Origin: an uncultured Flavobacteriales bacterium | Lineage (GTDB): Bacteria; Bacteroidota; Bacteroidia; Flavobacteriales_E; Vicingaceae | Reading direction: 5' to 3' | Assembly (NCBI GenBank): GCA_913056345.1 | Contig: CAJXMH010000011.1 | Span: forward strand, 1-64,000 | DNA: 64,000 nt | Shown: in pieces, positions 1 to 64,000 of the stretch | How positions within the stretch are numbered: position 1 is the first letter of the stretch | How the letters are laid out: every line of letters starts with the position of its first letter | Translations under genes and position numbers: made by a program | Notes under the pieces: generated by a model | Seen by the model: the letters and a program-made list of their open reading frames with translations, nothing else | Databases searched by the model: none | Told to the model about the DNA's origin: nothing

Positions 1-1247
1 CCAGTACTGAGGTTTAAGTTTTCTGAACATTGAGCAACAAACCATAGGCCTCCATTTTGATCGGGAATAATGTCATTAATAGAACAATAGTCATTCAAGG
101 GGTGGTAATACTCCCAGTGCTTCTGCCCTTGCTCGTTTAAACCAAAAAGGGCTAATTCTGTATCCCATGGTTCTGGTTGTGGGTTGTAAAATCGAGAAGT
201 CATACCTACATAAAACATATTGGAATCTATTCTTTTGAAAGGCATATAATTGAGAGTAGCACTTTCAGCAGTATCTATTTTACCATGAGCATAACTTACG
301 TTAACTTCTTGTAATGTGCTATTGAATCGCTGACCGGCCACTAGGTCTTCAAGATAATTTCGATTAGGGTTGGTGGTTTGAGACCATAAAAGCAAAGGGT
401 TGATTGCAGGTCCTACACATAAAAAAGAAGTTTGATCTACTGGTTCAATTCCTGCCACAAATTCATAGGGATTGGGAGTGGTAATCAAATGAGTGGAATA
501 GGTAGATTGTAAGGTTTGATTGGAACCCGTTATTAAATTCAGATTAGTATCAAGCTTACATATACCCGCACCAAAGGGGCGATTGGGGTTTTCTATTTGA
601 GTTGAACTTGTTACAATGAAGTTTTGATTTGCTGCATCATAAATAGCATCTCCTAGAAAACGAAATACTCCTGTTGCATTATATTTTCTTAATTGGAAAC
701 TTTTGGTGTGAAGATCAATCTTAAAAGCAGTTGGATAAGAAAATGACTGGCCACTATATCTCACATCTCCAAATAAATAAAGATGATTGGAAAGAATAAG
801 ATGAGACTTGACAAACACTCTACTAAAACTGGAATCATAAAGTGGTAGTTTATACATTGAATCATGTGGATGAGTTTCCTTCTTGATCCAAATAGTACTG
901 CTATCAGCTAGGTTCGCATTAAACTCACAACCATATTCATAATTTACATTATTCCAGACAAATGTATTGCCAAAAAATGTTGGAAATCTTTGCTTTATTA
1001 AAATAGGATTTAAGCTCAATAATTGCTGTGATTTATTTATGCTAATTTCCTTGTATGTCTCGCTTCCTGAAATTGATTGAAAAGTTTGATTGCTTGAAAG
1101 ATATTTAAGTTTGAACGTATCGTTAGAAACTTTTGAGATGCCAATATAGAAAGATTGCATTGGCTCATTTATCCGGATGGGGTTTTGAGCATCAACATTA
1201 TAAGAAGCTAGGAGGATAAAGCTTATTAGTAGAGTACTTATTCTCAT
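1..1247 (-). CDS. Secreted T9SS-cargo-like protein, C-terminus cut by window edge
   Basis: This gene runs off the left edge, so about 415 codons from the N-terminus are visible and the C-terminus is missing. The start is the ATG at 1245-1247, followed by a short signal peptide (MRISTLLISFILLASYNVDA, then QNPIRINEP). From there on it is a clear paralogue of the next gene (1350-2930): both share NPIRINEP after the signal peptide, FGAGICKLDTNLNLI, PFKRIDSNMFYVGMTSRFYN and WDTELALFGLN. The repeated motifs such as NHLYLFGD and NGGLWFVAQ suggest a beta-propeller-like fold, but I do not recognise a named family. By analogy with its neighbour it should end in a T9SS sorting domain beyond the window. 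Function unknown; probably exported and displayed on or released from the cell surface. Confidence 0.85.
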   Translation of the reverse strand, partial: MRISTLLISFILLASYNVDAQNPIRINEPMQSFYIGISKVSNDTFKLKYLSSNQTFQSISGSETYKEISINKSQQLLSLNPILIKQRFPTFFGNTFVWNNVNYEYGCEFNANLADSSTIWIKKETHPHDSMYKLPLYDSSFSRVFVKSHLILSNHLYLFGDVRYSGQSFSYPTAFKIDLHTKSFQLRKYNATGVFRFLGDAIYDAANQNFIVTSSTQIENPNRPFGAGICKLDTNLNLITGSNQTLQSTYSTHLITTPNPYEFVAGIEPVDQTSFLCVGPAINPLLLWSQTTNPNRNYLEDLVAGQRFNSTLQEVNVSYAHGKIDTAESATLNYMPFKRIDSNMFYVGMTSRFYNPQPEPWDTELALFGLNEQGQKHWEYYHPLNDYCSINDIIPDQNGGLWFVAQCSENLNLST

Positions 1248-1262
1248 AAAACCAGGTTAAGA

Positions 1263-1284
1263 GGGAGCCTGAATACAGGCTCCC
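1263..1284 (-). repeat. Inverted repeat, copy of the hairpin at 2944-2970
   Basis: The arms GGGAGCCTG and CAGGCTCCC flank a four-base loop. It lies between the gene-3 tail fragment and the start of the first paralogue. It matches the hairpin upstream of the second paralogue except for a paired A-T to G-C change in the stem, so the structure is kept although the sequence differs. It could be a terminator or an mRNA element in the 5' leader of the downstream gene. Confidence 0.6.
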
Positions 1285-1308
1285 ATAGATTGCTAATAAA
1301 ATTTAATT

Positions 1309-1353
1309 CTAAATTGGGTCAATCGGTGGGCACCAAACTCGGACGTAGCTTAC
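1309..1353 (-). pseudogene. Duplicated 3'-end fragment of the lipoprotein gene at 2985-3980
   Basis: Read on the minus strand, 1353 to 1309 encodes VSYVRVWCPPIDPI followed by TAG. The lipoprotein gene ends VSYARVWCPPIDPI followed by TAA. The fragment starts 3 bases upstream of the stop codon of the 1350-2930 gene, and that stop codon (1350-1352) lies inside it. The fragment has no start codon of its own and is not expected to be translated. It marks the edge of a tandem duplication unit that reached from the lipoprotein gene's last codons through the hairpin into the T9SS cargo gene. Confidence 0.8.
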
Positions 1354-2930
1354 CGCTTCACTACTTTCTCCTCCTTCACCAACCCTCCCTTTTCATCTTC
1401 AACCCTTAACAAATACAAAGCAGGTTTCAGCTCACCAAGGTTTAGTTCATGAATATGGCTTTGCACTCTATTTTCTTTAACCAATCGACCTTCTAGGTCA
1501 TACAATTTGTAGTAAAGTGTTTGGAGAAACCCATATTGCTTGATCTTGAGTAAGTCTGCGGTAGGGTTGGGATACACTACAATTTCTTCTTGTTTTTTTT
1601 GAGGTACGGCTATGCCTACTGCTCCTATTCTGGGCCAAAAAGCCACACTGTCTACATAACCTACTTTGATGAAGCTTTCATAAGTCCCAGTACTGAGGTT
1701 TAAGTTTTCTGAACATTGAGCAACAAACCATAGGCCTCCATTTTGATCGGGAATAATGTCATTGATATAACAATAATCATTTAAAGGTTGGTAATACTCC
1801 CAGTGTTTCTGCCCTTGGCCATTTAAACCAAATAAGGCCAATTCAGTATCCCATGGTTCTGGTTCAGGATTATAAAATCTTGAAGTCATGCCCACATAAA
1901 ACATATTAGAATCGATGCGTTTAAAAGGCATAAAACCTACAAATGAACTTTCTCCTGTATCTATTCTGCCATGAGCATAACTTAAGCTATTTTCCAATAA
2001 AGTTGAATTAGAACGTTGACCTGCTATAATATCATCTAAATAGTTTCCATTAGGATTCATAGTTTGCGAGGGCACCTGCAATGGATTTATTCCTGTCCCT
2101 ACACATAAGAAAGAAGTTCGATCAATCGGTTCAATACCAGCCACATAATGATACGGATTGGGGGAGGCAATCAAATGTGTGGCATAGTTAGATTGTAAGG
2201 TTTGATTGGAACCCATTATTAAGTTTAGATTAGTATCAAGCTTACATATACCCGCACCAAAGGGTGGATTTGGGTTTTCTATTTGAAAGAAACTAGTTAC
2301 AATGAAATTTTGAGCAATTGGATCATAAAAAGCATCTTGAAATGAACGAAAAGAAGCAAAACAATCGAAGGTTTTTATTACAAAGGTTTTAAGAGATAAG
2401 TCTATTTTAAAAATAGCAGCTTGCGAAAAATTAGAACTCTGCTTTAATGTACCAAATGCGTAGAGGTGGTTATTCAATGGTAAAGCTTTATATATATCAA
2501 TGTATGCAAAACCCGAATCGGAGAGTGGAAGAAAATAGGCAGAGTCAAAAGGTTCATTTTGCTTCTTTATCCAAATCGTGCAACTATCAGTTCTACCAGA
2601 ATTGTAGATTGACCCTATTTCATAACTATTATTTCTCCAATCAAAGCTAACTCCATGGTAGAATGGCATATCCTGCTTTAAGGTAGTAATCGAGCCAGCT
2701 ATGATGCCTTGATGATTAATTATTTCAGTCATTTTAAATTCTTCACTTCCGCTTATTGTTCTCCAATCTTGACTCAGCTTCATATATTTTAATACTAATG
2801 TATCACCTGAAACACTATATAATCCATTAGCAAAAGATTGAGCTGGTTCATTAATGCGAATTGGGTTTTGAGCGAACATGCCTATAGAATAGAGAAGAAC
2901 AATGCTTATTAAAAGATATCTCACCTTCAT
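1350..2930 (-). CDS. Secreted protein with type A T9SS sorting domain
   Basis: A 526-residue protein. The start is taken at the ATG at 2928-2930, because it gives a proper signal peptide (MKVRYLLISIVLLYSIGMFA before QNP); an in-frame start at 2981 would put part of the upstream hairpin into the protein. The middle is rich in short beta-strand motifs and may be a propeller; no enzyme signature is visible. The last ~76 residues (from VVYPNPTADLLKI to EKVVKR) are a type A T9SS C-terminal sorting domain, with the usual YPNPT opening, the LYDLEGRLV core and the ALYLLRV strand. It is a tandem paralogue of the gene at 1-1247 and sits 54 bases downstream of a lipoprotein gene. The protein is probably moved across the outer membrane and attached to the surface. 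Its stop codon lies in duplicated sequence, so the last residues may differ from the ancestral end. Confidence 0.85.
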   Translation of the reverse strand: MKVRYLLISIVLLYSIGMFAQNPIRINEPAQSFANGLYSVSGDTLVLKYMKLSQDWRTISGSEEFKMTEIINHQGIIAGSITTLKQDMPFYHGVSFDWRNNSYEIGSIYNSGRTDSCTIWIKKQNEPFDSAYFLPLSDSGFAYIDIYKALPLNNHLYAFGTLKQSSNFSQAAIFKIDLSLKTFVIKTFDCFASFRSFQDAFYDPIAQNFIVTSFFQIENPNPPFGAGICKLDTNLNLIMGSNQTLQSNYATHLIASPNPYHYVAGIEPIDRTSFLCVGTGINPLQVPSQTMNPNGNYLDDIIAGQRSNSTLLENSLSYAHGRIDTGESSFVGFMPFKRIDSNMFYVGMTSRFYNPEPEPWDTELALFGLNGQGQKHWEYYQPLNDYCYINDIIPDQNGGLWFVAQCSENLNLSTGTYESFIKVGYVDSVAFWPRIGAVGIAVPQKKQEEIVVYPNPTADLLKIKQYGFLQTLYYKLYDLEGRLVKENRVQSHIHELNLGELKPALYLLRVEDEKGGLVKEEKVVKR

Positions 2931-2943
2931 ACGTAAAGTATTA

Positions 2944-2970
2944 AAGAGAGCCTGAATTTCAGGCTCTCTT
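2944..2970 (-). terminator. Intergenic hairpin between lipoprotein gene and T9SS cargo gene
   Basis: A 12-bp perfect stem (arms AAGAGAGCCTGA and TCAGGCTCTCTT) with a three-base loop, followed on the minus strand by TTTAATAC. It could end transcription of the lipoprotein gene or allow partial read-through into the cargo gene. The T run is short, so a terminator is likely but not certain. A co-varied copy lies at 1263-1284. Confidence 0.55.
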
Positions 2971-2984
2971 AAGTTAAACAAATT

Positions 2985-3980
2985 TTAAATTGGGTCAATC
3001 GGTGGACACCAAACTCTGGCATAGCTTACCGTAAGTTCATGTGCAACTCCGCTTGTATTAGTTGCTTTCCCCATCATGTAATCAATCTGACTGTTTCTAG
3101 GGCTTGCAGGTGCCATGTTGTTGGCTTCTGTTATAGCTCCTGGCTCCCAAGTATTGTTAATGGCAAGCTCTGTAATGCAATTGCTACTTGCTGTACCATC
3201 CCAAATGTTGCTGCTGCTAAAACCATCTTTAGTTGCAAAAGTTACGTGAGAAAGCGAGTAGGCAATGCAATAATCATTTGCTCTAGAGCTACTACAACTC
3301 ACACGTGTCAACATGCTCTCAATTCGAATAGCGGCATCTAGATTAGAGCCCCCACTACACTTTCCTAATTGATCAAGTGCCTTCCAATCATTGTCTGCAG
3401 AACAGTTTGGAAACTCTGGCTCTACATCAAACTTTAACATGGCTTGTGCATAAACTGCAATATTTCCCGGACCACTAGGATTGCCATCTAAATATAGATC
3501 AATGGCACTCACAAAAACTCCACTTCCGTGTTCAGCTTTTAATCCACTGTTGTTTATTTCCGTTGTTAAATCCGCCACCAAATCGTCATAAAGACCAAGC
3601 GCATCATTTCCTTCAACAAGCAATTCTCCTCCACTTTCAGTAATGTCTACCGTAGAAGAAAATTCCAACAGTTCACTGTGCGTGCTAACTTGCTCTAAAG
3701 TGCCTTCAGTGTGATTAATGGCCGATTCAATCATTAAAAGAGCCAAATTCCACTTCTCATCAGTCGGACTGTTACTTGACTCAAGGTCATCTGTGTAATC
3801 ATTAATTAAATCATAGCTTAAACCACCTGATTTATCTTGCATTTGGATTGGCTTAAACTTTGAATTATTATTTTTAATCTTTGAATTGGTTGAACTTGGT
3901 GAATCATATTCTTTTTCGCAGCCAATTTGTGCCCCAATCAAAGCAAAACTGATCAAGGCTATTTTTATTTGATTTTTCAT
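2985..3980 (-). CDS. Putative lipoprotein of unknown function
   Basis: A 331-residue protein that begins with a hydrophobic signal (IKIALISFALIGAQIGC) and a cysteine at residue 21, as in a Bacteroidota-type lipoprotein, although the residues before the cysteine are not a textbook lipobox. A Ser/Asn-rich linker follows. The rest contains several cysteines (CSADNDW, LGKCSGG, RVSCSSS, DYCIAYS, SNCITEL, VWCPPIDPI) that could form disulfides. I do not recognise a family. It is the first gene of the minus-strand set with the T9SS cargo gene at 1350-2930. Its final 14 codons are copied downstream of that gene at 1309-1353. A plausible promoter lies at 3997-4030. Confidence 0.75.
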   Translation of the reverse strand: MKNQIKIALISFALIGAQIGCEKEYDSPSSTNSKIKNNNSKFKPIQMQDKSGGLSYDLINDYTDDLESSNSPTDEKWNLALLMIESAINHTEGTLEQVSTHSELLEFSSTVDITESGGELLVEGNDALGLYDDLVADLTTEINNSGLKAEHGSGVFVSAIDLYLDGNPSGPGNIAVYAQAMLKFDVEPEFPNCSADNDWKALDQLGKCSGGSNLDAAIRIESMLTRVSCSSSRANDYCIAYSLSHVTFATKDGFSSSNIWDGTASSNCITELAINNTWEPGAITEANNMAPASPRNSQIDYMMGKATNTSGVAHELTVSYARVWCPPIDPI

Positions 3981-3996
3981 AATATATTGGTTTTCT

Positions 3997-4030
3997 AAAA
4001 TATAAAATGATGAATAAGGGAGTCAACAAA
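3997..4030 (-). promoter_or_regulatory. Predicted Bacteroidota-type promoter for the lipoprotein gene
   Basis: On the minus strand, TTTG (4030-4027) is followed after 22 bases by TATATTTT (4004-3997), one base from the TAnnTTTG consensus. The start codon of the lipoprotein gene lies about 16 bases further on. Confidence 0.45.
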
Positions 4031-4072
4031 AAGTGAACAGCGGTTTTCATCTTTTTTAATTACCATTCAGTT

Positions 4073-4225
4073 TTAAATTTTTGCTGATTCATTAAGCTCA
4101 CCAAAAACGACCTCTGCCACCAAAAAACCATCTTTTTTGAATGCCATAAAACTTCCTGAAAGGTAGGTAGGTAGGTAGGTAGGTAGGTAGGTAGGTAAAA
4201 TAATAGGTATTTCGTCGGCTTTCAT
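4073..4225 (-). CDS. Possible 50-residue small protein with in-frame PTYL repeats
   Basis: On the minus strand an ATG at 4223-4225 opens a 50-codon frame ending in TAA at 4073-4075. It reads MKADEIPIIL, then three PTYL units made by the AGGT microsatellite, then SGSFMAFKKDGF and LVAEVVFGELNESAKI. The same frame is open for 10 more codons upstream of the ATG (VVEIYYLRG before M). Both flanks have protein-like composition and stay in one frame only with the present repeat number (9) or a count differing by a multiple of three. No Shine-Dalgarno sequence or clear promoter is visible, but neither is usual here. It could be a small protein, a leader upstream of the lipoprotein gene (start 92 bases away), or a decayed gene remnant. 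Not recognised. Confidence 0.35.
   Translation of the reverse strand: MKADEIPIILPTYLPTYLPTYLSGSFMAFKKDGFLVAEVVFGELNESAKI
4161..4196. repeat. Tetranucleotide microsatellite, AGGT x9
   Basis: Nine perfect copies of AGGT on the plus strand (ACCT on the minus). Perfect tetranucleotide runs of this length are typical slipped-strand mutation sites. It lies inside the small minus-strand ORF at 4073-4225, where each copy gained or lost would shift the frame. Confidence 0.95.
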
Positions 4226-4398
4226 GCCTCTAAGGTAATAGATTTCAACGACATATCAAATTGTTTCGACAAAAAACAATCTACAATACGAACAATACTT
4301 AAAAGCAATTCATTCGTAAAAGCTTAATTCAATCCCTTCTTTTTCATTCTTGTAAGTCAAGTGTTACTTTTCAATTCACTCGATCCGCTAGTAAAAAG

Positions 4399-4530
4399 TT
4401 TTCTCCTCTTATTCTCTTATACTTTTATTCTTTTCCTCTCTTCTTCTCTTATTCTTTTCCTCTCTTCCCCTTTCATTTAAAGTATGGCTAAGGTTTCCTA
4501 TTTCTAGTTTCCTCTTTTCCCTCTCTCTGT
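4399..4530. repeat. Pyrimidine-rich tract with a 24-base-period direct repeat
   Basis: The plus strand is almost only C and T from 4399 to 4476 and again from about 4507 to 4530. Within it a 19-base sequence (beginning TTATTCTTTTCC) occurs at 4425-4443 and again at 4449-4467. It sits upstream of the DUF1573 gene. The rest of the gap 3981-4603 holds the small ORF, the microsatellite and the two promoters listed separately; I see nothing else in it. Confidence 0.7.
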
Positions 4531-4572
4531 TAACGATCTGTTAAAGAAATTAAGAAGTGGCTATGCATTGCT

Positions 4573-4580
4573 TACTTTTG
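4573..4580 (+). promoter_or_regulatory. Predicted -7 promoter element for the DUF1573 gene
   Basis: TACTTTTG matches TAnnTTTG exactly and lies 23 bases before the ATG at 4604. No clear TTTG is seen at the expected -33 distance. Confidence 0.45.
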
Positions 4581-4603
4581 AATCATTCAAAAAAAATAAC
4601 ATC

Positions 4604-5053
4604 ATGAAAAAACTAACAACTACACTTACATTATTCTTTTTTGCAATCGCAAGCATCTTTGCTCAAGAAGCCAATTCAGTTGAAGCAGCCGGTGGCGCTG
4701 AAATGACTTTTGAAAGCGAGGTAATCGATTACGGAACCATCGCTCAAAATGCTGACGGGGTGAGAACCTTTAAATTTAAAAACACAGGTACAGAACCTTT
4801 GATTATTTCCAATGCGAAAGGTTCATGTGGATGTACGGTTCCTACTTGGCCAAAGAAACCGATCAATCCAGGTGAAAGCGCAGATATCAAAGTAAAATAC
4901 GCTACTAACCGCTTAGGGCCGATCAATAAATCGGTTACAGTTATGTCTAATGCCAAAGAAAAAACCAAGGTATTGCGCATTAAGGGAAATGTAATTGAAA
5001 AGAAAACAACCCCTGTAAAAGAAGAAAAAGGAATGACTCCTACTGCTCGATAG
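4604..5053 (+). CDS. DUF1573 domain exported protein
   Basis: A 149-residue protein starting at the ATG at 4604, chosen because a signal peptide follows at once (MKKLTTTLTLFFFAIASIFA before QEA); a start at 4568 would bury it. The mature part is one DUF1573 domain, an immunoglobulin-like beta-sandwich, with the family hallmarks TFESEVIDYGTI, FKFKNTGTEPLIIS, the SCGCTVP motif, and a final strand VLRIKGNV. DUF1573 proteins are widespread in Bacteroidota and probably periplasmic or surface-located, but their role is unknown. The gene stands alone, with its own promoter element and a strong terminator at 5078-5112. The C-terminal tail is Lys/Glu-rich and probably disordered. Confidence 0.85.
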   Translation: MKKLTTTLTLFFFAIASIFAQEANSVEAAGGAEMTFESEVIDYGTIAQNADGVRTFKFKNTGTEPLIISNAKGSCGCTVPTWPKKPINPGESADIKVKYATNRLGPINKSVTVMSNAKEKTKVLRIKGNVIEKKTTPVKEEKGMTPTAR

Positions 5054-5077
5054 AGTAGCAAGAAAAGGATTTTAACC

Positions 5078-5112
5078 AAACCGCTAAGAACTGCAGTTCT
5101 TAGCGGTTTTTT
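5078..5112 (+). terminator. Rho-independent terminator after the DUF1573 gene
   Basis: A perfect 16-bp inverted repeat centred at 5093/5094 (AAACCGCTAAGAACTG and its complement) running into TTTTTTG. It is followed within 60 bases by the next gene, so that gene needs its own promoter. Confidence 0.85.
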
Positions 5113-5167
5113 GTTTTTCTTTTCTGTTAAAATAGTCTCATTTTTGTTCATCTAAAAAAACACTGCT

Positions 5168-6367
5168 ATGCCAACAATCTCTAGAAGAGGTCAAAACATG
5201 CCTGAATCTCCCATTCGTAAACTAGTTCCTTTTGCTGAAAAAGCAAAAACACAAGGAAAGGAAGTGATTCACCTCAATATTGGTCAGCCCGACATTGAAA
5301 CTCCTCAAGTCGCCCTTGATGCTATTAAAGCCATCAATATGGAGGTTTTGGAATACAGTCATTCGGCAGGTACTGAATCTTACCGTAAGGGCCTTGCCAA
5401 GTATTACGACCGAGTTAGCCCGGGTGTAAGTGCAAGTGACGTAATGGTAACCACTGGCGGTTCAGAAGCTTTGTTCTTCGGTTTTACGGCTTGTTTGAAC
5501 CCAGGAGATGAAGTAATCATACCAGAACCCTTTTATGCGAATTACAATGGCTTTGCAGAAACCACAGGAGTTAAAGTAGTTTCAGTTAGCGCAAGCATAG
5601 AAGATGGTTTTGCCCTGCCACCCATTGCAGAATTTGAAGCTAAAATCACAGATAAGACCAAGGCTATTCTAATCTGCAACCCAGGCAATCCTACGGGATA
5701 CCTTTACAGTGAAGAGGAACTAAAGCAACTTGAAGCGATTGTAAAGGAACACGATCTGTTTCTTTTTGCAGATGAGGTATATCGCGAATTCTGCTATAAT
5801 GGCAAGACACACCACTCCGTTTTAAACTTAAAGTCGATCGAACAGCAGGTAATCATTGCTGATTCAGTTTCAAAGCGCTACAGCATGTGTGGAGTAAGAA
5901 TTGGTGCTATGGTTTGCCGAAACAAAGAGGTAATGCAAACGGCTCTCAAGCTCGCACAAGCAAGACTAAGTCCGCCTTTGCTTGGTCAAATTGCAGCTGA
6001 AGCTGCACTTAAAGCTCCCGATAGCTACTTTGAAAAAGTAAGCGCAGAATACGTAGGAAGAAGAGACCTTTTAGTTGATGGACTTAATCAAATAGAGGGT
6101 GTTTTTTGCCCAAAACCTGGAGGGGCTTTTTATGCTGTTGCTAAACTTCCGGTTGAAGATACAGAGCATTTCTGCCAATGGATCTTAGAAGACTTTGAAC
6201 ACAATGGTCAAACCGTTATGATGGCGCCGCTAAGTGGTTTCTACTCTACTCCCGGACTGGGCAAACAAGAAGTACGATTGGCTTATGTATTAGAGAAAGA
6301 CAAACTCAAACAGGCTTTAGTATGCCTTGAGAAAGCCTTAGAGATTTATCCGGGCCGGGTCAAATAA
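5168..6367 (+). CDS. PLP-dependent aminotransferase, class I/II
   Basis: A 399-residue fold-type I aminotransferase of the aspartate aminotransferase superfamily. It has NIGQPD near residue 37, the NPGNPTG loop at about 171-177 (Asn contacting PLP), ADEVYREF at 201-208 (Asp for the pyridine nitrogen), and the Schiff-base lysine in SVSKRYSMCG (Lys236). The C-terminus carries VRLAYV with the carboxylate-binding arginine. It transfers amino groups between an amino acid and a 2-oxo acid in the cytoplasm; the exact substrate cannot be read from the sequence, aspartate or an aromatic amino acid being the usual options. It begins a plus-strand run with uppP only 6 bases downstream. Confidence 0.9.
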   Translation: MPTISRRGQNMPESPIRKLVPFAEKAKTQGKEVIHLNIGQPDIETPQVALDAIKAINMEVLEYSHSAGTESYRKGLAKYYDRVSPGVSASDVMVTTGGSEALFFGFTACLNPGDEVIIPEPFYANYNGFAETTGVKVVSVSASIEDGFALPPIAEFEAKITDKTKAILICNPGNPTGYLYSEEELKQLEAIVKEHDLFLFADEVYREFCYNGKTHHSVLNLKSIEQQVIIADSVSKRYSMCGVRIGAMVCRNKEVMQTALKLAQARLSPPLLGQIAAEAALKAPDSYFEKVSAEYVGRRDLLVDGLNQIEGVFCPKPGGAFYAVAKLPVEDTEHFCQWILEDFEHNGQTVMMAPLSGFYSTPGLGKQEVRLAYVLEKDKLKQALVCLEKALEIYPGRVK

Positions 6368-6373
6368 AGCAGG

Positions 6374-7171
6374 ATGGATATTTTCGAGGCCATTATTTTA
6401 GGCGTAATTCAAGGTTTAACCGAATTCTTACCTGTATCTTCTAGCGGACACCTAGAGCTGGCTAAAGCCATATTAGGGGACGAATCATTACCCGAGGACA
6501 GTTTACTGTTTACAGTAGTGCTTCACTTTGCTACCGCCCTCAGTACAATAGTGATTTTTAGGAAAGACATTTGGTTAATTCTTAAGGGTTTGCTTCAATT
6601 CAAATGGAACGAGGATGCTCAATTTTCACTTAAGATCATTCTCTCCATGCTTCCTGCAGTTTTTGTAGGTTTATTTTTTGAAGAAGAACTAGAGTCTCTT
6701 TTTGGCGGACAAATTTTACTAGTGGGCTGCATGCTTTTGCTAACTGCCTTTTTACTTTTACTAGCAGATAGAAGCAAAAGCACCAATAAAAAAGTCAGTT
6801 TTAGCAATGCTTTAGTAATTGGTCTGGCTCAAGCTGTAGCAATTTTACCGGGCATATCACGTTCAGGTGCTACCATCTCAACCTCAGTTATCTTAGGAAA
6901 CGATAAAAGCAAAGCTGCCCGTTTTTCATTTTTAATGGTCGTTCCCTTAATTCTTGGTAAGATGGCCAAGGATATCCTTAGCGGAGAAATAGATTATGGA
7001 AATGACCAACTCATTCCACTATCTTTTGGATTTCTTGCTGCTTTTGTTTCCGGTCTGGTGGCCTGCACCTGGATGATCCGTCTGGTACGAAATAGCCAAC
7101 TGAAATATTTTGCACTTTACTGCTTAGTGGTTGGCGCATTAGCAATAGCAGTATCGCTTTACTACTCATGA
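6374..7171 (+). CDS. uppP: Undecaprenyl-diphosphatase UppP/BacA
   Basis: A 265-residue polytopic inner-membrane protein of normal family length. It has both family signatures: EFLPVSSSGHLEL (residues 18-29) and ILPGISRSGATIS (157-169), with Glu and Ser/Arg residues of the active site. The enzyme dephosphorylates undecaprenyl pyrophosphate so that the lipid carrier can return to peptidoglycan and surface-polymer synthesis; extra copies give bacitracin resistance in other bacteria. It follows the aminotransferase by 6 bases and is probably cotranscribed. Confidence 0.95.
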   Translation: MDIFEAIILGVIQGLTEFLPVSSSGHLELAKAILGDESLPEDSLLFTVVLHFATALSTIVIFRKDIWLILKGLLQFKWNEDAQFSLKIILSMLPAVFVGLFFEEELESLFGGQILLVGCMLLLTAFLLLLADRSKSTNKKVSFSNALVIGLAQAVAILPGISRSGATISTSVILGNDKSKAARFSFLMVVPLILGKMAKDILSGEIDYGNDQLIPLSFGFLAAFVSGLVACTWMIRLVRNSQLKYFALYCLVVGALAIAVSLYYS

Positions 7172-7214
7172 GTTTCGTTTCAAACACTTAGTGAATAATC
7201 ATTACCTTTGGAAG

Positions 7215-7736
7215 ATGAAGATTTTTAGTTTCCTTATTGCCTTTTCATTTCTTGTACCTCTTTCGGCAACCCCTCTAGAGGAACTTAGAAAAGAATACAT
7301 GAAAGCCCTAAGTGACGCTGATCAAGCTCCTGAGGTTTATGAATTATTCCTTAAAGTTGAGAACCCTTCAGCAAAAGTATTAGCCTACAGAGGTGCTTTA
7401 GAGGCTATTTTAACCCGCACCACCTACAATGTATTCAAAAAGGTTAACTACCTAAAAAAGAGTAAAAAGTCTTTTGAAGAGGCAGTTAAGAAAGACCCCA
7501 ACAACCTTGAAATTCGCTTTATGCGCTTAGCGGTAGAACATGAAATACCTGACTTTTTAGGAATGAGCGAAAACATCGAGTCTGATCGTGAATTTGTGAT
7601 TAAAAATATAGATCGCTTTAAGGCGGAAAATTTCCCTAAACCAATATGCAAGCAGATCTTATCGTTTATGAAAAAGTGTAACTACTTTACTGCAAACCAA
7701 ATTCAAAAATTTAAAGGCCACTTGGCTTTGAATTAA
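7215..7736 (+). CDS. Small exported protein of unknown function
   Basis: A 173-residue protein. The ATG at 7215 is preferred over one 24 bases upstream, because it places a clean signal peptide at the N-terminus (MKIFSFLIAFSFLVPLSA before TPLEE). The mature part is alpha-helical by composition (AYRGALEAIL, KSKKSFEEAVKKDPNNLEIR), and the DPNNLEIRFMRLAVE stretch resembles a tetratricopeptide helix pair, so a TPR-like fold is possible. I do not recognise a named family. It lies 43 bases after uppP in the same direction and 12 bases before the GIN-domain gene, so it is probably part of their transcript. Confidence 0.75.
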   Translation: MKIFSFLIAFSFLVPLSATPLEELRKEYMKALSDADQAPEVYELFLKVENPSAKVLAYRGALEAILTRTTYNVFKKVNYLKKSKKSFEEAVKKDPNNLEIRFMRLAVEHEIPDFLGMSENIESDREFVIKNIDRFKAENFPKPICKQILSFMKKCNYFTANQIQKFKGHLALN

Positions 7737-7748
7737 ACTTTTCCAGCC

Positions 7749-8462
7749 ATGTTGAAATTAGCAAGCACTTTATTGGTGCTCATTTCCCTTAACTCCTCTT
7801 GTTTTTTAATAAACTGCGTAGAAGGAAAAGGCGAGATCATTGAAAAGAAGTTAAAGATTGAGACCTTCAATAAATTGAGTTTAAATGGATCGCATAAGAT
7901 TTTTCTCAGCCAAGGAAATAACCAAAGCGTGATGATCAAAGCTCAAGAAAACATTATTCAATTGCTCAATCAAGAAGTTTCAAAAGGCAAATGGAATATT
8001 GAGTTTGAACAGTGTGTAAAAACAGATGAATCAATTGAGTTTTATGTTACAGTAGTTGACCTTAAAGAACTTGAAATTGATGGTTCAGGAAGTATCATGG
8101 GTAAAACACCCATTAAAACGGAAGAATTAGATCTAGAAGTAAATGGATCAGGTGAAATGATCTTAGACCTTTTTGATGTAAAGGAGTTAGAAAGTGAAAT
8201 AAATGGCTCTGGAGACCTCAAGTTGAGTGGAAATGCCAAAGACCATATAATTGAGATCAATGGCAGTGGAGATGTGAAAGCTTTTGATTTAAAAACCGAT
8301 CAAAGTCGTATTGAAATTAATGGCTCGGGTGATGTTGACATTCATGTCTCCTATGAGCTAGAGGCAGAAATAAATGGCAGCGGAGATATTAGCTACAAGG
8401 GTGGTGTTAAAAACCTTAACACTGAAGTTAACGGCTCTGGAGATATTAAGCAATTGAATTAA
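7749..8462 (+). CDS. GIN-domain (DUF2807) adhesin-like envelope protein
   Basis: A 237-residue protein with a hydrophobic N-terminus; cysteines at 18 and 23 make a lipoprotein possible. The rest is a putative auto-transporter-adhesin head GIN domain (DUF2807). It contains seven turns of an (I/V)(D/N)GSG(D/S/E) motif spaced about every 17-25 residues (IDGSGS, VNGSGE, INGSGD four times, VNGSGD), the expected pattern of a right-handed beta-helix with Asn/Gly turns. Such proteins are common in Bacteroidota; their role is unknown. It is the last gene of the plus-strand run and ends only 4 bases from the convergent NamZ-like gene, with no hairpin between. Confidence 0.85.
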   Translation: MLKLASTLLVLISLNSSCFLINCVEGKGEIIEKKLKIETFNKLSLNGSHKIFLSQGNNQSVMIKAQENIIQLLNQEVSKGKWNIEFEQCVKTDESIEFYVTVVDLKELEIDGSGSIMGKTPIKTEELDLEVNGSGEMILDLFDVKELESEINGSGDLKLSGNAKDHIIEINGSGDVKAFDLKTDQSRIEINGSGDVDIHVSYELEAEINGSGDISYKGGVKNLNTEVNGSGDIKQLN

Positions 8463-8466
8463 GCTA

Positions 8467-9696
8467 CTATTCGGGGTAGATCAGGTAGCGTTTCCGCATA
8501 GCTCTAAAATCACTTAAGCCTTTTTGCCAAGAGGCCCGTATTTCGGCTGCAGTCATACCCTGCTTTATTTGTTTTTCTAAATTCCTATTACCAGCCAATA
8601 AGGTAAAAAAGTTTGTAAAAAATGCTTCTTTTTTTGGGTAAGCCTGATAAGAATCAATCAGATAAGTTAGGTTTAAACTATCAGCAGCAAACAAAGTGGT
8701 AAGGCTCCGTGACTTGAAACTTCTACCATAGCACTTTTGGCCTTTTAGCTTTGGTGACTTGGCTCCCTTAGTTGGTTGTGGAATAAAGGAGTATTCTAAG
8801 TCTTTAAACTTAGGATGCCCAAATTGTTGAAAGGGTTCTGATGTGCCTCTGCCAACACTTATGGGCGTACCTTCAAATAAGCACAAACTAGGATACAAAA
8901 GCACCGCCTTAGTGTTAGGTAAGTTTGGTGAAGGAGGTGTTGTGATCTCATACAGTTGATTCCGATCATAATTTTGACATACAATAAGCTGTAACTCACA
9001 TTTTACTTGATTGGACAACCAGCCCTCTTGGTTGATCATCTTAGCGTACTCCCCAATTGTCATTCCATGAACTATTGGCACTTCATGCATGCCGACAAAG
9101 GATTGATGCGCTTGCTCTAAAATTGGCCCATCCACATAATGTCCGTTCGGATTTGGACGGTCCAATAAGATTAAAGGAATCTTATTTTCAGCTGCTGCCT
9201 CCATCACATAATGCAGCGTGGAAATGTAGGTGTAAAATCTAGCCCCTACATCCTGGATGTCAAAAAGTAAAACATCAAGGCCTTCCAACTGCCTTGCGGT
9301 AGGTTTACGGTTTTTACCATATAGAGAAATCACGGGCAGACCTGTTTCAACATCAATTCCATCAGCCACTTTCTCACCCGCATCGGCATCGCCCCTAAAA
9401 CCATGCTCAGGGCTAAAAACCTTCACTACAGTTAAATTAGCAGCCAATAAACTATCAACTAAGTGTATTCCATTTATTAAGGAAGTATGGTTTCCAACAA
9501 AACCAATACGCTTTCCTTTAAGTGAAGGAAAATACAATTGGGTTTGCTCTGCTCCTATTAAAAGCTTTGGCTCAACCTTTTTATTTTGAGTGTTTTGGGA
9601 GCATGCTGCTTGGCTCAATAAGACCGTTAATAGAAAAAACAGCAAATAAATGTTTTTCCAAGAATGCAGCCTTGAATCTTTACTTTTGTTTCTCAT
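8467..9696 (-). CDS. NamZ-like exo-beta-N-acetylmuramidase (DUF1343) lipoprotein
   Basis: A 409-residue protein with an N-terminal hydrophobic segment and lipobox LSQAAC (Cys33), so it is probably lipid-anchored in the envelope. The body has the DUF1343 hallmarks: RIGFVGNHTS, VFSPEHGFRG, LLFDIQDVGARFYTY, LLDRPNP and a late GRGTSEPF. Members of this family, including NamZ (YbbC), release N-acetylmuramic acid from the non-reducing ends of peptidoglycan fragments, so a role in wall turnover or MurNAc recycling is likely. It converges on the GIN-domain gene and diverges from the permease at 9714 with only 17 bases between the two start codons. Confidence 0.85.
   Translation of the reverse strand: MRNKSKDSRLHSWKNIYLLFFLLTVLLSQAACSQNTQNKKVEPKLLIGAEQTQLYFPSLKGKRIGFVGNHTSLINGIHLVDSLLAANLTVVKVFSPEHGFRGDADAGEKVADGIDVETGLPVISLYGKNRKPTARQLEGLDVLLFDIQDVGARFYTYISTLHYVMEAAAENKIPLILLDRPNPNGHYVDGPILEQAHQSFVGMHEVPIVHGMTIGEYAKMINQEGWLSNQVKCELQLIVCQNYDRNQLYEITTPPSPNLPNTKAVLLYPSLCLFEGTPISVGRGTSEPFQQFGHPKFKDLEYSFIPQPTKGAKSPKLKGQKCYGRSFKSRSLTTLFAADSLNLTYLIDSYQAYPKKEAFFTNFFTLLAGNRNLEKQIKQGMTAAEIRASWQKGLSDFRAMRKRYLIYPE
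9681..9688 (+). promoter_or_regulatory. Predicted -7 element for the LolC/E-like gene, inside the NamZ-like gene
   Basis: TACTTTTG matches TAnnTTTG and lies 25 bases before the TTG start at 9714. It overlaps the first codons of the divergent minus-strand gene. No convincing -33 element. Confidence 0.4.
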
Positions 9697-9713
9697 TCTA
9701 GCGTACCATCACT

Positions 9714-10931
9714 TTGGGATTTGAACTTTATTTTGCAAAAAGAATCATCCGAGGCGGAAAAAATTCCTTTTCTAAGCCAATAATACGCATTTCAATATTA
9801 GCGATTAGCTTAGGTATCGCCATGATGACCATTTCTTTAGCCATAGTTGAAGGTTTTCAAGAAGAAATTGAAAAGAAGGTAGTGGGTTTTGGATCCCATA
9901 TCCAAATCACAAATTACCAATCAAAAGGCATGCTAGAAAGTAAAGGTATTAACCGTAATAGAGCGGCTTATGCTGAAATAAGAGCCATAGAAGGAGTTGA
10001 GCACGTGCAAGCCTATGCCTACAAAGGGGCAATTTTGCAGGCTAACGAAACCAATTACGGAGCTGTCTTAAAAGGCGTTAGCTATGATTACAACTGGGAC
10101 TTTTTTACCCAATACCTTACAGCGGGAAAACGCCTCAATCCCGACTCTCAACAAGTTGACCAAGGAGTAATTTTATCTGAGCACATCGCCAATAAATTAC
10201 AATTAGAAGTTGGTGATGATTTGCTGATCTATTTCGCACAACAACCTGCACGACTGAGAAAATTACAAGTAAAGGGTCTGTACAATACCGGTTTGGGAGA
10301 AATGGATGAGCAAATCATTTTGATAGACTTAGCACATATCCAAAAAATTAATGGTTGGGATGAAGAGATTGTTGGTGGCCTTGAAGTGCTCATAAATGAC
10401 CTAGATGATATAGCTAGCCTTAATGAACAAGTTTATCAAAAGGTAGATTACGATCTGAGCACTCATCCTATTACTGATACAAGACCTGACATTTTTAATT
10501 GGTTGGAATTACAAGATGTAAATGTGATCATCATCATTTCCTTATTGGTCTTAGTTTGTGGTATTGATATGATTTCTGCCCTACTCATCCTGATCCTCGA
10601 AAAGAGCAAGCTTATCGGAATATTAAAAGCTATAGGTGCGAAAAACAAGAGTATCCGAAAGGTATTTATTTACCATGCAGCATATCTAATCATTGCAGGT
10701 CTAGTGATTGGTAACTTCTTAGGCATTGGCCTTAGTTTGCTGCAAGAAAATTTTGGCTTCATGCGCCTACCTAAAGAAGCATATTTTATTGATCAGGTTC
10801 CCATTAAACTAAACTTTGGCAAATTGCTCCTACTAAATTTAGGCACACTCGCGGCTTGTTTGTTAATGTTACTCATCCCTTCAAACATTGTGGCCTCAAT
10901 TAGCCCGGTCAAAACTCTTCGTTTTGATTAA
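9714..10931 (+). CDS. LolC/LolE-like ABC transporter permease
   Basis: A 405-residue inner-membrane protein with the FtsX/MacB permease layout: one transmembrane helix near residues 22-45 (ISILAISLGIAMMTISLA), a large periplasmic domain, then three helices around 270-300, 315-345 and 370-395. The opening FELYFAKRIIRGGKNSFSKP and the segment ILILEKSKLIGILKAIGAKN are typical of LolC/E proteins, which extract lipoproteins from the inner membrane together with the ATPase LolD. No ATPase gene is nearby. The start is a TTG (9714-9716), because no ATG stands at the right place and the family starts just before this segment. Confidence 0.85.
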   Translation: MGFELYFAKRIIRGGKNSFSKPIIRISILAISLGIAMMTISLAIVEGFQEEIEKKVVGFGSHIQITNYQSKGMLESKGINRNRAAYAEIRAIEGVEHVQAYAYKGAILQANETNYGAVLKGVSYDYNWDFFTQYLTAGKRLNPDSQQVDQGVILSEHIANKLQLEVGDDLLIYFAQQPARLRKLQVKGLYNTGLGEMDEQIILIDLAHIQKINGWDEEIVGGLEVLINDLDDIASLNEQVYQKVDYDLSTHPITDTRPDIFNWLELQDVNVIIIISLLVLVCGIDMISALLILILEKSKLIGILKAIGAKNKSIRKVFIYHAAYLIIAGLVIGNFLGIGLSLLQENFGFMRLPKEAYFIDQVPIKLNFGKLLLLNLGTLAACLLMLLIPSNIVASISPVKTLRFD

Positions 10932-10967
10932 AAACAGCCCAAAAATAAGCTTAAATTAAAGCAGCAG

Positions 10968-11001
10968 TTTGAGCCTTACCGAATGGCTTTACTTAACTTT
11001 G
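10968..11001 (+). promoter_or_regulatory. Predicted promoter for cystathionine beta-synthase gene
   Basis: TTTG (10968-10971), 22 bases, then TAACTTTG (10994-11001), an exact TAnnTTTG. The ATG follows 19 bases later, giving a short leader. Confidence 0.65.
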
Positions 11002-11020
11002 TAAGTTGAAACAGTTTAGC

Positions 11021-12388
11021 ATGAAATATTACAATAATATACTCGAAACCATAGGCAACACACCTTTGGTAAAATTCAATAAACTCACTAAAGATATTCC
11101 GGCAACGGTTCTAGCCAAGGTTGAGACCTTCAATCCGGGACATAGCACTAAAGACCGCATGGCTCTAAAAATGGTTGAAGATGCCGAAAAAGCAGGTTTA
11201 TTGAAACCCGGTGGAACCATCATTGAAGGAACCTCAGGAAATACGGGAATGGGTTTAGCTTTAGCGGCTATTGTGAAAGGATACAAATTGATCTGCACCC
11301 TAGCCGATAAACAGTCAAAAGAGAAAATGGATATCTTAAGAGCAATGGGCGCAGAAGTTATCGTTTGTCCAACCAATGTAGCTTCAGACGATCCACGTTC
11401 TTACTATTCTGTTGCTCGAAAATTGAACGAAGAAATCCCCAATTCCTTTTATCCCAACCAATACGATAACCTATCTAATCGGACGGCTCATTACGAACAA
11501 ACTGGTCCTGAGATTTGGGAACAAACAGAAGGAAAGATTACGCACTTTGTAGTTGGAGTTGGTACAGGAGGAACTATTTCAGGTGTAGCTAAATACCTAA
11601 AAGAAAAAAATCCCGATATCAAAATATGGGGAATCGACACCTACGGTTCGGTCTTTAAAAAGTACCATGAAACTGGAGAGTTCGATGAAAATGAAATCTA
11701 CTCCTATATAACAGAAGGAATTGGAGAAGACATACTACCAAAGAATGTTGACTTCGACCTTATAGACCATTTTGAAAAAGTAACAGACAAGGACGGTGTA
11801 ATTATGACTCGTCGCTTAGCCCGCGAAGAAGGGTTCTTTATGGGTAATTCTGCAGGATCAGCAGTTGCCGGTCTACTCCAATTGAAAGACCAGTTAAAGG
11901 AAGATGATGTGGTAGTCGTGCTTTTCCACGATCACGGTAGTCGATATGTAGGTAAAATGTTCAACGACGATTGGGTAAGAGATCGTGGCTTTATGGAAAC
12001 TGAAAAAGTTAATGCCATGAGCTTGATCAGCTCGCATAAAGGAAAGCGCTTGATCACAGCTGCACCCGATGAGACCCTTTGTGAAGTGTTGAATAAAATG
12101 ACAAAATATGATATTTCGCAAGTGCCTGTAAAAGATGGCGATGAGTTTGTTGGCTCCATTAATGACTCCATCTACACGCGTATGATCAATGAACCTGAGC
12201 TCAAGGATACCGCAGTGAAAGAAATTATGGAAGCCCCTTATGAGTTCGTAGATGGTAATTCTTCTTTAGATGAGATTGCAAAGAAAATTGACAAGAAACA
12301 CAGAGCAGTCATGGTGAAAGATCGCTCGGGAGAAGTTAACATCATAACCATTCAAGATATTATCGCTTCATTAACACCCAAAACATAG
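11021..12388 (+). CDS. Cystathionine beta-synthase with C-terminal CBS domains
   Basis: A 455-residue PLP enzyme. The ATG at 11021 is chosen over a TTG five codons upstream, because it follows the promoter and opens with the family start (YNNILETIGNTPLVKF). The fold-type II core has the PLP lysine in HSTKDRMA (Lys44), the substrate loop GTSGNTGMGLA (70-80) and the phosphate cup GVGTGGTISG. The last ~120 residues form two CBS motifs (ISQVPVKDGDEFVGSI, HRAVMVKDRSGEVNII), as in eukaryotic and some bacterial cystathionine beta-synthases and unlike plain cysteine synthase. It likely joins serine and homocysteine to cystathionine, or acts as an O-acetylserine-dependent cysteine synthase; the CBS pair suggests adenosyl-ligand control. 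Confidence 0.85.
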   Translation: MKYYNNILETIGNTPLVKFNKLTKDIPATVLAKVETFNPGHSTKDRMALKMVEDAEKAGLLKPGGTIIEGTSGNTGMGLALAAIVKGYKLICTLADKQSKEKMDILRAMGAEVIVCPTNVASDDPRSYYSVARKLNEEIPNSFYPNQYDNLSNRTAHYEQTGPEIWEQTEGKITHFVVGVGTGGTISGVAKYLKEKNPDIKIWGIDTYGSVFKKYHETGEFDENEIYSYITEGIGEDILPKNVDFDLIDHFEKVTDKDGVIMTRRLAREEGFFMGNSAGSAVAGLLQLKDQLKEDDVVVVLFHDHGSRYVGKMFNDDWVRDRGFMETEKVNAMSLISSHKGKRLITAAPDETLCEVLNKMTKYDISQVPVKDGDEFVGSINDSIYTRMINEPELKDTAVKEIMEAPYEFVDGNSSLDEIAKKIDKKHRAVMVKDRSGEVNIITIQDIIASLTPKT

Positions 12389-12476
12389 CACCGTTAAACT
12401 GTTGCTTTTAACCGAATAAAAAAGAAGCGCTACCCGGTTTTTTTATTTCACTACTTTTAAGTTGTAGAAATTTTTT

Positions 12477-14750
12477 ATGAGAAAAGCCTTTAGCCTAATT
12501 TGTTTGCTGTTAGCACTGCAACTTCAAGCTCAAAAGATTGGCTTGGTGCTTAGTGGTGGTGGAGCATCAGGTATGGCGCATATTGGTGTTCTAAAGGCGC
12601 TTGAGAGCAATCAAATTAAAGTTGACTATATCGTTGGAACATCAGTTGGTGCTCTAATTGGGGGCTTGTATGCTTCAGGCTACTCCCCTGAACAAATCGA
12701 AGCGATAGTTACTTCGAAAGACTTTAGAAATTCAGCCAATGGCGAAATAAAGTCTAAGTACGCTTTCTTCCTGAAGAAAAGTGATCCCAATGCCAGCATG
12801 ATTAGCTGGAACTTTAAGGTAGACTCACTTTTTGAAGCCAATATCCCCACAAACTTTGTTTCGCCTACTTCAATTGATTTTGGTCTTCTCAAGTTATTTG
12901 CCCAAGCAAATGCCACAGCAAATGGAGACTTTGACCAGCTCATGATTCCCTTTAGGTGTATTGCCTCCAACATAAGTGAACGCAAACAAGAAGTTCTTGC
13001 TGAGGGTGACCTAGCGTCTGCAATTAGAGCATCTATGACTTACCCTTTTTACCTTTCACCTATAACCTTAAATGGAGACTTGATGTTTGATGGTGGACTT
13101 TACAACAATTTCCCGGTAGATGTGATGTGTAAGGAATTCCAGCCCGACTATATCATCGCATCTAACGTAAGCACTGAAACTCCTCCCCCTGATCCTGATA
13201 ATTTGATCTCACAAGTAAAAAGCATGTTGATTAAGAGTCCTGACTACAAGATTGACTGTGCGGATGGTGTCATAATCAATTCTAATGTTGAAGATATTTC
13301 GACTTTTGACTTTTACCACAATCAAGATGCTATTCAAAGAGGTTTTGAAAGTTGTCAGAATTCAATGCCAGAAATTATGTTGACGGTCAATGCTAGCGAG
13401 AAACAACTAATTGACTCAACTAGACAAAGCTTTCGCAAAAAGCATCCTGAATTAATTTTTAACGAACTTGATTTTAGCGGGCTCAATAAAAACCAAACCA
13501 AGTACTTCAAAAAACGGCTTCAAGCAACTGGACAGCAATTCAAGGCAGAAAATTTGGAAAAAGAAATTATGATGCTAGCCTCTGATGAAAAAGTCAAGAG
13601 TATTTATCCTGTGGCACAATTTTCACCTTTGGATACCGCCTTTAAAGTTTCCTTGGAAGTGAAAAAAGAGAAACCCTTCAAAGCGAGTTTCGGCGGAATA
13701 ATTTCTACCAAACCTTTTAGCACCGGCTTTTTTGAGCTCGACTATAATGTTTTAAAATCTACTGGGCTAAAGGCACATGGTAACATATACTTTGGTAGTT
13801 TTTATAGTTCAGCGGAAGCAGGATTGAGATGGGATGTTCCTTTCGATTTTCCTTTTTACATCGAATCCCAGTTTACTGTTAATCAGTTCGATTATTTCAA
13901 CTCAAATTCAACTTTTATCGAGGAAAATGATCCGCCTTACATCATTGATTCTGAAAATTACTGGGAGAGTTCCATCAACCTACCTGTTCTCACCAAAGGA
14001 AAACTAAGTTTTGGTGCTGCATATGTCTGGCAAGAATTCGATTATTATCAAAGTGACAATTTTGAGCGTGGAGACACTTCAGACATTACTTTATTTGAAG
14101 GATACAGCACTTTTGCAAAGTATGAATTCAACTCTCTTAACAGAAAAATGTATGCCAATAAAGGAAGTAAACTAAGCTTCCGATTTAGATACATGGACGG
14201 GAGAGAAAATACTACGCCTGGATCTACGGCAGAAATCAAAGAGCCGAGCCGGGATCAACATGACTGGATTACCATTCAACTGAACTATGACAAGTACTTC
14301 TTTAGCAACGGAAACTTTCGTCTAGGCACCTCTTTGCATGGGGTTTATTCAGACCTTCCTTTCTTTCAAAACTATACCGCTACCATTCTTTCGGCACCTT
14401 CCTTTAATCCCCTACCAGAAAACTTTACCCTTTTTAGAGAAGAGTATAGAGCGATTAGTTTTCTTGGCGGAGGAGCAAAAGCGATCTACAGTTACCGTGA
14501 TTTGATCGACTTTAGGTTAGAAGCATACGTATTTCAACCCTACCAATCTTTATCAAGAGGAATAGATGGATCAGTTAGTTTGGGGCAGGAGGTATCTAAT
14601 CGAGAATACATAGGAACATTCACTGCAGTCTATCACAGCAGGATTGGCCCGCTTGCAGCAAATCTAAATTATTTCCAAAGCGGTACACCCGAGCTCAGTT
14701 TTTTAATGCATTTTGGCTATCTTATCTTCAATAAAAGAGCAAAAGATTAA
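12477..14750 (+). CDS. Patatin-like phospholipase fused to POTRA and outer-membrane beta-barrel
   Basis: A 757-residue protein with a signal peptide (MRKAFSLICLLLALQLQA). The patatin domain follows directly: oxyanion loop SGGGASGMAHIG (26-37), nucleophile elbow GTSVG (Ser56) and catalytic DGG near residue 205 (MFDGGLYNNFPVD). A POTRA-like section (ELDFSGLNKNQ, about 325-395) leads into a C-terminal ~350-residue barrel of the BamA/Omp85 surface-antigen type, rich in aromatic strand motifs (FELDYNVLKSTGLKAHGNIY). The order patatin, POTRA, 16-strand barrel is that of PlpD-type (type Vd) autotransporters. The Ser-Asp dyad is intact, so lipid hydrolysis at the outer membrane is expected; whether the enzyme is displayed or stays periplasmic cannot be told. 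Confidence 0.88.
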   Translation: MRKAFSLICLLLALQLQAQKIGLVLSGGGASGMAHIGVLKALESNQIKVDYIVGTSVGALIGGLYASGYSPEQIEAIVTSKDFRNSANGEIKSKYAFFLKKSDPNASMISWNFKVDSLFEANIPTNFVSPTSIDFGLLKLFAQANATANGDFDQLMIPFRCIASNISERKQEVLAEGDLASAIRASMTYPFYLSPITLNGDLMFDGGLYNNFPVDVMCKEFQPDYIIASNVSTETPPPDPDNLISQVKSMLIKSPDYKIDCADGVIINSNVEDISTFDFYHNQDAIQRGFESCQNSMPEIMLTVNASEKQLIDSTRQSFRKKHPELIFNELDFSGLNKNQTKYFKKRLQATGQQFKAENLEKEIMMLASDEKVKSIYPVAQFSPLDTAFKVSLEVKKEKPFKASFGGIISTKPFSTGFFELDYNVLKSTGLKAHGNIYFGSFYSSAEAGLRWDVPFDFPFYIESQFTVNQFDYFNSNSTFIEENDPPYIIDSENYWESSINLPVLTKGKLSFGAAYVWQEFDYYQSDNFERGDTSDITLFEGYSTFAKYEFNSLNRKMYANKGSKLSFRFRYMDGRENTTPGSTAEIKEPSRDQHDWITIQLNYDKYFFSNGNFRLGTSLHGVYSDLPFFQNYTATILSAPSFNPLPENFTLFREEYRAISFLGGGAKAIYSYRDLIDFRLEAYVFQPYQSLSRGIDGSVSLGQEVSNREYIGTFTAVYHSRIGPLAANLNYFQSGTPELSFLMHFGYLIFNKRAKD

Positions 14751-14762
14751 AAAGTGAGCTTA

Positions 14763-15071
14763 ATGAAATTTATTCATCAGTTACCAAATTGGCCCTTTAC
14801 CCTTTTTTGCGTTTTTATTATTTGGGTCTTACTGAGGTTTCAAGTTTTCACACCCACACATACAAGTTGTGCTATAAAAGCCTATACGGGTTTAGACTGT
14901 CTGGGCTGTGGCACCAGCAGCAGTATACATCATATATTGAATGGGAATTTTGTCCTTGCATTAGAAGAGAATCCACTAGGCTATCTGGCAATTTTGTTGG
15001 GTGTCACTTTCGGTATTTTACTATTAATTAAAAATATAAATCATGGAAAATTTAGAAAGGCCAATCCTTGA
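14763..15071 (+). CDS. DUF2752 small membrane protein
   Basis: A 102-residue protein starting at the ATG at 14763 (a GTG at 14754 is the alternative). It has two hydrophobic helices, about residues 10-28 and 75-95, separated by a short loop with the DUF2752 cysteine signature GLDCLGCGTSSSIH. The family is widespread in Bacteroidota and of unknown function. It starts 12 bases after the patatin-barrel gene and overlaps the next gene by 29 bases, so the three are probably translated from one transcript. Confidence 0.75.
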   Translation: MKFIHQLPNWPFTLFCVFIIWVLLRFQVFTPTHTSCAIKAYTGLDCLGCGTSSSIHHILNGNFVLALEENPLGYLAILLGVTFGILLLIKNINHGKFRKANP

Positions 15072-15831
15072 GGGATATTCCTTAAACCCCTCTCTATATT
15101 TAAAGAAAGCATGGGCTTCATTCAACCAAGAAGCTGGCACTTTTATTGGCATGACGCTGCTCTTTTTTGTTTTACAAATTGCTTTGTCATATATCCCTTT
15201 CTTATCCTTACTATCCAATTTTGTTACTTCTTGCTTCACAGCAGGATACTACATTTACCTTAGGAATATGGAAGATAGTAATCAGCAAGCTAAACAGTTC
15301 TTTGATGGCTTTTTATATTTTAAGGACATTTTCCTTTATCTCATAACTTTCCTATTATTGTTGGCGCCTGTCATTATCTTGATACTACTCGTCGCTTTAC
15401 CTTCAACAGAGTTCATTGGGAGTTTTGTGGGTGCCATAACAAGCGATCAGCCTGCATTAGCAATAGAGAATCTAGATTTCCCCAATTTGCCAATAACGTT
15501 TTCCATAGGTGTTATTATTTTGGCGCTACTCGCCATATACCTGAGCGTTTCATACCTCTTTGTTTTGCCGCTTATTGTTGATGGTAAACAATCCTTTTGG
15601 ACAGCGATGGAGTTAAGCAGGCAAACTGTGAGTCAGCGTTTTTTAGAAATTCTAGCCTATTTAATTGTGACAATCATAGCTTTCTTTCTAGTAAGTATTG
15701 TAACCTGCTTCGTTGGTGCTTTAGTAGCTTCTCCTCTTTTATACTGTATTCTTTTTGAGGCTTATAAGGATGTTTTCAGTCAGCATGAAGCAAATAGTGA
15801 AGATGAAAATCACTTAATAGATCAGGAATAA
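15043..15831 (+). CDS. Polytopic membrane protein of unknown function
   Basis: A 262-residue protein with about six hydrophobic segments (roughly 32-60, 65-80, 98-125, 150-180, 180-200, 208-245) and a charged C-terminal tail. The first ~30 residues are polar and probably cytoplasmic. It resembles the loosely defined group of Bacteroidota membrane proteins found next to DUF2752 genes; no catalytic motif is visible. It overlaps the DUF2752 gene by 29 bases in a different frame, so the two products may be translationally coupled. It ends at a bidirectional terminator. Confidence 0.65.
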   Translation: MENLERPILEGYSLNPSLYLKKAWASFNQEAGTFIGMTLLFFVLQIALSYIPFLSLLSNFVTSCFTAGYYIYLRNMEDSNQQAKQFFDGFLYFKDIFLYLITFLLLLAPVIILILLVALPSTEFIGSFVGAITSDQPALAIENLDFPNLPITFSIGVIILALLAIYLSVSYLFVLPLIVDGKQSFWTAMELSRQTVSQRFLEILAYLIVTIIAFFLVSIVTCFVGALVASPLLYCILFEAYKDVFSQHEANSEDENHLIDQE

Positions 15832-15851
15832 ATCAAAATCTAGCGTATAAA

Positions 15852-15877
15852 AAAAGGCCTTCTTTTGAAGGCCTTTT
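15852..15877. terminator. Bidirectional terminator between convergent genes
   Basis: An 11-bp stem (AAAAGGCCTTC and GAAGGCCTTTT) with a four-base TTTT loop and A/T runs on both sides. It can serve the plus-strand membrane gene and the minus-strand rpoBC-DUF3467 transcript. Confidence 0.85.
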
Positions 15878-15899
15878 CTATTTTAAATATGAAATTGAT

Positions 15900-16226
15900 T
15901 TAAGCTTCTGCTTTTGGTCCTCCAAAATTCATTGGAAATTGCGGACCATCAGCATCTTTAATTTCTCCTTGCTGCGATTCAAACTTTGAGATATTGTCTT
16001 GCAAAGCTCTCATTAAACGCTTAGCGTGCTGGGGAGTCATCATGATGCGTGACTTAACCTTTGCCTTTGGTAGGCCAGGTAACACTTTTATAAAGTCAAA
16101 CACGAATTCTGAATTAGAATGGCTAATGATTGCTAAATTGGAATAAGTCCCTTCAGCTACCTCCTCATTCAATTCTATGTTGAGTTTGTCTCCCTGTTGT
16201 GGGTTATTGTTATTATCGTCACTCAT
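15900..16226 (-). CDS. DUF3467 protein downstream of rpoC
   Basis: A 108-residue soluble protein of the DUF3467 family. Visible features are an acidic/Asn-rich N-terminus, the core TYSNLAIISHSNSEFVFDF and the helical motif MMTPQHAKRLMRAL near residues 62-76. Its place 12 bases after rpoC is conserved in many Bacteroidota, which suggests cotranscription with RNA polymerase genes and possibly a role tied to transcription, but no function is established. The transcript ends at the terminator at 15852-15877. Confidence 0.85.
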   Translation of the reverse strand: MSDDNNNNPQQGDKLNIELNEEVAEGTYSNLAIISHSNSEFVFDFIKVLPGLPKAKVKSRIMMTPQHAKRLMRALQDNISKFESQQGEIKDADGPQFPMNFGGPKAEA

Positions 16227-16238
16227 ATTGCTTATTCT

Positions 16239-19200
16239 TTAAGATTCAACTTCCTCACTAACACTTTCAACAGATGTTAGCTTTTCGTACTCAGATTTTG
16301 AGCCAACCACATAGTCTTGAAAGTCTCTAGTACCTGTACCTGCAGGAATCAAATGTCCTACGATTACATTTTCCTTCAAGCCTTCTAAAGTATCCTGCTT
16401 TCCATTAACAGCTGCTTCATTCAATACTTTAGTTGTTTCTTGGAAAGAAGCTGCAGAGATAAAGCTATCTGTTTGCAGAGAAGCTCTTGTAATACCCTGA
16501 AGCACAGAATTAGAAGTTGCAGGCACTGCATCTCTTGCAGTAACCACTTTCTTATCTTGACGCTTCAGCTTTGAATTCTCTTCTCTAAGTTTACGTGGCG
16601 ATACGATCTGACCTTGTTTTAAGTCCTCTGAATCACCTCCGTCTTCTACAACTTTCTTACCGAAGATCCAATCATTATCTTCTGCGAACTCAGTCTTGTT
16701 TACAATTTGCTTTTCTAAGAAGCGAGTATCCCCCGGATCTTCAATGATAACCTTACGCATCATTTGACGCACGATCACTTCAAAGTGTTTGTCGTTGATT
16801 TTCACCCCTTGTAATCGGTATACTTCTTGCACTTCATTTACTAAATACTCTTGTACTTGAGTAGGACCTTTAATTGCTAGGATATCAGCAGGTGTAATTG
16901 CCCCATCAGATAGTGGAGTACCTGCTCTTACAAAATCGTTTTCTTGCACTAGGATGTGCTTAGAAAGATTGATCAGGTATTTTTTGATTTCACCAGTTCT
17001 AGATTCAACTATAACCTCTCTGTTACCCCTTTTTATTTTACCGAAACTTACAATACCGTCAATTTCAGACACTACCGCAGGGTTAGATGGGTTTCGAGCT
17101 TCAAAAAGTTCGGTTACCCTTGGTAGACCACCTGTAATATCACCTGACTTACCAGAAGTTCTAGGGATTTTTACTAAGGTCTTACCTGCTTCAATCTTAT
17201 CTCCTTCTTGCACCACAATGTGGGCACCTACAGGTAAGTTATACGTCTTAATTGCTTCCTTCTTGCTATTTAAAAGCTTGATCTCAGGAATCATTTTCTT
17301 ATCTCTAGTCTCAGTAATTACTTTTTCTGTAAAGCCTGTTTGTTCATCAGACTCTTCTTTGTAAGTAACCCCTTCTGATAGATTCTCAAATGCTACCGTA
17401 CCTGGAAGTTCAGCAATAATCAATGCATTGTATGGATCCCAATGGCAAATCAAATCACCTTTCTTCACTTTTGCGCCATCATTCTTTTCTAGTATAGACC
17501 CATAAGGAATCATGTTAGTTGTAAGCGCAATTTTTGTTTTAGGATCTAAAATTCTTGCTTCTGCAGAACGTCCAACTACAATGGTAACTTTTTTACCATC
17601 ACGATCTTCACCTTCAACAGTTCTTAGCTCATCTATTTCTAAAACACCATCATATTTTGCTTCAACTCTAGACTCATCGGCAATTTTAGAAGCTGTACCA
17701 CCCACATGGAAGGTACGAAGTGTAAGCTGAGTACCAGGTTCTCCAATAGATTGAGCAGCAATAACTCCAACTGATTCTCCTTTTTGCGCCATTCTACCTG
17801 TAGCGAGGCTACGTCCGTAACATTTAGAACAAACCCCACGTTTCATTTCGCAGGAAAGAACTGATCTCATCTCAACCTCATCGATTGGTGAGTCTTCGAT
17901 TGCTCTCGCAACTTCTTCTGTTACCTCATCACCTGAAGCGATAATAAGGTCACCTGTATTTGGATGGAAGATATCATGAACAGTAGTTCTACCTAGAATA
18001 CGATCGTAAAGTGATTCTACTTCCTCATCGTTCTTCATCAAAGCAGAAATCATCGTTCCTCTTAGAGTTCCACAATCTTCTGCTGTAATAACTACATCTT
18101 GAGAAACGTCTACAAGTCGACGCGTTAAGTAACCTGCATCGGCTGTTTTCAAGGCAGTATCGGCAAGTCCCTTTCTAGCACCGTGGGTAGAAATAAAGTA
18201 CTCAAGAATAGAAAGTCCTTCTTTAAAGTTAGAAAGAATCGGATTCTCAATAATTTCTTGTCCTGTTGAACCAGATTTTTGTGGCTTAGCCATCAATCCT
18301 CGCATACCTGACAACTGACGAATCTGTTCTTTAGAACCACGAGCACCAGAATCAAACATCATGTAAACTGAGTTAAATCCTTGGTTGTCGTTTTTCAAAC
18401 GATCCATTACCGTATTGGTAAGTCTGGTATTAGTATGGGTCCAGATATCAATGATTTGGTTATATCGTTCATTGTTAGTGATGAATCCCATATTATAGTT
18501 ATCCCAAACCTCCTGAACTTGCTGCTCAGCTTTCTGCATCATTTCTTCCTTGGCATCAGGAATAATAACATCTCCTAGGTTAAAAGATAAGCCACCTTTA
18601 AATGACATGTTATAACCAAGTGTCTTGATCTCATCAAGGAAATCAGCAGTTTGATCCACTCCTGATACCTTTAATATCTCACCAATAATATCTCTTAAAG
18701 ACTTCTTGGTTAATAGTTCGTTAATGAAAGGCACAGCCTCAGGCACCACTTGATTAAAGATAACTCTTCCACAAGTAGTTTCAATCAATTCTGATTTACC
18801 ACCTTTAGTAATTCTTACTTTAATCTTAGCATGAATATCAAGGCGACCTTCGTTCTTTGCTATGATAACTTCTTCTGGAGAATAAAAGGTTTTACCCTCT
18901 CCTTTGATGGTTTTATTTTCATCACTTGCGCGCTCTTTGGTCAAATAGTAAAGACCAAGCACCATATCCTGAGAAGGAACCGTAATTGGGGAACCATTAG
19001 CAGGATTCAAAATATTATGCGAAGCAAGCATTAATAACTGTGCTTCAAGGATAGCAGCGTTACCCAATGGCAAATGAACCGCCATTTGATCACCATCAAA
19101 GTCAGCATTAAAAGCTGTACAAACGAGTGGGTGTAGACGAATAGCCTTTCCTTCTATCAGTTTTGGCTGAAATGCTTGAATACCTAATCTGTGTAGAGTT

Positions 19201-20531
19201 GGGGCTCTGTTTAGTAGAACAGGATGACCTTTCAATACATTTTCTAGTATATCCCAAACAACAGGTTCTTTCTTGTCAACTATTTTCTTAGCCGACTTTA
19301 CAGTTTTCACAATACCTCTTTCAATCAGTTTTCTGATGATAAAGGGCTTGTAAAGTTCAGCTGCCATGTCTTTAGGCAAACCACATTCATGTAGTTTTAG
19401 ATCTGGTCCAACTACGATAACTGAACGTGCAGAATAATCAACACGCTTACCCAATAAGTTTTGACGAAAACGTCCAGACTTACCTTTTAAGCTATCACTT
19501 AAAGATTTTAAAGCTCTGTTAGAATCTGTTTTTACTGCTGAAGATTTTCTCGAGTTATCGAAAAGAGAATCAACCGCTTCTTGAAGCATTCTTTTCTCAT
19601 TTCTAAGAATTACTTCAGGTGCTTTGATTTCCATCAATCGCTTCAAACGATTGTTACGAATAATCACTCTTCTGTATAGGTCATTTAAATCAGATGTAGC
19701 AAAACGACCCCCATCTAAAGGAACAAGCGGACGTAATTCAGGTGGAATTACAGGTACCACCTTAACAATCATCCATTCTGGCTTATTCTCAATATGTTCG
19801 TTGGCTTGTCTAAAAGCTTCTACAACTTGCAGACGCTTTAAAGCTTCATTTTTACGTTGTTGAGAAGTTTCCGTATTTGCTTTGTGTCTTAGCTCGTAAG
19901 AAAGTTCGTCTAACTTCAATCTTTTTAGACATTCAAACAAGGCCTCAGCACCCATTTTAGCAATAAACTTATTCGGATCATTGTCGTCTAAGTAGGCATT
20001 CTCTTTTGGAAGAGTATCTAAAATATCAAGGTATTCCTCTTCAGTTAAGAAATCTAAATATTGTAATTCTTCACCTTGAGCGTTTTTCGCATTCCCTGCT
20101 TGGATAACCACATAGCGCTCATAATAAATAATTGTATCAAGCTTTTTAGTTGGCAAGCCCAGCAAGTAACCTATTTTGTTTGGTAAAGATTTGAAATACC
20201 AAATATGCGCTACTGGCACTACAAGTGAGATGTGCCCCATTCGTTCCCTACGAACCTTCTTCTCTGTTACTTCAACACCACAACGGTCACAAACTATACC
20301 CTTGTAACGGATTCTTTTGTATTTGCCGCAATGACATTCGTAATCTTTAACAGGTCCAAAAATTCGCTCACAAAATAAACCGTCTCGCTCTGGTTTATAT
20401 GTTCGGTAATTAATGGTTTCCGGCTTCAATACCTCTCCATGAGATTTTTCTAAAATCATCTCAGGAGAAGCAAGGCTAATGGTAATCTTAGAGAATTTAC
20501 TTACCTCTTTATTGTCTCTTCTAAAAGCCAT
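16239..20531 (-). CDS. rpoC: DNA-directed RNA polymerase subunit beta'
   Basis: A 1430-residue beta' subunit of normal length for the phylum. The catalytic NADFDGD motif, which binds the active-site magnesium, is at residues 475-481. The N-terminal zinc site is formed by Cys66, Cys68, Cys81 and Cys84 (YECHCGK, CDRC). The second zinc site is visible at CGTLRG and the later [13 protein letters not shown]. It carries the bridge helix and trigger-loop region ([16 protein letters not shown]). It lies 37 bases after rpoB and is the last large gene of the secE-nusG-rplKAJL-rpoBC block. Confidence 0.98.
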
Positions 20532-20568
20532 TTTTATCGTGTTGTTTTTGTGTCAATTAAAACTTGAA

Positions 20569-23500
20569 TTAAACTTTTTGCTCTTCACCTAAGGTGATGT
20601 TCAATCCTAGTCCTCTTAATTCATGAAGCAATACATTGAAAGATTCCGGTATACCTGGTGTTGGCATATTTTCACCTTTTACAATTGCTTCGTATGCTTT
20701 TGCTCTACCCATAACGTCATCAGACTTAATGGTCAGGATTTCTTGTAAGATATTGGCAGCACCAAATGCTTCAAGCGCCCATACCTCCATCTCACCAAAT
20801 CGCTGACCACCAAACTGTGCTTTACCACCAAGTGGCTGCTGGGTAATCAATGAGTATGGTCCAATCGATCTTGCATGCATCTTATCTTCAACCATGTGAC
20901 CTAATTTCAGCATGTAGATAATTCCCACAGTTGCAGGCTGGTCAAATTGCTCACCTGTACCACCGTCAACTAAATGTGTTCTTCCCAATCTAGGAACTTG
21001 AGCTTTATCAGTCCAATTATTGATTTCGTCAATTGAAGCACCGTCAAAAATTGGAGTAGAAAACTTAACTCCTAGTTTCTCACCTGCCCAACCAAGAACA
21101 GTTTCATAGATCTGACCAAGGTTCATCCTTGAAGGAACCCCAAGTGGGTTTAGCACAATGTCTACGGGAGTACCATCGTCTAGGAAAGGCATGTCTTCTT
21201 GTCTAACAATTTTAGCAACAATACCTTTATTACCATGACGACCCGCCATTTTATCCCCAACTTTCATCTTTCTCTTTTTAGCCAAATACACCTTAGCTAA
21301 TTTCATGATACCGGTTGGTAGCTCATCTCCTACAGTAAGGGCGTACTTCTTACGCTTAAACTTACCCATGATCTCTGTTGCCTTCATGTTATGATTGTGC
21401 AACATCACTTTAATCGTTTGATTCAAATCATCAGAAGTTGTCCAATTCTTGTAATCAATAAAGGCGAAATCATCAATACGCTGCAATACTTTCTGAGTGA
21501 ACTTAGTCCCTTTAGGAATAATTTCTTCGTTGTAATAATTGGTAATTCCTTGAGCAGTTTTACCGTTGACTACATTGTAAAGCTTTTCAACTAGCTTTTC
21601 TTTAAGAGCAGCTAATTCTTTTCTTTCTTCTTCATCAAGTTTAACAATAAGCGTCTTTTCTTCTGCTCTAGATTTACGATCCTTAACAGCACGTTCAAAA
21701 AGTTTCTTGTCAACCACAACCCCTTTGGTAGATGGTGGCACTTTCAATGAAGCATCCTTTACATCACCTGCTTTATCACCAAAAATTGCTCGTAAAAGTT
21801 TTTCTTCTGGAGTTGGATCAGATTCACCCTTAGGAGTAATCTTACCAATTAGAATATCTCCTTCCTTAACCTCTGCTCCAATTCTAATTAGTCCATTTTC
21901 ATCTAGATCAGCAGTAGCTTCTTCACTTACATTAGGAATATCTGCAGTAAGCTCTTCTACTCCTCTTTTAGTATCACGAACTTCAAGTGTAAATTCGTCT
22001 ACGTGAATAGAAGTAAACAAATCCTCTGAAACAACTTTCTCAGAAATAACGATCGCATCCTCAAAGTTGTAACCCTTCCAAGGCATAAAGGCAACTTTTA
22101 GGTTTCTACCTAAAGCTAATTCACCTTTTTCAGTTGCATAACCCTCGCAAAGTACTTGACCCTTCTCAACTTTGTCTCCTTTTCGAACGATTGGTCTAAG
22201 GTTAACTACGGTACTTTGGTTAGTTTTCTTGTATTTGGTAAGATGATAAGTCTTGGTTGGCTCATTAAAAGAAACCAATTCTTCATCATCCGTTCTATCG
22301 TAAGTTACGATGATCTTTTTTGCATCAACATATTCAACAACTCCTGAACCTTCAGCATTGATCAAAACTCTTGAGTCAATAGCCAACTGCTTTTCAAGGC
22401 CTGTTCCAACAATAGGAGAATCAGGTCTAAGTAAAGGTACTGCTTGACGCTGCATGTTTGATCCCATCAAGGCTCTATTCGCATCATCATGTTCCAAGAA
22501 TGGAATAAGTGATGCAGCGATAGAAGCGATCTGGTTTGGAGCAACGTCCATTAGTGTGACCTCTCCCGGCTCAGCCATTGGGAAATCACCCTCGTATCTG
22601 GCTTTTACTCGATCTGATTCAAAACTTCCATCTTCTTTTACGATGGCATTGGCCTGAGCAATTGTTTGCTCATCTTCTTCCTCTGCACTTAAGTAAATAA
22701 TGTCTTTTTGTTCTAAACCTACCTTTGCTTCATCCACCTTACGGTATGGTGTTTCAATAAAACCTAGTCGGTTTACTTTGGCATAAACACACAATGAAGA
22801 AATCAATCCAATGTTAGGTCCTTCAGGAGTCTCAATTGGACAAAGTCTTCCATAGTGCGTGTAATGAACATCACGCACCTCGAATCCTGCTCTTTCCCTA
22901 GATAAACCTCCGGGTCCTAAAGCAGACATTCTTCTTTTATGCGTAACCTCAGATAATGGATTCGTCTGATCCATGAACTGAGATAGCTGGTTGGTACCAA
23001 AGAAAGAGTTTATTACCGAAGACAAAGTCTTGGCATTAATCAAATCGGCAGGAGTAAACACCTCATTATCACGAACATTCATTCGTTCTCTAATGGTTCT
23101 TGCCATTCGAGCAAGACCTACTCCAAATTGATTGTACAATTGCTCTCCAACCGTACGCACTCTTCGGTTACTCAAGTGATCAATATCATCAACATCTGCT
23201 TTTGAGTTAATCAACTCAATCAAATATTTAATGATAGAAATGATATCTTCTCTTGTTAAGATCTTGGTGTTTTCTTCTATCTCAAGACCTAACTTCTTAT
23301 TAATTCTGTATCGTCCTACTTCTCCAAGATCATATCTCGTTTCAGAGAAGAAAAGCTTGTCAATCACACCTCGAGCTGTTTCCTCGTCAGGTGGCTCAGA
23401 ATTTCTTAATTGACGGTAAATATGCTCTACTGCTTCTTTTTCAGAGTTGGATGGATCCTTTTGAAGCGTATTATAAATAATGGCAAAATCTGCCGAGTTA

Positions 23501-24408
23501 ATATCTTCTTTGTGCAGGATAATCGTTTTAGCGCCCGATTCTAAAATTGGGTCTACATGTTCTTTTTCAAGAACGGTTTCACGATCAATAACTACTTCGT
23601 TTCTTTCAATAGAAACTACTTCTCCTGTATCCTCATCAACAAAATCCTCGACCCAAGTTCTTAAAACTCTTGCAGCTAGTTTTCTGCCTAAGCATCTTTT
23701 CAAACCTGCTTTACTGACTTTTACTTCATCAGCAAGCTCGAAAATGTCTAATATATCTTTATCAAATTCGAAGCCAATAGCACGAAGTAAGGTTGTTACA
23801 GGTAATTTCTTTTTACGATCGATGTAAGCATACATCACATTATTAATGTCTGTAGCAAATTCGATCCAAGAACCTTTAAATGGAATTACCCGCGCTGAAT
23901 AGAGCTTTGTACCATTAGCGTGTCTTGATTGACCAAAGAAAACCCCTGGAGAACGGTGAAGCTGGGATACAATTACTCTTTCAGCTCCATTTACCAAGAA
24001 AGTTCCTTTAGGCGTCATGTAAGGAATAGTACCTAAGTAGACATCTTGAACTATGGTTTCAAAATCCTCGTGCTCAGGATCCGTACAGTAAAGTTTCAAC
24101 TTTGCTTTAAGCGGAACACTGTATGTCAACCCTCGATCAATACATTCATCTATGCTGTATCTAGGTGGGTCTACAAAGTAGTCCAAGAATTCCAATACAA
24201 ACTGATTCCTTGCATCAGTGATAGGAAAATTCTCGCTAAACACTTTATAAAGGCCCTCTGAGTCTCTAAGCTCAGGTGATGTATCTAACTGAAAAAAGTC
24301 TTGAAATGATTGTAATTGGATATCCAAAAAGTCAGGATAATCCAGTTTATTTTTGATTGAAGCGAAATTTACCCGCTCCGGAGTGCTTGATAATGATGCT
24401 TTGGCCAT
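20569..24408 (-). CDS. rpoB: DNA-directed RNA polymerase subunit beta
   Basis: A 1279-residue beta subunit. The rifampicin-binding region is present and looks wild-type ([20 protein letters not shown], then [12 protein letters not shown]). Other conserved blocks are [41 protein letters not shown] and the C-terminal [15 protein letters not shown]. It forms the catalytic core with beta'. A strong hairpin separates it from rplL (24452-24488), so part of its expression may depend on read-through. Confidence 0.98.
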
Positions 24409-24451
24409 CTCTGAGAAATGATTAATTATTAACTAGATACAAACAAGAAAG

Positions 24452-24488
24452 GGTTTAGACCCCAAAATGTTTTTTTGGGGTCTAAACC
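24452..24488 (-). terminator. Strong hairpin between rplL and rpoB (terminator or attenuator)
   Basis: A perfect 16-bp stem: the plus-strand arm 24452-24467 (GGTTTAGACCCCAAAA) pairs with 24473-24488 around a five-base loop. On the minus strand the stem is followed by CTTTCTTG, a broken T run. It stands in the rplL-rpoB gap, where partial termination is known in other bacteria. Confidence 0.75.
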
Positions 24489-24512
24489 TATGAATTTTAG
24501 TTGTGCGCTATT

Positions 24513-24890
24513 TTAACTAAGCTCAACTTCAGCTCCTGCCTCTTCTAATTGTGTTTTAAGAGATTCTGCTTCGTCTTTTGCAACACCTTCTTTTAATGGT
24601 TTTGGTGCTCCATCAACTAATTCTTTTGCTTCCTTAAGTCCTAATCCTGTAAGTTCTTTTACAAGTTTAACTACTGCAAGTTTAGATCCACCTGCGGCTT
24701 TCAAGATTACATCGAACTCAGTTTTTTCTTCTGCTGCGTCAGCGTCACCGCCACCTGCAGGACCAGCTACAGCTACTGCAGCAGCAGCAGGCTCAATACC
24801 GTGTTCTTCTTTAAGGATTTCTGCTAATTCGTTTACATCTTTTACTGTCAAGTTTACTAACTCTTCAGCAAGCGCTTTTAAATCCGCCAT
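24513..24890 (-). CDS. rplL: 50S ribosomal protein L7/L12
   Basis: A 125-residue stalk protein of usual size. An N-terminal dimerisation helix (residues 1-35) is followed by an Ala/Gly/Pro-rich hinge ([19 protein letters not shown]) and the C-terminal domain, with [32 protein letters not shown] and [13 protein letters not shown]. It recruits translation GTPases, including the EF-Tu encoded nearby. It lies between rplJ and rpoB. Confidence 0.97.
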
Positions 24891-24943
24891 TTTATTCTGT
24901 TTTTTAGATTGTTAATTTATATGAGTTGAGAGTGCGTACAATT

Positions 24944-25468
24944 TTAATTTTCTCTTTCGCCAAGAGCTTTTACTAGACCTGCAATAGTTCCACCGCCTGA
25001 AGACTTAAGGGCAGAAACCACATTCTTAGCAGGAGATTGAAGCAATGCAACAATGTCAGCAATCACTTCTTCTTTAGACTTCATTGAAGCTAAAGCATCA
25101 ACCTGATCATCTCCAATGTATATTGCTTCATCAATAAATGCACCTTTTAAAATAGGCCTATCTGAGTTTTTTCTAAATTCCTTGATCAACTTAGCCGGTG
25201 CGTTACCAACTTCAGCAAACATGATAGAAGTATTACCTTTCAATACTTCATAAAATTCATCGTAACTGCCTTCTGCTGATTCAAGAGCTTTTTTAAGCAA
25301 GGTATTCTTTACCACGTTAAGCGATACTTCTCTTTTATGAGCAAGTCTTCTAAGTTTAGTAGAAGCTTCAGCATTCAATTCTGAGATGTCAGCTAGGTAA
25401 AAAACACCACTTTCGTCTAATTTTGCCGAAAGGCTTTTTACTATTTCTTTTTTTTCTTCTCTAGTCAT
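24944..25468 (-). CDS. rplJ: 50S ribosomal protein L10
   Basis: A 174-residue L10 protein. It has the N-terminal globular domain (KKEIVKSLSAKL; YLADISELNAEASTKLRR; VVKNTLLKKAL) and a C-terminal helix that anchors L7/L12 dimers. It is the base of the ribosomal stalk. It is 53 bases upstream of rplL and 23 bases after rplA. L10-L12 commonly represses its own mRNA; no leader structure was resolved by eye here. Confidence 0.96.
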   Translation of the reverse strand: MTREEKKEIVKSLSAKLDESGVFYLADISELNAEASTKLRRLAHKREVSLNVVKNTLLKKALESAEGSYDEFYEVLKGNTSIMFAEVGNAPAKLIKEFRKNSDRPILKGAFIDEAIYIGDDQVDALASMKSKEEVIADIVALLQSPAKNVVSALKSSGGGTIAGLVKALGEREN

Positions 25469-25491
25469 TGCTATTCTTTGTAGAATGGATA

Positions 25492-26190
25492 TTAATCTTC
25501 AATAAATCTTTTGGTATCAATATGAATACCGGGAGTCATTGTTCCTGACATGCAAATACTTTTAACATAAATACCTTTTGCTGCGGCAGGCTTCAACTTT
25601 ACAAGTGTTTGAATCATTTCCAAAGCATTCTCTCTGATCTTATCAGCATCAAAAGAAGCTCTTCCAATTGAAGTATGAATGATACCGTACTTATCAACCT
25701 TAAAATCAATTTTACCTGCTTTAACTTCTGAAACAGCTTTGGCTACATCCATAGTAACGGTTCCAGATTTTGGATTAGGCATTAATCCTCGTGGTCCTAA
25801 AACACGACCCAAAGCACCTACTTTACCCATTACACTTGGCATAGTAACGATTACGTCAACATCGGTCCATCCGCCTTTTATTTTTTCAACGTACTCATCC
25901 AAGCCAACAAAGTCGGCTCCTGCCTCTTTCGCTTCATCTTCCTTGTCTGGAGTTACCAAAGCCAAGACCTTAACAGACTTACCAATTCCGTGTGGTAGAG
26001 TTACTGTGCCTCTCACCATTTGATTTGCCTTTCGTGGATCAACTCCTAAACGAACGCTTAAATCAACCGATGAATCAAACTTTGTAGTCGAAATTTCTTT
26101 CACCAAACTAGATGCCTCTTTTAAGGTATACAGTTTGTCTTTTTCTATTTTTTCTAAAGCGTCTTTGCGCTTTTTGGTCAATGTTGCCAT
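25492..26190 (-). CDS. rplA: 50S ribosomal protein L1
   Basis: A 232-residue L1 protein with the expected blocks: [46 protein letters not shown] and the [16 protein letters not shown] signature near residues 130-145. It binds 23S rRNA at the L1 stalk and helps release deacylated tRNA. In other bacteria it represses the L11-L1 mRNA. It follows rplK by 20 bases. Confidence 0.97.
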
Positions 26191-26210
26191 AATTCTTTGC
26201 TTCTAGTTTT

Positions 26211-26648
26211 TTAGGAAGGTCTCTTACCTTTTACATTAATTCCCATGCTTCGCGCTGTTCCTGCAACCATACTCATTGCTGATTCAACTTTAAAAGCATT
26301 CAAATCGTCCATTTTGTCTTCAGCAATCTCTTTAACCTGATCCCATGTAACGGAAGCAACTTTTACACGGTTAGGCTCAGCAGAGCCAGATTTTATTTTT
26401 GCTTTTTCCAATAATTGGACTGCGGCGGGAGGAGTTTTTATAACAAAATCAAAAGACTTGTCAGCATAAACTGTAATAACCACAGGTAAAACTTTACCCG
26501 CTTTATCTTGAGTTCTACCATTGAACTGCTTACAAAAGTCCATGATATTTACTCCTTTCGCACCTAAAGCAGGTCCTACAGGTGGCGATGGGTTTGCTGC
26601 CCCTCCTCTAATCTGTAACTTAATGATGCCGCTTACTTCTTTAGCCAT
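26211..26648 (-). CDS. rplK: 50S ribosomal protein L11
   Basis: A 145-residue L11 protein. The Pro-rich hinge [20 protein letters not shown] binds the GTPase-associated centre, and the C-terminal RNA-binding domain ends [17 protein letters not shown]. It lies 21 bases after nusG and 20 bases before rplA. Confidence 0.97.
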
Positions 26649-26669
26649 TGTTTATGAATTATTTGTCAA

Positions 26670-27224
26670 TTACGATTCTTTTTCTACTTGAAGGTAACTT
26701 AGGTCAAGTGGAGTCTTTCTACCAAAGATCTTAACCATTACCTTTAATTTTTTCTTCTCTTGGTTCACTTCTTCAATATTGCCACTAAAGCCATTGAAAG
26801 GTCCATCGATAACTTTTACTGATTCGCCAACCATAAATGGGATGTCAAATTCTTCTTCAGTATCAGCAAGCTCATCAACCTTACCTAAAATTCTATTTAC
26901 CTCATTTTGTCTAAGCGGCATTGGCTCCCCACCTTTCTCAGCACCTAAGAATCCGATTACATCAGTTGTGTTTCGAATTAAGTGAGGAACTTCTCCAACT
27001 AGGTTTGCTTCTACTAAAACATAGCCAGGAAAGTAATTACGCTCCTTGCTAACTTTTTTTCCATTTCTTATTTGAAATACTTTTTCAACTGGAATCAAAA
27101 TTTGGCTAACGTAGTCTTTCAAACCTGATCGGTCGATCTCATCTTCTAGCAGTAGCTTTACTTTTTTCTCTTTCCCGCTAATTGCTCGAATTACATACCA
27201 CTTCTTATCCTTGCTGTCACTCAT
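26670..27224 (-). CDS. nusG: Transcription elongation/termination factor NusG
   Basis: A 184-residue protein with the NGN domain at the N-terminus (KWYVIRAISGKEKKVKLLL; NYFPGYVLVEANL) and a KOW domain at the C-terminus (GESVKVIDGPFNGFSGNIEE). It binds RNA polymerase and couples it with ribosomes or Rho. It lies 15 bases after secE. Unlike almost all neighbours it has a strong Shine-Dalgarno sequence (27231-27237). Confidence 0.97.
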   Translation of the reverse strand: MSDSKDKKWYVIRAISGKEKKVKLLLEDEIDRSGLKDYVSQILIPVEKVFQIRNGKKVSKERNYFPGYVLVEANLVGEVPHLIRNTTDVIGFLGAEKGGEPMPLRQNEVNRILGKVDELADTEEEFDIPFMVGESVKVIDGPFNGFSGNIEEVNQEKKKLKVMVKIFGRKTPLDLSYLQVEKES

Positions 27225-27230
27225 GCTATC

Positions 27231-27237
27231 TCCTCCT
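27231..27237 (-). promoter_or_regulatory. Shine-Dalgarno sequence of nusG
   Basis: AGGAGGA on the minus strand, 6 bases before the ATG at 27224. Such a strong site is rare in this phylum and in this window. It begins 3 bases upstream of the secE stop codon. Confidence 0.75.
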
Positions 27238-27239
27238 AC

Positions 27240-27431
27240 TTAAAACAAACTATATACGTACTCCATCACTCTACTAAAAGTGGAATCCATTAAAAATATA
27301 ATGAGTGAAATAATAATCGAAGCGATCATTACCACAATTCCACTACTCTGAAGCTCGGGCCAAGTTGGCCAACTAACTTTATTAAGTAATTCGTCAGAGG
27401 ACTCTTCTATATATGTTCTAAGTTTCGACAT
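27240..27431 (-). CDS. secE: Preprotein translocase subunit SecE
   Basis: A 63-residue single-pass membrane protein, the short form of SecE. It has the amphipathic segment ESSDELLNKVSWPTWPEL, with the conserved VSWPT motif, then one transmembrane helix (GIVVMIASIIISLIIFLMDS). It stabilises SecY in the Sec channel. It lies between tRNA-Trp and nusG, the common order in this phylum. Confidence 0.96.
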   Translation of the reverse strand: MSKLRTYIEESSDELLNKVSWPTWPELQSSGIVVMIASIIISLIIFLMDSTFSRVMEYVYSLF

Positions 27432-27452
27432 CGAACTAATTTATTTACTTAG

Positions 27453-27525
27453 CACGGGTGGAGAGACTCGAACTCCCAGCCAATGGTTTTGGAGACCACT
27501 ACTCTACCAATTGAGCTACACCCGT
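27453..27525 (-). tRNA. tRNA-Trp (anticodon CCA)
   Basis: A 73-base cloverleaf on the minus strand: acceptor stem ACGGGTG/CACCCGT, D-arm GCTCAATTGGTAGAGT, anticodon loop CTCCAAA, T-arm GGGAG-TTCGAGT-CTCTC, discriminator G. The CCA end is not encoded. Standard gap between tuf and secE. Confidence 0.97.
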
Positions 27526-27601
27526 TTCTTCTTTTCAAAAGTCGCAAAAAGGTATCCCGAAATACGAGACACCTTTCTACGATCATTTTATCAATTCTTA
27601 A

Positions 27602-28789
27602 TTACTCAAGAATTTCGGTAACCTGACCTGCTCCAACAGTTCTGCCACCTTCACGGATCGCAAACTGTAAACCTACGTTCAATGCAACCTTGTTGATCAA
27701 ATCAACAGTAATGGTTACGTTGTCACCAGGCATTACCATTTCTCTACCTTCCTCTAACAAAATCTCTCCCGTTACGTCAGTAGTTCTTAAGTAAAATTGT
27801 GGTCTGTATCTATTTTGGAATGGAGTATGACGTCCACCTTCTTCTTTTTTCAAGATATACACCTCAGCTTTGAACTTAGTGTGAGGAGTGATTGATCCAG
27901 GCTTGGCAATTACCATTCCTCTAGCAATATCTTTTTTCTCAATACCTCTTAAAAGAAGACCAACATTGTCTCCTGCTTCTCCTCTGTCAAGAATTTTTCT
28001 AAACATCTCAACACCGGTTACAGTGGTTTTTCTACCATCTGCACCCATACCGTTCAATTCCACTTCTTCACCAGAGTTAACTACTCCTGTTTCAATTCTA
28101 CCGGTAGCAACTGTACCACGACCTGTAATAGAGAAAACATCCTCAACAGGCATTAAGAAATCCTTATCAGTATCTCTAGGTGGAATTGGAATAAACTCAT
28201 CAACTGCATTCATCAATTCCATTACTTTTTCTTCCCATTCAGCTTCTCCGTTAAGAGCACCTAAGGCAGAACCAGTAACAATTGGAGTATTATCACCATC
28301 AAACTCGTAAAAGCTCAACAACTCTCTAATTTCCATTTCCACTAACTCTAAAAGCTCTTCATCATCGACCATATCGGCTTTGTTCATGAAAACTACAATT
28401 TTAGGCACACCTACCTGACGTGCTAAAAGGATATGCTCTCGTGTTTGAGGCATCGGCCCATCAGTAGATGCTACTACTAAGATCGCACCATCCATTTGCG
28501 CTGCTCCTGTTACCATGTTCTTTACGTAATCCGCGTGACCAGGACAGTCAACGTGAGCGTAATGTCTATTCTCTGTAGAGTACTCTACGTGAGAAGAGTT
28601 AATGGTAATACCTCTTTCTTTCTCTTCAGGGGCATTATCAATTTTATCAAAATCTTGTTTTTCTGAAAATCCTTTCTTTGCTAGTACAGCAGTAATAGCA
28701 GCAGTTAAGGTAGTTTTTCCGTGGTCAACGTGACCGATGGTACCAATATTTAAGTGTGGTTTAGACCGGTCAAAGTTCTCTTTAGCCAT
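27602..28789 (-). CDS. tuf: Elongation factor Tu
   Basis: A 395-residue GTPase that delivers aminoacyl-tRNA to the ribosome. The G-motifs are intact: [10 protein letters not shown] (P-loop), ERGITI (switch I), DCPGHADY (switch II) and NKADM. Domains 2 and 3 follow ([32 protein letters not shown]). It sits between tRNA-Thr(GGT) and tRNA-Trp, so it is probably made from a transcript that also contains tRNAs. No separate -7 element is seen in the 58-base gap upstream. Confidence 0.98.
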
Positions 28790-28847
28790 GACTTATTTGC
28801 TTTTGTTTAGGTTATTGAATTAATTAAATATGTTAACATTTATACAG

Positions 28848-28919
28848 AGCCAATGACGGGAATTGAACCCGTGACCTCTTCCTTACCAAGGAAACGCTCT
28901 ACCCCTGAGCTACATCGGC
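28848..28919 (-). tRNA. tRNA-Thr (anticodon GGT)
   Basis: A 72-base cloverleaf: acceptor GCCGATG/CATTGGC with discriminator T, D-arm GCTCAGGGGTAGAGC, anticodon loop TTGGTAA, T-arm with GGTTCAATTCC. It lies just upstream of tuf, and a truncated copy lies 5 bases upstream of it. Confidence 0.96.
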
Positions 28920-28924
28920 TTATC

Positions 28925-28960
28925 GCCAATTTCGCCGGACAAGGCCTGAGCTGCATCGGC
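28925..28960 (-). pseudogene. Miniature tRNA-Thr remnant
   Basis: The minus strand begins GCCGATGCAGCTCAGG, 14 of the first 15 bases identical to tRNA-Thr(GGT). It ends ATTGGC, the 3' acceptor strand of the same tRNA, and the GCCGAT/ATTGGC ends can pair. The middle (about 14 bases) has no anticodon or T-arm. It looks like a tandem tRNA copy that lost its interior. Confidence 0.6.
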
Positions 28961-28988
28961 ATTGAATACCTTTCGGCTTGAAAAAAAG

Positions 28989-29062
28989 AGCGGGAAACCG
29001 GATTCGAACCGGCGACCCTCAGCTTGGAAGGCTGATGCTCTAGCCAGCTGAGCTACTCCCGC
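28989..29062 (-). tRNA. tRNA-Gly (anticodon TCC)
   Basis: A 74-base cloverleaf: acceptor GCGGGAG/TTCCCGC with discriminator T, anticodon stem CAGCC/GGCTG-type pairing around loop CTTCCAA, T-arm CCGGTTCGAATCCGG. Third tRNA of the four-tRNA group upstream of tuf. Confidence 0.96.
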
Positions 29063-29076
29063 TTTTAATTCAATGG

Positions 29077-29158
29077 TGGGGAGAGCAGGATTCGAACCTA
29101 CGAAGGCGTAGCCAACAGATTTACAGTCTGTCCTCGTTGACCGCTTGAGTATCTCCCC
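29077..29158 (-). tRNA. tRNA-Tyr (anticodon GTA)
   Basis: An 82-base class II tRNA with a long variable arm. Acceptor GGGGAGA/TCTCCCC with discriminator A, anticodon loop CTGTAAA, T-arm AGGTTCGAATCCT. The next three bases (29076-29074) read CCA, so the mature 3' end is encoded. Confidence 0.96.
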
Positions 29159-29188
29159 TAAATATTCTTCAACAATTAAAGAACGTGA

Positions 29189-29262
29189 GCCGATGGAGGG
29201 ATTCGAACCCCCGACCCGCTGATTACAAATCAGCTGCTCTGGCCAACTGAGCTACATCGGCC
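29189..29262 (-). tRNA. tRNA-Thr (anticodon TGT)
   Basis: A 74-base cloverleaf: acceptor GCCGATG/CATCGGC with discriminator T, D-arm GCTCAGTTGGCCAGAGC, anticodon loop TTTGTAA, T-arm GGGGGTTCGAATCCCTC. It is the first tRNA of the cluster, preceded by a promoter element at 29311-29318. Confidence 0.96.
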
Positions 29263-29310
29263 TTAATTAACAAACCTTTCCCGTCGGCTTATAGCCTTGA
29301 AAAAGGTCTG

Positions 29311-29318
29311 CAAATTTA
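29311..29318 (-). promoter_or_regulatory. Predicted -7 element for the tRNA-tuf transcript
   Basis: TAAATTTG on the minus strand matches TAnnTTTG, about 48 bases upstream of tRNA-Thr(TGT). No TTTG at the expected -33 distance. The rest of the 147-base gap to hpf holds a weak inverted repeat (CAGATT...AATCTG) that may help end the hpf transcript. Confidence 0.5.
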
Positions 29319-29409
29319 TAAAAGATTTAAATTACTTTAAAGATATTCAGATTTTTTTTTGAGCAATCTGAAAATTAGGTCTACAAGCCCTGTAAAACAA
29401 GAGCTATCA

Positions 29410-29715
29410 TCAAACTCTTCGCACCTTCTCTTTGCGTTTTTTGGCCTGTCTGCGAAGTGCTTCTGTTACTTCATCGGTTGCCGCTTCGAAGTTTTTGGCA
29501 GTTTTCTTTGCAAAAAGGTCGTTTCCCGGAATGTATAAACGGATTTCTACTGTTTTATTCTCGGATTGATGATTGTTGTCAACTTTCAAATAAACATCTG
29601 CTTCAATAATTCGATCAAAAACCTGTGTTAACTTGTCAACTCTTCCTTGAATAAAATCAATTAGTTTTTGATCAGCGTCAAAATTTACTGAACGTGCGTT
29701 TAATTTAACATTCAT
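29410..29715 (-). CDS. hpf: Ribosome hibernation-promoting factor, short form
   Basis: A 101-residue protein of the HPF/RaiA family: KLNARSVNFDADQKLIDFIQ at the start, VDNNHQSENKTVEIRLY in the middle and a basic C-terminal helix (RRQAKKRKEKVRRV). The short form binds the 30S decoding centre and helps form inactive 100S ribosomes in slow growth. It lies 13 bases after xerC and is probably cotranscribed with it. Confidence 0.92.
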   Translation of the reverse strand: MNVKLNARSVNFDADQKLIDFIQGRVDKLTQVFDRIIEADVYLKVDNNHQSENKTVEIRLYIPGNDLFAKKTAKNFEAATDEVTEALRRQAKKRKEKVRRV

Positions 29716-29728
29716 AGTTCGTTAAGAT

Positions 29729-30604
29729 TTAGGCTCTGGGATGAGCTTGATTGTAAATATTTTTTAGTTTTTCAATTGAGTTATGCGTGTATACTTGGGT
29801 AGCAGATAAATTAGCATGGCCCAAAAGCTCTTTAATCGCGTTTAGATCAGCCCCGTTGTTTAACATATGGGTTGCAAAAGTATGTCGCAATACATGTGGA
29901 CTTTTCTTTGACAAAGAACTCACTTGACCAAGGTAATGATTAACCTTTCTGTAGACAAATTTTGGATAAAGGTTTTTGCCTTTATCGGTAACAAAAAGAT
30001 AGGGACTATCGCAAAATGCCTGCTTCAACTCAATGTAGTTGATCAATCCTTTTAGAGTAGCCAAAGGAATAGGAATTATTCGTTGTTTGTTACGTTTACC
30101 TAATACCTTTATTTGAGCCTGAGCTTGATTCAGATCTACCTCCTTCAAGTTGATGAGTTCGCTTAATCGAACTCCAGAAGAATAAAACAAATCAAGCATG
30201 AGACGATCTCTTTGCCCTACAAAATCTGCTGTAAACTCCAATTCGTCAAAAATATTCTTGATTTCAGTCTCTTTGAGGTAAATAGGCAATGGTTTATCTA
30301 CCTTGGGGCTAATCAACTTGGCTGTCGGATTTACTGATAACTTGCCTTTCTTACGAAGGAAATTATAATAGGATTTTAATGAAGAAATTTTACGGTTAAC
30401 TGACTTGGGTTTTAAGCCCTCTTCCATAAGGGAAACTACCCATGACCGAAGCATTTGAGCACTAGCGCTGGTAAGTCCTTGTACCCCATATTCTTGGTTC
30501 AGATAATGAGATGCATTTTCTAGATCAGCTTGATAAGCAGTAAGTGTGTGGGTTGAAAAGCGCTTTTCTTTTTGCAGGTAAAGTATGAAGTCAGTTATAG
30601 GCAT
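29729..30604 (-). CDS. xerC: Tyrosine recombinase XerC/XerD-type
   Basis: A 291-residue site-specific recombinase. The start is placed at the ATG at 30602-30604, giving MPITDFILYLQKEKRFS; an ATG at 30625 lies inside the rpsU terminator hairpin and is unlikely. An N-terminal SAM-like core-binding domain (about 1-85) precedes the catalytic domain, with Arg in YSSGVRLSELINL, Lys in VLGKRNKQRIIPI, His-x-x-Arg in HVLRHTFATHML, the LGHANLS motif and the Tyr nucleophile in TQVYTHNS. It probably resolves chromosome dimers with a partner Xer protein. Its place between rpsU and hpf is the usual one in Flavobacteriia, so it is unlikely to be an integrase of a mobile element. Confidence 0.9.
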   Translation of the reverse strand: MPITDFILYLQKEKRFSTHTLTAYQADLENASHYLNQEYGVQGLTSASAQMLRSWVVSLMEEGLKPKSVNRKISSLKSYYNFLRKKGKLSVNPTAKLISPKVDKPLPIYLKETEIKNIFDELEFTADFVGQRDRLMLDLFYSSGVRLSELINLKEVDLNQAQAQIKVLGKRNKQRIIPIPLATLKGLINYIELKQAFCDSPYLFVTDKGKNLYPKFVYRKVNHYLGQVSSLSKKSPHVLRHTFATHMLNNGADLNAIKELLGHANLSATQVYTHNSIEKLKNIYNQAHPRA

Positions 30605-30654
30605 AAAAAAACCACTTTTGTTCATGCAAGTTAAGCAATGAAACTCAAAGTGGT
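30605..30654 (-). terminator. rpsU terminator abutting the xerC start codon
   Basis: On the minus strand ACCACTTT (30654-30647) pairs with AAAGTGGT (30618-30611); inner bases GTTTCAT and ATGAAC add a second stem. A T run follows and runs directly into the xerC ATG. Ends most rpsU transcripts, with read-through feeding xerC-hpf. Confidence 0.75.
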
Positions 30655-30678
30655 CGTATTGTATAAGAAGAATTAACG

Positions 30679-30873
30679 TTAAGCTTCTTCTTCTCTTTGC
30701 ATTTTCTCTTTGTAGATAGCTCTCTTAATTTCTTCTCTTCTTTCTACTGAAGGCTTTGTAAAATGTTGACGGTTTCTCAACTCTTTCACTGTTCCTGTGC
30801 GCTCGTATTTCTTCTTGAACTTTTTAAGCGCTCTCTCTATATTTTCGCCTTCTTTAACTGGTACGATTAACAT
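30679..30873 (-). CDS. rpsU: 30S ribosomal protein S21
   Basis: A 64-residue basic protein (MLIVPVKEGENIERALKKF at the N-terminus, then REEIKRAIYKEKMQREEEA). It sits at the 3' end of 16S rRNA near the anti-Shine-Dalgarno sequence; in this phylum bS21 is reported to help hide it. It has its own promoter (30897-30926) and a leader of about 15 bases with no AGGAGG-like sequence before the ATG. The gene is followed by a terminator. Confidence 0.96.
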   Translation of the reverse strand: MLIVPVKEGENIERALKKFKKKYERTGTVKELRNRQHFTKPSVERREEIKRAIYKEKMQREEEA

Positions 30874-30896
30874 GTATTTTCTTTTTTATTGGGGTG

Positions 30897-30926
30897 CAAA
30901 AATAAACATCTTCTCTAAAATAGCAA
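30897..30926 (-). promoter_or_regulatory. Predicted rpsU promoter
   Basis: Minus strand: TTG (30926-30924), 19 bases, then TATTTTTG (30904-30897), an exact TAnnTTTG match followed by CACC. It starts 2 bases upstream of the acyl-CoA dehydrogenase stop codon. Confidence 0.65.
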
Positions 30927-30927
30927 C

Positions 30928-32067
30928 CTATTTTATAATTTCTCTTGAAATCACTAATTTCTGTATCTCAGAAGTCCCCTCTCCAATGGTACATAGTTTG
31001 GAATCTCTGTAAAACTTCTCTACGGGAAACTCCTTTGTATATCCATAACCACCAAAAATTTGAACCGCTTCAGTGGATGCTTTAACTGCTACTTCAGAAG
31101 CGTAATATTTAGCAAAAGCAGACTCTTTGGTCATCTTTTTTCCTTTGTTTTTCAAATCAGCTGCTTGGTGTGTCAACAATTCGGACGCTTCAATTTCAGT
31201 GGCCATATCTGCAAGCTTAAAGCTAATAGCTTGAAAGTTGGCAATTGGCTGTCCAAACTGCTCGCGCTCTTTCGCGTACTTTTTAGATGCATCAAAAGCT
31301 CCCTTTGCAATCCCAATCGACAATGCGGCAATTGAAATACGACCTCCGTCCAAAATCTTCATAGCTTGTTGAAATCCTTCTCCTACTTCGCCAAGTATCA
31401 TGCTTTCGTGAACTCGGCAGTTGTCAAAAATAACCTCTGCTGTTTCTGAAGATCGCATTCCTAACTTATCTTCTTTCTTTCCTGCTTTCAAGCCAGGATT
31501 ATCACGATCGATCACGAAAGCAGTCATACCGTGCGAATCTAAAAGATCACCTGTTCTCACAATGGCAACAACCACATCTGAAGAAATACCATGTGTAATC
31601 CAACATTTAGTACCATTCAATACCCAATGATCTCCATCTTTAGTGGCAGTGCACTTCATGCGCATGGCATCAGATCCCGTATTTGGTTCTGTAAGTGCCC
31701 AAGCACCAATAAACTCAGCTGATGCTAATTTGGGTAAATATTTCTGCTTTTGCTCTTCATTTCCGAAAGTTAAAATATGGTTGGTACACAATGAGTTGTG
31801 AGCTGCCATTGACAAACCAACAGAACCACAAACCCTCGATAATTCAACTATGGCAGTAATGTACTCATGGTAACCAAAGCCTGAGCCATTGTACTCTTGC
31901 GGCACTAGAACGCCCATCAAACCTAATTCTCCAAGTTTTTTAAATAAATCAACAGGAAATTCCTGAGATTCATCCCATTTCATCAAGTTTGGTTTAATTT
32001 CTTTTTCTGCAAAGTCTTGCACCATTTTGGCAATCATTTGCTGATTCTCACTTTCGTTAAATTCCAT
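30928..32067 (-). CDS. Acyl-CoA dehydrogenase
   Basis: A 379-residue flavoenzyme of full family length that oxidises acyl-CoA to the 2-enoyl-CoA, passing electrons to electron-transfer flavoprotein. It has the two family signatures: GAWALTEPNTGSDAMRM (FAD/substrate region) and QIFGGYGYTKEFPVEKFYRD. The catalytic base is the Glu in TIGEGTSEIQ near the C-terminus, as in short- and medium-chain enzymes. Chain length or branched-chain preference cannot be read directly. It is a single gene with its own -7 element at 32089-32096. Confidence 0.93.
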   Translation of the reverse strand: MEFNESENQQMIAKMVQDFAEKEIKPNLMKWDESQEFPVDLFKKLGELGLMGVLVPQEYNGSGFGYHEYITAIVELSRVCGSVGLSMAAHNSLCTNHILTFGNEEQKQKYLPKLASAEFIGAWALTEPNTGSDAMRMKCTATKDGDHWVLNGTKCWITHGISSDVVVAIVRTGDLLDSHGMTAFVIDRDNPGLKAGKKEDKLGMRSSETAEVIFDNCRVHESMILGEVGEGFQQAMKILDGGRISIAALSIGIAKGAFDASKKYAKEREQFGQPIANFQAISFKLADMATEIEASELLTHQAADLKNKGKKMTKESAFAKYYASEVAVKASTEAVQIFGGYGYTKEFPVEKFYRDSKLCTIGEGTSEIQKLVISREIIK

Positions 32068-32088
32068 GGTTGTTTTATTTAAGGCTCA

Positions 32089-32096
32089 CAAAAATA
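32089..32096 (-). promoter_or_regulatory. Predicted -7 element for the acyl-CoA dehydrogenase gene
   Basis: TATTTTTG on the minus strand, an exact TAnnTTTG, 21 bases before the ATG at 32067. Confidence 0.5.
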
Positions 32097-32146
32097 CAAT
32101 TAGCGAGCAGATTTGTTGTCATTGCAAGTATAATTTAAACTAGAAG

Positions 32147-32671
32147 TTAATAACTCACTAAGCTATCAATGTTTTGCGAATAGGTCTTCAAATGCTCCTC
32201 TCCATTCAAAAAACTCAAATTCACTAAAAAAGAAAAGCCACAAACTTCAGCCCCTTGTTGCGTTGCAATGTGCGCAGCGGCAGCGGCGGTTCCACCTGTT
32301 GCCAGCAGGTCGTCATGAATAAGTATTTTACTTCCTTCTTTGATCGCGTCCTCATGAACTTCAATTTCTGCTGAACCATATTCAAGATCGTATCGATGTG
32401 AAACGGTTTTATACGGTAGCTTACCTTTTTTTCGCACAGGGATAAAAGGAATATTTAAAGCTTGGGCTACGAGCAGACCCCAAAAAAAACCCCTGCTTTC
32501 TATTCCCATAACAGCATCGGGTTTTAAACTTTTTGCATGCTTAGCAAACTCTTGAGTAATCAAGCGGCAGAGCTCGGGTTGTTCTAAAATCGGGGTAATA
32601 TCCTTAAAAACAATTCCTTTTTTTGGAAAGTCAGGAACATCACGAATAACTTTTTTGATCTTCTCCTCCAT
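32147..32671 (-). CDS. apt: Adenine phosphoribosyltransferase
   Basis: A 174-residue cytoplasmic enzyme that joins adenine and PRPP to AMP (purine salvage). Visible features are VPDFPKKGIVFKDITPIL near the N-terminus, VMGIESRGFFWG, and the PRPP-binding loop KILIHDDLLATGGTAAAAA at about 120-138. Length and motifs are normal. A -7 element lies 44 bases upstream, within the stop codon of the preceding gene. Confidence 0.95.
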   Translation of the reverse strand: MEEKIKKVIRDVPDFPKKGIVFKDITPILEQPELCRLITQEFAKHAKSLKPDAVMGIESRGFFWGLLVAQALNIPFIPVRKKGKLPYKTVSHRYDLEYGSAEIEVHEDAIKEGSKILIHDDLLATGGTAAAAAHIATQQGAEVCGFSFLVNLSFLNGEEHLKTYSQNIDSLVSY

Positions 32672-32714
32672 GCTTTATGTTTTTACTAACGCTTAAAATC
32701 GAAAATTACCAAGA

Positions 32715-32722
32715 CAAAATTA
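32715..32722 (-). promoter_or_regulatory. Predicted -7 element for apt
   Basis: TAATTTTG on the minus strand, an exact TAnnTTTG, overlapping the stop codon of the HhH protein gene. No clear -33 element. Confidence 0.4.
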
Positions 32723-33679
32723 CTCAAAGCTGATATAGGGAATTAGCTTATTTAGGAGTGAATCGGTCATGAGAACAGAGCGCCTCAAATCATTTTTATT
32801 TTCGAATTTACCATGCTTTGCTCGTATCTTAACCAACGAATTAGCGAGATTCCAGTCGATGTAAGGGTGGTTTTTGAGCTCCGCAGCAGCTTGTTGATTG
32901 ACTCTGATCTTGTCGATTGGAATTCTTGAAATAACAAGCTGGCTATCTATAGCCTGCAATAAACTGTCGCTGAATCCCCATATTTCAGTTAATTGGTTTT
33001 TACTGTGATAACCTCCCAACTCCTTTCTATAGGACACCATTTTTCCACTAAAGTATGGCCCTATGCCATAGATGGTTTTAAAAGTTGCGCTATCGGCTAA
33101 ATTAATATCAACTATTGGTCTTACATATTTTTTGAAATTTGTTCTTTTCAGGTCTGTGGTCTTCCTTGAGTACTCAGTTTGGCTCTTAAAGCGCTGTGCA
33201 GTATCTTTCTTAAAGGGTTGTTCAGCAATATTGATGTATGGCTCTAAACGTTGATACATTACCTCAGAAATAGTGTACATCTTTTGAACATCCTCTTTAT
33301 TTCTAAATCGGCCACCTTTAGCTTCATACTTTTTGATAACGGCTGCCTGTTTTGCAGACAAACCAAGGCGCTGCCATAACTCTACACTTAAATCATTTGG
33401 ATCAAAAGGGAATAAGGAATCCTTTTGATTTTGCTTTTTAATCGAACTTCCTATATCCACACGATCGCTTGATTTATATGATTGAGCATTTTGAGCAGAA
33501 TCAAGCTTTAATGAGGCATAAATTTGTTCTAGATTGCTTTCGGTTTCAGGAAATTGGTATGGTGAGTAAGTGAGGTATAGGTTCCATCCGATTAAAGCAA
33601 CTATAATGAGCAGCAGGCTTAAGATTCCTCTTCGCTCTGTTCTATTAAAGTAGAAAAAGTCTTTAAAGTCTTGATTCAA
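32720..33679 (-). CDS. ComEA-like helix-hairpin-helix protein, membrane-anchored
   Basis: A 319-residue protein. An N-terminal transmembrane helix (ILSLLLIIVALIGWNLYLTY, about 19-38) precedes a long linker and three helix-hairpin-helix units: around residues 95-150 (LGLSAKQAAVIKKYEAKGG), 190-250 (IYGIGPYFSGKMVSYRKELG) and 262-319 (HPYIDWNLANSLVKIRAKHG). HhH units of this kind bind DNA without sequence preference, and the layout resembles ComEA, the periplasmic DNA receptor of natural transformation. A DNA-uptake role is therefore possible but not shown; no other competence gene is nearby. It follows a lipoprotein gene by 7 bases. Confidence 0.75.
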   Translation of the reverse strand: MNQDFKDFFYFNRTERRGILSLLLIIVALIGWNLYLTYSPYQFPETESNLEQIYASLKLDSAQNAQSYKSSDRVDIGSSIKKQNQKDSLFPFDPNDLSVELWQRLGLSAKQAAVIKKYEAKGGRFRNKEDVQKMYTISEVMYQRLEPYINIAEQPFKKDTAQRFKSQTEYSRKTTDLKRTNFKKYVRPIVDINLADSATFKTIYGIGPYFSGKMVSYRKELGGYHSKNQLTEIWGFSDSLLQAIDSQLVISRIPIDKIRVNQQAAAELKNHPYIDWNLANSLVKIRAKHGKFENKNDLRRSVLMTDSLLNKLIPYISFE

Positions 33680-33686
33680 TTTCTTT

Positions 33687-34352
33687 TCAATTAACCCAAA
33701 GTGATGCTTCTTCTTGTTCTGTGCAACCTTCTAAGCGCTTAAATACATTTTGATAGGCCGAATCTTCAATATTCGAGGCCTCAATTGATCTCAAAAGATC
33801 TTGCCGCCCCACTCCATAGTTGATCCATGTATTTGTTCCATTGGTTTTGGGATTTGGAACCTCAAGATAAAGTGTATCAAATATGCCCTTAGCCGCCTGA
33901 ACATTGTAATACTCTTTACCATTATATGAAAGTTGGACAAACAATGTATCTTGAGGTCCTAAAACTCTATTTCCGGTCTGCGTTAAAACTAAGGTTGAGA
34001 AATTTTGCGCATACAAAGTTAGTTCATGATCTTCTTGAAGGTCTAAATCTTCCACTAGGGCATTTACCCCATCAGATCCGATTTGAATTAAATCCGCATT
34101 TCCTTTATCACTTTCTTCCAGTTCATAGGAAAATTGAAAATAGCCATTTTGATCTGTAACAGAACTCGCTAATATTATTGGCTCGCTAAAGCTTCTGGAG
34201 GAGGGGTTTACCTTAAAGGCAATTTCTACACCTTGAGCAGGAGCTTTGGAACAATCTGAATAAACTTGGCCTGATACCTCACTGATCACCGTTTCATCTT
34301 CACAGCCAAAGCATGCACTGCACAAAAAACTTAAAACCAATAGTCTTCTCAA
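33687..34352 (-). CDS. Putative lipoprotein with carboxypeptidase-regulatory-like domain
   Basis: A 221-residue protein with signal LVLSFLCSACFGC (probable lipid cysteine at residue 17), then SGQVYSDCSKAPAQGVEIAF and TDQNGYFQFSYE, the opening strands of a carboxypeptidase D regulatory-like beta-sandwich. The rest is not recognised. The start codon is TTG (34350-34352), directly after the TAG of the symporter gene, so translation is probably coupled. It may help anchor or modulate the symporter's periplasmic part, but this is a guess from adjacency. Confidence 0.7.
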   Translation of the reverse strand: MRRLLVLSFLCSACFGCEDETVISEVSGQVYSDCSKAPAQGVEIAFKVNPSSRSFSEPIILASSVTDQNGYFQFSYELEESDKGNADLIQIGSDGVNALVEDLDLQEDHELTLYAQNFSTLVLTQTGNRVLGPQDTLFVQLSYNGKEYYNVQAAKGIFDTLYLEVPNPKTNGTNTWINYGVGRQDLLRSIEASNIEDSAYQNVFKRLEGCTEQEEASLWVN

Positions 34353-36416
34353 CTACTTAAACTTTTTAATTGCACCGGATTTAATTCGAGCAAAGTAATC
34401 CAGCATTTCTTCTCTCACTTCTTTAGATAAAAGTAACAATCCTAAAATGTTGGGAAAAGCCATTCCAAGTATCATCAAATCCGAGAAATCTAAGACCGCA
34501 CCGAGCCCAACAGAAGAGCCGATAACCACAAACACCAAAAAGATCAACTTATAAGAGTAATCTGCAGCTTTACTTCCTCCAAAAAGATAGGTCCATGCTT
34601 TAAGACCATAATAAGACCATGAGATCATAGTTGAGAAAGCGAATAGGAAAATCGCAATTACCAACACTACTTTAAACCAAGGAAAAACACTCCCAAAAGC
34701 CGCGGAAGTTAGTTCAGAACCTTCTAAACCTGAGGTTCCATCTGCGAAACCTGTAAACACTAATACAAGAGCTGTCATAGTACAAACCACTACTGTATCT
34801 ACAAAAGGCTCTAATAAAGCCACTATACCTTCACTAACTGGCTCATTTGTTTTTGAAGCAGAATGTGCAATAGAGGCCGAACCAACCCCTGCTTCATTAG
34901 AGAAAGCTGCTCTTTGAAAGCCAACAATCAGTACTCCAATGATACCCCCTTTTATAGCGGGAGCATTAAAAGCACCATTGTATATTTCAACAAAGACATC
35001 TCCTACATTGCCGAAATTCATTCCAATAATAATCAAAGCAAAAAGCACATAAAGTCCTGCCATAAAAGGAACGATCTTGTCGGTTACCTTGGCAATACTT
35101 TTTATCCCTCCAATGATCACAACGCCAACCATTAGCGCTAGCACCACGCCAAACCAAAAGCCATAATCTTGAATGGCGGTAAACTCACTTGATAGCTGAG
35201 CAAAAGCTTGATTTGCCTGAAACATATTGCCACCACCAAATGAAGCACCGATACACAAAATGGAAAAAATAACTGCTAGAACTTTTCCCAGACCTCCTAA
35301 ATTTTTCTTTTTCAAGCCTTCGCTTAAATAATACATGGGTCCACCTGATATCTCTCCATTTTCATTTACTCGACGGTATTTTACTCCAAGCGTGCATTCT
35401 GTGAACTTACTTGCCATGCCTAAAAGGCCGCAGACGATCATCCAAAAGGTAGCCCCTGGTCCGCCTAAAGTTATAGCAACTGCTACACCTGCAATATTCC
35501 CTAAGCCAACAGTAGCTGAGAGTGCCGTAGTAAGTGCCTGAAAATGTGAAACCTCTCCATCGCTGTTCGGATCATCGTAATCCCCTTTTACCAAAGAAAT
35601 TGCGTGTTTAACCCCACGGGCATTTATAAAGCGCATGCGAATGGTAAAGAATAAAGCTCCACCAACGAGCCAAATCACAATAAAGGGAATTCCCTTTTCC
35701 TGAACATCCCCATTGGGGTGCAATACAGGTCTTGGCTCGTCATAAGTAATAGCTGCTAAGTTTTCAGCTCCTATCTCGATGACATCTTGAATGTTATTTT
35801 CATCAAAAATAATTTTACCTTCAGCTACCTTGTGCTTTAAGCTTCCCGAGGCTTCAGCATAAACTTTTACTTCATTCCCCTCATCTTGAATAACCGTGGC
35901 AATTGCATCACCTTTTTTCACGCGCTGACCTTCTTCAACCAGCCACTTGCTCAAGGTGATCTTACTAACTTTAGGATTAGCCCAACCCGGTGCTTTGATC
36001 ATTTTAGCGTCTGCGTAAACTACAGGATCGTAAAGACCCACTGAAGAAAATGGATCCCAAAATAAGAAACTCGTCATGTAGTTTACGATAGGCTTGAAAG
36101 AGGCGTTAAGGTACTCTTCAACTGATTGAGCAGGAATTTTACCCTTTAACAATTGATCGTCCCCATCTGAATCAGTCACCAAGACTGTGAAACTGCTTCC
36201 TTCTGTAATGCCTTCACTTGAATTTGACTTAAGATCAACCGATTGATGAGACCACCGATACAGGAAGGGAGGGTTACCGCCTGAGACTTCTACGTAAGCT
36301 ACCCCATCGTTAATCTTTTTGGAGGGATTGTCGAATTTCAAGACTGCCTCGAATTCAGACGCTTGCGCATGAAGAATTAAGAATGAGAATAAGGAAAGAA
36401 AAAATGTCTTCATCAC
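34353..36416 (-). CDS. AGCS-family sodium:alanine/glycine symporter with periplasmic N-terminal domains
   Basis: A 687-residue protein, clearly longer than usual bacterial members (about 450-550). Residues 1-19 are a signal peptide, 22-90 resemble a SprB-type beta repeat ([34 protein letters not shown]), 139-205 resemble a lipoyl/biotinyl barrel-sandwich domain ([40 protein letters not shown]) without a lysine in the usual attachment spot, and 242-687 are the AGCS transporter ([51 protein letters not shown]). It imports alanine, glycine or similar amino acids with sodium. The extra domains would lie in the periplasm. Its own promoter is at 36439-36469 and two genes follow closely. Confidence 0.9.
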
Positions 36417-36425
36417 TTTGCTTTT

Positions 36426-36438
36426 TTGGCTAAGCCAA
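36426..36438. promoter_or_regulatory. Palindrome at the symporter transcription start
   Basis: TTGGCT-A-AGCCAA, a perfect 6+1+6 palindrome starting immediately downstream of the -7 element at 36439-36446, where a repressor site would be expected. Confidence 0.4.
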
Positions 36439-36469
36439 CAAATATAACTTAATTATCAGGCAAGCAAAA
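36439..36469 (-). promoter_or_regulatory. Predicted promoter for the symporter gene
   Basis: Minus strand: TTTTG (36469-36465), 18 bases, then TATATTTG (36446-36439), an exact TAnnTTTG. Confidence 0.6.
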
Positions 36470-36503
36470 GGCCTGATTTCAACTTCTTCTTCTTGGGAAG
36501 TCT

Positions 36504-37412
36504 TTACAATAGCTGGCGCTCTAAAGTTGCGATACCTTCTTCAAAAGAATGAGGTTTGTAACCTAAGTCTTTTATGGCTTTATCTAACACGAAACCTGTA
36601 ACTGGAGGACGGTTTGCTGGTTGGTCTAGGTCAGCCGAACTTACCTCTTGCAAGGTATCGGTATCTAATTGATAGTAAGCTGCAACGCGTTTAACAAGTT
36701 CGTAAATACTCATGAAGTCTTTCCCAGAAATATTGTAGATTCCTTGTGCTTCTTTTTCAGCTGCCAAAACGCAGGCAACTGCCAGATCCTCAGCTAGAGT
36801 AGGAGTTCTAAACTGATCATTTACAATTTTCAGGTTCTGCTTTTTTTCAAGAGCTCCTTTGGCCCAGAGTACAATATTACTTCGGCTCATGTCTTCTACA
36901 ATACCGTAGACAAGCACTGTTCTTAGTATTGCCCACTTTGTTTGCGCCTTTCTAACCAATTCCTCCGACGCAAGTTTTGACTTCCCGTAATAACTTAAAG
37001 GGTTTGGCTCGTCTTCTTCAGAGTAGGGTCCATTCTTGCCATCAAAAATAAAGTCCGTTGAGATATGGATTAAATGTGATTGATGTTTTTCGCAAGCCTC
37101 GATAAGATAAGAAACCGCATCGACGTTGAGTTTCCAGCAAGCTTCTCGGTCAGACTCACAAGCATCAACGTTAGTCATGGCGGCCGTGTTGATCACTATA
37201 TCTGGTAACGTTTGATCAATTAAGTCGTTGACATCTTTTTGACTACAAATATCCAAGGAATGATATTCAAAGCCCTTCAATTTTTTAATTCGATTTTCAC
37301 CGCGCGAAGTAGCAATCAATTCAAAGTTTGGATGCGGGTGAAGCTGCTGAATTAATTTTTGACCAAGCAAACCATTGCTGCCTGTAATCAATATCCGCTT
37401 ACTTAATCCCAT
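36504..37412 (-). CDS. RmlD-like dTDP-4-dehydrorhamnose reductase / SDR
   Basis: A 302-residue extended short-chain dehydrogenase. It has the nucleotide-binding motif ILITGSNGLLGQKLIQQL at the N-terminus, NTAAMTNVDACESD, HISTDFIFDGKNGPY (RmlD hallmark) and the catalytic YYGKSKLASEE. The most likely reaction is NADPH reduction of dTDP-4-keto-rhamnose for surface polysaccharide, but no other rml gene is near, so another sugar or a related reductase role is possible. It overlaps the upstream channel gene by 10 bases. Confidence 0.85.
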   Translation of the reverse strand: MGLSKRILITGSNGLLGQKLIQQLHPHPNFELIATSRGENRIKKLKGFEYHSLDICSQKDVNDLIDQTLPDIVINTAAMTNVDACESDREACWKLNVDAVSYLIEACEKHQSHLIHISTDFIFDGKNGPYSEEDEPNPLSYYGKSKLASEELVRKAQTKWAILRTVLVYGIVEDMSRSNIVLWAKGALEKKQNLKIVNDQFRTPTLAEDLAVACVLAAEKEAQGIYNISGKDFMSIYELVKRVAAYYQLDTDTLQEVSSADLDQPANRPPVTGFVLDKAIKDLGYKPHSFEEGIATLERQLL

Positions 37413-38407
37413 TTTTTTAGGTCCTCAATTTGATTTTTCATTCCCAACACAAATAACTTGGTTCCTTCGCAAATGATGCTGTCTGGTGAAGGATTGAGAA
37501 CATACTCTCCCTCCAAAGTTTTCAACCCAACTATGTTTGCTCCTGACCTCTTACGCACGTGAAGATCTTTGATTGATTTATCTTTGAATTCTGCAGGTAG
37601 GCTATCGTAACTAATTTCTTCAAGTGAAATGTTGTTGTCTTGACCACTGAGGTGATTGAAGAACTCTACCACATCAGGTTTTACAACTAAAGAGGCCATG
37701 TGAGATCCACCAACCTTATCGGGCATTACCACATTATCAGCGCCTGCCATACGAAGCTTTTTATCTGATGTATTCTGCGATGCCCTACTAATGATGAGTA
37801 ATTCTGAGTTCATTTCTCTAGCTGTCAGCACAACAAAAACGTTATCTGCATCTTCGGGTAAAGTGGTAATAAGTGCCTTTGCTTTTTTAATCCCCGCATT
37901 TATTAGAACCTGATCATTTGTAGCGTCACCTTCATAATAGTTGGTTTTTCCTTTCGCTTGAAGATCTTCTACAATATTTTCATCTTTCTCGATTAATAAG
38001 TAAGGATGTCCCCAGTTTTCAAGCTCCTGAACAATCTGCCTTCCATTTCTTCCAAAGCCACAAATAATTATATGGTTCTCCATTTTCTTAATTCGCTTGA
38101 TTTTCTTTAACTCCCTAATGTGCTTTCTGAACTCACCATCCAACAAATATGAAGATATGGCGCTTAGTGCATAAGCAAATGTACCAAAACTGGTTACAAT
38201 CAAGATGGCCGTAAAGTACCTTCCGGGAGCAGAAAGCGGCCTAATTTCTTGAAACCCTACGGTTGAAATCGTAATGATCGTGAAGTAAAAAGCTTCGCTA
38301 AAAGTGTAGCCCTCAATAAGCATGTAGCCAGTAATTCCTGTTAAGGAAATCAAAAGCAACACAAGGCTTACGTAGTAAAACTTTTTGAACTCAGTAATTT
38401 GAAACAC
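37403..38407 (-). CDS. Two-TM potassium channel with RCK (TrkA-N/TrkA-C) domain
   Basis: A 334-residue protein. TM1 (about 11-31), a pore loop with filter TISTVGFQEI, TM2 (about 65-88), then a TrkA-N domain with nucleotide-binding GFGRNGRQIVQEL (about 117-129) and EKDENIVEDL, then a TrkA-C domain ending at the C-terminus. It should pass potassium under control of NAD(H), ATP or ions bound to the RCK ring. The filter is TVGFQE rather than the common TVGYGD. It lies 9 bases after pspC. Confidence 0.88.
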   Translation of the reverse strand: MFQITEFKKFYYVSLVLLLISLTGITGYMLIEGYTFSEAFYFTIITISTVGFQEIRPLSAPGRYFTAILIVTSFGTFAYALSAISSYLLDGEFRKHIRELKKIKRIKKMENHIIICGFGRNGRQIVQELENWGHPYLLIEKDENIVEDLQAKGKTNYYEGDATNDQVLINAGIKKAKALITTLPEDADNVFVVLTAREMNSELLIISRASQNTSDKKLRMAGADNVVMPDKVGGSHMASLVVKPDVVEFFNHLSGQDNNISLEEISYDSLPAEFKDKSIKDLHVRKRSGANIVGLKTLEGEYVLNPSPDSIICEGTKLFVLGMKNQIEDLKKWD

Positions 38408-38416
38408 AAGCTTATT

Positions 38417-38641
38417 TTATAGGTCCCAGATGGTGCTTTTCTTCCTGAATTTAAACAAGTATTTGTGCTCTAGCATGAATGCCATTACAAGGTATATAAT
38501 GAGGGGCGAACCTAGCGTTAAGAAAGAGGTGTAGATAAAATATATTCTAATTTTAGAGCTATTTATGCCAAGTTTTTTGCCCCACCATGCACAAACCCCA
38601 AAAGCGTGCTTTTCAAAGAAGTCTTGAATTTTTTGAATCAT
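38417..38641 (-). CDS. PspC-domain small membrane protein
   Basis: A 74-residue protein with one long hydrophobic segment (IRIYFIYTSFLTLGSPLIIYLVMAF split over 32-56) preceded by FGVCAWWGKKLGINSSKIR, as in PspC. PspC family members sense or respond to membrane stress; in this phylum they often occur without the rest of the psp operon, as here. It lies 1 base after the DUF2851 stop codon. Confidence 0.8.
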   Translation of the reverse strand: MIQKIQDFFEKHAFGVCAWWGKKLGINSSKIRIYFIYTSFLTLGSPLIIYLVMAFMLEHKYLFKFRKKSTIWDL

Positions 38642-38642
38642 C

Positions 38643-39920
38643 TTACTTTGGGTTTAGAATTTGATTACCAATGCTGCAATTTATGCATTTTTTTAAATCA
38701 CAATGTTGTTTCTTCAATTCAATCATGGCTTGAGTGTCTGATGCCTGCAAGGCTTTCACTCCTAGTTTATTCCATAGCCTAGTAATGTGATTCTTTTCAG
38801 CTGGTATTTCTTCAAGCAATTCTACAGCTCGATCTTTAAAGGATTGTTTGCCAATTTCTTGTCCATAAGTAAAGTAAAGTGGGGCAATAACATTGATCAA
38901 CAAAAGATGAATAGAATTTTTACCTAAACTTTTAATACGGGCTCTATCAGCTTGTTTGTTAAAATTATAATGCATGTCCCAATAAGCAGAAGCTTGGGCT
39001 TGAAACATCTTTTCTATAGCTTTAAGACTATCTATCTCAATCAATTTTTGAAACATGCTCTCTTGGCTGTGTAATAAATTTGCCAATTGGGAAATGCGAA
39101 TAGAGGGAAAACCTGCAGGTCTAAGCTTGCTGTATTTCCAAAGATGTTTCTGAATAGGTACAAGGCCAAATTTTTGCTTCAGATAGTTAAATTCTTTTTG
39201 AAGCATTTTAGGATAAGCATCTTTATGCACCTCTTCCAAAAATCCTGCTTGACCATAAAGTAGACTTTCTAATTCTGTTAAATTATGCAGGTGCTTTCTC
39301 AATTTACTGAAAGGTAGGTTTACTGCTAATAGCTCCATTGGTACAGAGTTTAAGTTAAAACCGAAATATTTGCAGAGTAAATGATAAAGGCATTGTTCCC
39401 AATCATTTTGGTATTGCTTTAACAAACGCCTTATCTGAGCTGATTTCCGCTCGAGTCGACTCACAAGCATCCGATCGAGCTGCTGATTTATGACCCGCTT
39501 AGGTACTGAGTTTATTTGATTAGCGCAGGGAACCTTACTGGAAGCATTTTGAAGTTGCTGATAATTTTCTACAAGCTGCCGTTTAACTAAACCATTTAGC
39601 TCAAGTGTAGGTATCAGTTCACCATTTTTCCTAAGTATGTCTTGATCATTCTCCCATACTACATGTAAGATCACTTTATCATAGGCTTGATCATTTTGAT
39701 GCAAATGCCTCATCCAATCACTCGCTCTTAGATGAATTTCAATATTACCTGCCCACCTCGTTTCTGCAAGACGAATTTGACCGTTAAAAAAATCGGGACC
39801 TGAATCTAAATTGTGAATACCTGCTTTTAAAACTATCAGTTTTTCTCCTGCAGTAGTTTTTAGCTCAGACTGACGAAAGAGTTGAAATTTCCAAATATAG
39901 TGTAGGAAAGCTTCTTCCAT
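38643..39920 (-). CDS. DUF2851 family protein
   Basis: A 425-residue protein starting at the ATG at 39918-39920 (a TTG two codons upstream is the alternative). It has the DUF2851 opening: EEAFLHYIWKFQLF, HNLDSGPDFFNGQIRL, WAGNIEIHLRASDWMRH. Near the C-terminus it has LKKCINCSIG, with paired cysteines that may bind metal. The family occurs mainly in Bacteroidota and has no assigned function; the first part has features suggesting a nuclease-like fold, but I cannot identify catalytic residues with confidence. It lies in the packed run pyrF-YwqK-DUF2851-pspC-channel. Confidence 0.82.
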   Translation of the reverse strand: MEEAFLHYIWKFQLFRQSELKTTAGEKLIVLKAGIHNLDSGPDFFNGQIRLAETRWAGNIEIHLRASDWMRHLHQNDQAYDKVILHVVWENDQDILRKNGELIPTLELNGLVKRQLVENYQQLQNASSKVPCANQINSVPKRVINQQLDRMLVSRLERKSAQIRRLLKQYQNDWEQCLYHLLCKYFGFNLNSVPMELLAVNLPFSKLRKHLHNLTELESLLYGQAGFLEEVHKDAYPKMLQKEFNYLKQKFGLVPIQKHLWKYSKLRPAGFPSIRISQLANLLHSQESMFQKLIEIDSLKAIEKMFQAQASAYWDMHYNFNKQADRARIKSLGKNSIHLLLINVIAPLYFTYGQEIGKQSFKDRAVELLEEIPAEKNHITRLWNKLGVKALQASDTQAMIELKKQHCDLKKCINCSIGNQILNPK

Positions 39921-39952
39921 AACCAAGTAGATCTTATGACCTAAATTAAGGC

Positions 39953-40951
39953 TTATTTCTTTAATTCACCTGCTTTATACCTTAGCGAATGCTGCTGATC
40001 TGTTCCTATTTCCATCAACCACCGTCCGTGCTTTTTGCCCTCTCTGTAATTTCCCCTTTGCTTTAAACTTCCATTTGGACGGTACTCTTTCCAATCACCA
40101 TCAAGTTTCCCATAGCTGTAATGAGCATAGTGGTAAATATTTCCAGAAGGAAAATACTCTTTATAGAGACCATTTAGCTTACCTTCTACTCTGTACTTTA
40201 CTATTGCCGTTTGCTCTGGTTTATGAACAAAGACGGCACGCATCATAGTAGGATGGTCTATGGAGTCAGGATTAATATAGCGAATGCGGTAAGCAAGCTT
40301 CTCGACACTTTTCTCTTGAGGTAAATATAACGTATCATAGCGCTGAAAAACTTGAGTTTTTACCTTTCCATCGACGGTTTGCGAACTATCTTTTTGCCCA
40401 AAGGTGAACACCTGCTTTACCTGTTGAAACATGGAAGGTTTAGAAGTCAATTTCCCATTTTCGTAGTATTCCTTGCGGTAAGCTGCAGAACCTACATTAT
40501 ATTCCCACTTACCATGCTTTAGCCCATGCTTAAACCTTCCTTGGTATTTTTCCACCTTGTTGATGTAAAAGCCATGTCGTTTTCCAGCCCTGTATTTTGC
40601 TTTTTCTCTAATAGAACCATCTGTGCCATAATAAGTCCAATCTCCATTTCGTTTCCCTGCTTGGTAAACACTGAAAATCATGGTTCGCCCACTTGGGTAG
40701 TAAGCCTTATAGACTCCACTTTGCTTGCCGTAGTAATAGTTCTTTTCAAATGCTTTTTGATGTGGGTGTTTTTTATAGTAAGCAATCAGCTTGCCGCTCC
40801 CAAGAGAATCTTGTGACTTGTAGTAAAGTTCGAAAGAGAGTGTATCGTCAGGGTAATATACATTAAGGCTTTTTTGTTGCGCTTGGAGCAAATTGCCAAA
40901 AAAGCACACTAAAACTAAAAAAGAAACAAGTTTAACATTGAAACTAAACAT
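39953..40951 (-). CDS. YwqK/MORN-repeat exported protein
   Basis: A 332-residue protein with signal peptide ([17 protein letters not shown]) and many MORN_2/YwqK-type repeats: [80 protein letters not shown]. Such repeats form an extended beta-sheet. Although related proteins are called 'YwqK family antitoxin', no toxin gene is adjacent, so that label should not be read as function. The gene overlaps pyrF by 8 bases. Confidence 0.8.
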
Positions 40952-41744
40952 ATTGCTTCATCTGTTGCTGCATTTTTAGTGCCGCTTCTCGAGCTTTCTG
41001 ATCAAAATCTTCCTGATCACCTGCATAAATAATTCCCCTAGATGAATTCACAAGCAATCCAATTTCATCATTCAACCCATAGTTACAAACATCTTCTAGA
41101 CTACCGCCTTGAGCCCCAACTCCGGGAACTAATAGGAAGTGCTCGGGAATCACTTTTCTTATTCCAGCTAATTCTTCTGCCTTGGTTGCCCCCACCACAA
41201 ACATCAAATTTCTATCAGTTCCCCAACTTGCTACTTTTTCAATTACATGCAGGTGAAGTGGTCGTTCTTCGGTTTGCAAATACTGAAAGTCAAAGGCACC
41301 TTGATTGGAGGTTAAACCCAGCACTATAGCCCATTTACCGCTAAAATTTAAAAAGGGAGCGACCGAATCTTCTCCCATGTAAGGAGCAACCGTAACGCTA
41401 TCAAAAGCGTAAGTCTCGAAAAAAGTTTCTGCATATTTCTTAGCTGTATTGCCAATGTCTCCTCTTTTGGCATCAGCAATAGTGAATATCTCTTTAGGAA
41501 TATAGTTAACAGTTTTACGTAAACTAACCCAACCAGCCTCACCTAGGCATTCGTAAAAAGCCAGATTTGGTTTGTAGGCAACGCAGAGATCTTTAGTAGC
41601 ATCAATGATCCGTTTGTTGAATTCAAAAATGGGATCTTCAAAGTCCAATAAAAATTTGGGAATCTTGTTCAAGTCTGCATCAAGCCCAATGCATAAAAAA
41701 CTACCTTTCTTTCTAATCTGTGCGAGAAGTTCCTCTTTATTCAT
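40944..41744 (-). CDS. pyrF: Orotidine 5'-phosphate decarboxylase (long type)
   Basis: A 266-residue enzyme that decarboxylates OMP to UMP, the last step of pyrimidine synthesis. The catalytic Asp-Lys network is in [33 protein letters not shown] and [14 protein letters not shown] are the substrate-binding strands. The length and motif are those of the longer, distinct PyrF subfamily found in Bacteroidota and mycobacteria. It starts 2 bases after the prfA stop codon and overlaps the YwqK gene. Confidence 0.94.
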
Positions 41745-41746
41745 GC

Positions 41747-42835
41747 TTATAATGCGTTATCTAAACCTGCTTGTAGCTTTTCTGCATTTTCTGCTACTCT
41801 CAATGCCTCAATCACTTCGCCTAACTCCCCATTGATGATAGCATCTAAATTATACAACGTTAGGTTTATACGGTGGTCAGTCACCCTTCCTTGAGGATAA
41901 TTGTAAGTTCTGATCTTAGCAGAACGGTCCCCAGTTGAAACTTGTGATTTTCGTTCAGCAGCAATTTCTTTTTCCTTTTTCTCTACCTCTGCCTCGTACA
42001 ATTTAGTCCGAAGTACCTTCATGGCTTTTTCATAGTTTTTTAACTGTGATCTACCATCTTGACACTCTACAACTACACCCGTTGGAATATGGGTCAATCT
42101 AACTGCCGACTCCGTTTTATTAACGTGCTGACCACCTGCGCCTGAAGCTCGGTAAGTATCTTTTTTGATATCTGAAGTGTTCACCTTTACGTCAACTTCA
42201 TCTGCTTCAGGCAAAACGGCCACCGTAGCAGCTGATGTATGCACTCTACCCTGTGTTTCTGTTTGTGGTACCCTCTGCACACGGTGAACACCCGACTCGT
42301 ACTTCATAATACCGTATACATTGTCTCCACTTACTTCGAAACTAATCTCTTTAAAACCACCTGAGGTGCCTTCATTAATGGAAGTAATTTCATGCTTCCA
42401 CCCCTTAGTTTCAATGTACTTTGTGTACATACGGTAAAGATCTCCTGCAAAAATACTTGCTTCGTCTCCACCTGTTCCAGCCCGAATTTCTATTATGACA
42501 TTTTTGCCATCATCAGGGTCTTTAGGAATCAACATTAACTTGATCTTCTCTTCTAGAGGAGCAACTTGATCTTCGAGTTGATTTAATTCTTCCTTGGCCA
42601 TTTCCTTGAACTCCTCGTCTTGCTCCTCCTGCAATAAAGCTTTAGAAGAGGCTATGTTATCAAGGATGTTTTTATATTCATGATAAGTAGAAACAATCTC
42701 TTTTAGATCGCTATACTCTTTATTAAGCTTTACGTAGCGATTCATATCGGCGATGATATCAGGGTCAACAATCAACTGTGACACTTCTTTATACCGATCG
42801 TTGATCGATTCTAGCTTATCTAATAAATTACTCAT
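41747..42835 (-). CDS. prfA: Peptide chain release factor 1
   Basis: A 362-residue class-I release factor for UAA and UAG. The GGQ motif that triggers peptidyl-tRNA hydrolysis is visible ([16 protein letters not shown], residues about 228-243), as are [16 protein letters not shown] and [15 protein letters not shown]. Length is normal. It sits between purM (5 bases) and pyrF (2 bases), a common order in this phylum. Confidence 0.95.
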
Positions 42836-42840
42836 ACGTT

Positions 42841-44010
42841 TTAGTATCTAAATTCTCCGTGCTCCGACTTAATGGTAAGTGCCTTTTCGCTAGAAGCCTC
42901 TACTCTTCCAATTATTTTAGCTTCTACACCAAAACTTTCTGATATACTTATGATCTCTTCCGCAAAAGCAGAATCAACGTAAAGTTCCATACGATGTCCC
43001 ATGTTAAACACCTTGTACATTTCTTGCCAAGAAGTATTCGACTCAGCTTGAATCAGCTTGAATAATGGAGGGGTATCAAACAATTGATCCTTTATTACAT
43101 GAACTTGATCAACAAAATGCAAGACCTTAGTTTGGGCGCCTCCACTACAGTGTACAATTCCATGGATTCCCTTTCTACAGTTCTTCAATACTTTTTGGAG
43201 GATAGGCGCATAAGTTCTGGTGGGTGAAAGCACTGTTTTGCCGGCATCTATGGGACTACCATCAACAGGGTCGGTAAGCTTTTTAGAACCTGCATATATG
43301 AGCTCAGCAGGCACTTCGGGATCATATGATTCGGGATACTTCTCTTTTAAATAGCCAGAAAACACATCGTGTCGAGCAGATGTGAGACCATTAGATCCCA
43401 TCCCACCATTATACTCGCTTTCGTAATTTGCTTTCCCAAAAGAGGCTAAACCAACGATTACATCACCTGCTTGGATGTTTTTATTATCTACAACATCCTT
43501 TCTTGGCATCCTGCACGTAACTGTAGAGTCTACTATGATGGTTCTAACCAAGTCTCCAACATCAGCTGTTTCACCACCTGTGCTGTAAATTCCTATTCCA
43601 TAGGCCCGCAGTTCTTCAAGTATTTCCTCGGTTCCTTGAATGATAGCAGTGATTACCTCACCGGGTATCTTATTCTTATTTCTCCCAATGGTAGATGAAA
43701 GCAAAATATTATCAGTTGCTCCAACACATAGCAGATCATCCAAGTTCATAATGATTGCATCCATGGCGATTCCCTTCCAAACAGACAAGTCTCCTGTCTC
43801 TTTCCAATAAAGGTAAGCCAAAGAGGATTTAGTGCCGGCCCCATCCGCATGCATCACAATACAATGGTCTTCACTTCCGCTAAGGTAATCGGGTATGATC
43901 TTGCAAAAAGCCTTTGGGTACAGACCCTTGTCAACATTTTTTATGGCCTCATGCACGTCCTCTTTTGATGCAGAAACCCCTCTTTGCTGGTATTTCTCTT
44001 GACTGCTCAT
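42841..44010 (-). CDS. purM: Phosphoribosylformylglycinamidine cyclo-ligase (AIR synthase)
   Basis: A 389-residue enzyme of purine synthesis that makes AIR from FGAM with ATP. The PurM fold is shown by [52 protein letters not shown] and [21 protein letters not shown]. It is longer than the E. coli enzyme (about 345), as is usual for the Bacteroidota form. It is the first gene of the packed minus-strand run; a terminator closes the previous gene 11 bases upstream. Confidence 0.92.
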
Positions 44011-44020
44011 TTCTGTTCAT

Positions 44021-44053
44021 AAAAAAACATCCACAGTATAACCATGGATGTTT
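44021..44053 (-). terminator. Terminator of the PorE-like gene
   Basis: Minus strand: AAACATCCA (44053-44045) pairs with TGGATGTTT (44033-44025), followed by a T run. Loop of 11 bases with some inner pairing. Confidence 0.8.
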
Positions 44054-44072
44054 CGATTTTTTAAGTATCTAA

Positions 44073-46088
44073 CTATTGTTCTTCTTCACCGCCTTCCATG
44101 TCAGGAACCTCCGGTTTCTCAGGCTTTGGCACAAAATCGTCTCTTAAGACAATGAAGTCTGTTCTCCGATTTAGCTGATGCGCTGCCTCTCTTTCTTCCT
44201 CTGTAGCCAACTTGGCAATTTCAGCATCTGAAATTAAGAGATTAGTTTCACCATATCCCTTAGGTTCCATTCTAGCCGGAGCAATTCCACGACTTGTAAG
44301 GTATTGAACCACAGATTCGGCTCTTCCTTGAGATAATTTCTCATTGTACTTATCGCTTCCCCTAGAATCTGTATTCGCTCTCAACTGGATTACGATGGTT
44401 GGGTTATCTACCAGAATGTCATATAGGTAATCCAATGAATCTTTCGCCTGATCTGTTAAAGTCGTCTTGTTGAATTCGTAAAGGATTTCAGGTAGTTTGA
44501 TTCCTTCTTCTTTAATAGGAATCAGCTCATACAAATGAGCGAATATTTTTGATTCCTCTAATCCAACAGTTGTTTCTTTTCCTTTGGCATTCAAATAATT
44601 TGGCTTAGAAACGGTTAGAGAGTAAGAAGTATTTTTATTAATGTAAGATTCTCCATTGCCTTTATCCGCAAATTCAAAAGTACCATCTGCCATGGTTTCT
44701 TTTTCTGCAGTGCTACCGTCAGTTCCGATCAATGTCACAGTGGCTGCCGAAAGTGGCTCGCCTGTTTCATCATCTTTTACCAAGCCTTTAAGCACAAAAA
44801 GAACTGGTGGCTTTTTAAATTCCCATATATCGTCCTTTCCTCTTCCTCCCGGTCTACTTGAACTAAAGTATCCACGATCAGCCGAACCATCATAGATTAT
44901 AGCAAAGTCATTAGCTGAAGAGTTGATCGGTGCTTTTAAGTTTTGTACATCTGACCACTGAGCGTTACCCTTTTTCTTGGCAACGAAAATATCTAGCCCT
45001 CCCATTCCAATGTGACCATTAGAAGCGAAGTACAAATCACCATTTTCTCTAACAAAAGGGAAAAGCTCATCTTCGGAAGTATTAATTTCTGGACCTAGAT
45101 TTATTGGCTCTGACCACTTCCCTCTTGATTCTTCCTTAATATACCATAAATCTTTTCCACCTTGTCCTCCCTCTAAATCAGAAGAAAAAATCAACACCTC
45201 ATCATCTGGGCTGAGTGCGGGATGTCCAATCACAGCGCTATCACTTGCAATCGGAATAACTTCAGGTGTTCCAAAGCTTACTCCTTGTTTTTTGGCTGTG
45301 TAGATCTGGCAACCCATAAACCCATCTTTCTTCACTTTACAACGTGTAAAATACATGGTGTTCCTCCGTGAATTAAAAACTGCGGCACCTTCACTTGCGT
45401 CAGTATTTACTCCGTCTTTTTCATCATCAGCCAATTTAGGTTCGCTCCATTTACCTTTCTTATCTCTTTCACTTCTGTAAAGGTCTGAAAAGTTATCCCC
45501 AGTTACTTCTGATTGATCTGACCCCATAGAGCCTTCACGTGTGGAAGTAAAAACTAGTTCTGTATTTTTCTTATCACCGAAAGTTGGAGCATAATCATAA
45601 AACTCAGTATTGAGAAGAACAACAGGTTCTACTACGTAATTAGTTGGGTCATCTGCCCATTTTTGGGCCTTTTCGGCCGCCTCAATACCTTGCTTTCCCC
45701 TTGGATCTTCCGGCTTTTCTGCAGCATACTTTTGAAATTGAATCAAGGCTTCGTCATATTTACCGCTTAACATTTTGACCTCAGCTAGCCTTAAATGGGC
45801 AATTGGGTCAACATATTGAGCAATAATCGACTTGTCATACCAAACTTCTGCTTGTTCTGCTTGATCACTAAGTCGGTAGGCTTCACCAATTTTGAATATT
45901 ATCTCTGCTTTTACATCCCTGCCCTTTTCCTTTACATAGGCCTTCTTATACATTTCAATTGCCTCAAAGTACTTTTCTTCATTATAAAGTGCATGATCAG
46001 CTTCATCAAGATAGCTTTTTTGAGCAAAAAGAGAGGTTGAAGTAACTAAGACTAGAAACAGAAAACCTAAAATACGGTGTAAACTCAT
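44073..46088 (-). CDS. PorE-like TPR / beta-propeller / CRD / OmpA outer-membrane protein
   Basis: A 671-residue protein. Signal peptide (about 1-22), TPR helices (25-140; EEKYFEAIEMYKKAY), a PD40/WD40-like propeller (about 165-425; NPALS-type motifs such as HPALSPDDEVLIFSSDLEG), a carboxypeptidase-regulatory-like domain (about 428-520; GLVKDDETGEPLSAATVTL) and an OmpA-type peptidoglycan-binding domain (535-655; YEFNKTTLTDQAKDSLDYL; GYGETNLL; RRTDFIVL). This order is the one described for PorE of the T9SS in Porphyromonas, which ties the secretion machine to the cell wall. It lacks the lipoprotein cysteine at the signal cleavage site. Many Bacteroidota carry several such proteins paired with PorP/SprF; no PorP/SprF gene is in this window. 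Confidence 0.85.
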   Translation of the reverse strand: MSLHRILGFLFLVLVTSTSLFAQKSYLDEADHALYNEEKYFEAIEMYKKAYVKEKGRDVKAEIIFKIGEAYRLSDQAEQAEVWYDKSIIAQYVDPIAHLRLAEVKMLSGKYDEALIQFQKYAAEKPEDPRGKQGIEAAEKAQKWADDPTNYVVEPVVLLNTEFYDYAPTFGDKKNTELVFTSTREGSMGSDQSEVTGDNFSDLYRSERDKKGKWSEPKLADDEKDGVNTDASEGAAVFNSRRNTMYFTRCKVKKDGFMGCQIYTAKKQGVSFGTPEVIPIASDSAVIGHPALSPDDEVLIFSSDLEGGQGGKDLWYIKEESRGKWSEPINLGPEINTSEDELFPFVRENGDLYFASNGHIGMGGLDIFVAKKKGNAQWSDVQNLKAPINSSANDFAIIYDGSADRGYFSSSRPGGRGKDDIWEFKKPPVLFVLKGLVKDDETGEPLSAATVTLIGTDGSTAEKETMADGTFEFADKGNGESYINKNTSYSLTVSKPNYLNAKGKETTVGLEESKIFAHLYELIPIKEEGIKLPEILYEFNKTTLTDQAKDSLDYLYDILVDNPTIVIQLRANTDSRGSDKYNEKLSQGRAESVVQYLTSRGIAPARMEPKGYGETNLLISDAEIAKLATEEEREAAHQLNRRTDFIVLRDDFVPKPEKPEVPDMEGGEEEQ

Positions 46089-46172
46089 TGGTATTTGGTG
46101 TTTTTCAAGGTAGCCGCTAAAATAACAAATTTTTTGTTCTCATATTACTTTCAAGCTATGAGCCAAAAAGAA

Positions 46173-46198
46173 AGATGTCCTAATTTCTCAGGACATCT
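46173..46198 (-). terminator. Terminator of the glutamine synthetase gene
   Basis: A 9-bp stem (minus strand AGATGTCCT and AGGACATCT) with an 8-base loop, followed by TTCTTTTT. It begins 3 bases after the stop codon. Confidence 0.85.
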
Positions 46199-46201
46199 CG
46201 T

Positions 46202-48400
46202 TTAATGATTGAATAACAATTCTCTATACTTTGGCAGTGGCCAAATTTCATCATCCACACTCAGCTCAAGTTTATCAACACTGTAGCGAATTTTATCGCA
46301 CATTGGTTTAATAATATCACAATATTGATTCGCTCGATCCTTTACCTCGTCTATCTGATTGATTCGCTTGCGTTCATTAATCATCTCTTCAACGGTTTCC
46401 TTAACGATCTTGACGTGGTGAGAAATCTCTTTAACCATTTCCAACTGCACAGAGGCTGCATTTTTAAAGTCCGATGGACTTAATATTTCTTTTAAGCCCT
46501 GTACATTTTTTATAACCTGATTTTGGTATTTTAAGGCGGTGGGTAGAATATGATTTTTGGCAAGGTCACCTACAACTCTAGCTTCTATTCTAATCAAATT
46601 TGTATAAAGGTCGTAAGCTATTTCTTGACGGGCAATCGTTTCTCTTTTCGTCATTACCCCTTGTTCTTCAAAAAGTTTGATGGTGGATTCGCTAGCCATT
46701 TCAGCTAAAGCTTGGGGAGATGTTTTGAGATTAGATAATCCACGCTTTTCAGCTTCTTTAATCCATTCTTCGCCATATCCGTTACCTTCAAACCGAATGT
46801 CTTTTGAGGCAAGCGTATACTTCTTCAATATTCTAAAGATTGCTTCATCTTTCTTTACCCCTTTAGCTATTTGTGCATCAACATCCTTTTTGAATTGTTT
46901 CAATTGCTTTGCCATAATGGTATTTAAAATGGTCATAGCAGAGGAACAATTTGAGGAAGAGCCTACCGCTCGGTATTCAAACTTATTCCCTGTAAAAGCA
47001 AAAGGAGATGTTCTGTTACGGTCGGTATTATCGAGTAAAATTTCAGGTATTTTACCAATATTGAGTTTTAGTTCTGTTTTTTCATCTGCTGTAAGCGCTT
47101 TGTCGTCTTTTACTTTTTTTACAAGTTGATCTAACATTTTGGTCAACTCAGTACCGATGAAAACAGATACAATTGCCGGTGGCGCTTCATTAGCTCCAAG
47201 CCTGTGTTCATTACCTGCAGTTGCAATGGAGGCTCTTAATAGACGCTCGTGATCATATACTGCTTTGATAGTATTTATTAAAAAGGTTAAGAACTGCAGA
47301 TTCGACTTAGGATTCTTACCGGGGCTTAGCAGATTTACCCCAGTATCAGTTGCTAAAGACCAATTATTGTGTTTTCCCGAACCGTTAATGTTGGCATAAG
47401 GTTTTTCATGCAGCAAAACCCTTAGGTTATGCTTCCGAGCAATTTTATCCATTATATCCATCAGTAATTGATTATGGTCTACTGCTAGATTGGTTTCTTC
47501 ATAAACCGGTGCAAATTCATACTGATTGGGCGCTACCTCATTATGCCTTGTTGTAATCGGTATTCCAAGTTTCATACACTCAATCTCCAATTCGTTCATG
47601 AAGGCATGTGCTCGATCGGGAATCGTGCCAAAGTAATGATCGTCTAATTCCTGCCCCTTTGCCGGACTATGTCCAAAAACTGTTCTCCCTGTCATCACTA
47701 AATCAGGACGTGCCGCAAACAGTGATTTATCCACCAAAAAGTATTCTTGCTCCCAACCTAAAGTAGCATTCACTTTTTTTACATTCTTATCAAAATACCG
47801 GCAAACATCTACAGCAGCTTTATCTACGGCAACTAGTGCTTTAAGTAAAGGTGTCTTATAATCAAGTGCTTCGCCTGTATAGGAAATGTAAATGGTAGGA
47901 ATACATAAGGTCTTTCCAATTATGAATGCAGGGGAAGAAGGATCCCAGGCTGTATAGCCTCGAGCTTCAAAAGTATTTCGTATGCCTCCACTGGGCAAAC
48001 TTGAAGCGTCAGGCTCTTGCTGTGCCAACTGTGCGCCTCCAAACTGTTCGATTACCTTATTATCATTATCGCTAGAAGGCTCGAAAAAGGCATCATGCTT
48101 TTCAGCTGTTGTTCCTGTTAAAGGTTGAAACCAATGTGTGTAATGCGTCACATTCTTTTCTACAGCCCATGCTTTCATGGCTAAGGCTACTGAATCTGTG
48201 ATTTTTCTATCGATACTCGTACCTTTTTCAATGGAGCTCATTACAAGCTTGAAAACGTCTTTAGGCATGTATTCTGACATTGCTTTCTTGTCAAAAACAT
48301 GAGAACCGAAATAATCAGAAATTTTTTCTGTAGGAGCTTCTACATTTCTAGGGCTGCGGTTCATGGCCTCTTTGAGAGCATGAAATCGAATAGTTGACAT
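46202..48400 (-). CDS. glnN: Glutamine synthetase type III
   Basis: A 732-residue type III glutamine synthetase, the large form common in Bacteroidota and cyanobacteria. Visible blocks include GWEQEYFLVDKSLF, EIECMKLGIPITTRHNEVAPNQYEFAPV (split over two motifs), NINGSGKHNNWS and GNEHRLGANEAPPAI. It makes glutamine from glutamate, ammonia and ATP in the cytoplasm. It has a good promoter (48426-48459) with a leader of about 20 bases and a terminator, so it forms its own transcription unit. Confidence 0.96.
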   Translation of the reverse strand: MSTIRFHALKEAMNRSPRNVEAPTEKISDYFGSHVFDKKAMSEYMPKDVFKLVMSSIEKGTSIDRKITDSVALAMKAWAVEKNVTHYTHWFQPLTGTTAEKHDAFFEPSSDNDNKVIEQFGGAQLAQQEPDASSLPSGGIRNTFEARGYTAWDPSSPAFIIGKTLCIPTIYISYTGEALDYKTPLLKALVAVDKAAVDVCRYFDKNVKKVNATLGWEQEYFLVDKSLFAARPDLVMTGRTVFGHSPAKGQELDDHYFGTIPDRAHAFMNELEIECMKLGIPITTRHNEVAPNQYEFAPVYEETNLAVDHNQLLMDIMDKIARKHNLRVLLHEKPYANINGSGKHNNWSLATDTGVNLLSPGKNPKSNLQFLTFLINTIKAVYDHERLLRASIATAGNEHRLGANEAPPAIVSVFIGTELTKMLDQLVKKVKDDKALTADEKTELKLNIGKIPEILLDNTDRNRTSPFAFTGNKFEYRAVGSSSNCSSAMTILNTIMAKQLKQFKKDVDAQIAKGVKKDEAIFRILKKYTLASKDIRFEGNGYGEEWIKEAEKRGLSNLKTSPQALAEMASESTIKLFEEQGVMTKRETIARQEIAYDLYTNLIRIEARVVGDLAKNHILPTALKYQNQVIKNVQGLKEILSPSDFKNAASVQLEMVKEISHHVKIVKETVEEMINERKRINQIDEVKDRANQYCDIIKPMCDKIRYSVDKLELSVDDEIWPLPKYRELLFNH

Positions 48401-48425
48401 GGGTTTTTTATTTTATATTGAAACC

Positions 48426-48459
48426 CAAAAGTAGTTTAAAAGAGAGGGTGAGATACAAT
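48426..48459 (-). promoter_or_regulatory. Predicted glnN promoter
   Basis: Minus strand: ATTG (48459-48456), 22 bases, then TACTTTTG (48433-48426), an exact TAnnTTTG. ATG follows 25 bases later. Confidence 0.6.
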
Positions 48460-48526
48460 AAAGAAGTAAATTTTATTAACACCCCCTATTTTTCAGAAGT
48501 CAACCCCCAATAAAATAACATTTTAA

Positions 48527-49486
48527 TCAAGCAACCCCCTTAAATTCGGTGACGAATGAGAAATATATATAAGTTATGTAGAAAAGTATTAGAATAATGC
48601 CTTTCCAGAATCCCATTTTATCTCCGAACTTCATTAGGGGAAGCAAAAGAATGCTGATGGCTAATAGGAAGTACATATCAAAATTCAATACAGATTCAGA
48701 AACTTCTAAAGGTATAGCCAATGAGGTTATACCCAATATTGCAAGCAGATTAAAGACGTTGGAACCAATCAAGTTACCCATAGAAATATCAGTTTGCTTC
48801 TTAAAAGCAGCTACCGCGGAAGTCACTAATTCAGGTAAGCTAGTTCCAAAGGCAACGACAGAGACCGAGATCAGCTTTTCACTTATTTCAAAGCTTTTGG
48901 CAATTTTTACCACCCCCTTGATTAACCAGTCCGCGCCGAAGTACAAACAAGCTAATCCTAATAAGCAAAAGAAGATGTTTTTAAAAATTGGAGTAGCCTG
49001 CGTTTCAGCATCTACCTCCTGCTCTGCTGCAATAACTTTACCCTCTGTTCTAGATTTTCGAATAATCCAAAAGGTAAAAGATGCTAGAATAAGAACGAAA
49101 ATCAGGCCTTCCCAAAAACTAAGTACACCGTTTAAAGCAAAGACATAGAATAAGACTGTTGCTATAAACATTAAGGGCCAATCTATGCGCAGTGAGTCTC
49201 TATTTACCGAAATTGGAAAAATAACAACAGTAATTCCCAGAACCAATGCAATGTTCGAAATATTAGAACCGACCACCGCCCCAACACTTACGTCTGGGTA
49301 TCCGCTAAAAGCTCCTTCCAAACTCACAAGTAGCTCGGGAGCAGAAGTGCCAAATGAAACCACCGTCATGCCTATTACCAGTGGCGAAATGTGAAGCTTT
49401 AAAGCCAACGCGACAGCTCCTCTCACTAAAAACTCACCCCCTAAGATCAGACCAACAAGTCCACCAACTAAGAGTAAGTATTCCAC
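48527..49486 (-). CDS. CaCA-family calcium/sodium:cation exchanger
   Basis: A 319-residue inner-membrane antiporter with about ten helices and two alpha repeats: SFGTSAPELLVSLEGAF with GAVVGSNISNIALVLG, and AFGTSLPELVTSAVAAF with GNLIGSNVFNLLAILG. These conserved acidic/Asn positions bind the cations. It resembles YrbG and the potassium-dependent sodium/calcium exchangers. The start is a GTG whose first G is the last base of the tatA TAG stop, so translation is coupled to tatA. Confidence 0.93.
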   Translation of the reverse strand: MEYLLLVGGLVGLILGGEFLVRGAVALALKLHISPLVIGMTVVSFGTSAPELLVSLEGAFSGYPDVSVGAVVGSNISNIALVLGITVVIFPISVNRDSLRIDWPLMFIATVLFYVFALNGVLSFWEGLIFVLILASFTFWIIRKSRTEGKVIAAEQEVDAETQATPIFKNIFFCLLGLACLYFGADWLIKGVVKIAKSFEISEKLISVSVVAFGTSLPELVTSAVAAFKKQTDISMGNLIGSNVFNLLAILGITSLAIPLEVSESVLNFDMYFLLAISILLLPLMKFGDKMGFWKGIILILFYITYIYFSFVTEFKGVA

Positions 49487-49731
49487 TACCGTTCAGTTGA
49501 AGAATTTGATTGCTTCGAGCTTTTTTTAGCAGGGTCAGCCGAATCTGTTATTTCCTGAGAAGTTCGACGTATTTCATCTTGTATATCGCCTGTAGCATTT
49601 TTGAACTCCCTAATTCCTTTACCAAAACTTCGCGCTAAATCAGGGATTTTTTTTGAGCCAAATAACAAAACGACTACTAACACAACTAAAAAGATCTCTG
49701 AACCCGCAATGCTAAAAAAGAGTAAACTCAT
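49486..49731 (-). CDS. tatA: Sec-independent translocase component TatA
   Basis: An 81-residue protein with the TatA/TatB layout: one N-terminal transmembrane helix (FFSIAGSEIFLVVLVVVLLFG at 4-24, split here by family practice), the hinge FGSKKIPDLARSFGKGIREF, and an acidic, Ser-rich tail. It forms the pore of the twin-arginine pathway with TatC, which is not in this window. It is cotranscribed with the exchanger gene. A promoter element lies unusually close to the ATG (49736-49743). Confidence 0.9.
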   Translation of the reverse strand: MSLLFFSIAGSEIFLVVLVVVLLFGSKKIPDLARSFGKGIREFKNATGDIQDEIRRTSQEITDSADPAKKSSKQSNSSTER

Positions 49732-49735
49732 GGGG

Positions 49736-49743
49736 CAAAATTA
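49736..49743 (-). promoter_or_regulatory. Predicted -7 element directly upstream of tatA
   Basis: TAATTTTG on the minus strand, an exact TAnnTTTG, with only CCCC between it and the ATG. Initiation at the usual distance would give a leaderless or nearly leaderless mRNA. Confidence 0.45.
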
Positions 49744-49748
49744 CAAAA

Positions 49749-49778
49749 AAGCCCTGTGCAAATAGTTGCACAGGGCTT
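49749..49778 (-). terminator. Terminator of secDF
   Basis: A 13-bp perfect stem (AAGCCCTGTGCAA and complement), four-base loop, then TTTTTTG on the minus strand. Its T run touches the tatA promoter element. Confidence 0.9.
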
Positions 49779-49800
49779 ATTGTTAAACTTAAAAGTTAAC

Positions 49801-52800
49801 TTACTTTTTCTTTTTCTCTACTTTCTTTTTGCTCAAATCAACTACAATTGGAGTTGCTACGCAAAGCGAAGAATAAGTTCCAACTGCAACTCCTACAAGT
49901 AAAGCAAATGCAAAACCTCTAATCACTTCCCCTCCGAAAATAAAGATCATCAGAAGCACAAAGAATGTACTCAAAGAAGTGTTTACTGTTCTACTTAAGG
50001 TGCTGTTCAATGCTTCATTAATTACTTCTAGCATTTCACGCTTTTTGTATGAATTCAGGTACTCTCTGATTCTATCAAATACAACCACAGTATCGTTAAT
50101 TGAGTAACCTACTACCGTTAAGATAGCAGCAATGAACGCTTGATCAATATCTAAAGAGAAAGGCAAGAAACCATAGGCTATTGAGAACACTGAGAGCACA
50201 ATCAGCACATCGTGAAAAATTGCCACAACTGCTCCTAAGCCATACTGCCATTTTCTAAAGCGGAATAGGATGTACAAGAAAATAATAACCAATGAGAATA
50301 GAATAGCCCAAATAGATGATTGCTTGATATCATCAGCGATGGTTGGACCAACCTTCTGAGAACTCATAAGATGCTCTTCGTTAAATGCATCAAATGATTT
50401 ATCACCGATCAACCCACTTAAACCTTCATAAAGTTTTTTCTCTACGGTTCGGTCCGCTTCAGGATCTTCACTGTCCATTAAATAACTAGTGGTTACTTTA
50501 ACCTGATTGTCTTCACCAAATATCTTTACCTCAGGACTTATGTTCTGACCATCTTCTGTTACAAATGAATTACTTAAAGAAGTTCTAATATCAGTTGTAG
50601 AAACAGTCTGGTCAAAACGAACTACGTAAGTTCTTCCACCTGTAAAGTCAACTCCATAGGATAATCCACGAGTAGCGAAAGAACCAATTCCAACCAAGAT
50701 TATGATACCTGAAATAATGTAAAAAGTCTTTCTCTTTTTAACAAACTGCCACGCTAAGTTTTGGAAAGCACCTTCTGTAACTTTGGTCGCTACCGTGATT
50801 TTCTTTTTATTGTCTAACCTCCACGCGAAAATCAAACGGGTAATAAAGATTGCTGAAAACAAAGAAGTAAGAATACCAATCACAAGCACCTTCGCAAAAC
50901 CTTCAACTGGCCCTGTTCCGAAGAACCAAAGGATGATTCCTGTTAATAAGGTGGTAACGTTGGCATCAATGATCGAGGAATAAGCGTTTTTGTATCCATC
51001 TGCAATGGCTAACCTAGAACCTTTCCCTGCTCTTAACTCTTCACGAATCCTTTCGTATATCAGTACGTTGGCATCAACCGAAATACCAATGGTCAACACA
51101 ATACCGGCAATACCTGGAAGGGTTAAAGCAATATTGGTACTTGCTAGTACTCCCATAATAAAGAACAAGTTTGCAAGTAATGCAATATCAGAAGCGATTC
51201 CAGCCTTTCCATAATAGAAAATCATGTAAAGCAATACAATAAGCAGTGCTACGATAAAAGAAAGTAATCCGTCATTAATTGATTCTTGTCCAAGTGATGG
51301 ACCTACTACTGCTTCTTCTACAATTTTTGCAGGAGCAGGTAACTTACCCGCTTTTAGAATATTGGCAATTAACTTTGCTTCCTCAATTGTAAAGTCACCT
51401 TCGATGCTTGAAATACCACCTGAAATTTCTGAATTTACATTTGGAAAAGAATAAACGTAATTATCAAGCACGATTGCGATGCTTTCACCTACGTTATCCC
51501 CTGTAAGGTTCTTCCATGTTTTCGCGCCTAGCGTATTCATTTTCATGGTAATCTCAGGACGACCTCCAAACTGACCAAAATCTTGAAATGCGTCAGTAAT
51601 TACATCTCCTTCTAAAGGTGCTTTTCCATCTCTAGAGGTAACCTCAATAGCTATGAGCTGTAAAAACTGATCACCTTCACCGGTTGGCTTAGCAGTCCAT
51701 AAAAGCTTTAAATCATTAGGAAAGATCTTTTGCACCTCTTCCATTCGAAGGTATTCGTTAACCTTTCCAGTATCTTTTATAGCTGAGTAACCAACCACAG
51801 GTCCTTCACCGGGCATGTAATCTCCGCTCTCATTTTGATAGATCGAAGGAGATAAGACAGCAAATAGTGGATTTTCCTTTGCAAAATCTTCGAATGATTG
51901 ATCTGCAAGAGCAGAATCTCCTGCGAGTGAATCTGAAACTAACTCATCCATTAAAGAGGACTCGGAACTGGCAGTATCCTCATCCATTTTGCTAGAATCA
52001 GCGATTAAATCGGCTGACGCAGCTGTATCGACAACAGCCTCATCCATTGTTTGAGTGTTTTCTAGCGTATCCGAAACTTGCGTAGTATCTGCAGTTTCTT
52101 CAGACTCACCACTCTTAATCAAATTGAGTTTTTGGTTCGCTTGAGCTAAGTAAGGGTAAATCTCAGCGTTCTCATAAGTTTCCCAAAACTCAAGCTTAGC
52201 TGTCCCTTGTAACAGTTGTCTAACACGTTCTTTGTTTTTAACCCCAGGTAATTCTACCAAAATACGGTCGGATGCAGCAAGTTTTTGAATGTTTGGCTGC
52301 GCAACTCCAAATAAGTTAACTCTCGTTCGAAGAACTTCAAAAGTTCTATTGAAAGCAGCATCCGCTTCATCTCTAAGAAATTGAATAACCTCTTCATTTG
52401 TTGCTTCGCGGTTAATGTTGTCCTTATTTTCTAGCGTGTAAAAAACACTCGCTAAAGGCTTTGTAGGAGCTACTTCATTCCATGACTGCTCAAAAAGACT
52501 TACAAAATTTTCTTGATTACTTTTTTGCTTTTCTTTAGCTAAATCAATTGCTTTCCTAAAGTCTTCGTCTTGGCTATTAGAAGAAAGAGCTATGACTACA
52601 TCGGCTACCGATACTTCTAGCGTTACGTTCATCCCCCCTTTTAGGTCAAGACCTAAGTTCAACACATTCTTTTTTACCTCAGCATAAGTGAAGTCAAAAA
52701 GTGGATAAACCGCTTGACTTGACATGGAGTCTAAATAGGCATCTTCCTTTTCAAGTGAACCTGCTGCAAATTCTTGTGCATCATTTTCTACACTTTGAGC

Positions 52801-52881
52801 AACCCAGGTAAAAGACAACTGGTAGAGACAAGCTAATGATAGTAAGACAATGAATGTCCAAATTAATCCCTTATTCTGCAT
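49801..52881 (-). CDS. secDF: Fused SecD/SecF protein translocase subunit
   Basis: A 1026-residue fusion of SecD (about 1-680) and SecF (about 690-1026), the usual form in Bacteroidota. SecD motifs: NLGLDLKGGMNVTLEV, VLRTRVNLFGVAQPNIQKL, VELPGV, and the transmembrane GISVDANVLIYERIREELR. SecF motifs: YGVDFTGGRTYVVRF and GYSINDTVVVFDRIREYL. It uses the proton gradient to pull proteins across the inner membrane after SecA. Residues about 257-333 form a Ser/Asp/Glu/Thr-rich low-complexity insertion in the first periplasmic domain. It has a good promoter (52918-52948) and terminator, so it stands alone. Confidence 0.96.
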   Translation of the reverse strand: MQNKGLIWTFIVLLSLACLYQLSFTWVAQSVENDAQEFAAGSLEKEDAYLDSMSSQAVYPLFDFTYAEVKKNVLNLGLDLKGGMNVTLEVSVADVVIALSSNSQDEDFRKAIDLAKEKQKSNQENFVSLFEQSWNEVAPTKPLASVFYTLENKDNINREATNEEVIQFLRDEADAAFNRTFEVLRTRVNLFGVAQPNIQKLAASDRILVELPGVKNKERVRQLLQGTAKLEFWETYENAEIYPYLAQANQKLNLIKSGESEETADTTQVSDTLENTQTMDEAVVDTAASADLIADSSKMDEDTASSESSLMDELVSDSLAGDSALADQSFEDFAKENPLFAVLSPSIYQNESGDYMPGEGPVVGYSAIKDTGKVNEYLRMEEVQKIFPNDLKLLWTAKPTGEGDQFLQLIAIEVTSRDGKAPLEGDVITDAFQDFGQFGGRPEITMKMNTLGAKTWKNLTGDNVGESIAIVLDNYVYSFPNVNSEISGGISSIEGDFTIEEAKLIANILKAGKLPAPAKIVEEAVVGPSLGQESINDGLLSFIVALLIVLLYMIFYYGKAGIASDIALLANLFFIMGVLASTNIALTLPGIAGIVLTIGISVDANVLIYERIREELRAGKGSRLAIADGYKNAYSSIIDANVTTLLTGIILWFFGTGPVEGFAKVLVIGILTSLFSAIFITRLIFAWRLDNKKKITVATKVTEGAFQNLAWQFVKKRKTFYIISGIIILVGIGSFATRGLSYGVDFTGGRTYVVRFDQTVSTTDIRTSLSNSFVTEDGQNISPEVKIFGEDNQVKVTTSYLMDSEDPEADRTVEKKLYEGLSGLIGDKSFDAFNEEHLMSSQKVGPTIADDIKQSSIWAILFSLVIIFLYILFRFRKWQYGLGAVVAIFHDVLIVLSVFSIAYGFLPFSLDIDQAFIAAILTVVGYSINDTVVVFDRIREYLNSYKKREMLEVINEALNSTLSRTVNTSLSTFFVLLMIFIFGGEVIRGFAFALLVGVAVGTYSSLCVATPIVVDLSKKKVEKKKK

Positions 52882-52917
52882 GATTTCCTTCTATGTATTC
52901 GTTCTTTTTGAAGCCTG

Positions 52918-52948
52918 CAAATATAGAATTTCCATGAAGAAAACACAA
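52918..52948 (-). promoter_or_regulatory. Predicted secDF promoter
   Basis: Minus strand: TTG (52948-52946), 20 bases, then TATATTTG (52925-52918), an exact TAnnTTTG, 36 bases before the ATG. Confidence 0.65.
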
Positions 52949-53027
52949 TTTATATTATCTAGCATTAATAGTCGAATATTCAACCTTCTAAAAAACCCAT
53001 TTCTTCGATTTTAATTAACTTTAATTT

Positions 53028-55571
53028 ATGATTTCATTTCTAAAAACATTTAAAAAGCATAGTTCGCTCTTTATATTATTTTCTTGCTTAAGCTTTTCTG
53101 CTACAGCACAATTGAATTATTATTTATATGACTCTTTAAAAGTCTTCAGAGATGGTAATGAATTGAACCAACCCTTCTGGGGTGGTTTTAATGCTCCTCA
53201 ATTCGGACAAATAGACCTGAACCTTGATGGCAAAAAAGACTTAATCGTTTTTGATCGTGTTGGTGAAAAACTGCTAACGCTCATTAACCAGGGGGGCATG
53301 GGTGAAGTTAATTATCGTTTTGAGCCTGAATACATAAAATACTTCCCAACTATAAAGTATCAAATGTATACCAAAGACTATGACTGCGATGGAGACAATG
53401 ACCTCTTCGTTGGTGGTTCTGATCTAAGGTTATTTCAAAATAATAGCTCAATGCTTGATGGAATCCTATTGTCGGATTCAGGAAAAGTGAACTCTTTGTA
53501 CAATCCGGATCAAGCTAATCAAATCCCCTCTTCCATTAACCCTAGTCAACCAAACTTAATTGGACTTGGAGATGTTGACGGTGACGGAGATCTTGATATT
53601 ATCAATGAGTTTGGTCTAGGTAACCAGCTAGAATATCATCGAAACCTATCGATAGAACGCAATGGTGAGTGTGGTTTAATTTTTGAAAGAAGAGCAAAAT
53701 GCTGGGGTAATTTCATGGAGTCTAGTCTTAGCTCTGAGATTTTCTTAGATACCTGCAGATGGACTGAATTTGGAAGTGGCGGAGAATTCACAAAGAGAGA
53801 TGAGAACCATATCACAGAGGGGCAAAAAGGATTGAAACATGGAAATTCTGCCATTGCTATTTTCGATCTAGACTATAATGGTAGTGCAGACGTTTTACTC
53901 GGAGATGACGGCACCAGAAGAGTTACCGCTCTTTATAATGCTGACAGTGGCAGTATCCCAAGAGTAGATTCAAGGATTTTCAGAGTAGACAGCACCTTCC
54001 CAAGTTTTGACCAACCTATTGACTTACCTATTTTTCCTGCTTCATATTTCTTAGACCTTGACAATGATGGTTTTGACGATATGTTGGTTGCCCCAAACAC
54101 CAATGATTTCCTTAGCCCTGGCAAGAACAAGAACAACATCCTTTTTTACAAAGGAAATGGAACAGCCAATGGTTTCACTTTAACCAATAAGGCTCTTTTC
54201 TTTAAAGATATACTTGATTTTGGCGAAGGCAGCTATCCTACTTTTTTTGACTTCAATAAAGATGGCAAGCAAGATCTACTGATTGGTAATTTGGGCTATT
54301 ACAACGATTCATCTAAAAGAGATGTGGGACAATTGGCTCTCATGATCAATACAGGAACTACCCAAAAACCTGAATTTGACCTGATTGACACTAATTTTCT
54401 AAACTTACCCCAATATTTGTTGCTTGATACCAACCGACTTCCTGAATATAATTTGATCCCGGCGTCAGGTGACTTGGATGGAGACGGAGATGAGGATCTT
54501 TTAATAGGCGTATCAAGTGGTAAGATTCTTCATTTTGAAGATACAGCAAATCAAGGGCAAGCAGCTGAATACAAATACAAGGGTGATTACTTCCAGAAAA
54601 TAAGAGTATTCAACAATGCCAAGCCTGATCTTTTTGATGTAAATGAGGATGGACTACTTGACTTGGTGATTGGAAGTGAAGTTGGCAGCCTTAGCCTATA
54701 TCTAAATCTTGGTAGTGCGCAAAATCCAATTTTTACAATGAAAGTTGATTCGATTGTTTATCAAGCTGCTACAAACACACAACGCTATCAACTTGAAGAT
54801 GATGTAAACCTGAGTTTTTTCGATATTGGACAAACAATAAGGGTAAAAGGCTCATCCAAATTAGATAATAATGTGCAATACGATATTGTAGCAATAAATG
54901 ATAATTTAAACTACCTAGATCTAAGGCCTAGTTTCTTCAATACCAATAGCAGTAACGATGAGTCGAATTCTAGGGCTGTAGTTGATGCTGCAATTTTAAA
55001 TTGGGGGAAATTTTCATTGATCGATATCGAATCAAATTATGACAGTGCTCCATTCTTATTTAAGAATAGAAATGGTGAAAATCGATTGATCGTTGGAAGC
55101 AGAGATGGCAATATTTTCCTGCTTGACAGCATAAAAGGAAACCCGCTTGATTCATTTATAATAATTGATAATAGATACATTCAACAGAATCTAGGAGGGA
55201 ATACTGTTGTAGCAGGAACAGATTTAAATGGCGATAACTTGATTGACTTTGCGGTTGGAAATAAAGCGGGAGGATTATCCATATTTTTTGGATTGAATAA
55301 TGTTGGTATTGACGAGAAAAAAGTTAAGGCAAATCGAAAGGACTTCTTACTTATTCCAAATCCTGCAAAGCGTTTTGCAATTATAAAGCTTGCTGAAACT
55401 TTTCAAAGTACAGTACAAGAAATTGAGATCAGAGATAGTGCAGGTCGGCTCATTGAAAGGTTGGCAGCAGATAACAGAAAAATTGATCTCACTAATTATA
55501 GGAAAGGAATATACATTGTAAATATCATCAGCGATGATAAGCTTTCTAGTGAATTGCTGATCGTGCAATAA
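53028..55571 (+). CDS. FG-GAP/VCBS repeat protein with type A T9SS sorting domain
   Basis: An 847-residue exported protein. Signal peptide (HSSLFILFSCLSFSATA, ends about residue 27), then many FG-GAP/VCBS-like repeats with calcium-loop motifs: DLNLDGKKDLIVFD, DVDGDGDLDIINEFG, DFNKDGKQDLLIGN, DLDGDGDEDLLIGV, DVNEDGLLDLVIGS, DLNGDNLIDFAVGN. These form a beta-propeller. The last ~75 residues (LLIPNPAKRFAIIK; IRDSAGRLIERLA; YRKGIYIVNI) are a type A T9SS sorting domain. It is probably secreted to or through the surface; function not known. It converges on mdh at a shared terminator. Confidence 0.88.
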   Translation: MISFLKTFKKHSSLFILFSCLSFSATAQLNYYLYDSLKVFRDGNELNQPFWGGFNAPQFGQIDLNLDGKKDLIVFDRVGEKLLTLINQGGMGEVNYRFEPEYIKYFPTIKYQMYTKDYDCDGDNDLFVGGSDLRLFQNNSSMLDGILLSDSGKVNSLYNPDQANQIPSSINPSQPNLIGLGDVDGDGDLDIINEFGLGNQLEYHRNLSIERNGECGLIFERRAKCWGNFMESSLSSEIFLDTCRWTEFGSGGEFTKRDENHITEGQKGLKHGNSAIAIFDLDYNGSADVLLGDDGTRRVTALYNADSGSIPRVDSRIFRVDSTFPSFDQPIDLPIFPASYFLDLDNDGFDDMLVAPNTNDFLSPGKNKNNILFYKGNGTANGFTLTNKALFFKDILDFGEGSYPTFFDFNKDGKQDLLIGNLGYYNDSSKRDVGQLALMINTGTTQKPEFDLIDTNFLNLPQYLLLDTNRLPEYNLIPASGDLDGDGDEDLLIGVSSGKILHFEDTANQGQAAEYKYKGDYFQKIRVFNNAKPDLFDVNEDGLLDLVIGSEVGSLSLYLNLGSAQNPIFTMKVDSIVYQAATNTQRYQLEDDVNLSFFDIGQTIRVKGSSKLDNNVQYDIVAINDNLNYLDLRPSFFNTNSSNDESNSRAVVDAAILNWGKFSLIDIESNYDSAPFLFKNRNGENRLIVGSRDGNIFLLDSIKGNPLDSFIIIDNRYIQQNLGGNTVVAGTDLNGDNLIDFAVGNKAGGLSIFFGLNNVGIDEKKVKANRKDFLLIPNPAKRFAIIKLAETFQSTVQEIEIRDSAGRLIERLAADNRKIDLTNYRKGIYIVNIISDDKLSSELLIVQ

Positions 55572-55574
55572 AAA

Positions 55575-55596
55575 AAGGGGAGTTTTAGCTCCCCTT
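55575..55596. terminator. Bidirectional terminator between convergent genes
   Basis: AAGGGGAG and CTCCCCTT with a six-base loop and an A run on the left; serves the FG-GAP gene and mdh. Confidence 0.8.
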
Positions 55597-55624
55597 CACA
55601 ATAGTTAATCGTTTAGAACTATCT

Positions 55625-56548
55625 CTAGTTCAACAAACCGTTCGTCTTTTTAACGCCCTCTGCGCTTTCTGAAATTTTAGCTTTTTCTGCATCTGAAAGT
55701 TCAATCTCTACAATTTGCTCAATTCCATTTTTACCGATTAGGCAAGGTACACCGATTGAAATATCATTCAATCCAAACTCTCCTTCTAGTAAAGCTGAAC
55801 ATGGAAACATTTTCTTACTATCACAAGCAATCGCTTGAACCATAGCAGAAACAGCCGCTCCAGGTGCGTACCAAGCAGAGGTTCCCAATAGTTTTGTCAA
55901 AGTTGCACCTCCTACCTTAGTGTCTTCAATCACTTGGTTTGCTCGTTCTTCAGAGATGAAATTTTTAACTGGTATACCATTTCTAGTAGCTTTGTCGATC
56001 AAAGGCACCATTCCAGTATCTGAGTGTCCTCCAATCACCATACCGTCAATATCAGAAATTGGACAATCTAGTGCTTCTGCTAATCTATACTTGAATCTAG
56101 CACTGTCCAGTGCTCCACCCATTCCAATTATTCTGTTCTTTGAAATGCCACTTGTTTGATGCACGAGATAAGTCATGGTGTCCATAGGGTTAGAAACCAC
56201 GATAATAATGGTATTAGGTGAATGCTCTAATAGATTCTCCGTTACTTGTTTTACAATACCTGCATTAATCCCGATCAGCTCTTCTCTTGTCATTCCAGGT
56301 TTTCTTGGGATACCTGAAGTAATGACACAAACATCACTATTTGCAGTTTTACTGTAATCATTTGTACTTCCTGTAATTTTGGTATCAAAAGAATTCAAAG
56401 AGGCAGTCTGCATCAAGTCCATTGCTTTACCCTCGGCAAAACCTTCTTTAATATCTAAGATCACAACTTCTGATGCGAAGTCTTTTATTGCAATGTACTC
56501 TGCACAGCTAGCTCCTACAGCTCCTGCTCCTACTACGGTAACTTTCAT
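55625..56548 (-). CDS. mdh: Malate dehydrogenase
   Basis: A 307-residue NAD-dependent dehydrogenase of the LDH-like malate dehydrogenase type. It has the Rossmann motif KVTVVGAGAVGASCAEYIA, the substrate loop GIPRKPGMTREELIGIN (with two Arg for malate), VVSNPMDTMTYL, GMGGALDSARFKYRLAEAL and catalytic His in VIGGHSDTGMVPL. It interconverts malate and oxaloacetate in the TCA cycle. Start and length are normal. It is divergent from the sigma-factor gene. Confidence 0.95.
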   Translation of the reverse strand: MKVTVVGAGAVGASCAEYIAIKDFASEVVILDIKEGFAEGKAMDLMQTASLNSFDTKITGSTNDYSKTANSDVCVITSGIPRKPGMTREELIGINAGIVKQVTENLLEHSPNTIIIVVSNPMDTMTYLVHQTSGISKNRIIGMGGALDSARFKYRLAEALDCPISDIDGMVIGGHSDTGMVPLIDKATRNGIPVKNFISEERANQVIEDTKVGGATLTKLLGTSAWYAPGAAVSAMVQAIACDSKKMFPCSALLEGEFGLNDISIGVPCLIGKNGIEQIVEIELSDAEKAKISESAEGVKKTNGLLN

Positions 56549-56641
56549 GAATATATTTTTATTGATTTAACGCTTGGCTAAATTAACCATAGCCCTTGTA
56601 TTTTAACAACTGAGATCAATAGTTTTTTGGCTTTAAAAAAG

Positions 56642-56675
56642 TTTGGTTAACCAAGGCAACCTTTAGCTAAATTCG
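56642..56675 (+). promoter_or_regulatory. Predicted sigma-factor promoter with overlapping palindrome
   Basis: TTTG (56642-56645), 22 bases, then TAAATTCG (56668-56675), one base from TAnnTTTG. The -33 element is inside a perfect 12-base palindrome TTGGTTAACCAA (56643-56654), a possible operator. Confidence 0.4.
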
Positions 56676-56697
56676 CGTCTAACTGAGGAAAGTCTTA

Positions 56698-57267
56698 ATG
56701 GATTTATCGAATAAAGAGCTAGTAGAAAAGTTGGTAAAAGCTTGCAGCAGAAGAGATCGTTCTGCTCAGCAGCAGCTTTATCAAAAGCTTTACAGCCCCA
56801 TGATGGGAGTCTGTTATCGATACGCTCGGAATCAAGAAGAGGCGAAAGACCTACTTCAAGATGGATTCATCAAGATTTTTGATAAAATTGATCGATTCAA
56901 TTTTAAAGGTTCTTTAGAAGGCTGGGTCAGAAGGATAATGGTAAACCACGCTATAGATCACTATAGAAAAAACAAGAATAAGTTTTCGATGAGTGAAACA
57001 TTAGTGGAGGCTGAAAACATACCAGCTGATGAAGAGGGTGAAAACTGGGCTAAACAGGTACAAGCTAAAACGCTGCTTGCCTTCGTTCAGCAATTAAGTC
57101 CCGTTTATCGTACGGTCTTTAACCTTTATGTGTTAGATGATTATTCGCACGCTGAGATTGCCGACGAATTAGGGATAAGCGAAGGAACATCCAAATCTAA
57201 TTTAGCGAAGGCCAAGCAGAATTTAAGGAACATGATTTTAGAATATAAAAGAAATGAAGAAAAATAA
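56698..57267 (+). CDS. ECF-type RNA polymerase sigma factor
   Basis: A 189-residue sigma-70 family factor with only regions 2 and 4. Region 2 spans about 20-90 (YQKLYSPMMGVCYRYARNQEE; AKDLLQDGFIKIFDKIDRF; GWVRRIMVNHAIDHYRKN) and region 4 about 125-180 (LSPVYRTVFNLYVLDDYSHA; EIADELGISEGTSKSNLAKA). It directs RNA polymerase to a special set of promoters. Its stop overlaps the next gene by 14 bases, so that product is the likely partner (anti-sigma). An AGGAAAG-like sequence lies 7 bases before the ATG. Confidence 0.92.
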   Translation: MDLSNKELVEKLVKACSRRDRSAQQQLYQKLYSPMMGVCYRYARNQEEAKDLLQDGFIKIFDKIDRFNFKGSLEGWVRRIMVNHAIDHYRKNKNKFSMSETLVEAENIPADEEGENWAKQVQAKTLLAFVQQLSPVYRTVFNLYVLDDYSHAEIADELGISEGTSKSNLAKAKQNLRNMILEYKRNEEK

Positions 57268-58555
57268 GTTAACGCAAGAAGAGGAGGCACTTAGGGCCAA
57301 GATCGAGGAGATCGAGTTTGATTATCAAGTTAGCGATTGGAAATCTCTTGAACAAAAACTTCCCACTAATCAAACCCTTCAGCTTGCCAAGTGGCTTGCT
57401 GCATCAACAGCTGTTATTCTTTTAAGTACTGCAGTTTATTTTCTTTCAAAGGACTCTTCTGTTCCTGCAGCTAAAGGAGAAAAACTAAAAAAGGAATTAA
57501 GCACCGCAAAAGTTGATCAGTCGATTGATGGTAAGAAAAATATTGAGATAGGTAGTGAAAAAGTAAAAAGTGAAGCAGAAACCAAGTTAAATGCTAAAGA
57601 AGAAAAAAGCATAAAGCAAACACCTACTCAAACCAAAACTTCCAAGAAGGAAAACAAGTTAACAAACAGTTCGACTGAAAGCGAAAAATCTAATTCATAT
57701 GAGCAAGCAGCAGATGAGCATGCCCAAACTGAAAAAGAGAATAAAGAGCCAATTGAAGAATCGGTTGACCTTAAAGCACTAAAAGAATCGGTTTATTTTA
57801 AGATCATTGGCAAGGCCTGTGTTGGAGAAAGTATAAAATTGATTGCAGAAGCTAATGCAGTGCCAAGGTCAAACCTTATCTGGAAATACGGAAGTAATAA
57901 AATGAATGGACGGGAGATTGATTTGAAACTCCACTCAGAGAAACCAACTTTAATAAGCTTGTTTTACCAGAACGAAAACGGTGAATTAAGCAAATTAAAA
58001 GACACCCTGATCTCTCCGAATACTCCTCCCAAAAGTGATTTCTTCTTTACGGAACATGATGGTATATTTAATGACTTCCAAGTAACCTTTACTGTAGAAG
58101 AACTTCAACCTTCGGAAACTTATAAGTGGCTTCTTAATGACAAAATTATCGGCTCTAAAAGCGAAGATGTCTATGATTTTAATCAAGCAGGAAATTATAA
58201 AGTAACCTTATTTGTGAGCGGTAAAGATGGATGCGAAGCTAATCTAACAAAAACTGTTCATGTTAAAGATGATCATTCGCTTTTTATCAATGCATTCACT
58301 CCCAACGGAGATGGTTACCTTGATACCTTTATGCCACAAGGCTTTGAAGATTTTGACGGCAACTTTAGTTTCAAAGTTTATAATCTGCAGAACAATTTAC
58401 TTTACGAAACCCAGAGTCCAGTTGAAGGTTGGAACGGTAGAATCAAAAACTCAGGACCAATGCAAGATTTAGGTTTATATGTTTGGGAAATAAAAGTTTC
58501 TGACAATAAAGGAAATTACAGAGCGTTTAAGGATAAAGTAAAAATTATAAAGTAG
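57254..58555 (+). CDS. Membrane-anchored anti-sigma-like protein ending in a type B T9SS (CHU_C) domain
   Basis: A 433-residue protein. Residues 1-45 are charged and cytoplasmic (KLTQEEEALRAKIEEIEFDY), 46-64 form one transmembrane helix (KWLAASTAVILLSTAVYFLS), 70-178 are a Lys/Glu-rich disordered linker, about 180-255 a beta-sandwich-like section, about 255-340 a PKD-like domain (SETYKWLLNDKIIG; DFNQAGNYKVTLFV), and 342-433 a gliding-motility-associated C-terminal domain (INAFTPNGDGYLDTFMP; FKVYNLQNNLLYE; GWNGR; GLYVWEIKVSDNKG), the type B T9SS sorting signal. The start overlaps the sigma gene by 14 bases. The short cytoplasmic part could hold the sigma factor, but it lacks a recognisable zinc anti-sigma motif. 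There is no cleavable signal peptide, so this T9SS-type domain would remain tethered in the periplasm. Confidence 0.85.
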   Translation: MKKNKLTQEEEALRAKIEEIEFDYQVSDWKSLEQKLPTNQTLQLAKWLAASTAVILLSTAVYFLSKDSSVPAAKGEKLKKELSTAKVDQSIDGKKNIEIGSEKVKSEAETKLNAKEEKSIKQTPTQTKTSKKENKLTNSSTESEKSNSYEQAADEHAQTEKENKEPIEESVDLKALKESVYFKIIGKACVGESIKLIAEANAVPRSNLIWKYGSNKMNGREIDLKLHSEKPTLISLFYQNENGELSKLKDTLISPNTPPKSDFFFTEHDGIFNDFQVTFTVEELQPSETYKWLLNDKIIGSKSEDVYDFNQAGNYKVTLFVSGKDGCEANLTKTVHVKDDHSLFINAFTPNGDGYLDTFMPQGFEDFDGNFSFKVYNLQNNLLYETQSPVEGWNGRIKNSGPMQDLGLYVWEIKVSDNKGNYRAFKDKVKIIK

Positions 58556-58598
58556 CTTTTTTTGAATGTTTATTGGTTAGTTAGTATTTATAAAAAGC

Positions 58599-58628
58599 AA
58601 AAGGGGTCTGCAAAAACAGACCCCTTTT
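58599..58628. terminator. Bidirectional terminator between convergent genes
   Basis: A 12-bp stem (AAAAGGGGTCTG and CAGACCCCTTTT) with loop CAAAAA; A and T runs on both sides serve the anti-sigma-like gene and gyrB. Confidence 0.9.
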
Positions 58629-58657
58629 TAATTATTAGATATTCAATTACCATGACT

Positions 58658-60646
<1,989 letters not shown>

Positions 60647-60651
60647 TTAAA

Positions 60652-60659
60652 CAAAGATA
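60652..60659 (-). promoter_or_regulatory. Predicted -7 element for gyrB
   Basis: TATCTTTG on the minus strand, an exact TAnnTTTG, 29 bases before the ATG. No -33 TTTG at the usual distance. Gyrase promoters are often supercoiling-sensitive; that cannot be seen here. Confidence 0.5.
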
Positions 60660-60760
60660 ATTATATGCCTTGCCTCGCTTGGTCTAAACAGCTGAAAATA
60701 CAAGGGTTTTATTAACACTTAATTAACAACGAAGCGAGTTTGAAAAGCGCTGTAAATGAA

Positions 60761-62440
60761 TTAGAAAGAGTAGGTTAAGCCTCCCCAAGTATTAAATCCC
60801 TGAAGCGGGTAATCCTGATACTTTTGGTAGTTCAAACCAAGTAGATTATTAAACTCTATAAAAGCAGATAGTTTTTTGGTGTATCGGTACTCAAAAGCAA
60901 GATTGAGATCAACAATGGCATTCAAAGTTTCAATGCTTTCAGTTCTACTAATAATCTGGTTGTTTTGATCAACTGTAATTGCTGAAATAGAAGGAGCAAA
61001 TTGTTCTCCCCAATAGAAGATCGAAGCCTTCGCAATGATTTTATCTCTTAAGTTATACGTTCCTTTTAAGTTTAACTTCAATTCAGGACGATGCCATGCT
61101 TCCGCAAGATTTTCAGTATCAAACATAAAATATTCACCGAGTGCAAAAATTTGAATTTTCTGATTTAGACGATAAACCAATTCTCCCTTCAAACGCACTT
61201 CATCCAATCGATCATAAGCTAAATTAAATCCTTGATCTAATACGGTATTTCCTGCTGATGACTTGAAGTAGAAATAAGCATCATCCGTTCTCAATCGAGA
61301 AGCAGAAGTATTGAAAGAAATGTTTTCACTTAGCGTTCCCCTCAAACCGGCGTATAGGTTAAATTGCTGGTTGCTGTTTTGCAAATTTAGATTAGGGTTC
61401 ACAAAAGGATTCTCTTGCGTAATAGACTGGTAACTATTTCGCTGAATTTCACCCTTAACCCCCAAATATGGTATGAGAATATCATCCACCACATCATATT
61501 TCACTTCGGCAAGCGGATAAAAATGAAAGTTAGCAGACTCATTTACATTGGCATAAATACCCAAACCTGCTTTAACTTTAAAACGCTCGCCAACTGTGCT
61601 AATTTGTGGCTTTAGAGCAAATATTCCGCTAGCATCTGCCAATTCGTAATTGTTGTAATCGGCAAGCACATCAAGCTCGTATAGCTCTTGATCTAGAATT
61701 TGACTCAGCTTGGCAGTTGCCTTGAATTGTTGCTCTGACTGATTGTCTATATTAAAGAAATGATGAAAGTGTGTATTGATTTCATGTCTTAAATTGAATG
61801 AATCTTGTTTTGTGGAACTTAAACGCATATCAAGGTTAAGCTGGTTATAACGTTGATCCAATTGGCTAGAAGGCAGCTCCATTTCTATGATTCTAGGAAT
61901 ATCATAGTAACCATAATAATTTAAGCTATGCAAGTCGTAAGACGCTTTAGCCTCAAAGGTGTTTGTTTTCCAAAACCGTTTTCCAAAAACTTCAAAATGA
62001 GTCTTAGAAAACTCACTGCCTTCAATTCCTGCAGCTTCTGCTTGATTTAAGTAAGAAGCATGAACTCCCAACTGAAAGTCCTTAGAGCGCAGATTACTGT
62101 AGTAAACCTCAGCAAAAGGAAGTAATACATTACCAACCCCTAATCTAGCGTAACCATTGTATAACTTCACTAAAGGTTCACCTTTTATGCGCGCTGCTTT
62201 GATAGGCTCTAACTCGAAACTCACTGCTTGCGGCTTATCTATAAAACTGTAATCTAGTTTTCTTTCAATTTTGAAGGTATCATTTATTTCAGGTGAAAAT
62301 CCAATTTTGTCGGCATCAATTAAAATTGGCTGATACTCTTTAACTACCCTGAAAGTATCATTAGTAAGTTTTTCTTGCGCTTGCGAACAAAAAGGGAGCA
62401 GGCTGATCGCAGCAAAAAGGGCTAAAACTCTATTTCTCAT
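60761..62440 (-). CDS. Outer-membrane beta-barrel protein, TonB-dependent-receptor-like
   Basis: A 559-residue protein starting at the ATG at 62438-62440 (a TTG six codons upstream is less likely), with signal peptide MRNRVLALFAAISLLPFCSQ ahead of AQEK. It then has many alternating amphipathic beta-strands (GYARLGVGNVLLPFAEVYYS; FELEPIKAARIKGEPLVKLY) and ends in an aromatic residue (GGLTYSF), as outer-membrane barrels do. It lacks a plug domain and CarboxypepD-reg domain, so it is not a full TonB-dependent transporter. It overlaps the TPR gene upstream by 11 bases; the barrel and TPR protein may work together. Function not known. Confidence 0.8.
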   Translation of the reverse strand: MRNRVLALFAAISLLPFCSQAQEKLTNDTFRVVKEYQPILIDADKIGFSPEINDTFKIERKLDYSFIDKPQAVSFELEPIKAARIKGEPLVKLYNGYARLGVGNVLLPFAEVYYSNLRSKDFQLGVHASYLNQAEAAGIEGSEFSKTHFEVFGKRFWKTNTFEAKASYDLHSLNYYGYYDIPRIIEMELPSSQLDQRYNQLNLDMRLSSTKQDSFNLRHEINTHFHHFFNIDNQSEQQFKATAKLSQILDQELYELDVLADYNNYELADASGIFALKPQISTVGERFKVKAGLGIYANVNESANFHFYPLAEVKYDVVDDILIPYLGVKGEIQRNSYQSITQENPFVNPNLNLQNSNQQFNLYAGLRGTLSENISFNTSASRLRTDDAYFYFKSSAGNTVLDQGFNLAYDRLDEVRLKGELVYRLNQKIQIFALGEYFMFDTENLAEAWHRPELKLNLKGTYNLRDKIIAKASIFYWGEQFAPSISAITVDQNNQIISRTESIETLNAIVDLNLAFEYRYTKKLSAFIEFNNLLGLNYQKYQDYPLQGFNTWGGLTYSF

Positions 62441-64000
62441 TCTTAAGCTCCTCCTCAATATTATTATTTGGACGGTTTAAGCTGTCTTGCTCCATCTCAG
62501 GTGCTTTACCTTCACCAAGGTCCACTTCTATCGGTTTTTCCTCTTCATCTTCAACCTTCGTTGCTTGATTCAATATTTCTAGCTTTTCCTTTGCTATAGA
62601 GACGAGCTTTTCATCATCCGCATTATCGATTACACTCTGGAAGGTGATGCGGGCATTGTATAAATCCTCTTTAGCAACAAAGTTATCTGCCAACAGGATA
62701 AAGCCTTTTGCAATCCAATAAGGGTATGAAGGAACTTGATCAACTAGACGATAAATAAGCGTATCGCTTTTTGCATAGTCGCCCTGTAAATAAAACTTTT
62801 TAGCCAAGAGGTATTTTGCCTCGGCCCCGTATTCTGTTTTGAGCACAGATAGGGTATCAAGATAAATAAGTGCACTATCATACTCACTCTTCTCAAAATG
62901 GGTTTTAGCTAGGATAAGCTGGGCTTTTTGCCAAAGTTCTAGAGGCAAAAGCGGTCCGTTCAACAAGGATTGGGCATATTGAGATGCTGCTTGGTAATTT
63001 TCTTGCTCAAAGTAAATTTCCATCAAAGCCTTTTGAGCTAAATTGAAATTCGTGGTTCTTTCAGCTGTTTTAAGCAATTGCTCATAGGTTGCCGCAGCGC
63101 TGTCTAATAGTTCCATAGAATAATAGATCCTAGCCAGCTCAACTAATGCTTTTTCATTAAACTTATTTGCAGGCATGGCGATTACTTTTCGGTAATCACT
63201 TGCAGCCTCTTGATCAAATCCCAAAGAAGTTTCACAATTAGCCCTGTAAAAATGTGCATTGAGACTAAAAATGCCATTAGGATAGCGCTTTAAGTAATTG
63301 GTAAAGTCTCGAGTAGCTTTTTCACAATTTCCTTCTAAATAGTGATTTTCTGCAATTACATAAGCTGTAGAGTCAAGTTTAGCTTTGCTAATGTTAGCAA
63401 AAGAGACTCCCTTAATGTAATTTTCAAAAGCTTCAGCGTCTCCTTTATCGATGTATATCTTCCTGATCTTTTCAAGAGCAGCTTGAGCGTGCGGAGAATT
63501 AGGATAATCTTTTACTACAGTGTTAAATGAGTTTAGCGCCAAATCATCTTCATTTTGATTGTAGTAGATCAAACCAATCTTTAAGTTTGATTCTGCTAAA
63601 TAGCTACTCTTCGGAAAATCATTGATTAGTTGATTATAATAGGCTATGGCTTCTTGGTTTTGCTTCAATAGAAGATTGGTCTTGCCCAGCTCAAATAAAG
63701 CATCATCCGTGTAAACCGAGGATTGTACATTATTGACCAAATCTTTCAACTTCTTTGCCTTTGCATCATACTTACCCTCTACCCCGCTCGATATTGCAGA
63801 TTGTAATAAAGCATAATCTTTGTCCTTCACTCCAATTTTAGCAGCTTGATCATAGGCGGTGATCGCCTTGGCATATTTTTTCTGAATAAAATAACTATCA
63901 CCTAATCTAAGGTAGGCATCATTAATAAGTCCTTTGTTTTTCGGATCCGCCTTATCTATGTACTCAGAAAGCCAAAAGATGGCTGATTTATATGACCTTC
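62430..64000 (-). CDS. TPR-repeat protein, N-terminus beyond the window
   Basis: The frame is open to the right edge, so the start codon is outside; about 522 codons are visible. They form many tetratricopeptide units, e.g. LRLGDSYFIQKKYAKAITAY, LFELGKTNLLLKQNQEAIAY, LKIGLIYYNQNEDDLALNSF, ALVELARIYYSMELLDSAAA and ALMEIYFEQENYQAASQYAQ. The C-terminal ~45 residues are acidic and disordered (EDEEEKPIEVDLGEG). TPR proteins of this kind act as envelope scaffolds or assembly factors. The gene overlaps the barrel gene by 11 bases, so the products are probably made together. An internal GTG at 63830 is not a convincing start. Confidence 0.88.
   Translation of the reverse strand, partial: RSYKSAIFWLSEYIDKADPKNKGLINDAYLRLGDSYFIQKKYAKAITAYDQAAKIGVKDKDYALLQSAISSGVEGKYDAKAKKLKDLVNNVQSSVYTDDALFELGKTNLLLKQNQEAIAYYNQLINDFPKSSYLAESNLKIGLIYYNQNEDDLALNSFNTVVKDYPNSPHAQAALEKIRKIYIDKGDAEAFENYIKGVSFANISKAKLDSTAYVIAENHYLEGNCEKATRDFTNYLKRYPNGIFSLNAHFYRANCETSLGFDQEAASDYRKVIAMPANKFNEKALVELARIYYSMELLDSAAATYEQLLKTAERTTNFNLAQKALMEIYFEQENYQAASQYAQSLLNGPLLPLELWQKAQLILAKTHFEKSEYDSALIYLDTLSVLKTEYGAEAKYLLAKKFYLQGDYAKSDTLIYRLVDQVPSYPYWIAKGFILLADNFVAKEDLYNARITFQSVIDNADDEKLVSIAKEKLEILNQATKVEDEEEKPIEVDLGEGKAPEMEQDSLNRPNNNIEEELKNEK

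Follow-up and report, generated by a model that had tools for sequence, protein, structure and literature searches.

A probable sigma/anti-sigma gene pair and its relatives

The stretch of DNA analysed here (hereafter the window), 64,000 nucleotides from a contig of an uncultured Flavobacteriales bacterium with a genome of 2.9 Mb, carries between the genes for malate dehydrogenase and gyrB an ECF sigma factor gene followed by a gene for a predicted membrane-tethered anti-sigma factor, which ends in a CHU_C domain, the sorting domain of type B cargo of the type IX secretion system (T9SS). The features of the locus are given below by position in the window and strand.

56655-56679, + strand: ECF-type promoter-like motif GGCAACC-N14-CGTC, a predicted autoregulatory promoter, 18 bp 5' of the sigma start codon
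56698-57267, + strand: ECF sigma factor, 189 aa (TIGR02937 107 bits; Sigma70_r2 62 bits; Sigma70_r4_2 58 bits)
57254-58555, + strand: predicted membrane-tethered anti-sigma factor with C-terminal CHU_C, 433 aa (ORF, Pfam, AlphaFold2, gene context in relatives)
57254-57373, + strand: cytoplasmic head, residues 1-40, the predicted (putatively binding) sigma-binding module, with the invariant Trp29 at 57338-57340
57374-57445, + strand: single transmembrane helix, residues 41-64 (AlphaFold2; N-in by the positive-inside rule)
57446-57757, + strand: K/E/S-rich disordered linker, residues 65-168 (pLDDT <50 in AlphaFold2; composition)
57794-58012, + strand: first Ig/PKD-like domain, residues 181-253 (AlphaFold2 beta-sandwich, pLDDT ~88-95)
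58022-58273, + strand: PKD domain, residues 257-340 (Pfam PKD_4; structure comparison with PKD1 domains, Z 9.9 at 2.2 A)
58274-58552, + strand: CHU_C / T9SS type B C-terminal domain, residues 341-433 (Pfam CHU_C; AlphaFold2)
58385-58390, + strand: site of the lost cargo Arg-Trp (NRWG), here Leu378-Gln379 (comparison with cargo CHU_C)
58599-58628, no strand: terminator-like hairpin, bidirectional, separating the operon from the convergent gyrB (consensus match only)

Sigma70 regions 2 and 4 and the ECF family model all score above their cut-offs in the first protein, whose orthologues show 40-67% identity, and the end of its reading frame shares 14 bp with the start of the partner gene, exactly as described in the earlier note on this DNA. 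No porP/sprF gene lies next to the pair, all 12 PorP_SprF matches of the genome being located off its contig (C11); the genome also has 17 CHU_C matches above the cut-off. Near the pair, past the malate dehydrogenase gene, positions 53028-55571 encode a protein with FG-GAP repeats and a T9SS tail of type A (Por_Secre_tail).

The second protein has, by prediction, the layout of an anti-sigma factor, with a short cytoplasmic head, one membrane helix and a periplasmic sensor, and the AlphaFold2 model bears out the head, helix and long linker of the earlier note. The model, obtained with 29 relatives, places head helices at residues 8-19 and 26-34 and beta-sandwiches from residue 181 onward; a linker of about 100 residues could, if extended, span the periplasm. 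The PKD-like domain that had been read from the sequence is present (Pfam PKD_4 at residues 275-337, 28.7 bits against a cut-off of 27) but is not single, as there are two Ig/PKD-like domains. Among the 107 CHU_C-bearing relatives, an excess of Lys and Arg is found before the membrane helix in 68 and after it in 16. The window protein lacks the cleavable N-terminal signal peptide of type B cargo, helix 41-64 being situated behind a charged head of 40 aa. The ZAS-type zinc motif HxxxCxxC is absent from the head, residues 1-64 having no Cys, and the protein does not belong to the FecR type, giving no FecR match and having malate dehydrogenase and gyrB rather than a TonB-dependent receptor as its neighbours. 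No useful relatives of solved structure were retrieved by sequence search. A Trp ahead of the membrane helix is present in all 107 CHU_C-bearing relatives and invariant in the 74 aligned members. The Trp motif constitutes a unit of 34 aa, which occurs in tandem in one family (f12, 3-5 copies detected), and such repetition would suit a role of the unit as a sigma-binding module.

A first scan of genome contigs with the anti-sigma protein as query returned no relatives. A search of 60 related genomes yielded 34 full-length relatives including that of the window (32 from the same family and two from outside it), the others being approximately 20-30% identical to the window protein. All 34 have a co-oriented sigma gene directly upstream, with gaps ranging from -26 to +75 bp, and the arrangement of the pair is thus not due to chance. 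In an even sample of 247 genomes of the class, the full-length protein is present in at least 44 genomes and 13 families. When named genomes were scanned with an alignment of the sigma factors, 80 loci were obtained, including those of Brumimicrobium, Fluviicola, Cryomorpha and many uncultured Flavobacteriales; Brumimicrobium oceani C305, B. aurantiacum N62 and Cryomorpha ignava are cultured isolates that possess the pair. When the loci were pooled, a clade-specific model detected CHU_C in 107 of the 121 distinct proteins adjacent to the sigma factor; the generic Pfam model detects it in 29/29 close members and 41/74 named members, the domain having drifted beyond generic recognition in Crocinitomicaceae and others. 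The earlier note had staked its reading on the orthologues mostly retaining both the sigma gene and the CHU_C domain, and the reading survived this search. SprA, and hence the T9SS, is present in 239 of the 247 genomes, so that co-occurrence of the pair with the T9SS has no power as a test. Records named Glaciecola, Kuenenia and Polynucleobacter also carry this locus of Bacteroidota type (L283 = CP034120.1, L278 and L317), and their names look taxonomically wrong.

A shared promoter-like motif and the predicted regulon

The sigma genes share a 5' motif, GGCAACC-N13..15-CGTC, which matches the window once against 0.08 expected. Its shorter form, GCAACC-N13..15-CGTC, is located 5' of 52 of the 105 distinct sigma loci against 0.02 expected from shuffles. 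Across 20 genomes there are 67 occurrences of the motif, including the 15 sigma promoters themselves, against 53 of the reversed control; raw genome-wide enrichment, being barely higher than the control, was therefore discarded as evidence, and position relative to genes alone is informative. Of the 52 non-self matches 40 were examined, those left out having mostly 13-nt spacers. For 31 of the 40, an ORF of 150 aa or longer starts 12-65 nt 3' of the motif (10% for random positions; 31/52 if the 12 left out are counted as misses), and 29 of these 31 ORFs appear to bear a signal peptide (0.25% for random positions). Twenty downstream genes, picked for a long downstream ORF, were read, with a Pfam check on four; their tails include 16 canonical CHU_C domains, three of type A, with one of these genes extending past the end of the stretch examined, and one that is interrupted.

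A matrix trained on other genomes, when applied to the window's own genome, gives 27.7 both for the sigma operon and for a single gene encoding a CHU_C cargo protein of 1640 aa (contig C32), and 9.1 for the next of 63 genes. With this cargo gene as the only strongly predicted target, the regulon of this genome looks small, and the promoters of its CHU_C genes taken as a group show no significant enrichment (P = 0.06). A class-wide pattern combining the motif with a start codon gave 28 matches against 6 in the control, yet was set aside as it is also found in genomes without a CHU_C anti-sigma factor.

The window's genome carries the motif with a 16-nt spacer at C9:16731-16756 (L090), 28 nt before a gene for a 491-aa histidine-kinase-like protein. 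In ten loci (L263, L268, L285, L286, L291, L295, L301, L312, L316 and L319) the sigma/anti-sigma pair has a large CHU_C protein directly after it, a possible regulator-cargo operon. Numerous CHU_C proteins, each some 350 aa long and in part encoded in tandem, are found in one genome (G010; contigs C3, C5, C6, C28 and C31).

The CHU_C domain and the PorP/SprF architectures

The C-terminal domain of the window protein matches Pfam CHU_C at residues 345-419 with 37.6 bits against a cut-off of 27, as expected of the type B cargo domain, and falls slightly short of the NCBI model for T9SS type B sorting domains (TIGR04131, 32.7 against 35). The last 90 residues are modelled with a pLDDT of 78-97, and the domain ends within five residues of the C-terminus in 107/107 CHU_C-bearing relatives. 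The complete CHU_C domain of the earlier note thus stands as a complete fold at the extreme C-terminus, without the cargo Arg-Trp. In comparison with 29 cargo CHU_C domains, in which the NRWG site has Arg at a frequency of 0.90 and Trp at 0.86, the commonest residues of the anti-sigma clade at the two positions are Lys (0.26) and Ser (0.31). The remaining conserved cargo residues are largely retained in the clade, namely Phe348, Pro350, Asp353, Asn356, Trp393, Gly395, Gly401, Tyr409 and Gly427 in the numbering of the window protein, which itself departs from the clade with Leu356 and Asp427, and an FxPxAL motif and Trp411 have been gained relative to cargo. A single clade for all anti-sigma CHU_C domains was not upheld, 42 of 45 falling on one branch and three long-branch rows elsewhere in an alignment of few columns. 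In Flavobacterium johnsoniae, secretion of an SprB-tail reporter depends on five conserved type B motifs, mutation of each one being enough to block it (PMC12618676). With the Arg-Trp of NRWG lost, the anti-sigma CHU_C may no longer be recognised; a frame retained without its core cargo motif would fit a tag that is held and not exported, i.e. a tethered decoy.

The scaffold is also found in association with PorP/SprF. In four families (f19, f21, f37 and f44; 12 loci) a short anti-sigma gene lacking CHU_C and a PorP/SprF gene come, in this order, after the best sigma match, and the motif lies 50-72 bp before the PorP/SprF gene in 10 of the 12 loci. In the family with tandem Trp units, the anti-sigma protein combines, in 8/8 genomes (L228, L232, L381-L386), several such units with a membrane helix and with a PorP_SprF barrel, which scores 46-85 bits against a cut-off of 22.3 in 7/7 intact copies, and a CHU_C lipoprotein (25.8-37.7 bits, cut-off 27) is encoded separately by the next gene. 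The barrel is modelled with 14 strands at low confidence (mean pLDDT 51); FadL is among its fold matches, as are 8gl6_F and 6h3i_F, two chains of the T9SS translocon taken here to be PorV. PorP/SprF proteins bind type B C-terminal domains directly (PMC9143113). That the anti-sigma scaffold is joined to either half of a known binding pair, CHU_C or PorP/SprF, is the strongest single argument for a role in type B secretion. The sensor reading of the earlier note, in which the sorting domain would monitor the T9SS or its shuttle, is partly supported: a role in type B secretion is favoured by the motif occurring before CHU_C cargo genes and before PorP/SprF genes and by the barrel replacing CHU_C in one family.

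A second, separate pair of a sigma gene and a CHU_C anti-sigma gene is present in the same genome (contig C3, L043:2953-4525) and in eight relatives. Its anti-sigma protein has 335 aa and no PKD domain, the three rows of its CHU_C for which a place was obtained lie on a separate branch, and its own promoter, ATGCAACC...CATCT (TGCAAC...CATC), differs from the motif of the first pair; the search for its targets used spacers of 13-15 nt, the spacers of its own promoters being about 16.

These data bear on two other readings of the ectodomain. The pair may regulate T9SS cargo with CHU_C reduced to a mere Ig-like module for some other ligand of the envelope or surface, off the secretion system; the loss of Arg-Trp, the drift of CHU_C past Pfam recognition in many relatives and the families with short anti-sigma proteins lacking CHU_C would agree with this. 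It is nevertheless considered unlikely, given the position of CHU_C at the extreme C-terminus in 107/107, the retention of Phe348, Pro350, Trp393 and Gly395 (and of Gly427 in most), the existence of the separate second pair and, in the barrel family, an ectodomain that is the known partner of CHU_C and is encoded beside a CHU_C lipoprotein. Alternatively, the ectodomain may be cleaved off the membrane helix and exported by the T9SS, its departure triggering a proteolysis that frees the sigma factor, in the manner of FlgM. All parts of a type B cargo tail do follow the linker, which, being disordered, is a plausible cleavage site, but an AxA signal-peptidase motif at the membrane helix is missing in 106/107 relatives by a simple motif test and the loss of Arg-Trp speaks against export, which together leave this course improbable.

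A predicted secretion-coupled switch and its known counterparts

It is considered rather probable that the tethered protein links an anti-sigma function to type B export by the following mechanism. The cytoplasmic Trp-motif head would anchor the sigma factor to the inner membrane, and the long flexible linker would hold out to the outer membrane the two Ig domains and CHU_C, the latter mimicking an export tag of type B. A free shuttle of the PorP/SprF type, or the translocon with its shuttle, would engage the tag, and since the tethered tag would be unable to leave, its engagement would release the sigma factor by pull or by triggered proteolysis. The freed sigma factor would transcribe its own operon and T9SS cargo genes, mostly CHU_C-tagged, and in relatives appears to drive the shuttle gene as well. 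That the downstream protein is instead a membrane co-activator of the sigma factor is highly improbable, since the genes overlap in the usual order of sigma followed by anti-sigma and tandem Trp units suit sequestration, even though FecR-type regulators can both inhibit and activate.

Within the proposed anti-sigma mechanism, autoregulation, the cargo targets and the genetic link to shuttles are supported by sequence and by comparison of genomes; the binding of the sigma factor, the contact of tag and shuttle, the release step and the sign of the signal are proposed by analogy only. A free shuttle as the "on" state is tentatively favoured because the inferred targets here are cargo. In F. johnsoniae, overproduced type B tails are limited in their secretion by the supply of shuttles (PMC12618676), so that such a sensor would have something to sense. 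In its fullest form, the proposal is of a one-protein secretion-status sensor, in which cargo and a non-exportable type B decoy, tethered to the inner membrane, would vie for PorP/SprF shuttles, so that cargo transcription would be coupled to free export capacity, another family having equipped the same scaffold with the shuttle barrel; the chances of this being correct are about even.

To our knowledge, there is no known answer to how Bacteroidota match the production of very large type B adhesins to limited shuttles. The conserved operon, the inferred motif, the predicted targets and the two interchangeable sensor parts (tag or shuttle) make this question directly testable. If true, the proposal would bring the type IX system into the range of secretion-coupled transcription and tie many unannotated anti-sigma genes and CHU_C proteins into one circuit.

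A general parallel is with regulators such as FlgM-FliA, in which transcription tracks the state of a secretion machine. FlgM of the flagellar system is a soluble secreted protein, whereas the anti-sigma factor described here is membrane-bound and carries the export tag of another system. In Porphyromonas gingivalis, the T9SS C-terminal-domain protein PorA likewise feeds, by way of PorXY, an ECF sigma factor tied to the T9SS, SigP (PMC7712824). However, PorA is a secreted surface protein with a two-component system between it and the sigma factor, whereas in the present pair it is the anti-sigma factor itself that bears the tethered tag, and the predicted targets are cargo. The parallel is one of function only.

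Type B cargo and its PorP/SprF shuttles (SprB-SprF, PG1035-PorP; PMC9143113, PMC12618676) share with the present system the CHU_C domain and, in the sister operons, the PorP/SprF family. Unlike such cargo, the anti-sigma factor lacks a cleavable signal peptide, an adjacent shuttle gene and the Arg-Trp of NRWG and has a sigma gene in its operon; some type B cargo are themselves orphans without an adjacent porP/sprF (PMC12618676). In Flavobacterium psychrophilum, an ECF sigma factor with SM6 promoters has gldN and porU among these promoters (PMC9723704), and it resembles the present pair as an autoregulated ECF/anti-sigma pair with T9SS genes among its promoters; the T9SS targets listed for it are machinery genes, unlike the cargo targets predicted here, and no statement that its anti-sigma factor carries CHU_C was found in PMC9723704. 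ECF control of T9SS genes is therefore already known, from SigP in P. gingivalis and SM6 in F. psychrophilum. No description of an anti-sigma factor with a T9SS sorting domain was found in the open-access literature, and what is new here is an ECF/anti-sigma switch with this unusual sensor part, together with the auto-promoter-like motif GGCAACC-N13..15-CGTC common to its sigma genes.
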